In this document: piece by piece, positions 1 to 37,546 of the stretch
Position numbering within the stretch: the first letter of the stretch is position 1
Layout of the letters: the number at the start of each line of letters is the position of its first letter
Virus record (IMG/VR): IMGVR_UViG_3300045790_003109
Coordinates: 1 to 37,546 of that record
Strand: one strand, 5' to 3'
Length of the DNA stretch: 37,546 nucleotides
From: a virus
Made by a program: the position numbers and the translations under genes
The notes under the pieces: generated by a model
What the model was told of the DNA's origin: nothing
Seen by the model: the letters and a program-made list of their open reading frames with translations, nothing else
The model's database searches: none

Positions 1-3000
1 CTAAATAATGTTGATTGCGTAAGGGCCTGATACTGCCCCGTTGAGACCGTCCGCGTTTTGCGGCTCGATCCAGATGTAATGGGTGCCCTGCGACAGACAG
101 CCCGCCGTTTCCAAGTAGGCGGTGACGTCATCCAGCGTGCCGTCAAAATCTGCGTCTGCGAGAAATTCCAGCGTGTTGTTTCCGGTCACCGCTTGAATGC
201 GGTCGCTGTAAACGCCGCCTGCGGTGATCGAAGTACCAGGGCGATCCGATCCGCCTGTGAGGCGCGGTGTGAGTGTGCCCGCCGTAGCGCCCGCGACTGT
301 AAATCCGATGCGATACTGCTTGCCTGTGGTGGCCGCCAAGCTTTGCGCGATGGCATCCGATGCGCCTGCCGTATGCGTAGCCACGCCGCCCGCAACCGCC
401 CAACCTGCATCCAAATCCCACGCGGCCGCATTGGTCATCGCCCCGCCTGCAATGAGGTTTTCGCGGGTGGTGTCGCCAAGCGTTGTGGACACCGTCGATT
501 GCGGTTCAACCGCCAAAGGTTGGCCTGTTGCATCCGTTTCGCGGTCCAGCGTGGCAGATGTTGAACGGTAAATCTGCAAGGCCGTCGTGGCCGCGTCATC
601 GCCCATGGCAATCTGGATCAACGCCCCGCCAAGCAGCGTATTGACCGTGATGCTTGCCTCATCAAGGGACGCTGGAATGTCTGCATCGCCCGCGCCAACC
701 GTCAGTGTGACGATGCCAGTAGGCGGCCCTTCAACGCCTGTTAAACTGACACCGCGCGCCCGCAGCTCAATCGCGTCTCCGGTTGCGTAGCCCTCAATCG
801 TGCCGCCGCCAGCGCCTGCGGGCAAAGTGAGTGTGATCCAAGCCCCGCCGCTCAAACGGTGATCTATTTCAAAGGATGCCGTCGAGACCGCGCCAGAACC
901 AGGCGCAATCAAGAAGGTGATGAGATCTTCGGTGTCTGTTCCTGAGAGACCAGAGCTGATCGAAACAAAGCGCGGCGCGGAGGGTTGCAAGAGGTTGGCA
1001 TCAATCTCGGCGCCAACACGACTGGACCACGCAGGCACATCCGTTGCCTCTAGCTCGACATCGATCTGGGGTGCCGCATCGATCATGCGCAAAATGGAGC
1101 AGGCATCGGTGGTGCGCTCGATTCCGGTGATGATCCGCTGATGGGCGGTAAATGTCGCGGGGCCAATTTGAATGACCGCGCGCAGATCAGGCACAGGCGC
1201 TGTGCTCGTCTCTGGGCCTGTCAACGTGAGAACAGATGTGTCCTCACTGGCACGGTTCACCAGCCGGACAACAGAGGTGCCGATTGTGTCCTCATCATCC
1301 TCAAAGTGACGAAACCGCACCGCATAATCCGTGTCGGGCTTCATCTGCACCAGCTCATCGATGACAATCAGATTTCCCTCGATTTGCAACACGCGCGCAT
1401 CGACATGATCGAGCGACAAAGCATAATCGTTGACCATCACATGATCGCCGCGCGTGGTGACACGCAGCGCGCCGTCTTGCGTGGCTTCAAACGTATCGGG
1501 GCGGTGGGTGATTTCCAGCTGACGGCGGCGGGCCTCGCGCCAGATTTCCGCCGCATGAACTTTGCCCGGCATGGCAATCGCTTCGACCTGCTCGATGTCG
1601 CCCGCGTAACCCGGCCAAGGGATTTCGCGCTGGGTTTCTTTGTAGTCATTGTCCGCATCTTTGAACGTCACGACAAAGGCATCGGGCGGGCTGACATAGG
1701 ACCGCGACCCAGAGAAAGACCATGCATTGCGCGGGGACACATGATCGACAATCAACGCATCTTCGGTGGGCTGGTCCACGACAATGCCCCATTGCAAACC
1801 ACCATGATCCCGCGTGGCGCGACCGGCAGCGCAAATCTCTGCCAAGATATCGCCGAGCAGCGTGGTTGTGGCGGACAGAGCGGCATTGTAGGTCAGGCCT
1901 TTGGCGTCGCAAAACTCATGCCAGTCCTGAAGCTGGGCAAGATTGATCTCGGCATCGGAAGCGGCTTTTGGGTTTTCCGCTGCTTGTAGAACGTGGCGGT
2001 AAAGGCTTGCGGGGTTTTGGGTGACGCGGCGCACCCACGTTTGGGTTGGCGCATCCCAATCCAAACACACACGGCTGGCCAGCATGGAAAAGTTATCCAA
2101 CGCGCCATTGAGCTGATGCGTGGCTTTGATGCGTAAGGCGACCAACGCCAAAGGCCGCGCATAATTCAGCGGATACTCAGGGCGCAATGTTTGCAACGCC
2201 GCCCATGTGGTGCGCTGTTGCTTTTTGCTATCGTCGGTCTCATCCGTCATCATGGTGGCGCGGACCTGCCATTGCGCACGGGTTGGGAATGTCCACGAAT
2301 GCTGGCGGTAAAACCCTTCGACCTTCTTGGCGCTAAACTCTAGCGTCTCAACCTCTTGCCATTCCATGGCCTCAACCAAACGCTGTTCTAGGCGCACGGT
2401 TACGGAATGTGTCCGCTTTTTTCCGTCATCGTTGAAGCGCACCAAGCCTGCGGGGAACGAAAAGATAACAGTCGCGCCGCTGGCGTCTTTGCCTGTCGTG
2501 CGCACAATCGGGGTCTCAATGGTGGGGGCGTCATCGCCTTGATTGAAAGACCCGCCAAACCCTTCAAATGGGCCAAGCTCTTCCGGCCAGTCGCTTTCAC
2601 TCTCAACCTGAATGATTTCCCCCATGTCATCGCGGGGGAACGGTCGGGTCAGTTCTACGCCGATTTGCTCTTCGACAATTTGTCTTGGGTAGAGGCTCAC
2701 AGGTAGATCGCCCGCAACGCCGTTGCGCACTTCGATTTCCACTTCGTCAAACTCAGAGAGACTGGTTTCGCCAAGGCGCATGTCGTCGATCTGGAGGTTG
2801 CCTTCGCCTAAAACAAAAAACGCCCGAATGAAGACATCATCGCCAACGATTTCTGTGTAAGGCAAAGCCGCATAGGGCGGCGCAAAACGCATCGTGCCGA
2901 GAACGGATGGCACAGCGCCGTTTGGAATGGCTTGATTTTGAAGACCGGTGATCGAATAGCTGGCAGCCTTATCTGTGTCGGGTGTGACGGGGGGGATCAG

Positions 3001-3411
3001 CGCATTGATCAATAGAGTGCCGAGAACGGTGAGGCCTGCTGAGGCAACGGCAAGGCCAAAGGTTCCCAATGTTGGAAACAGCACGGGGGCCAAAGCAACG
3101 GCGGCAATAGAGACAACGATGCTCAAGATTGACCGCAACGCATCTTTCCCGGGCATGATGCGGATCACGACTTGTACATTCGGATGGGGGCGCACACGGT
3201 GCCAGTGCTCTGGCAAAATGACTTGCATGCCTTTTGGCGTCACCAGTGTCACACGGGTTTGCGCCAAAACATCCTTATGGGCCGCAGGCAGGGCAGCGGC
3301 GACGATCTCGGCAATCGTTAAACCATGCGGTAGGTTCATCTCACGGCGACCCGCGCCCGGATCAAGATGGGCGACTGATAGAACGGGAATGAGGGCGGAC
3401 GCACTGTTCAT
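1..3411 (-). CDS. J-like tail tip / host specificity protein
   Basis: 1136 residues, the size of lambda J-type central tail tip proteins, which sit at the distal tail end and contact the host receptor. The N-terminus has a short globular part followed by a strongly hydrophobic stretch (about residues 91-140), as in many siphophage J homologues. The middle is the conserved tip scaffold (around GAVPSVLGTMRFAPPYAALPY). The C-terminal part is rich in Ala, Gly and Thr and resembles fibronectin-type/carbohydrate-binding repeats, usually the variable receptor-facing region. The start codon overlaps the stop of the NlpC/P60 gene (ATGA). The stop codon is the first three bases of the window, so the gene is complete. 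Family assignment is firm; receptor specificity cannot be read from sequence. Confidence 0.88.
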   Translation of the reverse strand: MNSASALIPVLSVAHLDPGAGRREMNLPHGLTIAEIVAAALPAAHKDVLAQTRVTLVTPKGMQVILPEHWHRVRPHPNVQVVIRIMPGKDALRSILSIVVSIAAVALAPVLFPTLGTFGLAVASAGLTVLGTLLINALIPPVTPDTDKAASYSITGLQNQAIPNGAVPSVLGTMRFAPPYAALPYTEIVGDDVFIRAFFVLGEGNLQIDDMRLGETSLSEFDEVEIEVRNGVAGDLPVSLYPRQIVEEQIGVELTRPFPRDDMGEIIQVESESDWPEELGPFEGFGGSFNQGDDAPTIETPIVRTTGKDASGATVIFSFPAGLVRFNDDGKKRTHSVTVRLEQRLVEAMEWQEVETLEFSAKKVEGFYRQHSWTFPTRAQWQVRATMMTDETDDSKKQQRTTWAALQTLRPEYPLNYARPLALVALRIKATHQLNGALDNFSMLASRVCLDWDAPTQTWVRRVTQNPASLYRHVLQAAENPKAASDAEINLAQLQDWHEFCDAKGLTYNAALSATTTLLGDILAEICAAGRATRDHGGLQWGIVVDQPTEDALIVDHVSPRNAWSFSGSRSYVSPPDAFVVTFKDADNDYKETQREIPWPGYAGDIEQVEAIAMPGKVHAAEIWREARRRQLEITHRPDTFEATQDGALRVTTRGDHVMVNDYALSLDHVDARVLQIEGNLIVIDELVQMKPDTDYAVRFRHFEDDEDTIGTSVVRLVNRASEDTSVLTLTGPETSTAPVPDLRAVIQIGPATFTAHQRIITGIERTTDACSILRMIDAAPQIDVELEATDVPAWSSRVGAEIDANLLQPSAPRFVSISSGLSGTDTEDLITFLIAPGSGAVSTASFEIDHRLSGGAWITLTLPAGAGGGTIEGYATGDAIELRARGVSLTGVEGPPTGIVTLTVGAGDADIPASLDEASITVNTLLGGALIQIAMGDDAATTALQIYRSTSATLDRETDATGQPLAVEPQSTVSTTLGDTTRENLIAGGAMTNAAAWDLDAGWAVAGGVATHTAGASDAIAQSLAATTGKQYRIGFTVAGATAGTLTPRLTGGSDRPGTSITAGGVYSDRIQAVTGNNTLEFLADADFDGTLDDVTAYLETAGCLSQGTHYIWIEPQNADGLNGAVSGPYAINII

Positions 3412-3875
3412 CTGGCCGCCTCCGAAATGAGTGTCACAGGACGTTCAAGAGCGGGTTTAATAGGATGTTTAAGGGCCATGTCGCGATGCCGCCAATGGCC
3501 TGAGACGCGGTTTTTCCATTGGCCAGAGGCGTAGCTTTCAACCTTGCTTTGATCCTCGGCCACCATGTGAACCATGATGCCGTGGCGCACGACGATGCCC
3601 ACATGCGTCGACAACCGCCCACGCCGAAACACGGCAATATCAAAGGCAATCGCGGGACCAGAGACAGGCAGCCAAAGCGGTGTCTGGGTGACACCCTCAA
3701 TCAAGGCGGCAACCTCGCCGTGCTCATCAGGCGCGCCATAGCCCAGATACTCAGGCAGGCTGATGCCAAGCTCTTCACGGTAAATGATGCAGGCCAGCCC
3801 CCAGCAATCACAGCCCTGACGATCTCGGCCCAAATCTGTTTGCGGAATGCCGATGTATTTGTTTGACCAGCTCAT
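3408..3875 (-). CDS. NlpC/P60-type tail assembly hydrolase (lambda K-like)
   Basis: 155 residues. A papain-like cysteine peptidase fold is indicated by the catalytic motif GCDCWGL (Cys24), followed by His91 in STHVGIV and a further polar residue near His103. In tailed phages this peptidase is part of the tail tip and cuts peptidoglycan peptides during DNA entry; the equivalent in the gene transfer agent of Rhodobacter is gp14. It lies directly before the tip gene with an ATGA overlap, the usual place in siphophages. The upstream 70 bp contain a 12-bp palindrome (CTTTTTAAAAAG, 3888-3899) and a divergent small ORF, so this gene may have its own promoter or depend on read-through. Confidence 0.87.
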   Translation of the reverse strand: MSWSNKYIGIPQTDLGRDRQGCDCWGLACIIYREELGISLPEYLGYGAPDEHGEVAALIEGVTQTPLWLPVSGPAIAFDIAVFRRGRLSTHVGIVVRHGIMVHMVAEDQSKVESYASGQWKNRVSGHWRHRDMALKHPIKPALERPVTLISEAAR

Positions 3876-3944
3876 GCGAATCGCTCTCTTTTTAAAAAGG
3901 ACGATCCGTCACAAAACAACTTTTCCGAGATAAGGGTATTTAAG

Positions 3945-4256
3945 ATGAAAATTGAAAACTTGACCAATGGTGCGATCACCTTTTTTCCAAAACAGGATGG
4001 TGAAGAGCGCTCCGATTTTTTCTCTGCTGCATATTTCATCGAGTGCACCCACGGCCCTGAAGGGATTGAGTTTGAGAACTCATTTCACGTAGCGACAATC
4101 GTAGAGTGCGATGGCCCGAACGTTCCGTACCGTGAGATTGAGGATGCTGGAGCTCAAGCGCTTCCAGCCTTTTTTCGAGATCTTGCAGACGCAATTGAAC
4201 AGGATCTTCTTCGGGTCGAACGCGAGCGCTCCGCGAAACAAGAAACATCAGATTAA
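3945..4256 (+). CDS. Small hypothetical protein, opposite strand to tail operon
   Basis: 103 residues, not recognised. The ATG is preceded by a plausible ribosome site (AAGGG about 8 nt upstream). Composition is that of a normal soluble acidic protein, with a C-terminal helical stretch rich in Glu and Arg. It sits in a 405-bp gap between two tail genes and faces against the operon, a pattern seen for morons (extra genes expressed from the prophage). It overlaps a minus-strand ORF (4036-4284) that has an ATGA overlap with the preceding tail gene, so only one of the two may be real. A role in the lysogen is possible but nothing in the sequence shows it. Confidence 0.55.
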   Translation: MKIENLTNGAITFFPKQDGEERSDFFSAAYFIECTHGPEGIEFENSFHVATIVECDGPNVPYREIEDAGAQALPAFFRDLADAIEQDLLRVERERSAKQETSD

Positions 4257-4284
4257 ATAGCTTTTTCATGGCAGCGGTCCTCAT
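4036..4284 (-). CDS. Possible small tail-operon protein with coiled coil
   Basis: 82 residues, unrecognised. The ATG overlaps the stop codon of the preceding tail gene as ATGA, the coupling used by nearly all neighbours in this operon, which supports it as real. Residues about 25-45 (PVQLRLQDLEKRLEALELQ) look like a short coiled coil. A second in-frame ATG (MKKLF) lies five codons in. Against it, a plus-strand ORF with its own ribosome site covers most of the same DNA, and the C-terminal half has low complexity typical of shadow frames. Treat as an alternative to the plus-strand gene. Confidence 0.35.
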   Translation of the reverse strand: MRTAAMKKLFNLMFLVSRSARVRPEEDPVQLRLQDLEKRLEALELQHPQSHGTERSGHRTLRLSLREMSSQTQSLQGRGCTR

Positions 4285-4805
4285 AAATGCAGCCCCGGAA
4301 ACTTGGAGCGCGTCATGCGCCCGGATGGAAAGAACTCAAGATCGATGTCTTCGCGTGACAGTGTGAGGGTGATTTCACCCTCGGCCCAATCGGCCACCGT
4401 GAGCTGAAGCCCGTGCCATTCGCCCTCTGTCTGGTCTGGCGTTGCCGCCAGAACCACAGCCATGTTGACGGTCGCAGGCGTGGAAAATGACCGCAGCAGT
4501 TCGGCATATTGGGCATCCAGCGCCATCAATGCGATTTGCGTTTGTGCCGGTGCGTCTTGCGCATCATCGGGCAACATGGCGTCTGCGATGATGAACAAAT
4601 ACGGGTCTGTGGCGGGATCAGCGTCGCGCCAATTGGAGCGCGTGCCATAGATCAACGGATCAATGCTGATGCGGTCTGTGTTGTCTGTGGACAGACGGAT
4701 CGGTGCATCTAGGTCTGGGTGCGTGATCTCGAACAACACCACTTCGATCTCGGTTGCGGCCTCGGCGTCTTGGGCACGCCGCGCATTCATTGAAAGACGT
4801 CTCAT
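4281..4805 (-). CDS. Minor tail protein, DUF1833-like
   Basis: 174 residues. The N-terminal pattern (LFEITHPDLDAPIRLSTDNT) is like phage DUF1833 tail proteins, which sit between the tape measure and the NlpC/P60 gene and are thought to belong to the distal tail hub. The body alternates beta-strand-like stretches, with an acidic segment (ADAMLPDDAQDAP). It overlaps both neighbours by ATGA, so its start is well fixed. It is positionally equivalent to gp13 of the Rhodobacter gene transfer agent. The family call comes from memory of the motif and position, not from a search. Confidence 0.65.
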   Translation of the reverse strand: MRRLSMNARRAQDAEAATEIEVVLFEITHPDLDAPIRLSTDNTDRISIDPLIYGTRSNWRDADPATDPYLFIIADAMLPDDAQDAPAQTQIALMALDAQYAELLRSFSTPATVNMAVVLAATPDQTEGEWHGLQLTVADWAEGEITLTLSREDIDLEFFPSGRMTRSKFPGLHL

Positions 4806-5227
4806 GGCATCACCACTATGCTAAAGGATTTGCGAAACTGAACTTGGCCTTGGATGCTCTCGACAGGCATCTCGTCGCCCCAAGCACAAAGCCATTTTTT
4901 GGACATCAGCAGGGGCAGGCCTTCACTCGTGAGCAGTGGCGTGCCGTCACTGTGCAACAGCGGCCAGCCGTCTGTTGTTGGATCAGGCATCCAAAACAGC
5001 GCCACACCACCAGAGCAGTCATCACGGTGGAAGCTGTCAAAGATGGCTTTCTGATTGCGATCCAAAACCACAGACAAGCCCACCAACTCTGCGGCGCGCG
5101 AATACTTGCTGCGATAGCTTGGTGCGCCCGCCGTGGGCTGACGTTTGAGACGTGCATCTTGAGTGCTGCGCTGCCAACTGCGGCGCTCTGGACGGGGCAG
5201 GGTGTCTGGCCAAGTTTGAATGCTCAT
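4802..5227 (-). CDS. Distal tail protein of unknown family
   Basis: 141 residues. It lies directly after the tape measure gene with an ATGA overlap, where siphophages encode the lambda M-like or DUF2460-like distal tail protein. Visible features are an N-terminal WPDTLPRPER segment, several Trp residues and a beta-rich C-terminus ending RKSFSIVVMP. The opening 'W P.. LP' pattern recurs in distal tail proteins of alphaproteobacterial phages and gene transfer agents. The function is inferred mainly from position. Confidence 0.6.
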   Translation of the reverse strand: MSIQTWPDTLPRPERRSWQRSTQDARLKRQPTAGAPSYRSKYSRAAELVGLSVVLDRNQKAIFDSFHRDDCSGGVALFWMPDPTTDGWPLLHSDGTPLLTSEGLPLLMSKKWLCAWGDEMPVESIQGQVQFRKSFSIVVMP

Positions 5228-7860
5228 GAGCGGCCAATCCCTTGCTTACGTGCCCCGAACTTGGATTGCATCACGCGTTCAGCTTTGCCGCCGCGCACAG
5301 ATAGGCCCGATCCGGTGGCATCAGAGATCACAAGAGATTGCGTGCGCTGGCCGCGCGCGTCTGTGGTTTCTTCAACTTCCATGTTGAGCGGCACTGAACT
5401 ATTGTTCATCGGCAGGATGTTGATGACTGACGCGCCACCGCTTTGACTGCCATTGATCGCGCCGCCATTGGCAAAGCCGGGCAGAGAGCCGCCTGCGTTG
5501 AGCACTTCCAGCAGGTGGCGATTTTTGGCGGTAGCCTTGGCGTTCATCATGAACTCGCCGTTTGAGCCATACATGAGCACCTGATCGTCTCTGGGACCGC
5601 CTTTGCCGTAGATCATTCCGCCGTCTGCATGCGCGGGCACAGGCGTAGGGGCGATGCCGGGGAACACAGCACCAAGTACGGTTCCAAGTATTCCACCACT
5701 TTGGCCGCCAAATAGACCTGCCAGAGGACCTTCGCCCAAGAGCGCGGCTTGAAACACCATGTCGGCGATGCGGTCGGCGAGATTGGCAAAGGTCTGTTCC
5801 AAATCGCCGCCGCTTGAGCGCATATCCTCAAAGAAACTGTATGCGGTGCCGCGCAGCTCGGTCCAAACTTCTTTCTGGGACTCAAGCGTCTCGGTGTCTT
5901 GGTTGCGCTGTGCGATGAGATCGCCAATGGTTTGGCGCTCTGCATCTGTGGCACCAACCATGGCTTCGCGGTTGCGCAGCATTTCTTTTTGAACAGGGTC
6001 GCTGGCGTTCAAGATTGCGATTTCGTCTTGCAGGCCCGTGATCAGGTCGGTGACGGCTTTGCGTTGTTGTTTTGTGGCATTGGTTGCAGCTCCGGCACCG
6101 CCTGCGCTTTTGCGATTTGCGGCGTTTTGCGCGGCCTGCCATTCGCGCAATTTCTCGGTGTAGCCAGCTGCCTCAACGCGGGCGGCCACAAATTCGCGGC
6201 GTTCCTTTTCGACAGTGTTCACAAGCGTGCTGTCTGCCCCATCAGGCAGTTGGGTTCTGGCGTCAAATTCTGTGCGCGCCAAGGCGGCGGCTTTGCCCAT
6301 TGGATCATCTTTAAACTCATAGTTGATGCGTGCACGGTCGGCGGCCCCCACGCCTTGGTTGGCCAGAGAAATCGCATTGTCGACGGCGCGTGCCAGTTCA
6401 TTGGCGATGCGGCTGGCTTGGTTCGCGGCCAGTTCAAGTTGCGCGGATGTGTTGACGCCGGACAAGCCATTGGCCGCGTCCCACGATGCCATCAGCTCGT
6501 TTTTTACGCTTTGACTAACGCCAAGTGTGTTGACGGTCGCTGCATGGGCCAAGCGTTCCTGCATGGTGCGCAGGACCGTCGCCTCATAGCTGTCAGTGCC
6601 AAATTGGGCGATGATCGCTTGCAATGATGCCTGATCTTGCAGGCTGACAATCGTGGTCTGTGCAGTTCCAACTGCTGCATCGCTCTCAACCCGCGTTCGC
6701 GCATATAGGCCGTAGATGCTGGCCTGCTGTTCCAGCTCTGTTGCCCGCAGGTTGGCGAGGCTTACTTCAGAGGCAATGCGGCTTTGATAGTATTGCGCGT
6801 AGCCCGCTTTGATCTTATCGGCACCGGGGTTTTGCGCCTCAACACGACGCAGGTTTTCAAGCTGCTCCATGAGCACCTTTAGGGTCGCATCTTCGGAGGC
6901 TGTGATCCCGCCCACGCCGTCCGCCGCGCGCCTGAACACTGTGAGAAGCTGCTCGAAGGCTGTGATCTGTTCAGAGATCGATCCTTTGGCTGCCACATCT
7001 AATTCGGCATAGGCTTGAATGACGGGGCCGACCAATGCGCGCCCCAATTCGCGGCCTGTGCCATCAAGGCTGAGATCAAATTGATCGGCAATTTTAACCT
7101 GCTGATGGCCTTGGGTGTATGACCCGTGCCCGCCGGTGATTGATGAGGCCACCTGTGCGGCTTTGCGTTGGATGTCGCGGCGTTCAATTTCGGCCAATTC
7201 TTGCAGGTTCCGGCGCGCCTCTTCGGCCATGTCGCCATATTCGCTGCGCAGATCGGCAAGCGGGGATTGGGCTTTTTCCAGCAGCGCAATATAGCGCTCA
7301 ACGCTGTCGCCCATGTCGCTCAAGGCATCGTCCAGCGTCACCGCATCTGGACCTGAATCGCGCAGCCAATTCATCATCGCAGCCCCAGCCGCAATCGAGC
7401 CGATTGTCACAAGGCTGATCGGATTGAGCATGCCCAAGACAGCGCCGCCCAAAGCCTTGAAGGCACCTGCAGCCCCCATCGGGCCAATAACTTGAGAAAT
7501 CTGCGTCCCTTGTTGCATTGCCAATTGCAACGGATTTTGACCGGCCATCATCATGACCATGACGTCATTGCCTTGGGCCACAAGGTTGGCGGTTTGACCG
7601 GCGGCCACACGGTGGGATTGCCCCATCGCTTTGGCGGCCGCCGCGTTTTGTTGGGTTGCCGCCGTCAGGCCTTTGAGCCGCGCTTCGGTTTTGTCCGCAC
7701 TGCCAGCCAAGCCTTTGGTCTGGCCGCTGGCCTTTTGGGATGCAGCCCCCATGCCTGTCACAGCACTGGTGGTTTTCTTGGCCGCATCGCCCACAGCCGT
7801 GACTTCGGCGCGCGCACCGTCGCCGTCAGCTTGGATAAGAAGGGCCATGTTAAATGTCAT
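5224..7860 (-). CDS. Tail tape measure protein
   Basis: 878 residues, the longest non-tip gene of the tail module. The N-terminal third has long Ala/Gly/Lys-rich helices, then a conserved block around residues 97-150 (AQGNDVMVMMMAGQNPLQL and a following hydrophobic segment to about 165) seen in lambda-family tape measure proteins. The central part is predicted helical. The C-terminus has the Gly-rich segment GGMIYGKGGPRDDQVLMYG common to this family. At the usual ruler value of about 0.15 nm per residue, this length would give a tail near 130 nm (inference). The start overlaps the stop of the GT reading frame by ATGA. Confidence 0.9.
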   Translation of the reverse strand: MTFNMALLIQADGDGARAEVTAVGDAAKKTTSAVTGMGAASQKASGQTKGLAGSADKTEARLKGLTAATQQNAAAAKAMGQSHRVAAGQTANLVAQGNDVMVMMMAGQNPLQLAMQQGTQISQVIGPMGAAGAFKALGGAVLGMLNPISLVTIGSIAAGAAMMNWLRDSGPDAVTLDDALSDMGDSVERYIALLEKAQSPLADLRSEYGDMAEEARRNLQELAEIERRDIQRKAAQVASSITGGHGSYTQGHQQVKIADQFDLSLDGTGRELGRALVGPVIQAYAELDVAAKGSISEQITAFEQLLTVFRRAADGVGGITASEDATLKVLMEQLENLRRVEAQNPGADKIKAGYAQYYQSRIASEVSLANLRATELEQQASIYGLYARTRVESDAAVGTAQTTIVSLQDQASLQAIIAQFGTDSYEATVLRTMQERLAHAATVNTLGVSQSVKNELMASWDAANGLSGVNTSAQLELAANQASRIANELARAVDNAISLANQGVGAADRARINYEFKDDPMGKAAALARTEFDARTQLPDGADSTLVNTVEKERREFVAARVEAAGYTEKLREWQAAQNAANRKSAGGAGAATNATKQQRKAVTDLITGLQDEIAILNASDPVQKEMLRNREAMVGATDAERQTIGDLIAQRNQDTETLESQKEVWTELRGTAYSFFEDMRSSGGDLEQTFANLADRIADMVFQAALLGEGPLAGLFGGQSGGILGTVLGAVFPGIAPTPVPAHADGGMIYGKGGPRDDQVLMYGSNGEFMMNAKATAKNRHLLEVLNAGGSLPGFANGGAINGSQSGGASVINILPMNNSSVPLNMEVEETTDARGQRTQSLVISDATGSGLSVRGGKAERVMQSKFGARKQGIGRS

Positions 7861-8228
7861 GAGGTGCTTTCGTTCAATGCGGGCACAGCGCCCGCTTCAA
7901 TCACTAAAATGTCGTCCCAAAGCTCTGGGGTGACGTCTATGCCTGCCAGTTCCAAACCTGCCTTGGCGCTGGCGTAGTTCAGGCCAATGGTGAGCAGTCC
8001 CGCCATGCCTATGCCCGCCACGACCCATTGCGTTTGAATGCGCATGAAGGCTGTCAGAGCTGGTAGGTTTTCTGGCCAAACCCCGTCTTGATCATCCGCG
8101 TCATCGTCGTCGGCTTGGATCAATAGCGCGGGATCGATGTCCCAAAGTGCGGCGTCGGCATGCAGCGTGTCGTTTGAGGTTTCTTGATCAAGCGAGCCTG
8201 TGGCCCAAGCCCGCCCGATCCATTTTAG
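7857..8228 (-). CDS. T-like downstream frame of the GT tail chaperone (DUF1799-like)
   Basis: This frame has no ATG or GTG start. Its only in-frame candidate is a TTG at 8123, well inside the frame. It is open all the way up to the slippery heptamer at 8228-8234, in the -1 frame of the gene before it. Its 123 codons contain WPENLPALTAFMRIQTQW, the signature of the phage DUF1799 family, the T part of lambda-type G/GT chaperones. A -1 shift would give a GT fusion of 233 residues (110 + 123), joining at ...RLGN-LKWIGR... . GT proteins bind the tape measure and recruit tube subunits during tail assembly. Its stop overlaps the tape measure start. Confidence 0.82.
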   Translation of the reverse strand, partial: LKWIGRAWATGSLDQETSNDTLHADAALWDIDPALLIQADDDDADDQDGVWPENLPALTAFMRIQTQWVVAGIGMAGLLTIGLNYASAKAGLELAGIDVTPELWDDILVIEAGAVPALNESTS

Positions 8229-8557
8229 TTTCCCAAACGGGCCTTGGTCACCGCCGCAAAATAGGTGTTCACCAAAGCCATGCGCACAGCGTAGACGTTG
8301 ATCAATTGCTCCAAGAGTTTTGCGGAATGAGGCACGAGCTTTTCATCTTCGCCGACCACGTCTTGGGTGTCTAAAACCACAGCACGGACAAAGTCTTTGG
8401 TGCCATCTGGCGTGCGCAGATCAAATGCCTCGACCTCATTGCTGGGCAGCATTTTGAAGCGGGCTTTGAATGTATCTTCGCGGTGGTCATCGCCATCAAC
8501 GGGCGTCTGTACGGTGACCGTGTGGGTAAATGTGTGGTTTTGAGTGATCTTAAACAT
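8225..8557 (-). CDS. G-like tail assembly chaperone
   Basis: 110 residues from the ATG at 8557 (MFKITQNHTFTH), chosen because it has a good ribosome site (AGGA, 9 nt upstream); a start further out at 8617 would run into the tail tube gene. It has the size and place of lambda G: after the tube gene and before the tape measure. The last codons are TTG GGA AAC TAA, giving a G GGA AAC slippery site immediately before the stop. Normal termination gives G; a -1 shift gives the GT fusion. In lambda, G and GT are needed at a set ratio for tail assembly and are absent from the virion. Confidence 0.8.
   Translation of the reverse strand: MFKITQNHTFTHTVTVQTPVDGDDHREDTFKARFKMLPSNEVEAFDLRTPDGTKDFVRAVVLDTQDVVGEDEKLVPHSAKLLEQLINVYAVRMALVNTYFAAVTKARLGN
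8228..8234 (-). promoter_or_regulatory. Programmed -1 frameshift slippery heptamer GGGAAAC
   Basis: On the minus strand the zero frame reads TTG GGA AAC TAA, so G GGA AAC is phased exactly as X XXY YYZ. The lambda G/GT site is G GGA AAG. After a -1 slip the next codon is CTA and the frame stays open for 123 codons to 7857. Confidence 0.85.
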
Positions 8558-8595
8558 GGGTTTATCCTGTGATTTGGGGCTGTGGTTTTGACGGA

Positions 8596-9525
8596 TTAGG
8601 TGAGGGTCAGCGTCCATTGGTCATTGCCAGAGGTCGGCAAAGCCTGCGCGCGCAGCGGCCATTCAACCTTGCCGTTCACGTCTTCCAAGCTTGAGGGACG
8701 TTGGATTTCGAGGTTGGGAATGGCCAGCGTGGCGATGCGTCCAGCGGTCGTGCCATGCACCAAGGTGAGCGGCAGATCATCATCAGACAGAGCGGCGGCG
8801 TAAGGATCAAAGGTGGTCAGCGGCACAGCCTTGACGGTGAATTCGACAGCCTCTTCTTTGTCGGTGATGTCCACGAGTTCTTCGCCGATCAAAAAGCTGG
8901 TATCGACCGAGTTGCCTGCGCTCAAAGACAGCTTGCGCAAGATCAACGCGGTGCCATCCAGATCGAATGAGGTATTGGCATCGGTGACCACTTGCGGCTT
9001 TTTGAACGCGGTCAAAACTGGCGCGTCCATGTCGATCTCGGTTGGCTCGGTGAACAGGCCTGTGAACTCAAATTTGAGGTAGGGAATGCCGGACGCCTCA
9101 ACCATCAAAGTGACATTGCCACGCGCGCCGTGGGTCACGTATTTGGTGCCATCCAGACCAAAATACAGCGTGGCACTTTCATGGCCGTCACTGACGGGAT
9201 TATAGGTCACAGAGGTGCCTGTGACGATGGTTTCGGCCACAGCGCAAGCCCGCAACAACGGCCCCCAAGCAGGGGCTGCGCCTGCTGTGCCCGATGGCGA
9301 CAGCTCGACGTCGAATGTGATCTTGGCGTGCAGCTCTGCCGGAACCGTGCCTTGCGACCCCATATAGGGCTGCTCAAGATCGCGGCTCACGTCGTTGCCT
9401 TCCATCGGCATGAACTTGAAGTCTTTGGTGAGGATTGCGTTGGCCGCACCTGTCGGGTTTGGATCCACACCGTAGGTGTCTTCCAGTTTGAACAGGACGA
9501 TCTTTTTGCGAATAAGCTTAGTCAT
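8596..9525 (-). CDS. Major tail tube protein
   Basis: 309 residues, predicted mostly beta, as expected for a siphophage tube subunit that polymerises around the tape measure. It opens with MTKLIRKKIVLFKLEDTYG, matching the N-terminal pattern of tail tube proteins in B3-like transposable siphophages. A very strong ribosome site (AAGGAGG, 5 nt before the ATG) lies inside the end of the preceding small gene, fitting a protein needed in many copies. It is followed by the G/GT chaperone genes. No contractile sheath gene is present, so the tail is of siphovirus type. Confidence 0.82.
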   Translation of the reverse strand: MTKLIRKKIVLFKLEDTYGVDPNPTGAANAILTKDFKFMPMEGNDVSRDLEQPYMGSQGTVPAELHAKITFDVELSPSGTAGAAPAWGPLLRACAVAETIVTGTSVTYNPVSDGHESATLYFGLDGTKYVTHGARGNVTLMVEASGIPYLKFEFTGLFTEPTEIDMDAPVLTAFKKPQVVTDANTSFDLDGTALILRKLSLSAGNSVDTSFLIGEELVDITDKEEAVEFTVKAVPLTTFDPYAAALSDDDLPLTLVHGTTAGRIATLAIPNLEIQRPSSLEDVNGKVEWPLRAQALPTSGNDQWTLTLT

Positions 9526-9702
9526 CTAGGCCTCCTTTTTCGGGTCAGCTGCAGCGGGTTTTAGGCCTGTGGAGGACTTAGGCTTGGTGGCTGCGGTTTG
9601 GGTCAGTTTGCCTTTTGCAAGGAGGTAGCTGCCGCCTTTTGGAGGCAGAGGCTGTTTGGTGGTTTTGGCCTTGGATGTTGTGGCTTTCGATATTTGGGTC
9701 AT
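9526..9702 (-). CDS. Small basic protein between tail terminator and tube genes
   Basis: 58 residues, rich in Lys, Thr and Ala (MTQISKATTSKAKTTKQPLP...). Its ATG overlaps the stop of the tail terminator gene as ATGA, and it ends with TAG just before the tube gene's ATG, so the spacing leaves little doubt it is translated. In Mu the small gp38 (DUF2635) occupies this slot, but no clear similarity to it is visible. Its last codons contain the tube gene's AAGGAGG ribosome site, so its translation may help open that site. Function unknown. Confidence 0.65.
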   Translation of the reverse strand: MTQISKATTSKAKTTKQPLPPKGGSYLLAKGKLTQTAATKPKSSTGLKPAAADPKKEA

Positions 9703-10136
9703 GATGTGATCCTCAATTGGTCTGCGATGGAAAATTCGAGCTGATACACCAGCGCGCCTGCCGACATGTTCATCACGCTGCCGCGTTCAAGTTGAAACAC
9801 GCCCAGCTCGTCATTCGGTGCCCAGCCTGCGAGGGCGGCAATGGTGCTCTCGATGAGCGTGTCAACGGCCTCAAGAGCGCGTTCGCCTGCTTGGTCGTTG
9901 GAACGCACAGTCAAAATGACGGCGACGGCCTCAGATGTGGGTTGGGTAAAAACGCCTGTTGCTGTCTCAGGCTTGCCGCCGCGAATGCCGGTGGGCACCA
10001 CATGGGCCGCAGGCGTTTGTTGGGGCAGGGCGTTTTGCTTCAGCAAGGTTGTGAAATCGGCCACGCCTTCAACGCTGCGCAGGTCTGCGACCTGATCTTC
10101 GAGCCGCGCAATCACGTCTGCAATCACGATGCCCAT
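9699..10136 (-). CDS. Tail terminator-like protein (gp37 position)
   Basis: 145 residues. N-terminal helix (IADVIARLEDQVADLRSVEG) followed by alternating strands, consistent with the small alpha/beta fold of tail terminators such as lambda U and gp37-like/DUF1834 proteins. It lies between the gp36-like adaptor and the tail tube, the usual place for the protein that caps the tube and joins it to the head. It starts at the stop of the gp36-like gene. The family call depends on position and general shape. Confidence 0.65.
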   Translation of the reverse strand: MGIVIADVIARLEDQVADLRSVEGVADFTTLLKQNALPQQTPAAHVVPTGIRGGKPETATGVFTQPTSEAVAVILTVRSNDQAGERALEAVDTLIESTIAALAGWAPNDELGVFQLERGSVMNMSAGALVYQLEFSIADQLRITS

Positions 10137-10573
10137 CAGATAAAGCCCGTCATGTTTGCGGCGGTCATGGGGCGTTTGCGGTCTGTCAGCCGTGCGCCGG
10201 AGCTTTGACCAGCTGCGGCGGGCGCGCCCTCGATCGACAACTTAATCGTGCCTTTTGAAATGCTCTCCAAAGAGCGCAAAGCCTGTTTGTAATCTTCACC
10301 GATTTTCTCATCAGGGGTGTAGATGTGCAGTTTGTAGATCGCGATGGTCGCGGCCAATTCGGCAATCAAGGGCGGCACATCTGTGATTGGCAAAGCGTAT
10401 TTGCCCACGAGATGCCCGTCGATCACGGCCTGCGTGTCAGCAAGGGCGCGATCAACGATATCGTTGTCCACCGCGTGCTCGCGTGGATCACTGCGATCCG
10501 TCAGATTGACAAGCATTTTGCTGCCAAAGCGGTCTGTGAGCTGATCAAGGTCGGTATAAGACACGGGGGGCAA
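10136..10573 (-). CDS. Mu gp36-like head-tail adaptor (DUF1320)
   Basis: 145 residues. The pattern YTDLDQLTDRFG at the start, then DRALADTQAVIDGHL and YALPITDVPPLI, is that of the DUF1320/gp36 family of Mu-like phages, a helical adaptor probably located in the neck. Gene order (gpT, gp35-like, gp36-like, gp37-like) is as in Mu. It overlaps the next gene by one base. Confidence 0.83.
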   Translation of the reverse strand: MPPVSYTDLDQLTDRFGSKMLVNLTDRSDPREHAVDNDIVDRALADTQAVIDGHLVGKYALPITDVPPLIAELAATIAIYKLHIYTPDEKIGEDYKQALRSLESISKGTIKLSIEGAPAAAGQSSGARLTDRKRPMTAANMTGFI

Positions 10574-10616
10574 CCTGTTTTAAGGGGTGTTAAACGAGGG
10601 CGTTAAACGGGGCGAA

Positions 10617-11186
10617 TTAGGAGGCGGGCACAACCGTGACGGCGAGTTCTGGATCAGCTTCGAGCGCGTCCAACTGCCCGTCTTTGAGGTCTGCCAAAGC
10701 AATCCGCTGGGTTTGCCGAGTGAAGTGCTTGCCAATGCGCCAGCGGCCTTTGGCAGGGCCGGTGACGTCGACATAGCCGATAAGGGTGATGTTCATGGGG
10801 TCAGGCAAAATGGGCGTCTCTTCGGGGTGATCAGCAACCGCAGCAAGCAGTTCAGCACGTTCTTGCTCAGTGCTATGGGGCGTGTCGGTTTCGCCTGATT
10901 TGGAGTGTTCCTGGTACTTGTCGGTTTGGGCTGTTGAGGCGTCTGTCGGTACAGTGTTTTCAGGCGTGAAGGTTTCGCCATTACCCGCTTGTGATTGATC
11001 ACCATCGGTTGGTGCAGCGTCATCGACTGGACCGGTCACATCGCCCGTCGCTGCATTTTCGTCAGCCTCTGCATTGGCCTTTTCTTGAGCCGCAATGCGG
11101 TTTTTCAACGTCTCATCTTTCCAGCTGTCTTTGAATTTGATGCCCAGCTCGGTGGCTCGGGCTTCGAGTGTTTTGCGGTCTGTCAT
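10617..11186 (-). CDS. Mu gp35 / HI1506-like protein
   Basis: 189 residues from the ATG at 11186, which has an AGGAGA ribosome site 7-8 nt upstream; the frame runs further out but without one. Two conserved ends flank a long acidic low-complexity linker. The N-terminal MTDRKTLEARATELGIKF looks like a small SAP/HeH-type helical motif. The C-terminal WRIGKHFTRQTQRIALADL is typical of the HI1506/FluMu gp35 family. These proteins lie between capsid and neck genes; their role is not established. Confidence 0.72.
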   Translation of the reverse strand: MTDRKTLEARATELGIKFKDSWKDETLKNRIAAQEKANAEADENAATGDVTGPVDDAAPTDGDQSQAGNGETFTPENTVPTDASTAQTDKYQEHSKSGETDTPHSTEQERAELLAAVADHPEETPILPDPMNITLIGYVDVTGPAKGRWRIGKHFTRQTQRIALADLKDGQLDALEADPELAVTVVPAS

Positions 11187-11215
11187 GGTGGTCTCCTGTA
11201 GGATCAATTGAACAA

Positions 11216-11260
11216 AGCGGTCCGGTCTTGCTGTCGTCGGCGATGTGCTGCCGGACCGCT
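11216..11260 (-). terminator. Hairpin between capsid and gp35-like genes (attenuator candidate)
   Basis: A perfect 10-bp inverted repeat (AGCGGTCCGG at 11216-11225, CCGGACCGCT at 11251-11260) with a 25-nt loop stands between the gpT stop and the next gene. On the minus strand it is followed by CTTTGTTC, a poor U tract, so it may only partly stop transcription or protect the capsid message's 3' end. Confidence 0.45.
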
Positions 11261-11277
11261 CAATCAAGTGATGTGCG

Positions 11278-12171
11278 TTATGCGAGCCAAGGCACGACCA
11301 GCACTTCGGCTGTGCCTTTCCATTGGTTGGTCTCGCCGCCTGCTGCCAATTCGGAATTGATCAGTTTGAGGGCTGCAGACTCGTTGCTTGGCCCAACGAC
11401 CAGCAAGTTTGGTGACATGCCCAATGGGCGACCATAGTCGGCTTTCATCGACTGCAAGGCTGTGCGGGCGGTCTCATAATTGGCGGCGTTGAACGCTTGC
11501 TTGGACCCCCAAGCCTGTTGCCAAAATCCGTAACCCGCACCACAGCGCGACTCTGAGCCGTAGATGTAGGTTTTGTTCATGAAGACGTTTTCGTCTGTCG
11601 GTTTATCAAGTGAGACAAAGGTGGCTTTTTGGCGCTCTTGGAAAATGATCGGCTTGATCACCTCGTCGGTACACATCAAGAACCACGGCGCGCCGGAGCC
11701 GCCATCGGTATTGGCCACGGTGATGATTTCACCGTCTTCACCGATCACCGGATGGTCGGTGTCAAAGAAGGGCTGGCCGTCATAGCAAGGCGATGCAAAA
11801 CCTGCGAGCAGCGTTTCCCAAACCAGTTGCTCTGGATGACGCCCCGTGGCGCGGCCCATGGCAGCAAAGCGCGTGCCGTAGGTGCCCAGTTTGTCGTCAA
11901 GAATATGATTGCGCGGGATGGAGATTGTCAGCTCAAAGTCTTTGTTGACGATGCGGTAGTCGTGATCTTTGAGGCCATGAATGACGCGCGGACCAAGCCA
12001 TTCGCGCATGCCGGGCAATTCGCCGAGCCAGCCGTACAAGTTCTCGCCATCGGTGGACGGGATGGTCTCGGCCACGCGGTCGCGCTGAGATTTAACCTCG
12101 CCAAAAGAAGTATTGTATTTGAGAGAAAACCCTGTGCGCAAAGCGGCCAATGAGGTTGTTGTGATAAGCAT
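11278..12171 (-). CDS. Mu gpT-like major capsid protein
   Basis: 297 residues. N-terminal LRTGFSLKYNTSFGEVKSQ, then ENLYGWLGELPGMREWLG and YDGQPFFDTDHPV, are landmark segments of the gpT major head subunit family of Mu-like phages, which carries the HK97-type capsid fold. It follows the protease/scaffold and decoration genes, as in related phages, and precedes a hairpin that could limit read-through. Confidence 0.92.
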   Translation of the reverse strand: MLITTTSLAALRTGFSLKYNTSFGEVKSQRDRVAETIPSTDGENLYGWLGELPGMREWLGPRVIHGLKDHDYRIVNKDFELTISIPRNHILDDKLGTYGTRFAAMGRATGRHPEQLVWETLLAGFASPCYDGQPFFDTDHPVIGEDGEIITVANTDGGSGAPWFLMCTDEVIKPIIFQERQKATFVSLDKPTDENVFMNKTYIYGSESRCGAGYGFWQQAWGSKQAFNAANYETARTALQSMKADYGRPLGMSPNLLVVGPSNESAALKLINSELAAGGETNQWKGTAEVLVVPWLA

Positions 12172-12186
12172 ATCTGAAATCCTTAG

Positions 12187-12621
12187 TTAAAGCGCAGCGC
12201 GTGTCAGGGCTTCGTTGAATTCAACCCAAACGCCCAAGTCGTCGACGTCTTCGACAATGCCAGCGGCTGAGCGCGCGCCGGTGTCATCGATCTTGGCGAC
12301 GGTCTGATCATCGACGGCAAAACAAGGCTGGCCGATGTCGGCGATGGTGATCTCGTCCGCGCCTGCGGAATTGGCGTAACGGAACCGGCCTTTTGTGAAG
12401 GTGGCGGTCGCATCGCCAGCAGCCCCATCCGAATTGTCCACGGCGATCTCAGCGCGACCCACGCCGATCAGGTTTGCGCCAGTGACAGCGGGCAAGATGT
12501 GGCCAGAGGCATTGCGCACGAGCATGGCCCCCGCGAAGATGTTTACAGCGGCGGCAACCAGCCCCACTTGAACATCACCAGCCTTGGCCGGAGTGTTACG
12601 GCCTGCGATCAAAGCAGTCAT
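12187..12621 (-). CDS. Capsid decoration / cement-like protein
   Basis: 144 residues. Ala/Gly/Val-rich and beta-predicted, opening MTALIAGRNTPAKAGDVQVG and continuing with short strands around Gly and Asp turns, a look shared with phage head decoration or cement proteins (DUF2190-like). It lies between the scaffold/protease and the major capsid genes, where such proteins are usually encoded. The stop of the gpI frame is immediately upstream with a one-base overlap. Assignment is by composition and position. Confidence 0.58.
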   Translation of the reverse strand: MTALIAGRNTPAKAGDVQVGLVAAAVNIFAGAMLVRNASGHILPAVTGANLIGVGRAEIAVDNSDGAAGDATATFTKGRFRYANSAGADEITIADIGQPCFAVDDQTVAKIDDTGARSAAGIVEDVDDLGVWVEFNEALTRAAL

Positions 12622-13217
12622 TACAATGCCTCCTGATTGGGTGCGGACGCGAGTGATTTGGCGAAGTCGTCATGAGACAGGCCAAGCACGTCAGCGACGT
12701 CACGTTGTTGCGCGTTGAGAGCGATTTTGCCGTCTTTGTCCGCAGCGGGTGGCAAATCGGACATGCCAGATGGACCAAGGGCGGGCAGGGCGTTGATCAA
12801 GGCCTCTGTGCGTTCGGGGTTCTCGGCATGCATGGCGATGAACACATCGCGCTGCGGCTTCACGCCAACACGCTTGGCTTTGATGGCCTCATCAACAAAG
12901 GCGGTGGCTTTGTTTGTGGTGTTCGAGCTTTGCAGCGATGTGACTGTTTTGCCCAATTCAGTGATGGTCGCTTGCAGCGCCACGAGTTCGTCTGAGCCTG
13001 TGGATTTTGCCGCTTTGACTGCTGCCAAGATGGCTGTGCTGTCGCCGCCGTCCACACCAAGCACTGTGCCAATCTCGGACATTTGAGATTGCAGGGCCGT
13101 GCTGCTTGCATCGTCTTCGGTTGGCTTAATCTTTGCAGTCAGCGCGGTGGCAATATCATCTTCCGTCGCGTCTTCTGCGAGGCCAAGGAGTTTGGCCATG
13201 CGTTGCATGAAATTCAT
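12621..13217 (-). CDS. Nested in-frame scaffold protein (Mu gpZ-like)
   Basis: An ATG at 13217 (residue 162 of the protease gene, MNFMQRMAKLLGLAED) is preceded by CAACAGGAAACAGAC, with AGGA at good spacing, better than the site of the full-length start. Starting here gives a 198-residue helical protein with the scaffold domain alone. In Mu the scaffold Z is made this way from within gene I, and lambda does the same with C and Nu3. Internal start is inferred. Confidence 0.65.
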   Translation of the reverse strand: MNFMQRMAKLLGLAEDATEDDIATALTAKIKPTEDDASSTALQSQMSEIGTVLGVDGGDSTAILAAVKAAKSTGSDELVALQATITELGKTVTSLQSSNTTNKATAFVDEAIKAKRVGVKPQRDVFIAMHAENPERTEALINALPALGPSGMSDLPPAADKDGKIALNAQQRDVADVLGLSHDDFAKSLASAPNQEAL

Positions 13218-13700
13218 GTCTGTTTCCTGTTGCTGTGAGTTGAGAGAGGCCAGACCTTTGAGGTTCGGCTGATTGACCAGACTGGCGCGCAAAATGCTGA
13301 GCACCGCTTTGGTCTTGGAATGGGTGATGACAGGGGAAATGCCGCGATAAGCATGGGTGGCGACCAGATCGCGACCCGCGTCGGTCCACTCGACTTTGCC
13401 CCAAATGCCATCCTCGCGCGCTTGCATCTCGGTGATCCAGCCACGGGCAGGCGAAGCACCGCCTTTGGGCGCGGCCAAGTCGATGGAATGGTTCTCGTCA
13501 ACGGCAAGACGGCTGTCATCGGCGAATGAGGCGTCGATAATCGCCTGTGCATCTGTGATGTGATACGGACCACGCCGGTCGCCGGTCTCAACCTGCGCGC
13601 CACCGGGCAAAAGGTGAATCCATTCAGGCGCAGCACCAGCCTGTGCAGGCGCGATGGTCTGAGCTGCCATAAGGGCGGTTATGTGATTTGGTGTGTTCAT
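12621..13700 (-). CDS. Mu gpI-like head maturation protease with scaffold domain
   Basis: 359 residues. The N-terminal half matches the Mu I protein family (EWIHLLPGGAQVETGD, then VDENHSID around residues 67-74 with a likely catalytic His71, then RGISPVITHSKT). The C-terminal half (from about residue 162) is helical and acidic, as a scaffold should be. The protease is expected to cut itself and the scaffold in the procapsid. The start is weakly supported: no clear ribosome site precedes the ATG, and an intrinsic terminator lies only about 30 bp upstream, so the source of transcription for this gene is uncertain. Confidence 0.85.
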   Translation of the reverse strand: MNTPNHITALMAAQTIAPAQAGAAPEWIHLLPGGAQVETGDRRGPYHITDAQAIIDASFADDSRLAVDENHSIDLAAPKGGASPARGWITEMQAREDGIWGKVEWTDAGRDLVATHAYRGISPVITHSKTKAVLSILRASLVNQPNLKGLASLNSQQQETDMNFMQRMAKLLGLAEDATEDDIATALTAKIKPTEDDASSTALQSQMSEIGTVLGVDGGDSTAILAAVKAAKSTGSDELVALQATITELGKTVTSLQSSNTTNKATAFVDEAIKAKRVGVKPQRDVFIAMHAENPERTEALINALPALGPSGMSDLPPAADKDGKIALNAQQRDVADVLGLSHDDFAKSLASAPNQEAL

Positions 13701-13728
13701 GATGGGCTTAAATTGCCCGATAAAAACC

Positions 13729-13760
13729 CATAAAAAATCCCGCCAAGGGGGGCGGGGTAT
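13729..13760 (-). terminator. Intrinsic terminator upstream of gpI (copy of a 32-bp repeat)
   Basis: Read on the minus strand: stem CCCGCC, six-base loop, GGCGGG, then ATTTTTT. The 32-bp element is repeated with one mismatch at 22638-22669. Here it would stop leftward transcripts leaving the cargo island, just before the protease gene. Confidence 0.72.
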
Positions 13761-13937
13761 TGGGGTAGGTCACGATGTTAAGTTGGCGCATTTCGCGCGG
13801 TTGGTCAATCTATCTGTTCAGAATAGCTTGATTTGAACGCCATGAGTGCGCCATAGCCGACGTTGACATATTTCGCAGAGAATGGGAGGTTCGCCACCAA
13901 TGCTGACATAATAATTGAACGAACTTAAAGGTACTAA

Positions 13938-14372
13938 ATGAGATATTTCAAACCCACCGCATTGGCTGTTACGCTGTTTCTATCTGGATGCGTAGCACAA
14001 GAGCATTTTGTCAAAAACAACATTAGCTATACACAATATGAAAAAGACCGTGCTTCCTGTGAGACGAATGCCGCTCAAGAAGTCGCGGTGAACCGAAGCC
14101 CAGGGGCCGAAGTCGTTGTTGCGCTATTGACCGGTTACTATAATGAGCAAGACGCTAACGCACCGGCTCGGCAAAGGAATTATGAGGCCTGCATGATCTC
14201 AAAGGGCTATCAACGAGTGGAATTCCAACCCTGCAAGGACCTAAAAGATGCTCGCGAAAACGGAGTTGGCCCGCTTACGGCTAGTGAGAGAATCCAAATC
14301 TCAGCCAACTCATGTATTGCAAACGATACTAAAGGCAGAGTTGTATTCTACAAAAATGCCGCAGCTGAATAG
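13938..14372 (+). CDS. Predicted outer lipoprotein, cargo gene
   Basis: 144 residues. A short signal peptide ends in a lipobox (LFLSGC, Cys18), so the mature protein should be lipid-anchored at the cell envelope. Three further Cys pairs or singles appear in the body (around SCETN, EACMI, QPCKD, SCIAN), possibly forming disulfides in the periplasm. A ribosome site (AAAGG) precedes the ATG, and a TTGACA hexamer lies at 13863-13868 without a good -10. The gene is read opposite to the head operon and is AT-rich (21 G/C of 60 bases at 13981-14040). Phage lipoproteins of this kind often alter the lysogen's surface, for example to block superinfection; that role is inference. Confidence 0.75.
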   Translation: MRYFKPTALAVTLFLSGCVAQEHFVKNNISYTQYEKDRASCETNAAQEVAVNRSPGAEVVVALLTGYYNEQDANAPARQRNYEACMISKGYQRVEFQPCKDLKDARENGVGPLTASERIQISANSCIANDTKGRVVFYKNAAAE

Positions 14373-14392
14373 TCTCTCTATTACTTGAGCTG

Positions 14393-14437
14393 TGCATCTG
14401 CGAAGGCCCCGAGCTAATTGGTGCCTTCGCAGATGCA
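14393..14437 (+). terminator. Large perfect hairpin after the lipoprotein gene
   Basis: Inverted repeat with 15-bp perfect arms (TGCATCTGCGAAGGC at 14393-14407 and its complement at 14423-14437) and a 15-nt loop, 20 bp after the lipoprotein stop. There is no strong T tract, so it may act as a 3' barrier or a weak terminator. The following 280 bp hold no gene I can support. Confidence 0.6.
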
Positions 14438-14716
14438 ACTATGCAAAGCTGCCAGTTGAAAATAGCTCATTGAGCGTTTTATTCCTGCCCAATCTAGTAA
14501 TTTTCAATCCCATCAGAACCTCCCGCTATCGTTCCATCGAATCTTGTCGGAGCTGAGGTAGAGGGCTTTAAGCTTATCGAAGTCTGATAAATATAGCTCG
14601 TGTAAGGTGGCCCAGAGAGAGCGCCGCAAGCGCAGTCAAGTAGTGTTTGCATAAATCGCGTCAATTGAGCATTGTAATGCACGTTTACAAAACTAGAAAT
14701 TGAAAGGACTAATTTT

Positions 14717-14899
14717 ATGAAAAATAAGGTTGCAGCAGCGCTTTTAATCGCAAGCTTCGCAATGCCCGCTTACGCAGGTCTTGAATTCCTACCAACACTT
14801 CAAACGGAGTTTGAACATGGTGGGGGCTGCCGCAAGAGTTCGCCAGCTGGGCAATGCTGTCACAAGCAGACAAGCACCAATACTGTGCACTGTCACTAG
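14717..14899 (+). CDS. Small secreted Cys/His-rich protein, cargo gene
   Basis: 60 residues. A clear Sec signal peptide (MKNKVAAALLIASFAMPAYA, cut after AYA) leaves about 40 residues ending with the pattern CRKSSPAGQCCHKQ...VHCH. The four Cys and three His in this short tail could bind a metal or form disulfides. A ribosome site (AAAGGA) precedes the ATG at normal spacing. It is read on the same strand as the lipoprotein, against the phage operon. I do not recognise the family. A periplasmic or exported role in the lysogen is the natural reading. Confidence 0.62.
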   Translation: MKNKVAAALLIASFAMPAYAGLEFLPTLQTEFEHGGGCRKSSPAGQCCHKQTSTNTVHCH

Positions 14900-15143
14900 T
14901 CATTTATGCTGGATTCTTAGGGCGCGGCGCAGCTCTCTAAGCAATCAGTAGGCTGAAACAGTGGCATAATTTGGCGTTTCGAAAAAAATGTCACTCTCAG
15001 CCCTAAGCTTGCATTCAAACAATGTGCAGCGAAAGCCCTGTTCTCTCTTGGTACTTTTCTCTGTATTGCTAATTGATGTAAGCGGCTATTGGCTGGGAGT
15101 GTTCCAAGGTCGATTTGGTCCGTGTTGCAGACCTCGGTGCTTC

Positions 15144-15170
15144 GCGCAGTAAAAGTCCGCATTCCGCTCT
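15144..15170. repeat. Host-type intergenic repeat copy inside the prophage
   Basis: 27 bases here match 36796-36822 at 24 positions (core GTCCGCATTCCGC). The element lies in the 14.9-15.2 kb stretch, where I see no gene. Similar short repeats are scattered between genes in roseobacter chromosomes (recollection, not a search). Confidence 0.55.
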
Positions 15171-15193
15171 CAAGGCCAATCACCTCGGACCTT

Positions 15194-15661
15194 TCACCCC
15201 ACCGCCACCTTCGCCAACCATTCTTCAATCGTCTCATGTATTTTTGTGCGGTCTTCATCCGACACACCTAAAAACGCACGGGCAGGGATGTTGCCCCATG
15301 GTGCGCCATTGCCGAGCGAGCCTTTGGCGGCCCCAAACTGCATGACGGCGGCTTGGATGGCGTTTGATCCGACTTCCATCCAATCTGGCCCTGAGTTGTG
15401 GTTGATGCCCAAGCGCATGTGGCGCGATTGATTGAGCGGCGCGCCGTATTTCAGGCCAAGCTTGCCGTAGCGGGCAATCGTTGTGGCCGAGCGCGCGGCA
15501 AAGGGTTTGCCATCAACGTCAACGCCGCGAAAAATTCGATCCTGCGTCGAGGCCAACATCAGCTCGCCAATGTCGCTCATAGGTTCCGACATATCGCCAA
15601 GGGCCGCCGCCACGCGTGCCAACCCTGTTGTGATGGTGTCTTCGGTGATTTCGACGCGCAT
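15194..15661 (-). CDS. Mu gpG-like virion morphogenesis protein
   Basis: 155 residues. Matches the phage virion morphogenesis family (Mu G, P2 S-like): FRGVDVDGKPFAARSATTIA in the N-terminal half and PARAFLGVSDEDRTKIHETI near the C-terminus. These proteins act in head or tail completion. It follows gpF with a one-base overlap. The usual downstream partner gpI is separated from it by the 1.5-kb cargo island. Confidence 0.86.
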   Translation of the reverse strand: MRVEITEDTITTGLARVAAALGDMSEPMSDIGELMLASTQDRIFRGVDVDGKPFAARSATTIARYGKLGLKYGAPLNQSRHMRLGINHNSGPDWMEVGSNAIQAAVMQFGAAKGSLGNGAPWGNIPARAFLGVSDEDRTKIHETIEEWLAKVAVG

Positions 15662-16473
15662 CAGTTGGCTCCTTTGCCCTTGGCGGCATTTACAAGTGCC
15701 GCGCGTTGGTCTTCAGGCAGCGATCTCAAAAACGCCTCGGCCAACTCAGGCGGCCAGTTGCCAATTTTGCCCGACAGCGCATTGATCAAATCCGACACAC
15801 TTGAGCCGGGCGCATAGTCCCAGCCTTTGCCGACCCCTGCGGGCGTTCCGGTCTTGGGGTTAGGGGCTGCCCATTTGGGATCGAGCTGCACATCTGGGTT
15901 GCCACCAACACGGCGCGCCCCAGCTTCAGAGCGCGCGCCAAAGACGCGGCACGAACAGCCCCAATCATTGGGCGGGAAATGCGAGCGCCAAAACGGATGA
16001 TCGGAGGGCAGGATCAAACCGTCCCAAGCCAAATGCTGCGGGCGTGGATCATAGGAACCACCGTGACGGTAAACCCAGAACGGATAATTGCCCGCAATCA
16101 ACTGCGCGTGGCGACCGGCCATATAAGTGGTCTGCAGATTGGTGTCGTAAATGACCCGCATGCGCCATTCTTCGCCGCGCTTTGTGCCTTCGCCGGTCCA
16201 GCCATGCCAACCGTGGCGCTGAACTGTCTCGCGAAACTCTTGCTTGAAGGTCTCGAACGTGGTGCCCTCGGCGATGGCCTTTTCCACGGCAGCGGCCAAG
16301 TCAGCCAAAAGATCGGCTTTCGTTGCTCCCGCCACCATAAAGGCGCGATCATGCTGCGCGGCTACAAGGTCATCCCAAGCAAAGGTCGGCACGAGCTGCA
16401 ACATGCGCAGACGAAACGCCGTCAACTGCGCTGAGAACGGCTGGCGAAACACATTGGCGATGGTTTCAGGCAT
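15661..16473 (-). CDS. Mu gpF-like minor head protein
   Basis: 270 residues from the ATG at 16473, picked for its GAGGAAAG ribosome site; the frame extends further but inside the portal gene. The MuF domain is visible in the C-terminal half: HLAWDGLILPSDHPFW followed by PPNDWGCSCRV, with the conserved Trp, Pro and Cys residues. gpF is a capsid-associated protein needed early in head assembly, sometimes carrying cargo domains; here no additional effector domain is evident. Confidence 0.88.
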   Translation of the reverse strand: MPETIANVFRQPFSAQLTAFRLRMLQLVPTFAWDDLVAAQHDRAFMVAGATKADLLADLAAAVEKAIAEGTTFETFKQEFRETVQRHGWHGWTGEGTKRGEEWRMRVIYDTNLQTTYMAGRHAQLIAGNYPFWVYRHGGSYDPRPQHLAWDGLILPSDHPFWRSHFPPNDWGCSCRVFGARSEAGARRVGGNPDVQLDPKWAAPNPKTGTPAGVGKGWDYAPGSSVSDLINALSGKIGNWPPELAEAFLRSLPEDQRAALVNAAKGKGAN

Positions 16474-18112
16474 CTCGGCTTTCCTCTTCAATGGCCAAAT
16501 TGCCCCCGGCAAAGCTTGAGGTCAGCGCTTGCGCCATCATCGCCTCAAAGCCGCTGGTGTCGATCTCGCCAAACCCGGCCAGCATCATCGCCCGCAACTC
16601 TTCGAGTGAATTTGCCTGTGCCATCATCGCCTCAATCTGACCCATCATGGCGGCGACTTGAGGGCGTGCTGTGTTTTGCAATTGATCAGCAAGAGGCCCC
16701 AAATCGTCCACTGCGGAAAAATCGCCCTGTGAGGCCTGCAAAGCCTGTTGGGCGGTCTGTGTACCCTGTTCGGGCTTAGGGTGTTTAATGGGTTCTAAAA
16801 ACCGTTTAATTTTTGAAGTCTGTTTGCCACCGTCGCCCGCATCTGCAGGTGTATCGCCATTTTGGTCAATTTGCCCCAAAACCTCGTCTGTGCCCTTGGG
16901 TTTTTCATATCCGAACTTGGCATAGAGCTGTTCGGTTTTCAAAGGCAGGCCGATCTTGAACAGATTGCCGACGATTTCGGATTCTGTTTTAAGATCTTCT
17001 TGCTCAGGGCGCGCGATCACCAAAGTTGGGTAGGCTTCTTGTGGGCCAAATTCCAAATCCATCCACGGGCGGATCAAATCGCGATTGAGAATGGCCGCCA
17101 AGGTGCCCGCATCGGCGCGCTCGATGTCTTCTTGCACCTGACGATGTTCTTTGCCGGACCCAAGCCCGCCGACAACGGCATCTGTCGTGCCAGTCTGGCC
17201 AAGCACAGCTTTCGAAATTTGCTGATCAAGATGCTCAACGCGCTTGAGATACAGATCACTCGACGCATTTGCGCTTTTGGCTTCCACAAAATCGATGGTC
17301 ATGCTGTCAGGAATGATGGCGGCGCAATCGCCCGCAATATTGGCAACGGCATCAAACAACGTGTTTTTGTCCGCTTCAGATGCGCCTTCACCCCATTTGC
17401 CAACCCGCAAAGGCTGACCATAGGTCTGGGTGAAGATCGCCCAATCGCGCTCGGTGTATTTCTTGAACAAGTAACCCCATGTCGCGGCACGGGCCAATCC
17501 CGACCGAATGGGCAGGCCGGATTTGGCCTTTACTTGGGCAAAGATGAACTTGAACGCATCAAGGGGCTTTTCTTGGCCATAATCATCCAATTGCATCGGT
17601 GTTTTGAAATCATGACGATTGAACCGGAACCAGCGCGGGTCGCGGTATTCCAATTTGTCAGGCCGCCATTGCCCCATAGAGCTGTCCCACAAGATTTCTG
17701 TGAAGCTGTATCCCTTGCCAACAGCGTCCAGAATATCGAACAGCTCTTCGATCAACTCCCCGCGTTCCAGCCATTCTTGTACCATTTCCGCTTTTTTGAC
17801 GTCCTCTGGCTTATCAGAGGCCGCTTTGACGGTGATCGGGATTTGGCTGACAGAGCGCTTGCGGGTGCCGATGACGCCAAGATAATGCATATCGCGCTCC
17901 TCAATAATCTCAGCCAGCTCCAAGAACCGCACGGGATCGCCTTGATCGGCGGCGCGCAAAATACTGGCCAGCCGCACGGGGTCCAGCCCATCGGCGGGAT
18001 AGCCCGATACAGGACTGCGCACCCCGCCGATGGTTGCGGCTGAGACCTCTTTGGTCAGCACACTGCGCTGAAGAGGGCGACCAAAGCGATCTAGGATTTG
18101 TGGTCGTTTCAT
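16466..18112 (-). CDS. Mu gp29-like portal protein (DUF935)
   Basis: 548 residues, the usual length for the DUF935/gp29 family. It carries ERDMHYLGVIGTRKRSVSQI and later GKGYSFTEILWDSSMGQW and LDQQISKAVLGQTGTTD, all typical of the family. The portal forms the dodecameric ring at the capsid vertex through which DNA is packed. A ribosome site (AGGA) precedes the ATG. Its end overlaps the gpF start. The C-terminal 110 residues are Gln/Ala-rich helices. Confidence 0.92.
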   Translation of the reverse strand: MKRPQILDRFGRPLQRSVLTKEVSAATIGGVRSPVSGYPADGLDPVRLASILRAADQGDPVRFLELAEIIEERDMHYLGVIGTRKRSVSQIPITVKAASDKPEDVKKAEMVQEWLERGELIEELFDILDAVGKGYSFTEILWDSSMGQWRPDKLEYRDPRWFRFNRHDFKTPMQLDDYGQEKPLDAFKFIFAQVKAKSGLPIRSGLARAATWGYLFKKYTERDWAIFTQTYGQPLRVGKWGEGASEADKNTLFDAVANIAGDCAAIIPDSMTIDFVEAKSANASSDLYLKRVEHLDQQISKAVLGQTGTTDAVVGGLGSGKEHRQVQEDIERADAGTLAAILNRDLIRPWMDLEFGPQEAYPTLVIARPEQEDLKTESEIVGNLFKIGLPLKTEQLYAKFGYEKPKGTDEVLGQIDQNGDTPADAGDGGKQTSKIKRFLEPIKHPKPEQGTQTAQQALQASQGDFSAVDDLGPLADQLQNTARPQVAAMMGQIEAMMAQANSLEELRAMMLAGFGEIDTSGFEAMMAQALTSSFAGGNLAIEEESRDA

Positions 18113-18149
18113 GTTCGCATCCTGTTCGGTGTTAAATGGCCATTAATCA

Positions 18150-19856
18150 TCAAATTCCGCCCCGAATGCGCGCGCCAAGCGGACCGTCGAATTGGCCGCG
18201 CTGTCGGCGGTCGTCATCGTGGTTGGGCCGCATGTTCAAGCGACCACTGGTTTGGTTGGCAGACTGATTGGTGGATTGGTGAGGTGCGGTTCTGTGCGGG
18301 ACTGGGCGATAGCCGTATTCCGACCAGCGCATCCGCGTGGCGAAATGCGCCAAGGCCAGCCCGATGGCGAAGTCACCATGGCGCTTTTTGCCTGTCTCGC
18401 CTTCGCGCACAGTGGGAACGCGCGGGATGCCACGCAGCAGCTTGACCACCCGCAAATCTGAGGTGTGGTCATCGCTTTTGATCAATTGCAACGATCCGTC
18501 CTCAAAAGCGGATTTCAGCGGCGGCATATTGATCCGGTACCAGTCTTCAGAAAACTTGATCGCCCAAACCAAACCTGAGCCGTCTTCGGTTTCGCGCAGA
18601 CCAAATTTGCGGCCCATATCTTCGGCGACGGTCCAGCCCATGCCAGTGGCATCAAAGGCGGCACCGACCAAACGGGTCCGCAGATGTTCCATGACCATGC
18701 CAACGGCTTTTTTCTGCTCGTCACCGGGCACGCTGCGCATTTCCAAACACAGCACCTCGGTGCGGTTCATGTTCGGCTCAATAGCCAAAACTGGCAGCAC
18801 GGACAGATCGGCGACGCGGGCAAAGTCAAACCCAAGCGCATAGCGCAGGTCCATGTCGAGCTTGCCCAGCTCTTCTTCGATCTGCTCATAAAACGGAGCC
18901 ATCAAGATGTTTTGGTCCAGCTTGGAGCGCTGTAGGTAATCTTTGGGCAGGTCCAATGTGATGACCGGCTTATCAATGGTCATCCGCGCCTCGATCAGTG
19001 GCGCGGCCAGCCACGATCCAGTGGACAGGCTGGGCACACAAAACAGCTCTTGATCGGCACTGTCGCCATAGAAATTGATGATGTCTTGCCGCCAAGAGGC
19101 TTCAGCCTCGACCGACCATTCAAGGCCTTTGATCAGGCAGATGCGCTCATAAAGCCCATCGGTGATGGCTTGATCCAGATCGATGCGCACATGGTGACCG
19201 GGCTTTCGCTCGGCCAATATGTCTTGGATGTTGGTGTTAAAGGTGTTGTCGACACCAAAATGCGTGGAACACACGACGACTTGACCGCCCCACATCAAGA
19301 AGGCCATGGCCGCCTCGATGAGCGTGTCGAGATTGTCCACAAAAGCGGCCTCGTCGATGATCACGACGCCCTGTTTGCCGCGCAAACCGCGCGGGGCCGA
19401 ACTGAGCGCCATGATCTCAAAGCCCGAGGCAAAGCGAATGCGGAAGGCTTGAATGGCTTTGTCGCCCTCATGGTCGCCTTCTTCAAACAGGCATTCTTCT
19501 TCGGCCATCGCCGCGCTTGAGAAGGCGCGCGCCCACATGGCGCAGGCATCCACAAACTCACGCGTCATCTCTTTGCTGTAGGAGATGTACATCACATCCA
19601 TACCGCCTGCGCCCTTTTGGCGACCGGCGCGGTGGACGGCATAGGCCGCAAGACCCCACGTGAGACCAATACGGCGCGATTTCTCGATGAACAGCACTTG
19701 CGTGCCAACTGAGTTGAGCAGGCCAACCACACCCTGCTGATAGGGCAGCAGGGCTTTGGTTTGGCCGACTTGAGCAATGACGTCTGGAATGGCGTCCATC
19801 GCCTCAAGACGCATGGCCTCCCATTCGGCTTGGGTCATAACGGCACCGTCAGGCAT
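18150..19856 (-). CDS. Mu gp28-like large terminase
   Basis: 568 residues from the ATG at 19856 (GGAG seven bases upstream; a GTG one codon earlier is possible). The ATPase half has a degenerate Walker A-like segment (EKSRRIGLTWG, residues 59-69) and Walker B VVIIDEAAF (165-173). The nuclease half has GFDFARVADLSVLPV and GAAFDATGMGW with the expected acidic residues. It drives DNA into the procapsid and makes the headful cut. It stands between the gp27-like and portal genes, as in Mu. The C-terminal 40 residues are Asn/Arg/Gln-rich and look unstructured. Confidence 0.93.
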   Translation of the reverse strand: MPDGAVMTQAEWEAMRLEAMDAIPDVIAQVGQTKALLPYQQGVVGLLNSVGTQVLFIEKSRRIGLTWGLAAYAVHRAGRQKGAGGMDVMYISYSKEMTREFVDACAMWARAFSSAAMAEEECLFEEGDHEGDKAIQAFRIRFASGFEIMALSSAPRGLRGKQGVVIIDEAAFVDNLDTLIEAAMAFLMWGGQVVVCSTHFGVDNTFNTNIQDILAERKPGHHVRIDLDQAITDGLYERICLIKGLEWSVEAEASWRQDIINFYGDSADQELFCVPSLSTGSWLAAPLIEARMTIDKPVITLDLPKDYLQRSKLDQNILMAPFYEQIEEELGKLDMDLRYALGFDFARVADLSVLPVLAIEPNMNRTEVLCLEMRSVPGDEQKKAVGMVMEHLRTRLVGAAFDATGMGWTVAEDMGRKFGLRETEDGSGLVWAIKFSEDWYRINMPPLKSAFEDGSLQLIKSDDHTSDLRVVKLLRGIPRVPTVREGETGKKRHGDFAIGLALAHFATRMRWSEYGYRPVPHRTAPHQSTNQSANQTSGRLNMRPNHDDDRRQRGQFDGPLGARIRGGI

Positions 19857-19887
19857 CACGCGTCTCCAAACTTATGGATGGCGGCGC

Positions 19888-20487
19888 TCATAGTTTGACG
19901 CCCAAGAATTCTTCTAGGATCGCGTCACTGGTTTCCTTTGTCAGGCCGCGTGCTTTTGCGACGGCTTCAACGGCCTTGCCTGCTTTGGCTTCAAATTCTT
20001 CGACCTTTTGGCGGCGCGCAGTGGACATGGATTGTGCCTGCACGGACTGACGGAAAGCGGATGCCATATGCATCACATCTTTGGCGTCCGCGTCGTCAGC
20101 ATCTGTATCGGCCAGCATGTGGAAGATCAGAGATTTCAGGGTCTCGGCGGCCATTATAGTCAGGTCATCGCTGTCTTTGGCATCAAAACCATCTGACAGG
20201 GCCGACACGATTTGGCGGGTCTCGTCCATGCGACGTGTCATTTTGGCTTGGCGCATGGAATAGCGATTGAATGAGGAAAAGCTGGGAATGTCGAAGTCCA
20301 GCTCACCGCGATGCGCGGCCATCAACTCTTCGCAGCGCTGGACAAACTCGGCATAAATGTCGGTCTGGGTCTTCTCACGATCTGACAGCTCAGATGCGGC
20401 CCAAGTGATGATGGGATCACACTCGTCTGGCATTTGGTCGATCAAGGACAACCGCCCGCGACCTTTGGGTTTGCTTGCTTTGGCCAT
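19888..20487 (-). CDS. Mu gp27-like protein (DUF3486), probable small terminase
   Basis: 199 residues starting at the ATG at 20487, which follows the upstream gene's TGA by one base. KGRGRLSLIDQMPDEC near the start and SFNRYSMRQAKMTRRMDET in the middle are hallmarks of DUF3486. The family is placed before the large terminase in Mu-like phages and is believed to recognise the phage end for packaging. The C-terminal third is a long charged helix (RQKVEEFEAKAGKAVEAVAKA). Confidence 0.83.
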   Translation of the reverse strand: MAKASKPKGRGRLSLIDQMPDECDPIITWAASELSDREKTQTDIYAEFVQRCEELMAAHRGELDFDIPSFSSFNRYSMRQAKMTRRMDETRQIVSALSDGFDAKDSDDLTIMAAETLKSLIFHMLADTDADDADAKDVMHMASAFRQSVQAQSMSTARRQKVEEFEAKAGKAVEAVAKARGLTKETSDAILEEFLGVKL

Positions 20488-20488
20488 A

Positions 20489-20794
20489 TCAGGCACCGGG
20501 CCGTGTGGGGCGCTGGACGCCCTCAATGGTGATTTGACGCATCAAGTGGCGGTGACCGTGTTGGGCCAACTCGGCCACTTTCACAGAACCGATGTCTTTG
20601 ACGACGATTGCGCCCATGTCTTCGAGGTAGTTCAACTCGCCATGGACCCAAGCGCGATCTTTGCTGATGCCAAAGGAGGCCAGCTCATAGACCAGTAAAT
20701 CACTGTTGAGCCGCTCATCGTTTTGACTGAGCAGAGCCTTTAGAATGATCAAGCGCGCTTGTTCGCGCATCAATTGTGCCATGCTGGTGGTCAT
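20489..20794 (-). CDS. VpaChn25_0724-family phage protein, winged-helix-like
   Basis: 101 residues. RLIILKALLSQNDERLNSDLL, then DRAWVHGELNYLEDMGAIVV and VKVAELAQHGH, fit this small Mu-like phage family and look like a winged helix-turn-helix. The end (EGVQRPTRPG) matches the family's usual basic-proline tail. It is encoded just before the gp27-like gene and overlaps the DUF2730 gene by ATGA. The family has no assigned function; a role at packaging sites is a guess. Confidence 0.75.
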   Translation of the reverse strand: MTTSMAQLMREQARLIILKALLSQNDERLNSDLLVYELASFGISKDRAWVHGELNYLEDMGAIVVKDIGSVKVAELAQHGHRHLMRQITIEGVQRPTRPGA

Positions 20795-21222
20795 TTTTGC
20801 GCTCCGTTTTCCATTTGAAATTCTTGCAAGCGTGTGGCGATGGCCCCGATGGGCTTGAGCCGCTCATCAAGCTTGCCGATGTCGCCCTCAATCCGCGTCA
20901 TGGCCAAAGCCAATTGATGGATGTCTTTGCTGGTTGGCAGCGCGCGGATGGTGGTTTCTGCGGTCTGCATGCGGGCACCGAGGTTGGCCACGGCACGCTC
21001 AACAGTTTCGAGTTTCTTTGTTTGATCTGTGTTGGCGGCTTCAACGACATCGATGCGAACACCCATGGCAGCCATGCTGGCCAAAACAGCTTCGCTGACT
21101 TCGGTTGCCACGGCCTTCATGCTTTTGCGTATCCAAACCACCAAACCTGCGGCTGTGGTCACCAAAAGAATGGCAAACCCAACGATGGAATTCGCGTGAG
21201 AAATGAGGTCGACCAATGTCAT
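20791..21222 (-). CDS. DUF2730-family membrane-anchored coiled-coil protein (gp25-like)
   Basis: 143 residues: one N-terminal membrane segment (about residues 11-31, SIVGFAILLVTTAAGLVVWI), then a long coiled coil to the C-terminus. This is the architecture of Mu gp25/DUF2730. It lies in the lysis block, so a spanin-like or holin-accessory function is possible, but no lipoprotein partner was seen next to it. Confidence 0.74.
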   Translation of the reverse strand: MTLVDLISHANSIVGFAILLVTTAAGLVVWIRKSMKAVATEVSEAVLASMAAMGVRIDVVEAANTDQTKKLETVERAVANLGARMQTAETTIRALPTSKDIHQLALAMTRIEGDIGKLDERLKPIGAIATRLQEFQMENGAQK

Positions 21223-21299
21223 GCGTGCGTCTTTCTATGAATTTGGAAAAGAAGCGATGCTCATCAATGTGAGCACCGCTGTCAGTGCTTTGGGGGCGT

Positions 21300-21686
21300 T
21301 TAACCTTGGGTGTGCGACGTCTTAAACACTTCGCTCGTCATTGCCGTGGCCTCTGTGGCCACCTCTTGCAGCTTGGCTTCTGCAATGGATGCCAAAACTT
21401 CAGATGATGGTCGGAGGGCCAAGATGGCGTCGGGCACACTTGACCCAGCATATCGAATGGCCGACGCAATTGCGTCTTGTGTTCCATCGCTGCGTGCTAC
21501 GGCTGCGCGAATACCTGACATCAATGCAGAGTGCAGGGCTTTACGGTGACTGGCTTCGATCTCGATACCCCAACGTGCTTTGATCAACACAGAGACGCGG
21601 TAAATAATTGTAGTCAGAAATGCGGACAGCGCTGTCAAAATTAGTGGTGCAAGCGGGGCGATGATTTGGTCGACTAGGAAGTTCAT
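21300..21686 (-). CDS. Holin candidate, LLH-type
   Basis: 128 residues. A single N-terminal membrane helix (about residues 9-32, IAPLAPLILTALSAFLTTII) is followed by an amphipathic charged region, as in LLH-family holins. It lies directly after the endolysin gene and has an AAGGG ribosome site. A holin would permeabilise the inner membrane to let the amidase reach the wall. No experimental motif separates it from other small membrane proteins, so confidence is moderate. Confidence 0.6.
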   Translation of the reverse strand: MNFLVDQIIAPLAPLILTALSAFLTTIIYRVSVLIKARWGIEIEASHRKALHSALMSGIRAAVARSDGTQDAIASAIRYAGSSVPDAILALRPSSEVLASIAEAKLQEVATEATAMTSEVFKTSHTQG

Positions 21687-21710
21687 GAGAACCCTTTCTG
21701 TGAGGTTGGT

Positions 21711-22574
21711 TTAGCGGTTGGCTGTTATGGTGGGGGCGGCGTAGCTGGCGACGATCCAGCCCTCGGTGCCGTCATAGAAAACGAGATGCCAGTCGCGGCC
21801 TTTGAATGCGCCTGTGCGTAAAACAGGCACGACTGTGCCGTCAGGAATGGCGGTGAGGATGTTGTTGTTGAAAGAGGGCCAGCGCCGCATGTTGAGCGCA
21901 CCACCACGCACATCAATTTCGACCATGTCGTTGGTGTTTGGCTTTGAGGCTTCGTCAGCAAGTGTATCTGCCGGATCATTTGGGCCAAGGATGCGCGCAC
22001 GGACGTCTTCAAGTGGAAACAGCGGATTGGTGTCGACTTTGCGACCGGGGCTGACGTACCAATGTGTGGTGATGTCTTTGAGCGTTTTAATGTCGCGAAA
22101 CAGCACTTCTAGCAGTGAGATCAGCGTGTCCATTTGCGCCTCGGCATATGGCATCCAAACACCCGTGCCGTGTGCGTCTGTTGTCATTTCTACAAGATCA
22201 AACAGGTTGAAATCGAATTTCTTGCCAAACCACGTGACGCCGTATTGACCGGCTTTGGTCATGCGTCCCGGATTGACCAGTTCAATGCCGATAGAAAACC
22301 CGTTGCACCAGTCGCGCCCCTGAAAACTTGAGCGCCCAGCATGGTTGGCTTTGCGATTTGTCGCCACGCTTTGCGTGATGGTGCCGTCAATCTCGATCAC
22401 GAAATGCACGCTGGCTTTGGCAACATTCTCCGAGGCCAGATATGCAGCCGAATTGCCTTTGTCTAAGCGCCCAGAGGTGTCATGCAGGATCACGATTTCT
22501 GGTGTGATTTCCCCGCCCGTGAAATGTGCTGGCAAGAACGCCGCATTGGTCAAAAGATGATTTTTGATGTTCAT
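21711..22574 (-). CDS. N-acetylmuramoyl-L-alanine amidase endolysin with SH3 tail
   Basis: 287 residues. Amidase_2 zinc-enzyme motifs: VILHDTSG (His31), ANHAG (His78), SIGIELVNPG (Glu98) and DITTHWYVSPGRKVDTNP with His171, Lys179 and Asp181. His31, His171 and Asp181 are the expected zinc ligands. The C-terminal 70 residues (ALNMRRWPSFNNN... to GTEGWIVASY) form an SH3-type wall-binding domain. It cleaves the amide bond between MurNAc and L-Ala at lysis. The ATG at 22574 is preferred over an upstream TTG. It is the first late gene after the terminator at 22.65 kb. Confidence 0.9.
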   Translation of the reverse strand: MNIKNHLLTNAAFLPAHFTGGEITPEIVILHDTSGRLDKGNSAAYLASENVAKASVHFVIEIDGTITQSVATNRKANHAGRSSFQGRDWCNGFSIGIELVNPGRMTKAGQYGVTWFGKKFDFNLFDLVEMTTDAHGTGVWMPYAEAQMDTLISLLEVLFRDIKTLKDITTHWYVSPGRKVDTNPLFPLEDVRARILGPNDPADTLADEASKPNTNDMVEIDVRGGALNMRRWPSFNNNILTAIPDGTVVPVLRTGAFKGRDWHLVFYDGTEGWIVASYAAPTITANR

Positions 22575-22637
22575 GGATGGCCCCAAATATTGTGGGGCGC
22601 AGCCCCATGCTTGAGGCTAAAATGAACGTGAAATGCG

Positions 22638-22669
22638 CATAAAAAATCCCGCCAAGGTGGGCGGGGTAT
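22638..22669 (-). terminator. Intrinsic terminator between early/middle and late genes
   Basis: Same 32-bp element as at 13729-13760 (31 of 32 bases). On the minus strand CCCGCC-loop-GGCGGG is followed by ATTTTTT. It sits between the Mor-like gene stop (22708) and the amidase start, the place where early/middle transcription should end. A late promoter is expected between it and 22574; I see no hexamer strong enough to mark. Confidence 0.8.
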
Positions 22670-22707
22670 AAAGCGGGCGGGGTATTAGGTGGCATGTCGC
22701 TGTTGTG

Positions 22708-23103
22708 CTAGATCAATCTTGGCTGACGATCATCGAACGGTCTTTGGCGCTCTTCAGATGTCGGCGCGTATTCACCTTTGAGATACCGCCGCACTGTTTT
22801 GTCCTGCACACGCATTCTGCGAGCAATATCTGCACGAGACAAGCCCTGCGCGTCAAGCACTTGTGCAATCCACCGTTTTTGCAAGGGAATGCGTGTTGGC
22901 AAACGAGCAGCTGCTACGCCAAGCAATTTCGCTTTGTCGTGGCCAACATGTTGCGAGAGCTTAGACGTTTCTCTTGGGGATTTGGAGAACGCCAATTCAG
23001 CACCACCAAAGGCCAGCAAAAAGTCAACGGTCCCATCCACGCCCAACACCTCAACAAAAGGCGCTATCTGCACAGGTGTTTTGATGATAGGCATTTGGCT
23101 CAT
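22708..23103 (-). CDS. Mor-like transcription activator
   Basis: 131 residues from the ATG at 23103, which overlaps the preceding stop as ATGA. The N-terminal part (FVEVLGVDGTVDFLLAFGG) has the layout of the Mor/C dimerisation domain. The C-terminus has a helix-turn-helix (LDAQGLSRADIARRMRVQDK and KTVRRYLKG). In Mu, Mor and C activate middle and late promoters. Only one such gene is visible here, so it may switch on the late operon directly. It ends just before the early/late terminator. Confidence 0.72.
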   Translation of the reverse strand: MSQMPIIKTPVQIAPFVEVLGVDGTVDFLLAFGGAELAFSKSPRETSKLSQHVGHDKAKLLGVAAARLPTRIPLQKRWIAQVLDAQGLSRADIARRMRVQDKTVRRYLKGEYAPTSEERQRPFDDRQPRLI

Positions 23104-23546
23104 TGCGTTTGCACCCCATGCCGTTTGCACATGGATTTGAGTGCGCGGATCACGGCATTGATTTGGCCTGCATCTGTGAGCGCATCGATGTCGATGGGCA
23201 CGGATTGCCATTTGTCACCAAACTGAGCACGCACAAAGGCATTGAGACCGGCGCGATTAGGGCGATCCAATACCTTTGCATCACCGAGCAATTTCCACAG
23301 GACATGGACCAGGCGCAAATCGGCGCGGAGGGCAGGTTTAAACTTGCCCTTTTTGCCACCTTTAAAGCCTGTTTTAAACCCGCGCTCTTTGAGAGCGTCC
23401 ACGACCTTTTGCAGCTCTGCGTCTGTCATGTCCGACATGGACGCCTTACCTGTTGCCACAAGCTGCAAGTCGCGGCGCGTGTCGCTGTCGATGCCAAGCG
23501 CGCGGCACCCGACGTGGATGGTTTGTTGGAGTTTACGATCAGCCAT
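23100..23546 (-). CDS. GemA / Mu gp16-like regulatory protein
   Basis: 148 residues. The DUF1018 pattern is visible: IHVGCRALGIDSDTRRDL at the start, LQKVVDALKERGF in the middle and LVHVLWKLLGDAKVLDRP further on. In Mu, GemA/Mor overlap and GemA affects host gene expression and DNA supercoiling. The gene likewise overlaps the Mor-like gene here. Confidence 0.84.
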   Translation of the reverse strand: MADRKLQQTIHVGCRALGIDSDTRRDLQLVATGKASMSDMTDAELQKVVDALKERGFKTGFKGGKKGKFKPALRADLRLVHVLWKLLGDAKVLDRPNRAGLNAFVRAQFGDKWQSVPIDIDALTDAGQINAVIRALKSMCKRHGVQTQ

Positions 23547-23555
23547 TGGTTCAGC

Positions 23556-24212
23556 TCACGCCTTTGCCAGATCGATGGTGATGGCCTGCCATTCAGCTTC
23601 ATGGTTTGCTCGGCGGTAACAGCGGATGTAGGTTTTAGAACCAACCGTGCGCATGGCGTCTTTGATAGCTGTCATCGCCCGCTGCCAACGCTCGTCATCG
23701 ATGTTGAGCCGCAACAGCGAGAAGATTTCGGTTGGATTGATTTTGCCTTCTTTGTCCGTGTTAAATGCACGGGTGACGATGGCCTGAATTTGCGGGTTTG
23801 AGGTGCTTGACCATTCGTTCAAACATTCGTCAAACAGCAGCTTGGCTGTCTGCAATTCAGGGCCAAAGGTGATGCTATCCGCAACCGCCACTTGCACTTT
23901 GAACAAGCCATCGACGGTCATCAAAGTCTTGTTGCCTTTTTTGCCGCCGATCTTGGCATCGTATTCATCAGCTAAGATCGCCTCAAACGCCCCGATGTCG
24001 TCAAATGTGTGTTGTTTGAACCGTGAGATTTGCTTGGACAAAGGGTCGGCATATCCAATGATATTGCGCACGGTTTGATCTTCCAGCAGGTGCTGTGGCT
24101 TGACCAGAGCAACAGGCTGCCAACCGCCTTTGCCGTCGCCGATGAACTTGGTGTCTTCGATGACTTTGATGCCGTCAGGAATGCTTGCGGGGGAAAATGG
24201 GGTTTGTTTCAT
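23556..24212 (-). CDS. DUF3164-family protein
   Basis: 218 residues. Typical DUF3164 landmarks: GGWQPVALVKP, QTVRNIIGYADPLSKQIS, EYDAKIGGKKGNKTLMTVDG and the C-terminal NIDDERWQRAMTAIKDAMR. This family is found in almost all Mu-like phages of Proteobacteria between the transposition genes and gemA. Its function is not known. The start overlaps the stop of the small gene before it. Confidence 0.82.
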   Translation of the reverse strand: MKQTPFSPASIPDGIKVIEDTKFIGDGKGGWQPVALVKPQHLLEDQTVRNIIGYADPLSKQISRFKQHTFDDIGAFEAILADEYDAKIGGKKGNKTLMTVDGLFKVQVAVADSITFGPELQTAKLLFDECLNEWSSTSNPQIQAIVTRAFNTDKEGKINPTEIFSLLRLNIDDERWQRAMTAIKDAMRTVGSKTYIRCYRRANHEAEWQAITIDLAKA

Positions 24213-24400
24213 TGGGGCGATCCTTTGTAGGGCGTTGGTTTTAAGCCAAGGCAGGCGAGTGTGAGGGCCATGGCGGTGATGTGATCATGGGTGAGGCGTT
24301 CAATGCCGCGTTTGCCGCGCGCATCGATCATCCCGACCGCTTCCTGTGCGAGTTCGATCATTTCGAGTTCGGTGAAGGGTTTCGGATCAAGCGCGCTCAT
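24209..24400 (-). CDS. Small early protein of unknown function
   Basis: 63 residues from the ATG at 24400 (MSALDPKPFTELEMIELAQE), fixed by an ATGA overlap with the gene before it; the open frame runs further upstream but without support. Predicted as two or three helices. Similar small helical ORFs fill the semi-essential early region of Mu-like phages. No family recognised. Confidence 0.68.
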   Translation of the reverse strand: MSALDPKPFTELEMIELAQEAVGMIDARGKRGIERLTHDHITAMALTLACLGLKPTPYKGSPQ

Positions 24401-24777
24401 TTGTTCACGCCCTCCGGCCCAGATTTGCGGTTGCGTGGGCATTTGCGGCAGGCATGGAACATGCGGGACTTGTGCGGCGATGATGGGTTCGGCTCTTTGG
24501 CCTCCCTGCGCCACGCCAGACATTGGTCGGCTGTGATTTTGCCAAGGGCAGGGCACTCAACACCGGACATGTAAAAATCGCGGACATTCTTTTCAAACTT
24601 GTCCATGTCACCGGGATAAACGTTGTTCAGGACTTGGCTGATCACAGCACTGCTGTAGCCAAGTTTCTTGGCGACCTTGTTCTGGGATGCCTCGTCACAA
24701 GCCCTGACCAAAGCGGCAACCCAGTCGGGCAACTCACCACACCATGCGTCTTTGGTTTTGTTCAAACGAGTGGTCAT
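24397..24777 (-). CDS. Helix-turn-helix protein with four-Cys tail
   Basis: 126 residues. Residues about 29-52 (EASQNKVAKKLGYSSAVISQ) form an XRE-like helix-turn-helix. Behind it lie Cys75, Cys86, Cys110 and Cys113 (ECPALG, QCLAW, HACRKCPRN), spaced so that they could hold a zinc ion. It lies in the early operon and overlaps the neighbours at both ends. A DNA-binding regulator of phage or host genes is the reasonable reading. Confidence 0.7.
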   Translation of the reverse strand: MTTRLNKTKDAWCGELPDWVAALVRACDEASQNKVAKKLGYSSAVISQVLNNVYPGDMDKFEKNVRDFYMSGVECPALGKITADQCLAWRREAKEPNPSSPHKSRMFHACRKCPRNRKSGPEGVNK

Positions 24778-25328
24778 AGCTGCGCCCCTTCGACATGCAC
24801 AACGGTGCCATCGTTGCCGTCAATGATGACTTGTTTGTGCTTCACCTGTGGGGGCAACGGTCCGGTGTCTTTGATCAGCTTGTACCGTGCGGGCCGGACA
24901 CCGATTTTGGCGGTTTGAACCACGCGTAAATAGTCCGCCTTCAACAGTTTTTGGCAGTACATTGTTACTGTTTTTTCGGCGACGTCTGGATGGCGTTGGT
25001 TGATGGCTCTATGAACTTCGATGGGGGTGAAGTTTCCAAGCACACGCATGCTGGCCCACATGCCGCCCTGTGGGGATTGGCGCTTTTCGGTATCATTTTT
25101 GCGCAGGGCCTCGGTGCCATGCACTGTAAATCTATCGTGAATGCCGACCTTGCCGCATTTTGTCAGAACCTTGAGACGCTTCAATTTCGCGACAAAGTTC
25201 GTGCGTCTGTAGTCCGTCACATCGACTGCACCTTTGATATCAGCGTGGGTCACTGAGCGTTTGGAGACAATGAAATCCCACATGACCTGTTCATGTTCGT
25301 TTTCTGGGGTGTAGTTTGCTGTGGTCAT
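24774..25328 (-). CDS. Tandem winged-helix-like DNA-binding protein
   Basis: 184 residues from the ATG at 25328, just downstream of the MuB-like stop. Two similar segments, HADIKGAVDVTDYRRTNFVA with KLKRLKVL and later PIEVHRAINQRHPDVAEKTV with CQKLLKADYLRVV, look like two winged helices in tandem. It follows the MuB-like gene, where Mu has small accessory genes. Function unknown; DNA binding is inferred from the fold pattern. Confidence 0.62.
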   Translation of the reverse strand: MTTANYTPENEHEQVMWDFIVSKRSVTHADIKGAVDVTDYRRTNFVAKLKRLKVLTKCGKVGIHDRFTVHGTEALRKNDTEKRQSPQGGMWASMRVLGNFTPIEVHRAINQRHPDVAEKTVTMYCQKLLKADYLRVVQTAKIGVRPARYKLIKDTGPLPPQVKHKQVIIDGNDGTVVHVEGAQL

Positions 25329-25330
25329 GA

Positions 25331-26080
25331 TTATGCAACCCTCCGAGACCGTGGCGCTTCGTTGCGCAAGAAGGGCGCTTCGCCCCATTGATCAAGCGAC
25401 ATGGTGTTGAGGCCCATCAAGTGGCTCTGCTGTGCGACATAGGCAAAATCCATCGCCATTTTGCGCACGACGCCGTCATTGCGGGTGCGAATGTGTTCAA
25501 GCAAGTCAGAGGTGATCGTGATGCCATTGGCATAGTGATCCGCCAGCATTTCGGTGTCTTGCAGATCGGCGCGTTCAGCGCCAACCCAGCGGTAAACGCG
25601 GTTGTCTACCTGTTCCCATTGGCGCAGCTTTTGGGGCAATTCTTCCATGCCAACCAAGATGATCGGAATTCCCGCCTTGTCGTGGATGTCTCGGACCCGC
25701 TCAATCATCGGCGAGGACCGCTTTTTAATCAGATAGTCAGCCTCATCTAAGATCAGCAGACGGTTGGCGCGCATCAGCTCTTGTTTGCACTGGTAGGATT
25801 TCTCGGCGACGGTGCCGCGTGCTGTCACACCCAGTTCTGACAAAATGGCAAAGTAGAGCATGCTGGCGGTCCAGTCAGACTCTATGGAGATGTGGATCGC
25901 GTCCAAGCTTGCGCAGACGCTGGCGCTGGCAAAACTCTTGCCCAAGCCCGATGGCCCGTGAAACACCCCCAAGCCCGGCAAGCCAAAGGTGCGGTCCATC
26001 AATTCAGTTGCAAGCATTGTCATAGCCGCGACGTTGCGCAGAGGCTTGATGCTGTTGCCGGTCGTTAATGCCTGTGTCAT
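25331..26080 (-). CDS. MuB-like AAA+ ATPase, target selector
   Basis: 249 residues, somewhat shorter than Mu B (312), mostly at the N-terminus. Walker A GPSGLGKS (residues 42-49), Walker B LLILDEAD, and the sensor region IPIILVGMEEL. The family forms ATP-dependent filaments on target DNA and delivers it to the transpososome while protecting phage DNA from self-insertion. It lies directly downstream of the transposase gene, as in Mu. Confidence 0.9.
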   Translation of the reverse strand: MTQALTTGNSIKPLRNVAAMTMLATELMDRTFGLPGLGVFHGPSGLGKSFASASVCASLDAIHISIESDWTASMLYFAILSELGVTARGTVAEKSYQCKQELMRANRLLILDEADYLIKKRSSPMIERVRDIHDKAGIPIILVGMEELPQKLRQWEQVDNRVYRWVGAERADLQDTEMLADHYANGITITSDLLEHIRTRNDGVVRKMAMDFAYVAQQSHLMGLNTMSLDQWGEAPFLRNEAPRSRRVA

Positions 26081-26122
26081 TTGTTCTTCCTTGTCTGTCT
26101 TTGTCGTGTCGTCCGTGCGCAG

Positions 26123-28234
26123 TTATCGAATACCGCTGGTCCCGTGGGCCTCGAACATAGCCAACTGACCTTTGTATTCGGCGCTCTCCATGTAACGGTT
26201 GAGTTTTCTTGCCTCTTCCGAGCCAATAGGTTCGCCCGCCTCTGCGCGTTCTAAAATCGCTTGCGCACGCCGAAAGCGGTCGCCTGCGGTTTCCATCTCT
26301 TTCGGGGGCGTCTTTTGGGGCATGTTCAAAATCATGGCTTCACGCGTCGCCTCAACGGCAGGGTTGTCTTGCACATCGATGTTGCGTGGTGGACGCTGCA
26401 TCTTGACGGCCTTTTTGCCAAACATCCCGCTGACAACTTTGGCTTCGGGGCGCCCCAACGGAGCGGAGGCCGCGTCGTCCAACGCGTCGCCCAAGTCGGT
26501 TGTCGAAATCGGCGCGTGCGCTGCCAGCAGATCCTTTTCGGCCTTTTTGATCCGTGAATTGCGTTTCGCGGTTTTCTTTGAACCATCCATGTCGAAAAAG
26601 CCTGTCTTTTGACGACATTCTGCAAAGCCCAAATACTCACCTTCGGTGCTGTAGATATAAACCCCGCTGTGCAAATCCTCTGGGTCAAACCGTGCGATGA
26701 TTTTGCGACTTGGGTGCTCTGACATCCAATCACTGTGGTAGTGGTTGCCTTGGAATTTCACCTCGCCACTGTGCTTGTTCATCGTGGCAGCATGCTGCCC
26801 CATCATCCAAAGACGGCGCTGTTCTTCGGTGGCTTTTTGAATGGGTGCGCTGGCGTAGCTTTCCTCAAAGGTCTGATCGAATGATCTGCCCTCTGCTGTA
26901 GATGACAAACGGCCTTGGCGCATGTTGTGCTCTTCGACACGTTCGGCCAAAACCTGTAAAAACTTGTCGGCAGGAATGGCGCGCTCACCATAGTTTTCCG
27001 GCTTAGCTGTCGGTTTGTTGCCGACATATGCGCCCGCAAACCGCACATCTTTGGCGATTGAGCTGGCAAAATCGCGAAACCCGCGTTCAATTGGCTTGGC
27101 TTGCCCGTGGGCAGGCGTTGCAAAGGTCACTTGCACGCCCAAAAGCGGCAACACACCCAGCGGCTCGTCTTCAACAATCTTATAACGGAACCGATGCTCT
27201 GCACCGCCTGTGAGCCATTTGTTGGCAAACTCGCGCCCGTTATCAAACAGGCAGCGGCGTGGAATGCCCCAATTTTCAATCATTTCGCCAAACGCCGCCA
27301 TGACCATGACCTTGTTTGGGTCGTGATCAACGCGCCATGCCAGCATTTTGTTGGAATAGAGGTCTTGGAAAGCAATGATTTGCGGGCGGTTGATCGTGCC
27401 GTCTGGCCATTCCACAAAGACGTCGATCTTATGACAATCGGCGTTGACAGCTTCCAAAGCGTGCAAGCCGCTGCGGTCGCGAATTTGCGCCGGAAAACAG
27501 CGCATCAAACCTGATAAGCCTTCACGGGCAAAAACGGTTGTGACGCGGGGAACCTCTTTTTCGATCCGCCGTTTTGCCGTGCGCTCGTGAACGATTGTCC
27601 AACCTTTGGATTTGGCTGCTCGCACAGAATCGCGGTAGCAGTCTTTAAATGTCGGGGCTTCAAGGCGCAGATAAAGGCTTGTTAAAAACGTCATGAAAGG
27701 CCGCGTTTCTGTGTCTGTAACGACCTTGCGCGCTGCCAAGCGGTGCTGTGGCGGCAAATAGGCAAGGCGGTCCTCATGGGCCACGCCCTCAATCATTTTG
27801 ATCCAGTTGTAGATCGAGCGTGGCGACGCCTTGGCTGTCTGCGCGGATATGGCATCGACGGCGGCCACTTGCGTCGTGCCAATCGACACAGTCTCTTCTA
27901 CCTGTTGAATGATCCCTAAACGGCGCTTGGCCTCGTCTTTGGGTTTCTGGGGCAGGGCGTCAAAGGCAGCCCATGCCGCCCCGCGTTCTGGCTTGGCATC
28001 GGGCGCGGTCTCTGTGCGTGCCAAAAGCGCCTTGCGGGCTTCAAGCGGCAACACCGACCAGTGATACTGCCAACCGCCGCCACGTCCGGCTTTGCGTTGC
28101 GCGCAGCCTTTCTGTAATCGCCATGCAGCGGCCAGCAGATTGACGCCTTGGCGCGTGCCGGGCAAGGTCGGCAGCTTGGAGGCCGCCAACTCGTCAGCCG
28201 ACCACCAAATCTTGGATGGCTCAACGCGGCTCAT
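26123..28234 (-). CDS. MuA-like DDE transposase
   Basis: 703 residues (Mu A has 663). The N-terminal domain (IWWSADELAASKLPTLPGTR) is the Mu-type enhancer/end-binding domain. The catalytic core has Asp266 (NADCHKIDVF), Asp331 (LFDNGREFANKW) and Glu383 (GQAKPIERGFRDF), spaced as D269, D336 and E392 of Mu A. The C-terminal region holds the Mu-type beta-barrel and a helical tail presumed to contact the B protein. It catalyses strand transfer for integration and replicative transposition. The start overlaps the ParB-like stop by ATGA, so the two are co-translated. Confidence 0.96.
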   Translation of the reverse strand: MSRVEPSKIWWSADELAASKLPTLPGTRQGVNLLAAAWRLQKGCAQRKAGRGGGWQYHWSVLPLEARKALLARTETAPDAKPERGAAWAAFDALPQKPKDEAKRRLGIIQQVEETVSIGTTQVAAVDAISAQTAKASPRSIYNWIKMIEGVAHEDRLAYLPPQHRLAARKVVTDTETRPFMTFLTSLYLRLEAPTFKDCYRDSVRAAKSKGWTIVHERTAKRRIEKEVPRVTTVFAREGLSGLMRCFPAQIRDRSGLHALEAVNADCHKIDVFVEWPDGTINRPQIIAFQDLYSNKMLAWRVDHDPNKVMVMAAFGEMIENWGIPRRCLFDNGREFANKWLTGGAEHRFRYKIVEDEPLGVLPLLGVQVTFATPAHGQAKPIERGFRDFASSIAKDVRFAGAYVGNKPTAKPENYGERAIPADKFLQVLAERVEEHNMRQGRLSSTAEGRSFDQTFEESYASAPIQKATEEQRRLWMMGQHAATMNKHSGEVKFQGNHYHSDWMSEHPSRKIIARFDPEDLHSGVYIYSTEGEYLGFAECRQKTGFFDMDGSKKTAKRNSRIKKAEKDLLAAHAPISTTDLGDALDDAASAPLGRPEAKVVSGMFGKKAVKMQRPPRNIDVQDNPAVEATREAMILNMPQKTPPKEMETAGDRFRRAQAILERAEAGEPIGSEEARKLNRYMESAEYKGQLAMFEAHGTSGIR

Positions 28235-29127
28235 GCGGATGTCCCCGCTCTCATAAAGGGCACGATCTCTGCGACAGGCGCGGCTTCATGGCCAAGCGCG
28301 TCCAGCAGATCGCGCAGCACTTCGGCGTTGTCGGCCACAAAGGCGCGGCGGGCAGGCATCGGCGCGCGGGCAAAGGCATCTTGTAAGGCGCGCAGCTTTT
28401 TGTCCGCGTCACTGACATGCGCATCGCCGGGCTTGGCGTTGATTTGTTTGCGAGCATCTGTGGCGGATTTCGCGGTGCCAGCGGCCAGCCGCGTGACAAC
28501 ATCGCTGCGCTCTTTGGTCTCGCCGATCTTGGAAATCTCGGTCAGGTCTTTGAGCGTGACTTGCTTCGGCGCTGCGCGCAGTTTGGTGATTTCGTCCGAG
28601 CTAAGTAATGATCCAGCTGCGATCACGCGGCGGATATGGCGCTCTGTAAGGTTGAATTTTTCAGCTGTAGACGTGGCGAAGGACATGATGTCCGCCGCCA
28701 ACTTTCCGGTATGTTGATTGCCCTTAAAGGCATCCGCTGCTGTCTCAGGGTGCATCCGCTCATAAACAGCCTTGCGAGAGGCCAAAAACACAGCCGTGTC
28801 CAGCGCGTTCATTTCAGCGCCTGCCAAGTTGTCGTCGATTTCCATCAACAATGACCAGTCGTCCGTCACATCGGTCCAGACCTTGGCCTCCATGTCATTC
28901 CAGCCCAAGCGGCGCGCGGCCTCAAGGCGGTGCCCACCTGCAATCAGGTGCAGCGTGCCATCGTGTTTTTTGCGCACATGGATTGCGTCTTTCATCACGC
29001 CCGTCTCATTGATAGACGCGATCAGGCTTTCGACGCCCGCCTCACTGACAGGGCGCAAGCGGTTGGGGCTGATAATCACGTCGCGGATCACAACGCGGTC
29101 CATCTGCATGAGGGTTGCTTTGCTCAT
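28231..29127 (-). CDS. ParB-like nuclease/CTPase-fold protein of the early operon
   Basis: 298 residues from the ATG at 29127, chosen for the GGAGGG ribosome site; the frame extends upstream without one. An N-terminal ParB/Srx fold is marked by ISPNRLRPVSEAGVESLIAS and the signature IAGGHRLEAARRLGW. The middle contains a KorB-like helix-turn-helix (TAEKFNLTERHIRRVIAAGS). No ParA partner is present. ParB-like genes next to the transposase are seen in several transposable phages of Alphaproteobacteria; the job is not established. Binding near the phage ends or a role in DNA replication is possible. Confidence 0.8.
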   Translation of the reverse strand: MSKATLMQMDRVVIRDVIISPNRLRPVSEAGVESLIASINETGVMKDAIHVRKKHDGTLHLIAGGHRLEAARRLGWNDMEAKVWTDVTDDWSLLMEIDDNLAGAEMNALDTAVFLASRKAVYERMHPETAADAFKGNQHTGKLAADIMSFATSTAEKFNLTERHIRRVIAAGSLLSSDEITKLRAAPKQVTLKDLTEISKIGETKERSDVVTRLAAGTAKSATDARKQINAKPGDAHVSDADKKLRALQDAFARAPMPARRAFVADNAEVLRDLLDALGHEAAPVAEIVPFMRAGTSA

Positions 29128-29129
29128 GG

Positions 29130-29447
29130 TCAGACCCTCCGAGCGCTTCGGGTCGCATGGGGTGTCGCGAAGTCGCCGAGATGGTCTCGCAGGCCACGAC
29201 ATTTGTCGCACATACGGTTGTGGATACCTTCGGAAACAAAGGGCGCTTGGCAATTTATGCAGGGGCGCGGCCCGCGTTTGGCGGCTTTGTCTGCCTTGCG
29301 TTGTAGCTTGTCACGTAACTGATCAGCCTCAGCGCGAAACTTGATCAATCGACTGACATGGCCTCCGTCTGGGTCGGCAATGACATAGCCACCAAGAATT
29401 TGTTTCACCGTGTAGTCGTGCGAAAATTTGCTGTTTTGAATGGTCAT
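29130..29447 (-). CDS. Small CxxC-CxxC zinc-finger-like protein
   Basis: 105 residues. Cys63-x2-Cys66 and Cys80-x2-Cys83 (PCINCQAPF, MCDKCRG) form a zinc-knuckle pair. The part before it is basic and helical (RAEADQLRDKLQRKADKAA). The tail is Arg-rich. It ends two bases before the ParB-like start. The pattern recalls RNA- or DNA-binding zinc ribbons such as phage early regulators (Mu Com is one example), without a specific match. Confidence 0.62.
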   Translation of the reverse strand: MTIQNSKFSHDYTVKQILGGYVIADPDGGHVSRLIKFRAEADQLRDKLQRKADKAAKRGPRPCINCQAPFVSEGIHNRMCDKCRGLRDHLGDFATPHATRSARRV

Positions 29448-29455
29448 TTAATCAC

Positions 29456-29629
29456 CTAACTGAGAAACAAGGCCAAGGCCCAAGGGCTGGCAAAAAGCAT
29501 AGCAAAGAGGCATGCGACGCCGATCAAATCGCCAATCCAGCTATCTTCAATGCGGGCATTCAACGCCTTGAGGTGCTGCCACAACGTGCGTTTGGGCAAA
29601 GGCACGTGAAAGGGTTTGAGAAAGGCCAT
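29456..29629 (-). CDS. Small membrane protein
   Basis: 57 residues starting with an ATG that overlaps the TGA of the tiny gene before it (TGATG). The C-terminal half is one membrane helix (IGDLIGVACLFAMLFASPWA). The same frame is open further upstream, but translation from there would run over the preceding gene. Early genes next to Mu ner include the small membrane-active kil-type proteins; that comparison is by position only. Confidence 0.5.
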   Translation of the reverse strand: MAFLKPFHVPLPKRTLWQHLKALNARIEDSWIGDLIGVACLFAMLFASPWALALFLS

Positions 29630-29715
29630 CACAGCCCCCAAACGCATTTGAAAAGCGCTATCCAAATTGAAAGCCCAAGTGCCGTCGAAGGCAAAATCCA
29701 CCACCCTTTGAACAT
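29629..29715 (-). CDS. Tiny Trp-rich hydrophobic peptide gene (candidate)
   Basis: 28 residues (MFKGWWILPSTALGLSIWIA...), nearly all hydrophobic. The ATG overlaps the stop of the gene before it (TGATG) and is preceded by GAGGAGG at good spacing; its own stop overlaps the next ATG in the same way. Such ordered overlaps are hard to get by chance, but the peptide is very short and has no known match. Confidence 0.4.
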   Translation of the reverse strand: MFKGWWILPSTALGLSIWIALFKCVWGL

Positions 29716-29960
29716 CACGCAGCCTCCTCTTTAGAAGTTTTGGGGCGGGGGATGTCTGAGGGCCATTCGAGGTCGGAGGGCCAAACTCTTGATAGGTGAT
29801 CAAAAGCTTTCTGGGCTGTTTTCAGCGTGCAGCCGTGCCCGTCACGTAATCGTTTGAACAGGCGCGCGTGTCCAACGCACCATGTTGAAATTGTCGCTTC
29901 TGATCGGGCCGAATGATTAGCTAGAGTTTCGGCTAGTTTTATGAGGTGTCTTTGTTCCAT
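29715..29960 (-). CDS. Ner/Cro-position small regulator candidate
   Basis: 81 residues, first gene of the early operon, divergent from the repressor. KLAETLANHSARSEATISTW could be a helix-turn-helix, and the tail WPSDLEWPSDIPRPKTS resembles small proteins common beside repressors in alphaproteobacterial prophages. By place it should act like Ner or Cro, turning down the early promoter and the repressor. The ATG lies only 7 nt after a candidate -10 hexamer, so the message may be leaderless. Confidence 0.62.
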   Translation of the reverse strand: MEQRHLIKLAETLANHSARSEATISTWCVGHARLFKRLRDGHGCTLKTAQKAFDHLSRVWPSDLEWPSDIPRPKTSKEEAA

Positions 29961-29967
29961 GGCTTAC

Positions 29968-29995
29968 TTTATGCAAATTTGCATTTTACTGTCAA
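29968..29995 (-). promoter_or_regulatory. Candidate early promoter
   Basis: On the minus strand a perfect -35 TTGACA (29990-29995) is followed by a 16-bp spacer and CATAAA (29968-29973, four of six to the -10 consensus). The palindrome at 29971-29984 covers the -10 and spacer, so a bound repressor would block polymerase. Confidence 0.55.
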
Positions 29996-30100
29996 TGTAA
30001 ATTTATATAATTATTGCAATGTAAATTTGCACTAATTTGGAATCAGACTGTTTCGCGCTAAGCTGCTTGTGCGTATTCGCGTTTTGGTGCAAATTTGCAC
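29971..30100. promoter_or_regulatory. Repressor operator array, four TGCAAATTTGCA-type palindromes
   Basis: Four copies of a dyad: 29971-29984 (perfect ATGCAAATTTGCAT), 29996-30007 (TGTAAATTTATA, degenerate), 30020-30031 (TGTAAATTTGCA) and 30087-30100 (perfect GTGCAAATTTGCAC). The centres of the first three are exactly 24 bp apart; the fourth is 68 bp further and abuts the repressor ATG. The set covers the early promoter and the repressor start, so it should control both. The match to the repressor is inferred from place. Confidence 0.75.
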
Positions 30101-30101
30101 A

Positions 30102-30788
30102 ATGTTGAATGCGCAAGAAATATATCAAAGACTCGAAGATCGACGTAAACTACTTGGCCTTAGTCAAGCAGAGGTTGGTTCACGAGCATTTGGAAAGGCT
30201 GATAATTCGGCACTTCAAGCGCTTCGAAAGGGATCTCTACCTTCTGCTGAAAAGTTGTATTTGCTTTGTAACGCAGTTGGCTGGGAGTTTTACTTTGGAC
30301 CGCCGCGCGACACAGTTGGCACAGAGCAACCGCCCGCCGCCGATCCACAAGAATTCGCCAACATTCCGCTGCACGAGGCCAGCCTTGCCGCTGGGGCAGG
30401 GGCTGCGAATGGTGCTGAGCCTATCGTGGATTACCTATCGTTCCGCCGCGACTGGCTGCGCCGCATCGGCACAGCCCCCGCAAACGCCGTGTTGGCGCGG
30501 GTCTCAGGTGACAGCATGGAGCCAACGATCTGGGCGGGTGACATGGTGCTCGTCGACAGGTCGAAAACCGTCGTCCCAGTCCGAACCAGCTCCAGCAAAA
30601 AAGGCCGCAGTGCAATCTACGCCGTGCTGGACGATGGCCACGCCCGCGTCAAACGCATCGAGCGCCCAAGCGAAGACCAAATCCTGCTGCTCTCGGACAA
30701 CCCCGATGTCACCCCCGAATTCTCCAACCCCAAAACGCTCTCTATCATCGGTAAAGTGATGTGGTGGGGGCATACTAATAGGGAATGA
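30102..30788 (+). CDS. S24/LexA-type phage repressor
   Basis: 228 residues from the ATG at 30102, which touches an operator; a GTG at 30069 in the same frame is possible, and neither has a clear ribosome site, so translation may be leaderless. The N-terminal helix-turn-helix (LLGLSQAEVGSRAFGKADNS) is followed by an S24 peptidase domain: Ser138 in VSGDSMEPTIWAGD and Lys184 in ARVKRIE form the catalytic dyad. Ala-Gly pairs at 97-100 are possible self-cleavage points, which would make the prophage SOS-inducible. It replaces the unrelated Mu c protein in function and is divergent from the early operon, as c is. Confidence 0.9.
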   Translation: MLNAQEIYQRLEDRRKLLGLSQAEVGSRAFGKADNSALQALRKGSLPSAEKLYLLCNAVGWEFYFGPPRDTVGTEQPPAADPQEFANIPLHEASLAAGAGAANGAEPIVDYLSFRRDWLRRIGTAPANAVLARVSGDSMEPTIWAGDMVLVDRSKTVVPVRTSSSKKGRSAIYAVLDDGHARVKRIERPSEDQILLLSDNPDVTPEFSNPKTLSIIGKVMWWGHTNRE

Positions 30789-30791
30789 GTT

Positions 30792-31772
30792 ATGTCTTGG
30801 TGGCAAAATTTATTTGGTAAACCTCATAGAGATGCACTCGAGCGTCCTACAACAAAGGGCCAACAAGTGCGAGTTTCGGAAACTGGGCGGGTTGCCAGAA
30901 TTCGAGATTTGAATTTCTCTGGTATCAGCTATTCATCATCAGATAAGCGATTTCGCATGATTTTGAAGGATAGTTTCGAAGGGCGTGGGGGGCATCGGTA
31001 TTCGGGGAATGGTCAATTCATGCTCCTAAAAGATGATGTTCCTGTTTATAAAGGGGAAATGGAGAGGCCTAGTGACGGATGTGTTGCCAACTCGGGGCAT
31101 GTAATTATTGCTGATTGGGGTTTCGGTGACGAATTACGCTCCACAATATATGTTATTTCACCATCGTCTGAAAAGTTGGTGGAGCATCGGCTCAACGCCA
31201 ATTGTACTGTTGTTGGAATTTCTGATTGTGGTCAAATTGCAGCCTGTCATACCGCAAACGCTCCTAACTCCGATGGTAACAAATTCACTGTTTTTGACAC
31301 AAAAAATGGGACAGTTATTTGTTGTTGTGAATTAGAAACTGGGTGGCCAAGCTCATTTGGTTTTGATATCGAGGCTGACCTCGTTCATTTAAATTTTTCC
31401 CATCCAGTAGAAGAAAGCTTTTCAATAACTACGCATGGCGACTTTGTAGACCGAGAGCAATGGATTGATTCAGAAATAGGGCGTGGAAACTTGCGCCTTG
31501 CTATGAAGTTATTAGGTGAATCTGTGCCTTTAAATGAAAAACGTAAGAGTGATGCACAACGTGCGGCTAAGGCTTGGGAATTGCTGTCTGAAAAAGACAG
31601 TAATAATTCCTACCATGCGGGAACATGGCGACTACACGGTGAAATCATGGAGGTTTTAGGTGATTTGCCAAAGGCGATGCGTTCGTTCAATATTGCATTG
31701 TCGCTTGACCCTAAGGTTGGTGTGAAAAGAAAAATAGCAGCAATGATGCGCTCCGGCATTGTTTCTGCTTAA
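30792..31772 (+). CDS. Cargo protein of unknown function with TPR-like C-terminus
   Basis: 326 residues, starting 4 bp after the repressor stop. The first two-thirds alternate short strands and turns (SGISYSSSDKRFRMILKDSF..., VVGISDCGQIAACHTAN...), suggesting a beta-propeller-like body. The last 70 residues (SYHAGTWRLHGEIMEVLGDL, KAMRSFNIALSLDP) fit one or two TPR-type helical repeats. It is far more AT-rich than the phage (22 G/C of 60 bases at 31381-31440, against 38 of 60 at 7201-7260), pointing to recent transfer. Being behind the repressor it could be expressed in the lysogen, the usual setting for prophage-encoded defence genes. I do not recognise the family. Confidence 0.72.
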   Translation: MSWWQNLFGKPHRDALERPTTKGQQVRVSETGRVARIRDLNFSGISYSSSDKRFRMILKDSFEGRGGHRYSGNGQFMLLKDDVPVYKGEMERPSDGCVANSGHVIIADWGFGDELRSTIYVISPSSEKLVEHRLNANCTVVGISDCGQIAACHTANAPNSDGNKFTVFDTKNGTVICCCELETGWPSSFGFDIEADLVHLNFSHPVEESFSITTHGDFVDREQWIDSEIGRGNLRLAMKLLGESVPLNEKRKSDAQRAAKAWELLSEKDSNNSYHAGTWRLHGEIMEVLGDLPKAMRSFNIALSLDPKVGVKRKIAAMMRSGIVSA

Positions 31773-31790
31773 CCCTTTCTGTGGTTTCGG

Positions 31791-31949
31791 AATGATGGCC
31801 ACACCCGCGCCAAAAGCATTGAGATGACAAGCGAAGACCAAATCCCGCTGCTCACCTACAACCCCGACTACACTCCCGAATTCGTAAACCCCAAAAGGCT
31901 CTCCATCATCGGAAAAGTGATGTGGTGGGGGCATACGAATAGGGATTGA
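31791..31949 (+). pseudogene. Remnant of a second, diverged repressor gene (3' end)
   Basis: 159 bp align without gaps to the last 159 bp of the repressor gene (30630-30788). The frame is intact and ends at the equivalent stop; by my count 39 of 52 residues are identical (shared ends SIIGKVMWWGHTNR). There is no start, helix-turn-helix or catalytic Ser, so it cannot act. The divergence is too large for a recent duplication. It is best read as the tail of an older, related repressor left after replacement. Confidence 0.82.
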
Positions 31950-31963
31950 GGTTTGTTTTGCCC

Positions 31964-33175
31964 TCACCCCCGATCAAAGAACCCCAAGTGCTCTTGCTGC
32001 TCACCATACTTGATGACGGTCTTGCCATACCGCAGATTAATGCGGTCTATGGTGGCAGACAGCGTTTCGCGTTTGCTGGTTTGCCCTGGTGCAAGCGGCA
32101 GGAAAAGTTCGCCGTTGCGCTCGCTGAGCAAAACGAGGTTCGTGAGGTTGATGCCGATCGATGTGGCTTGAGTGCGACTGCTGGCAAACTGCGCCGTGAG
32201 GGCGTCGAAGATATCCAGAAAATCACGGGTGTCTTGGCTTGGGTTGAGCGTTTGTTGCCAATGATGCCCGTGTCGTTTCCACAGGCCGATGTGGATGGAA
32301 ATCCGTCCCGCGCAATAGCCGTCACGCCGCATGCGTGCCGCTGCCCGTTCGACCAACCAGCGGCCAACACGGGTGGCCATTGGCGCAGGCCGATACTTTG
32401 GCGCGAGCACTTTGGATTGCCCGTAGGTGTTGCGCTGGGTTTCGATCAACGGGATGTCTTCGCCTTGCAACCCACGCACAAAACGCTCGCCCTCAACTGA
32501 GCGCCAAATCATGCGGGCGTGCCGTGGATCGAGCGCATACAGCTCATGAATGCCCCAGACGTGTGCCTTGCCCAAACGGGCGCTCATGCCGCGTGAAATT
32601 CCCGGCAAATCGTCCAGTTTGAGATGGGCAATGGCCTCTGGCATATTCTCAGGCGCGAGCCATTGCAGGCCGTCGGGTTTTTCCAATTTTCCAGCAATCT
32701 TTGCCAGCAATTGGTTTGGCCCAATACCAATCGAACAGCGCAGCTGACTGCCCACATCTTCACGGATGATCTTTTTAATGTCGCGGGCCAAATCCAGCGC
32801 GGCAGGGAGCGCACTGGTTCTGCCGCCAAGGGCGATTTGAAATTCATCAATCGAGCGTACCCGCTCCACTTCCGCGATGGTATCTATGGCCTTTGAGATC
32901 GCCTGATTGGCCCGCGCATAGAGCTTGTGACGGGCTTGCAGAAACACGATGTCAGGGCAAATTTGACGCGCTTCAGCAACGCGCATAATCGTTTTGACGC
33001 CTTGCGCCTTGGCCTCATAGCTGGCGGCTACAACAGCTCCAGCCCAATTGTTGTGCGGGCCGGTCTCAAGCGCAGTGATCGCCACAGGTCGCCCCCTGAG
33101 ACGAGAATCGACCTGTTGTTCAACGCTGGCGAAAAAGGCGTTCATATCCAGATATAGACAGCGCATCGGGGTCAT
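31964..33175 (-). CDS. Y-family translesion DNA polymerase (DinB/UmuC-like)
   Basis: 403 residues. Catalytic carboxylates are visible as Asp10 (CLYLDMNAFFASVEQ) and Asp110-Glu111 (RVRSIDEFQI). The middle has DDLPGISRGMSARLGK, the helix-hairpin-helix region, and the C-terminal little-finger domain follows. The last residues QEHLGFFDRG could be a sliding-clamp binding motif. It copies past damaged bases at the cost of mutations. It is divergent from a small gene across a LexA box and ends 14 bp after the repressor remnant. Whether it belongs to the phage or the host is open. Confidence 0.9.
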   Translation of the reverse strand: MTPMRCLYLDMNAFFASVEQQVDSRLRGRPVAITALETGPHNNWAGAVVAASYEAKAQGVKTIMRVAEARQICPDIVFLQARHKLYARANQAISKAIDTIAEVERVRSIDEFQIALGGRTSALPAALDLARDIKKIIREDVGSQLRCSIGIGPNQLLAKIAGKLEKPDGLQWLAPENMPEAIAHLKLDDLPGISRGMSARLGKAHVWGIHELYALDPRHARMIWRSVEGERFVRGLQGEDIPLIETQRNTYGQSKVLAPKYRPAPMATRVGRWLVERAAARMRRDGYCAGRISIHIGLWKRHGHHWQQTLNPSQDTRDFLDIFDALTAQFASSRTQATSIGINLTNLVLLSERNGELFLPLAPGQTSKRETLSATIDRINLRYGKTVIKYGEQQEHLGFFDRG

Positions 33176-33210
33176 AGCCTAAATCCTGTATCTTCCAAAA
33201 ACTGCTTAAT

Positions 33211-33225
33211 GTTCTATATTTGTTC
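33211..33225. promoter_or_regulatory. LexA (SOS) box GTTC-N7-GTTC
   Basis: GTTCTATATTTGTTC matches the alphaproteobacterial LexA site GTTC-N7-GTTC exactly. It lies between two divergent genes, 35 bp from the polymerase start and 2 bp before the ATG of the small gene, and so should repress both until DNA damage. Confidence 0.82.
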
Positions 33226-33227
33226 TC

Positions 33228-33533
33228 ATGGCTGATTTGAAAACACAATTGAAAAATGTCGCTTTTGGCGGCAGCTGGTCAGAAGAAATTCTGCGCGTTT
33301 CTGAATTGGAGACGGCGCTAAAAGTGATCGCAAATGCAGCGGATGATTGCACCGAAATCGACGTGCGCACGGATGAACTGAATGAAGCTCTGAGCTTTGT
33401 GGCGTCCAAAATAGAAAAAGGCCCTCAGCTGAAGGCGCAGTTTCTCAACGCTGTTGTGATCCAAGATCAGGATGCCCGAAGTTCTGCTGCTCGACAGGTG
33501 TTAGGGCAAATGCAATCTTGGGCGGGCCGATAA
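33228..33533 (+). CDS. Small SOS-controlled hypothetical protein
   Basis: 101 residues, not recognised. It starts LKTQLKNVAFGGSWSEEILR and is predicted all-helical with many charged residues; no membrane segment. The ATG is 2 bp after a LexA box and has no ribosome site, so it may be read from a leaderless message. Its divergence from the polymerase gene across one box suggests a partner in the damage response. Confidence 0.68.
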   Translation: MADLKTQLKNVAFGGSWSEEILRVSELETALKVIANAADDCTEIDVRTDELNEALSFVASKIEKGPQLKAQFLNAVVIQDQDARSSAARQVLGQMQSWAGR

Positions 33534-33734
33534 TGGTCAATATGTTGTTTTCGGCCCATAGCTGCCGTTGACCAGTGTCGATCAATGCTGCAGTCGCAGC
33601 CCGCATAGCGGACATTGACCGTCACTACATCAGCCGAATTTGAACAATTATATATGTGGTCAATTACTGGTCGGAGGCTACTTTGCTCAGCTGCGTGCCT
33701 CCGGCGGCCGACAAAATGAATGCTCACTGGTGGA

Positions 33735-34301
33735 TTAACTTCCAACAGCCTCCTGCCATTCTATCAGCTTCTGATTAAAGAGCTCGTGGTTGAAGTCTTG
33801 TATATTAAATTCGCGAACTTCCCGCCCATTATCCCACGTTAAAAATGCAGAACGGATTGCCGAAATCGGCAGGTCACCAAGGTGCGCAGCCTCCAATGCT
33901 GGCAAGATGTTGTGACCGTGAAGTCCTTCTTTCCTCCACTTACGGAGTAGAGCAGTGGGTGACACCAACTGCTCACTCACAACTTCGCGTTCGATTTCAA
34001 GCCACACAGAACCTTGCCAGCTCCGAACATGTGGGACAAAGAAATGCCATGAGCTCGCCGGAAACTGCTTATCATAGCTCTCAGGATGGAACTCATCAAA
34101 GTCAAATAGGCTTATGCCTCCAATCGTTCTGGAAATTGGATAATTTTTCGGTCCATTGGCAGTATTTGACCTTTCTCGATCATCGATATCCGGCTCCACT
34201 AAGATTGCCCGAGATTCAACGATGGACAGCAAGCGGTCAGGATGGGAGGTGTGCCATAACCCGCCGTGAAGTCTGCCGTGCAGTTCGCCCATGGCCCCCA
34301 T
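33735..34301 (-). CDS. Hypothetical protein with possible ADP-ribosyltransferase-like N-terminus
   Basis: 188 residues from the ATG at 34301, picked for the strong AAGGAG site 7 nt upstream; the open frame reaches 34451 without one. The start, HGGLWHTSHPDRLLSIVESR followed by AIL, resembles the H-T-H...ILxxGxL opening of DarT/Tpt1-type ADP-ribosyltransferase folds, with SLFDFDEFHP and a later Glu-rich VWLEIEREVV strand. The catalytic residues cannot be assigned with safety. It lies next to the HEPN-AAA pair on the same strand, 245 bp downstream, and a TATAAT hexamer (minus strand, near 34485) could start its message. The 200 bp between it and the small SOS gene hold short GGTCAA repeats and no gene. 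Confidence 0.55.
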   Translation of the reverse strand: MGAMGELHGRLHGGLWHTSHPDRLLSIVESRAILVEPDIDDRERSNTANGPKNYPISRTIGGISLFDFDEFHPESYDKQFPASSWHFFVPHVRSWQGSVWLEIEREVVSEQLVSPTALLRKWRKEGLHGHNILPALEAAHLGDLPISAIRSAFLTWDNGREVREFNIQDFNHELFNQKLIEWQEAVGS

Positions 34302-34545
34302 TTTCAAGCTCCTTACGTGCCTCAGCATATATATGCGGTACCAATATAGTCGAGGTCGTTTTTCAGGTGCCATCAGTCGCGGCCCTAACCAGACTTTGGC
34401 ATTCTCACCATTGGCCGCAGCGCAGCGTCCGCGTTGCTGATGTTCGGTCATTTTACTGAAATAAGAGGCTTTTGGTCCAATTATAGCGAAAGGCAGATGG
34501 CGTTGGACGAGAAATGGGCCGCGGCAACAAAAACAAATTAATCGT

Positions 34546-36048
34546 CTATTCGCGAAGGATTGGTAGCTTTCTCAGTACTGCAGATGAAGAATCTTCGAAA
34601 GATTTATTGAATAATTCAACGCTTTGCGCTGCTCGGATACCAATGTACAGACCGTAGTCTAGAATTAAGGCTTGGTATTTTCTTCCCGCCTCATGGGGTG
34701 TAATTCCTTCACTAATCACGTGCAATAGCCGCAGTTGAACCAAGCTCGATACTTTCTGGAAAAGGTCTGACTTACTATCAATTTCTATCAAGAACGCGTT
34801 TTGCCTCTTTTCCTTGATACAGAATGTCTTGATCGTTTCTAAAGTTTCTTTCAGACCGTCGGCCTGTTCTGACGCATCTTGTTGTAAGTCTCTGAGCTTA
34901 ATCGTCAAAGTCTCCGATGCAGCTTGATTTACATTAGAAACAGTAACTCGCGCTCTATTTTCTACGTTTGCCTTCTGAATTGCTTGTGAAAATAGGTAAA
35001 TTGCATCACGTGGCACCCCGGCGGAGACCCAAGTCAGTCGTGGTAGAACGTCCGCAGAACTGCAAAGTCGCCTGATGTTCGAAAGTCCAGCGAACTTTGC
35101 GTGTGCGTCAAGGATAGCCTCAATATGCGCAGTCGTTTTATCTGGTGTAGTCAAATTGTAATCTAGGTGAATTGCTTGTGCATCATGCGGGAGCTCAAGA
35201 CCAATTCGCTCACTGGGGTCAAAAGTCCTAGTCAAGTTCTCGATTGCGCTGATCTTCAGAAATACTTGGTTCCCTCTCGAAAGTGAGTACAGAATGTCCA
35301 ACACTTTCGCTTGAAGTGGACGATCAAGCACATGGAGATCATCGATGTAAACAAAAATTTCTTTCGAGTTGGATAGCTTTTTAACCTCACGTCGCAATTT
35401 TGCTGCTAATTTCTTATACCCTTCGAAGCTTTCTTCGCAGGCTTCAATTAGGTTTTGAAGTTCCGAAAGTCGAGCGCTTTGCCCGAACTTCGATTCAAGT
35501 TCGATTAGAAAGTCACAAAGAACATCACCGATCGCAGCGTCATCGTCTCTTCTGGAATAGGTCTGAAAATCTAACCAGATTGAAGGTAGTCCCATTTCTT
35601 CTCTCAAAGTCAAACTGTACAAAAGCAGCATCGACTTTCCGGCTCCCCGCCGCCCGAAAACAATATGATTGGCTTTAGACACGATCTGTTCTTCGGCACC
35701 TGAAACAGTCGTCGTATAACGAGAAAGTAGCGCATCACCAAAACTATGCCTGTGGACAGTTTGACTTTCAGAAAGAAGCTTTAGCAGCAATCGGACTTCC
35801 GGTCCTGCAACGACCCGATCTCTAGAAACCTGCTTAAGAGTAGCAACAATACCATCATCGACGTCGCCGATGACTTCTACCGTAGCTTTGGCAAGGAGCT
35901 CAAAAAATCGCTCCTCGGGGCTGCTAACAAATATGACGATAGCATTTCCGGAAGATGTTGGCTTAAACTCATGGTCGAGTCCTGTTAGCCCTGATAAATT
36001 CTCAAACTTATCTTTAATCTCAAGAAGTTCAGTCTCTTCAATATTCAT
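34546..36048 (-). CDS. AAA ATPase, ORC/CDC6-like family, defence-type
   Basis: 500 residues. Walker A FGRRGAGKSMLL (Gly132-Ser139) and Walker B IFVYIDDLHVLD (Asp236-Asp237). The RRG.GKS.ML form is typical of ORC-CDC6-type and related STAND-like AAA ATPases often found with toxic effectors in defence islands. The N-terminal 110 residues look like a separate sensor or docking domain; the C-terminal part is helical. The gene overlaps the HEPN gene by ATGA and is AT-rich (23 G/C of 60 bases at 34741-34800). I infer that it senses a trigger or controls the HEPN protein. Confidence 0.75.
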   Translation of the reverse strand: MNIEETELLEIKDKFENLSGLTGLDHEFKPTSSGNAIVIFVSSPEERFFELLAKATVEVIGDVDDGIVATLKQVSRDRVVAGPEVRLLLKLLSESQTVHRHSFGDALLSRYTTTVSGAEEQIVSKANHIVFGRRGAGKSMLLLYSLTLREEMGLPSIWLDFQTYSRRDDDAAIGDVLCDFLIELESKFGQSARLSELQNLIEACEESFEGYKKLAAKLRREVKKLSNSKEIFVYIDDLHVLDRPLQAKVLDILYSLSRGNQVFLKISAIENLTRTFDPSERIGLELPHDAQAIHLDYNLTTPDKTTAHIEAILDAHAKFAGLSNIRRLCSSADVLPRLTWVSAGVPRDAIYLFSQAIQKANVENRARVTVSNVNQAASETLTIKLRDLQQDASEQADGLKETLETIKTFCIKEKRQNAFLIEIDSKSDLFQKVSSLVQLRLLHVISEGITPHEAGRKYQALILDYGLYIGIRAAQSVELFNKSFEDSSSAVLRKLPILRE

Positions 36049-36566
36049 ATTCTGCTCCTAAGGACCAATCCACGCTCATTGAGGTAGACCAAAGCGGTTT
36101 TCAAGAAATCACTCGTCAGCACTCCTGCATCAGCTTGCGAGATGAACAAGTCTCTGGCCCTTGCTGCATGATCGTAGTCGCATTTGTTCCGATCGTCTCT
36201 TAACTCCTTCAAGCGTGTACTGTAAGTTGCGCGGTCAGGGAAGTCAGTAGGAAGCTCACCTATCTTCTTGTGGTCTGATGAGTCTGTCGAATGCGACCCA
36301 TCAACCATATACCGTATCGCCTTGGAGCCATTGTAAGCGCCGTAATAGAACCTTGAGACGCGCTGTCGCCAATGCGTATTGTTTAAAGCATTGGCAAACC
36401 GGAAATGTGAGACACCCAGATCAAACATCGCTTTGGCCTGCAGCTTCTGTTGTTCATTGATCAGCTCGATCTGCTCAGGCTCTAAGAGGCCATCTAGAAT
36501 GCCAATCAATTTCTTTGGATTGCCAACTTTTAGAAAATCTTTGTGCACAACTGAGCCGTCTTCCAT
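36045..36566 (-). CDS. HEPN-domain protein, putative RNase effector
   Basis: 173 residues. Helical throughout, with the HEPN layout: SRFYYGAYNGSKAIRYMV (helices 1-2), then H99 and ELRDDRNKCDYDH, where Arg126-Asn127...His133 fits the R-x4-6-H RNase motif with an N next to the Arg. HEPN proteins cut RNA in many toxin-antitoxin and abortive-infection systems. It is the first gene of a two-gene operon with the AAA ATPase (ATGA overlap). The usual partner, a nucleotidyltransferase (MNT), is absent, so the ATPase may be the regulator. The start lacks a clear ribosome site. Confidence 0.72.
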   Translation of the reverse strand: MEDGSVVHKDFLKVGNPKKLIGILDGLLEPEQIELINEQQKLQAKAMFDLGVSHFRFANALNNTHWRQRVSRFYYGAYNGSKAIRYMVDGSHSTDSSDHKKIGELPTDFPDRATYSTRLKELRDDRNKCDYDHAARARDLFISQADAGVLTSDFLKTALVYLNERGLVLRSRI

Positions 36567-37339
36567 GTTAATCGCAAACTTTTATGCGGTTAGGGCAAGC
36601 GAGCGCCACAGGTCGATGGTGAAACAGTCTATCGCGAAGCGGAAAAGATCAACCAGTTTTTGCTGCCCGAACATTCCATTCAACTCTCAACCCTCTGTAT
36701 ACTTGTTCATTTCCCACGACGGGCATAAGATCTTTGGTGGCAATATCGCATTATGAATGTCTGCTTATCGCTGATGCTGTGAGAGCGATCGCTTAGCGCA
36801 GTGAATGTCCGCATTCCGCCCTTGATGTCGATCCTCGCACCTGACTAACCCAAAAACCTCTTTCCAGTTCATCGTTCGCCCATTCGTGCGAAAAATCATC
36901 TATACCTTTGATTGTGTTATGTTTATCTCTTTCTGGAAAGTGTGGGGCAAACTCGCAAGGCCTCTTTCCAGTTCAGATTGCATTTGTGACGCCGATTGCT
37001 AATTTAATCACCGTATAAATCGCCTCAAACCCCTTATTTAAAGGCCTATGACGCGGGCAGGAGGGTTTGCAAGTCTTGGTGTCGGCAAAGGTGCATCTAC
37101 CTTACATAAGGGCCATTATAGGCCTTGCTGCAGGACTCTATACGCAGCCAGTAGGGGGCTCTCTGTTTGTCGAATAGTCCTTATAAATAAGGCCTTTCAT
37201 CGCTTTATCCCACACATTCCCAGTTGTTCCCGCCTACTGCAGATTTCTTTGTCCCACTACACGCGTCGGCGGTCTTTGATTTAACGCCAACGCGCGGTTT
37301 CTGTCACTGCTGATATTGGTGCCACGGGACAGCCACCTA
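36567..37339. other. Non-coding stretch with short repeats
   Basis: No gene is supportable in these 770 bp. The stretch holds CTTTCCAG at 36860-36867 and 36964-36971 (inside a 14-bp direct repeat) with its complement CTGGAAAG at 36933-36940. It also holds three CCTTA...AAGG(G)CC dyads near 37031, 37100 and 37178. The HEPN promoter should lie at the left end. Confidence 0.5.
36796..36822. repeat. Host-type intergenic repeat copy
   Basis: Matches 15144-15170 at 24 of 27 positions. A weaker relative (minus strand, AATGTCCGC core) lies near 33595-33610. Confidence 0.5.
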
Positions 37340-37546
37340 TCAACTGATAAGTGCCGCCACAAACCGCTGTGCAAGGAAATCATACCCCGCGTCCAGATCA
37401 TTGACCAAATGCAGGCCATCGGCGAAAGAGCCGTTTGCAACCATCTCTGAGTAGCTCAACACGTCGAGCCAATTAAAGACGCTGGTGCGCGCAAGGCGTG
37501 CCTCATAGTGGACCTGTCCCGCTATCGTGCCGCTCCGATTACTCAT
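37340..37546 (-). CDS. Hypothetical protein at window edge
   Basis: 68 residues from an ATG that is the last triplet of the window (MSNRSGTIAGQVHYEARLAR...), so the gene may begin further out and be cut here. No motif or membrane segment recognised. It could be host DNA flanking the accessory block. Confidence 0.35.
   Translation of the reverse strand: MSNRSGTIAGQVHYEARLARTSVFNWLDVLSYSEMVANGSFADGLHLVNDLDAGYDFLAQRFVAALIS

Follow-up and report, generated by a model that had tools for sequence, protein, structure and literature searches.

Four copies of one dyad lie between a CI-like repressor gene and a divergent early operon, and we consider that together with the two flanking genes they very likely constitute a lysogeny switch. 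The window, that is, the whole stretch of DNA analyzed here, is the 37,546-base virus record IMGVR_UViG_3300045790_003109, and positions 29971-30100 would be the switch control region of a dormant Mu-like phage from the Rhodobacteraceae group (marine bacteria). In the model which we favor the four dyads are repressor operators, the phrog_7669 gene at the head of the early operon encodes a Cro/Ner-like protein, and among related phages the cassette is swapped whereas the pitch of the operators is kept. We are somewhat less sure, though still inclined to believe, that the switch behaves as a plug-in module: the operators and both HTHs would be exchanged as a block and the 24-bp pitch, presumably set by the C-terminal domain of the repressor, would be kept over at least five operator sequences. 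The sites, their spacing, the co-variation and the cassette exchange were all computed from the sequences. The main interest of the analysis lies in this family-wide rule and in the role which it suggests for phrog_7669. The genes and sites concerned are the following.

30102-30788, plus strand: CI-like repressor with an N-terminal four-helix HTH domain and an S24/LexA-like C-terminal domain
29715-29960, minus strand: first early gene, phrog_7669 (E 3.9e-25), a family without assigned function, in the Cro/Ner position
26123-28234, minus strand: MuA-type transposase, which places the element among the Mu-like phages
25331-26080, minus strand: MuB-type transposition protein
29972-29983: predicted operator O1, TGCAAATTTGCA, 0 mismatches
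29996-30007: predicted operator O2, TGTAAATTTATA, 3 mismatches to TGCAAATTTGCA
30020-30031: predicted operator O3, TGTAAATTTGCA, 1 mismatch to TGCAAATTTGCA
30088-30099: predicted operator O4, TGCAAATTTGCA, 0 mismatches

The repressor matches PF00717 (S24 peptidase-like, C-terminal) with E 6.5e-21 and the phrog_4 repressor with E 2e-39; its structure model has a pLDDT of 91.6 and its matches include LexA, a lambda-186 hybrid and lambda CI. MuA and MuB in the early operon are recognized through DDE_2 (E 1.7e-44) and phrog_296 (E 1.9e-49). For the first early gene the model (pLDDT 80) shows four helices with an HTH, and its profile aligns with that of the repressor over residues 1-60 and 1-64, respectively (HHalign 92.6%, E 4.5e-7). 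Matches of its fold are weak (Foldseek best E 0.18; best Z 5.0). Many XRE-type HTH proteins appear at low significance in the Foldseek and VIA-align lists, and the best solved structure by profile is HipB with E 0.15. With Pfam and NCBIfam there is no match at E <= 0.001, so that phrog_7669 is its only assignment; a Pfam identity for the family as a whole was also sought and dropped, as nothing consistent emerged (best HTH_38 in 2/59 members, E 0.0017). The genomic setting, with phrog_7669 as the first early gene divergent from the repressor, is that of an immunity region with a gene in Cro/Ner position; a first-pass annotation of this DNA had already named a Ner-position protein.

Two further genes lie on the repressor side. 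At 30792-31772 on the plus strand, thus on the strand of the repressor and starting 3 bp after its stop, a 326-aa gene is found which has no Pfam, PHROG or NCBIfam match; it may be expressed along with the repressor in the lysogen. Beyond the switch, at 31964-33175 on the minus strand, there is a gene for a DinB/UmuC-type polymerase with an IMS domain, which may be a sign of host DNA at the prophage end.

The first-pass annotation had described four dyads between repressor and early operon, three of them with centres 24 bp apart and the fourth at the repressor ATG, with perfect end copies and degenerate middle ones. All of this holds by coordinates. The centres are at 29977.5, 30001.5, 30025.5 and 30093.5, which gives spacings of 24, 24 and 68 bp, and O4 ends at 30099, 2 bp before the repressor ATG (start 30102). 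Measured from the ATG of the first gene, the centre of O1 lies 17.5 bp upstream and that of O2 41.5 bp. O3 is the left site nearest to the repressor, with 76.5 bp between its centre and the repressor ATG.

AT-rich palindromes could in principle cluster by chance, and loose matches to the dyad (up to 3 mismatches) are indeed not in excess over the whole window, where 26 were counted against a shuffle mean of 36.5. The cluster itself is a different matter: an array of four sites, each with 3 mismatches or fewer, arose in only 1/20,000 shuffles of 29961-30110 and two perfect sites in 0/20,000. We also built a position matrix on 6 relatives, which contribute 18 sites, with the window left out. This relatives-only matrix gives the four dyads the top four ranks among the 37,531 window positions (scores in descending order 20.7, 19.1, 14.0 and 13.9), and the next-best position of the window scores 9.2. 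Given these ranks and the presence of the sites at the same place in relatives, we reject a chance cluster, which we regard as practically out of the question. The same matrix speaks against one part of the earlier description. The perfect end copies had been taken as the strong ones in a graded series, but with the matrix as a proxy of affinity O3 scores highest, O3 and O4 are the top sites and O1 is level with O2.

The repressor and the first gene served as queries for relatives, and the search covered phage records, contigs of viruses and of genomes, and the genomes of one family. We obtained 118 non-redundant control regions, 116 of them with a divergent repressor-like reading frame. We left out the two lacking a repressor ORF, L061, which has no start below 200, and eight loci that were second copies or not adjacent. 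The remaining 107 control regions were scanned automatically for three dyads similar to each other, and 89 of these exceed their own shuffles at z > 4. Among the operators at least five sequence groups can be told apart, unrelated to one another and each with several members; we named them by their half-site words. The groups and the fraction of their members with a 24-bp first pair of sites are listed here.

Class A (this window), TGyAAATTTrCA: 8/11
Class B, TAGCC..GGCTA: 21/24
Class C, AAGAT..ATCTT: 5/6 in a group of class C plus the class-A-like outlier L113
Class D, CGGTA..TACCG: 22/24
Further operator group, TTGGGC..GCCCAA: 7/9

Across these unrelated operator sequences the first two sites are 24 bp apart in 65/80 non-redundant loci (72/89 with redundancy), and the same detector gives a spacing of 24 in 27/642 shuffled regions. 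In the other 15/80 loci the first pair is not at 24 bp by the automatic detector. Class A has three misses: this window, where the matrix scan gives 24+24, then L002 with 24+31+38, and L064, in which the scan finds two sites only, 60 apart. By the same scan, 14/20 class-A-like regions have the 24-bp first pair. In the other class-A regions with this pair there are two left sites at 24 bp and a last site 57-79 bp further on, O3 of the window being the counterpart of the second left operator. L002 is an exception to this layout, and weak additional hits are seen in L068 and L101. Five distant relatives (L126, L127, L133, L146, L148) have, by the automatic detector, dyads of the GCGGGAAATTTCCCGC-, GCGGAA- or GCGATAA-type at 22-24 or 34 bp, which are probably further operator groups. 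Phages RcapMu and RcWaterboi were considered as members and set aside, as in neither did a pair version of the detector find two similar dyads above the level of shuffles. The first gene there carries the annotation NLP-family repressor or HTH protein (NLP-family repressor in RcapMu), and lysogens of the two are reported to be mutually immune (PMC8601537).

Promoters could be placed around the operators by motif and position.

29990-29995, minus strand: presumed early-promoter -35, TTGACA, by consensus match only, with its 5′ end at a distance of 35 nt from the first-gene ATG
29966-29971, minus strand: presumed early-promoter -10, TAAAGT, a poor match to the consensus
30067-30072, plus strand: presumed repressor-promoter -35, TTGTGC
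30090-30095, plus strand: presumed repressor-promoter -10, CAAATT, inside O4

The presumed early -35 and -10 elements flank O1 with a spacer of 18 bp. In 5/11 class-A regions, namely those with an exact GTCAA, the end of TTGAC is 34-36 nt from the first-gene ATG; GTCAA is absent in 26/80 loci. Taken alone, the promoter and terminator scan performs at chance level (promoters: 1 found vs 0.9 expected). On the other side TTGTG is found 35-36 nt upstream of the repressor ATG in 14/16 class-A regions, so that the presumed -10 element falls inside O4; this check covered 16 of the 20 class-A-like regions, with the starts of L054 and L018 set by hand. A Shine-Dalgarno sequence is not visible before the repressor ATG or the first-gene ATG. 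Together with the presumed promoter positions this suggests that both the repressor and the early message may be leaderless.

The early promoter offers another explanation of the 24-bp regularity. One site in the spacer and one upstream of the -35 element could impose this distance with no contact between dimers, and in this window the -35 box does sit between the first two sites. The same holds for most class A, B and C regions which have a box, with TTGAC at 34-38 nt. Class D differs: there TTGAC is usually 54-61 nt from the first-gene ATG and thus past the second site (20/22 with a box), yet the pitch is still 24 bp in 22/24. A spacing dictated by the promoter is therefore less likely, and we think it rather improbable. 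We prefer a pitch set by the repressor dimers, which probably bind the predicted operators cooperatively.

For the co-variation of operators and proteins 85 loci were taken (z > 4, repressor >=150 aa), of which 80 were left after removal of near-duplicates. Over these 80 loci operator similarity and the similarity of the N-domain of the repressor correlate with a rho of 0.487, against a permutation maximum of 0.098; there is no such correlation for the C-domain (rho 0.006). Within the repressor the signal is highest at residues 33-48, in the region of the third helix as predicted (36-42), and is near zero past residue 61; a difference between the HTH and helix 1 of the repressor is not distinguishable from 0. 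As the operator sequence tracks the N-terminal domain of the repressor, the dyads are very probably operators of this divergent CI-like protein, as the first-pass annotation had it.

The first early gene follows the operators as well. For its N-part rho is 0.531 and for its tail 0.100 in the same 80 loci. The signal peaks at residues 13-36, mainly at helix 2 (21-29), which is covered more than the predicted helix 3, and is near zero past residue 57. One could argue that the dyads serve the repressor only and that the first gene has another job and co-varies merely as a neighbor. Since the two genes face each other with their 5′ ends, one crossover segment would carry all parts, and the two HTHs lack a class-wise resemblance: the likeness of repressor HTH and first-gene HTH shows no excess within over between classes (0.31 vs a null maximum of 1.93), in a test which is weak because alignments with free end gaps are unstable. 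But the peak in the first gene is at the HTH (residues 17-28, 0.587) and not at residues 1-12 (0.278) or 5-16 (0.136), and a partial rho of 0.425 persists given the repressor HTH. In addition, rho is 0.575 for the HTH of the first gene against 0.279 for its helix 1 (difference 0.30, bootstrap 0.23-0.36). Linkage alone is a poor explanation of this difference because helix 1 is encoded nearer to the operators than the HTH. Operators, repressor and first gene could co-vary partly as neighbors, but a service to the repressor alone appears unlikely to us, and we prefer to see the phrog_7669 product as a second reader of the operators.

In phage Mu the operators double as a transpositional enhancer. 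The array could accordingly be such an internal activation sequence, read by the N-terminal domain of MuA besides or instead of the repressor, and the MuA encoded here does carry the Mu N-terminal DNA-binding domain. In the 45 loci with a readable MuA N-terminus, this part of the protein does not co-vary with operator similarity (rho -0.022; permutation 95% 0.096), whereas in the same loci the N-parts of the repressor and of the first gene give 0.479 and 0.511. An enhancer read by MuA is not supported by these data, and we give it very little credence. The repressor and the first-gene product remain the proteins which we predict to read the sites.

A comparison of the window with L001 (Pacificibacter marinus, class B) displays the exchange of the cassette. 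In the repressor 132/137 residues of the C-domain are identical and only 20/62 of the N-domain. On the DNA level (100-bp bins) identity is 77-94% between 28.0 and 29.2 kb and 90-94% between 30.4 and 30.7 kb but only 26-51% between 29.8 and 30.3 kb. A second phrog_7669-type gene is present near the first one in L026 (vB_ThpS-P1), L140 and L038. Judged by eye, the additional copy in L026 and L140 is similar to the class-B type, and the operators there are of another class.

O2 is an extra site. The 24+24 layout occurs in the window and its sibling contig L018 only, among 20 class-A-like regions. Two consecutive 24-bp units can be delimited in the array.

29994-30017: first 24-bp unit
30018-30041: second 24-bp unit

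The units are identical at 16/24 positions in the window, a value reached by 15/20,000 shuffles, and at 19/24 in L018 (0/20,000). This identity is due partly to the operator within both units; outside the 16-bp operator 4/8 positions agree in the window and 6/8 in L018. The simplest reading is that O2 stems, as is probable from this repeat, from a tandem duplication of one 24-bp operator unit. Between L018 and the window 981/4145 alignment columns differ overall and only 6 within 29940-30146. All six fall in 29988-30022, within O2 and O3 and the spacers of these two sites, and leave O1 and O4 untouched. At 29998 in O2 and again, 24 bp away, at 30022 in O3 the same T/G change is seen, a pattern which gene conversion might leave.

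From these results we infer how the switch would work. Repressor dimers would occupy O1, O2 and O3 at the 24-bp pitch of lambda and would be joined via the conserved S24-type C-terminal domain. The leftward early promoter would thereby be blocked, with O1 located within its -35/-10 spacer. A dimer on O4 would cover the -10 element of the leaderless promoter of the repressor and would limit repressor synthesis. The phrog_7669 product is envisaged as an HTH-only protein of Cro/Ner-like function which reads the same operators and which, once early transcription has begun, would shut the repressor promoter at O4. Across the family the operators, the DNA-binding domain of the repressor and the HTH of the first gene would be swapped together as a single cassette, with the C-terminal domain and the 24-bp pitch retained.

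This proposal assigns a testable role, that of an operator-reading analog of Cro/Ner, to the conserved phage family phrog_7669. Immunity groups of the Rhodobacteraceae Mu-like phages should become predictable from sequence alone. The family further provides many natural pairs in which the operator sequence differs and the pitch is constant, and what fixes operator spacing in CI-type switches could thus be tested by domain swaps. If the model is true, the phages offer orthogonal genetic switches of natural origin which share a single scaffold, and in the phage of the window the array has grown through the duplication of exactly one pitch unit. A description of these operators was not found by title or abstract start among open-licence PMC papers, a weak negative. 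PMC5488378 annotates the repressors of vB_ThpS-P1 and vB_PeaS-P1, and a word search of it gives 0 mentions of 'operator' and 'ner'.

One of the closest known systems is that of Rhodobacter phage RC1 (L022), whose repressor is labeled 'CI-like repressor'. RC1 belongs to the same class, with TGCAAATTTACA-type sites, a 24-bp first pair and a last site at the repressor ATG as here; it has three sites without the extra 24-bp unit against four in the window. Rhodovulum phage RS1, likewise with an annotated 'CI-like repressor', shares the repressor match and the first gene. The first-gene match in the comparison with RC1/RS1 has 50.6% identity, and operators are not annotated in the stretches of the RC1 and RS1 records examined.

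In the cluster A mycobacteriophages the specificity of repressor and site defines immunity groups. Their immunity relies on stoperators (PMC6550527, PMC9283540), and PMC9283540 describes repressor sites spread across the genome. In our window, unlike there, the four top-scoring sites are all in 29970-30101. We considered an immunity of the stoperator type and rejected it, as no site elsewhere in the window comes near their scores.

The early region of Mu comprises c and ner, the operators O1-O3 and the enhancer. As in Mu, the repressor gene is divergent from an early operon which leads to MuA and MuB, and a small gene, here for a predicted DNA-binding protein, comes first. Unlike in Mu, the repressor is S24/CI-like, with such matches only and none of the Mu c type, and the first gene has no Ner match. 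Similarity of the MuA N-domain does not follow the operator type. The predicted switch thus lacks two defining features of Mu c/ner, the repressor type and Ner.

Lambda likewise has a CI-type repressor with S24 domain and N-terminal HTH, tandem dyads between divergent genes and a small HTH protein from the first early gene, which we also predict here. In the annotated lambda record NC_001416 OR2 and OR1 are 24 bp apart and OR3 and OR2 23 bp, and the distances of O1 and O2 to the first-gene ATG are close to those of OR1 and OR2 to the PR start. RecA-stimulated self-cleavage of the repressor is a further feature of the lambda kind; of this, the S24 domain is present here. The array had been called lambda-like with a different layout. 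The difference is real for O4, which stands alone, 68 bp away, where the promoter of the repressor has its presumed -10, but the 24-bp pitch is just that of OR2-OR1. Also unlike in lambda, the left cluster has three sites and the early genes are transposition genes. An operator adjoining the -35 of the repressor promoter, the feature of positive autoregulation, is absent next to the promoter as we place it, and an activation in the manner of OR2 is therefore unlikely. By these comparisons the switch would have the repressor and the pitch of lambda and lack the operator placement for positive autoregulation; as predicted from sequence it is a switch of the lambda CI/Cro kind which heads a Mu-like early operon.

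Follow-up and report, generated by a model that had tools for sequence, protein, structure and literature searches.

The stretch of viral DNA considered here raises the question of how a phage repressor gene came to be followed by a foreign gene and then by a second, degraded copy of the repressor's own last codons. The window, that is, the whole of viral record IMGVR_UViG_3300045790_003109 with its 37,546 bases, belongs to a temperate Mu-like transposable phage of marine bacteria (Rhodobacterales). It encodes a MuA-type transposase (Pfam DDE_2, 1.7e-44, together with HTH_Tnp_Mu_2 and Mu-transpos_C) and a MuB-type ATPase, the pair that marks the phage as Mu-like by its matches to PHROG 310 and 296, along with a ParB-like gene and the repressor, and the transposase strand also carries a long run of further phage genes. 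The phage is related to Rhodobacter phage RC1 and to a prophage of Pacificibacter marinus F2R14 (G001:C8, locus L024), the nearest prophage, which has an 85% identical transposase; the DNA of the two is mostly 78–91% identical, and 67–71% at the tail end. The closest known related phages besides this prophage share the transposase, the ParB-like gene and the S24 repressor at 59–66% identity, have the left-end gene order of the window and, immediately after the repressor, a gene other than that of the window; they differ in having a single repressor tail and, in the stretch examined, neither the polymerase cassette nor the foreign gene described below.

The repressor, the foreign gene and the second tail

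The repressor gene (30,102–30,788, plus strand) is recognized by Pfam Peptidase_S24 (6.5e-21) and by PHROG 4, transcriptional repressor (2e-39). Its S24 peptidase-like C-terminal part (30,285–30,785) has, like other S24 phage repressors in the alignment, conserved residues S138 and K184, which we take to be the catalytic Ser-Lys pair. For the N-terminal DNA-binding part (30,102–30,284) the Pfam search returned no HTH match; the PHROG 4 match spans residues 5–227, and a DicA model is matched weakly (0.007). Repeated TGCAAATTTGCA / TGTAAATTTGCA sites mark an operator region at 29,961–30,101, delineated from the sequence, a repeat search and the comparison with L024. The intact tail of the repressor, comprising the last 52 codons and the stop, occupies 30,630–30,788 on the plus strand.

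Three nucleotides past the repressor stop begins an open reading frame of 326 codons (30,792–31,772, plus strand), here called the cargo gene, whose G+C content is 43.4% against 55.8% and whose product is TPR-like at the C terminus, as judged from a weak TPR match to PDB chains; structure prediction without an alignment gave a mean pLDDT of 33. The protein is about 30% identical to seven plasmid proteins, and on one of these plasmids the gene is arranged in line with an AbiE-type pair, with a CBASS gene close by. In Sphingobium, a plasmid-borne relative of the cargo gene shares what looks like a single operon with an AbiEii-type toxin gene, the two overlapping (L011, 6,263–9,008). The cargo gene had no match among defence families, and searches of phages, of viral contigs and of 395 family genomes yielded no relatives of it, the genome search having been run without a positive control. 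It combines, as a moron does, foreign composition with absence from relatives. A consensus scan detected neither a promoter-like site on the plus strand directly ahead of the gene nor a terminator-like site after it, and the gene is therefore classed as a repressor-linked accessory gene rather than a classical moron.

The second tail, a pseudogene fragment at 31,791–31,949 on the plus strand, was delimited by repeat search, tblastn and codon comparison. Within 30,000–33,000 there is one long direct repeat, 30,633–30,799 against 31,794–31,960, which is 167 nt long, ungapped and 84% identical; over the last 52 codons the repressor and the fragment agree at 130 of 156 nucleotides (83%) and 39 of 52 amino acids (75%), and tblastn gives the match E = 3e-21. 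The resemblance is not due to chance, because the 52-residue fragment alone is matched by the Pfam S24 (1.7e-5) and PHROG repressor (4.5e-6) models. These comparisons bear out the original prediction insofar as it described an ungapped recurrence of the tail, at about 75% protein identity, after a 1-kb AT-rich gene. The fragment begins at repressor codon 177, six sense codons after the cargo-gene stop and, possibly by coincidence, in the reading frame of the cargo gene; it lacks a start and the catalytic serine. The relatives examined have one repressor tail each, so that the pattern named at the outset as speaking against a scar, with both copies in all relatives, was not encountered. When viral contigs were scanned for the tail motif, six were obtained, with one tail apiece, and the joint between the fragment and the polymerase gene is absent from all six.

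Decay of the second tail and the immunity region

The divergence of the two tails had been taken as evidence of two related repressor lineages. To polarize the changes, the Pacificibacter tail served as third party, with four further functional tails for comparison. Of the 16 changes peculiar to the fragment, 12 are at codon positions 1–2 and 4 at position 3, compared with 3 and 10, respectively, of the 13 changes peculiar to the functional tails of the window and Pacificibacter (Fisher p = 0.009), and six of the fragment's changes fall on residues that are invariant in the six functional tails compared (A181, R185, R188, P189, S198 and D199). The fragment's own change, 0.10 per site, is close to the silent change that each functional lineage has accumulated since separating from the other (6/52 and 4/52 third positions), which implies that the tails were near-identical when constraint was lost. 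By this clock argument, which is rough and draws on few sites, the fragment would have lost constraint at about the time when the three tails separated. Its low protein identity is best read as the result of mostly neutral decay on its own branch, not as the sign of an old lineage. In the tail tree, the best topology unites the fragment with Pacificibacter at a support of 39/29, no branch is supported, and the AU test does not reject a grouping of the fragment with the repressor (p = 0.29), leaving a trichotomy of the repressor, fragment and Pacificibacter tails. As it comprises only 156 sites, the tree cannot separate tail duplication from replacement.

Replacement would mean that a diverged repressor lineage arrived together with the cargo gene and took the place of the resident repressor, so that immunity changed in a single step and the old tail was left before the polymerase gene. 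Several features of the fragment agree with such an origin: it has the Pacificibacter tail states DYTPEF and NRD, it matches the Pacificibacter tail at 135 of 156 nucleotides as against 130 of 156 for the window repressor, and the best tree, if weakly, joins it to Pacificibacter. Moreover, none of the nine bases peculiar to today's window tail is present in the fragment, which is therefore not a copy of that tail. The two phages also differ in immunity, with unrelated DNA-binding domains and operator-like sites (TGCAAATTTGCA versus AGCCTGTACAGGCTA types). However, the exchange responsible for this difference has borders of its own. The segments 29,712–29,783 and 30,285 onward are about 90% identical between the window and the Pacificibacter phage, and the exchanged block of operators and DNA-binding domain, 29,784–30,284 (compared with L024 7,668–8,114), is enclosed by this shared sequence; the immunity exchange is a clean one at the repressor's domain junction, away from the tail scar. 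The S24 part of the window repressor, at 89% DNA identity to Pacificibacter, is no more diverged than the rest of the genome (78–91%), the fragment's branch has no visible constrained period, and the relative that replacement predicts was not found among the loci examined. We consider replacement a possible but rather unlikely account. Likewise, a one-step change of immunity does not follow from the difference to the nearest relative, as the block exchanged is not the tail; that the cargo gene was gained and immunity changed in a single event is no more than possible, and no immunity replacement is required. What stands of the idea of an immunity-replacement scar is a recombination scar, with a rare foreign gene behind the repressor and a fragment distinct from today's tail; replacement of immunity through recombination in the tail is not supported.

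The left end of the phage and the accessory genes

Whether the scar lies inside the phage depends on where the phage ends. The left ends of relatives have TGTNNNNTGACA...CTGCA in common, and a weight matrix built from six of them places its top site in the window at 37,261 on the minus strand (score 18.3), ahead of a neighbouring end-like site at 37,331 (15.7) and the next site (9.5); the right end and the host flank are outside the record. The predicted left end (TGTAGTGGGACAAAGAAATCTGCAG..., 37,217–37,261, minus strand) has a counterpart in G001:C25, a second left arm with the same end and, 5.3 kb inwards, a 442-bp polymerase fragment oriented as in the window. Position 37,261 is thus predicted to act as the phage left end, and with the end there, the scar lies inside the phage, in an accessory region between the repressor and the left end. 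Just outside predicted left ends, end-like motifs occur back to back or no more than about 70 bp apart (window 37,262–37,546; G001:C25, L101, 300–960; L082 9,393–9,398; L086 735–740), as though these phages integrated next to the ends of other phages or were fused to them.

Behind the second tail lies a Y-family DNA polymerase gene (31,964–33,175, minus strand; Pfam IMS 6e-37), which is convergent to the repressor rather than in line with it and has a 101-aa partner gene (33,228–33,533, plus strand) as its neighbour, as in L013 and L014. The two form a mobile cassette: Pacificibacter genomes contain full and truncated polymerase copies at different sites, most of which begin at a common 3' border near window 31,949–31,968, and no repressor tail was found beside the polymerase copies in Pacificibacter. 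Many truncated copies (of window 31,960–33,533) are in unrelated places (L039, L042, L046, L047, L052, L053, L056, L060 and L062). Further accessory genes on the minus strand (33,735–36,566) encode an unknown protein of 238 aa, an AAA+ ORC-CDC6-like protein of 500 aa and an unknown protein of 173 aa. The 500-aa protein, which is also Sll1717-like, and the 173-aa protein are encoded by genes that overlap by 4 bp (34,546–36,566) and are possibly a defence pair; PADLOC returned no match for them. A dispersed intergenic repeat, CTGCGCATAGCTGACCTTGATGGCTGACGCAGC and variants, is present at accessory-gene borders (window 33,560; L043 1,421; L053 1,474; L024 8,663; L084 1,886) and may help to shuffle accessory genes.

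In the nearest relative, which has one tail, 82 bp separate the repressor from a convergent membrane-protein gene, which is present elsewhere in the genome as well; the contig breaks there, its edge (G001 C8) being a repeat common to C63, and C8 could not be joined to C25. The expected arrangement of an old-type repressor directly before the polymerase gene was not seen among the loci examined, although it may exist in the second left arm, G001:C25, whose sequence stops 27 bp past the polymerase fragment.

Since the Pacificibacter homology starts at 31,960, it was suspected that the polymerase gene is host DNA and that the phage ends at the second tail, a reading dropped in view of the left-end motif at 37,261 and the same end with a polymerase fragment in G001:C25. 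A related idea is that the tail and the polymerase gene are remnants of a second phage or of nested prophages, belonging to an older element that this phage later entered. The start of the homology between the cassette and bacterial loci at about 31,960, right behind the second tail, would fit this, as would the right-arm-like sequence outside the left end (37,262–37,546), but the best left-end match lies past the polymerase gene, there is no left-end motif between the cargo gene and the second tail, and in G001:C25 a polymerase fragment accompanies the same left end with matching orientation and spacing, so that a nested element seems very improbable. It is harder still to credit an assembly artefact joining the sequences of two strains. 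The arrangement is known from a single record, no second one with the same joints having been found; yet the second tail is decayed and differs from the intact tail by 17% in DNA, which leaves no overlap for a false join, and polymerase and left end are found together in another genome too.

Probable gene gain behind the repressor

In about 15–17 of 21 relatives, two of the frames (L026 and L028) being doubtful as genes, a same-strand reading frame starts between −4 and +22 nt from the repressor stop. The genes in this slot differ between phages and are of several unrelated kinds. A comparison of 22 repressor ends revealed that the final codons commonly carry AGGGA or AAGGAG, which resemble Shine-Dalgarno sequences; in the window, AATAGGGAATGA (30,774–30,788, plus strand) within the last codons of the repressor would serve the next gene. 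As the cargo gene occupies the slot, its gain as a repressor-linked gene is well supported, and it would be read in the lysogen from the repressor transcript.

On the basis of these data, we think it probable that insertion of a moron gene left or duplicated a near-identical repressor tail, which then decayed. The stretch from the repressor to the left end is a variable accessory region, in which the site directly behind the repressor is a slot that receives genes which would be made along with it in the lysogen. The foreign 326-aa gene would have entered this slot by recombination: the exchange would have had one end within, or close to, the conserved C-terminal sequence of the repressor, and at its other end codon 177 of a near-identical resident repressor copy would have become joined to the foreign gene. 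In this way a truncated tail would have remained, or been duplicated, with the new gene on one side and the older accessory genes, from the polymerase cassette onward, on the other; having no start and no catalytic serine, it has decayed neutrally since. Among the relatives, no intermediates with one tail and this cargo gene, or with the old repressor before the polymerase gene, were found. A bolder extension, which we regard as improbable, is that the repressor tail is a reusable docking site offering both crossover homology and, in its last codons, a ribosome-binding site for whichever gene comes next, so that new lysogenic genes would be stacked behind the repressor by recombination tail to tail with a remnant for each, the window providing the first visible one.

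Accessory genes that adjoin the repressor and are expressed in the lysogen have been described for lambda (rexAB) and BTP1 (bstA) (PMC8585504), for Gordonia phage CarolAnn (genes 43–44; PMC6426606) and for phage Fc02 (e4 behind repc; PMC9936078), and the repressor-adjoining site of cI-type loci has been described as a hotspot of mosaic diversity (PMC8585504). The cargo gene resembles these genes in its position; a leftover repressor tail is found in the window and is not part of what these accounts, as cited here, describe for rexAB, bstA, CarolAnn 43–44 or e4.

The scar is an old one and a case of ordinary phage mosaicism. It is instructive, and the decayed tail is a rare trace of gene gain whose age can be gauged. 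It also cautions that a truncated copy may be low in protein identity without representing an old, separate lineage. If tail-guided stacking of genes were true in general, the importance of the finding would be raised. For the Mu-like phages of marine Rhodobacterales, the locus points to a site of gene gain directly behind the repressor, where a ribosome-site-like sequence lies within the repressor's own last codons and where the genes gained are likely to be expressed in the lysogen.
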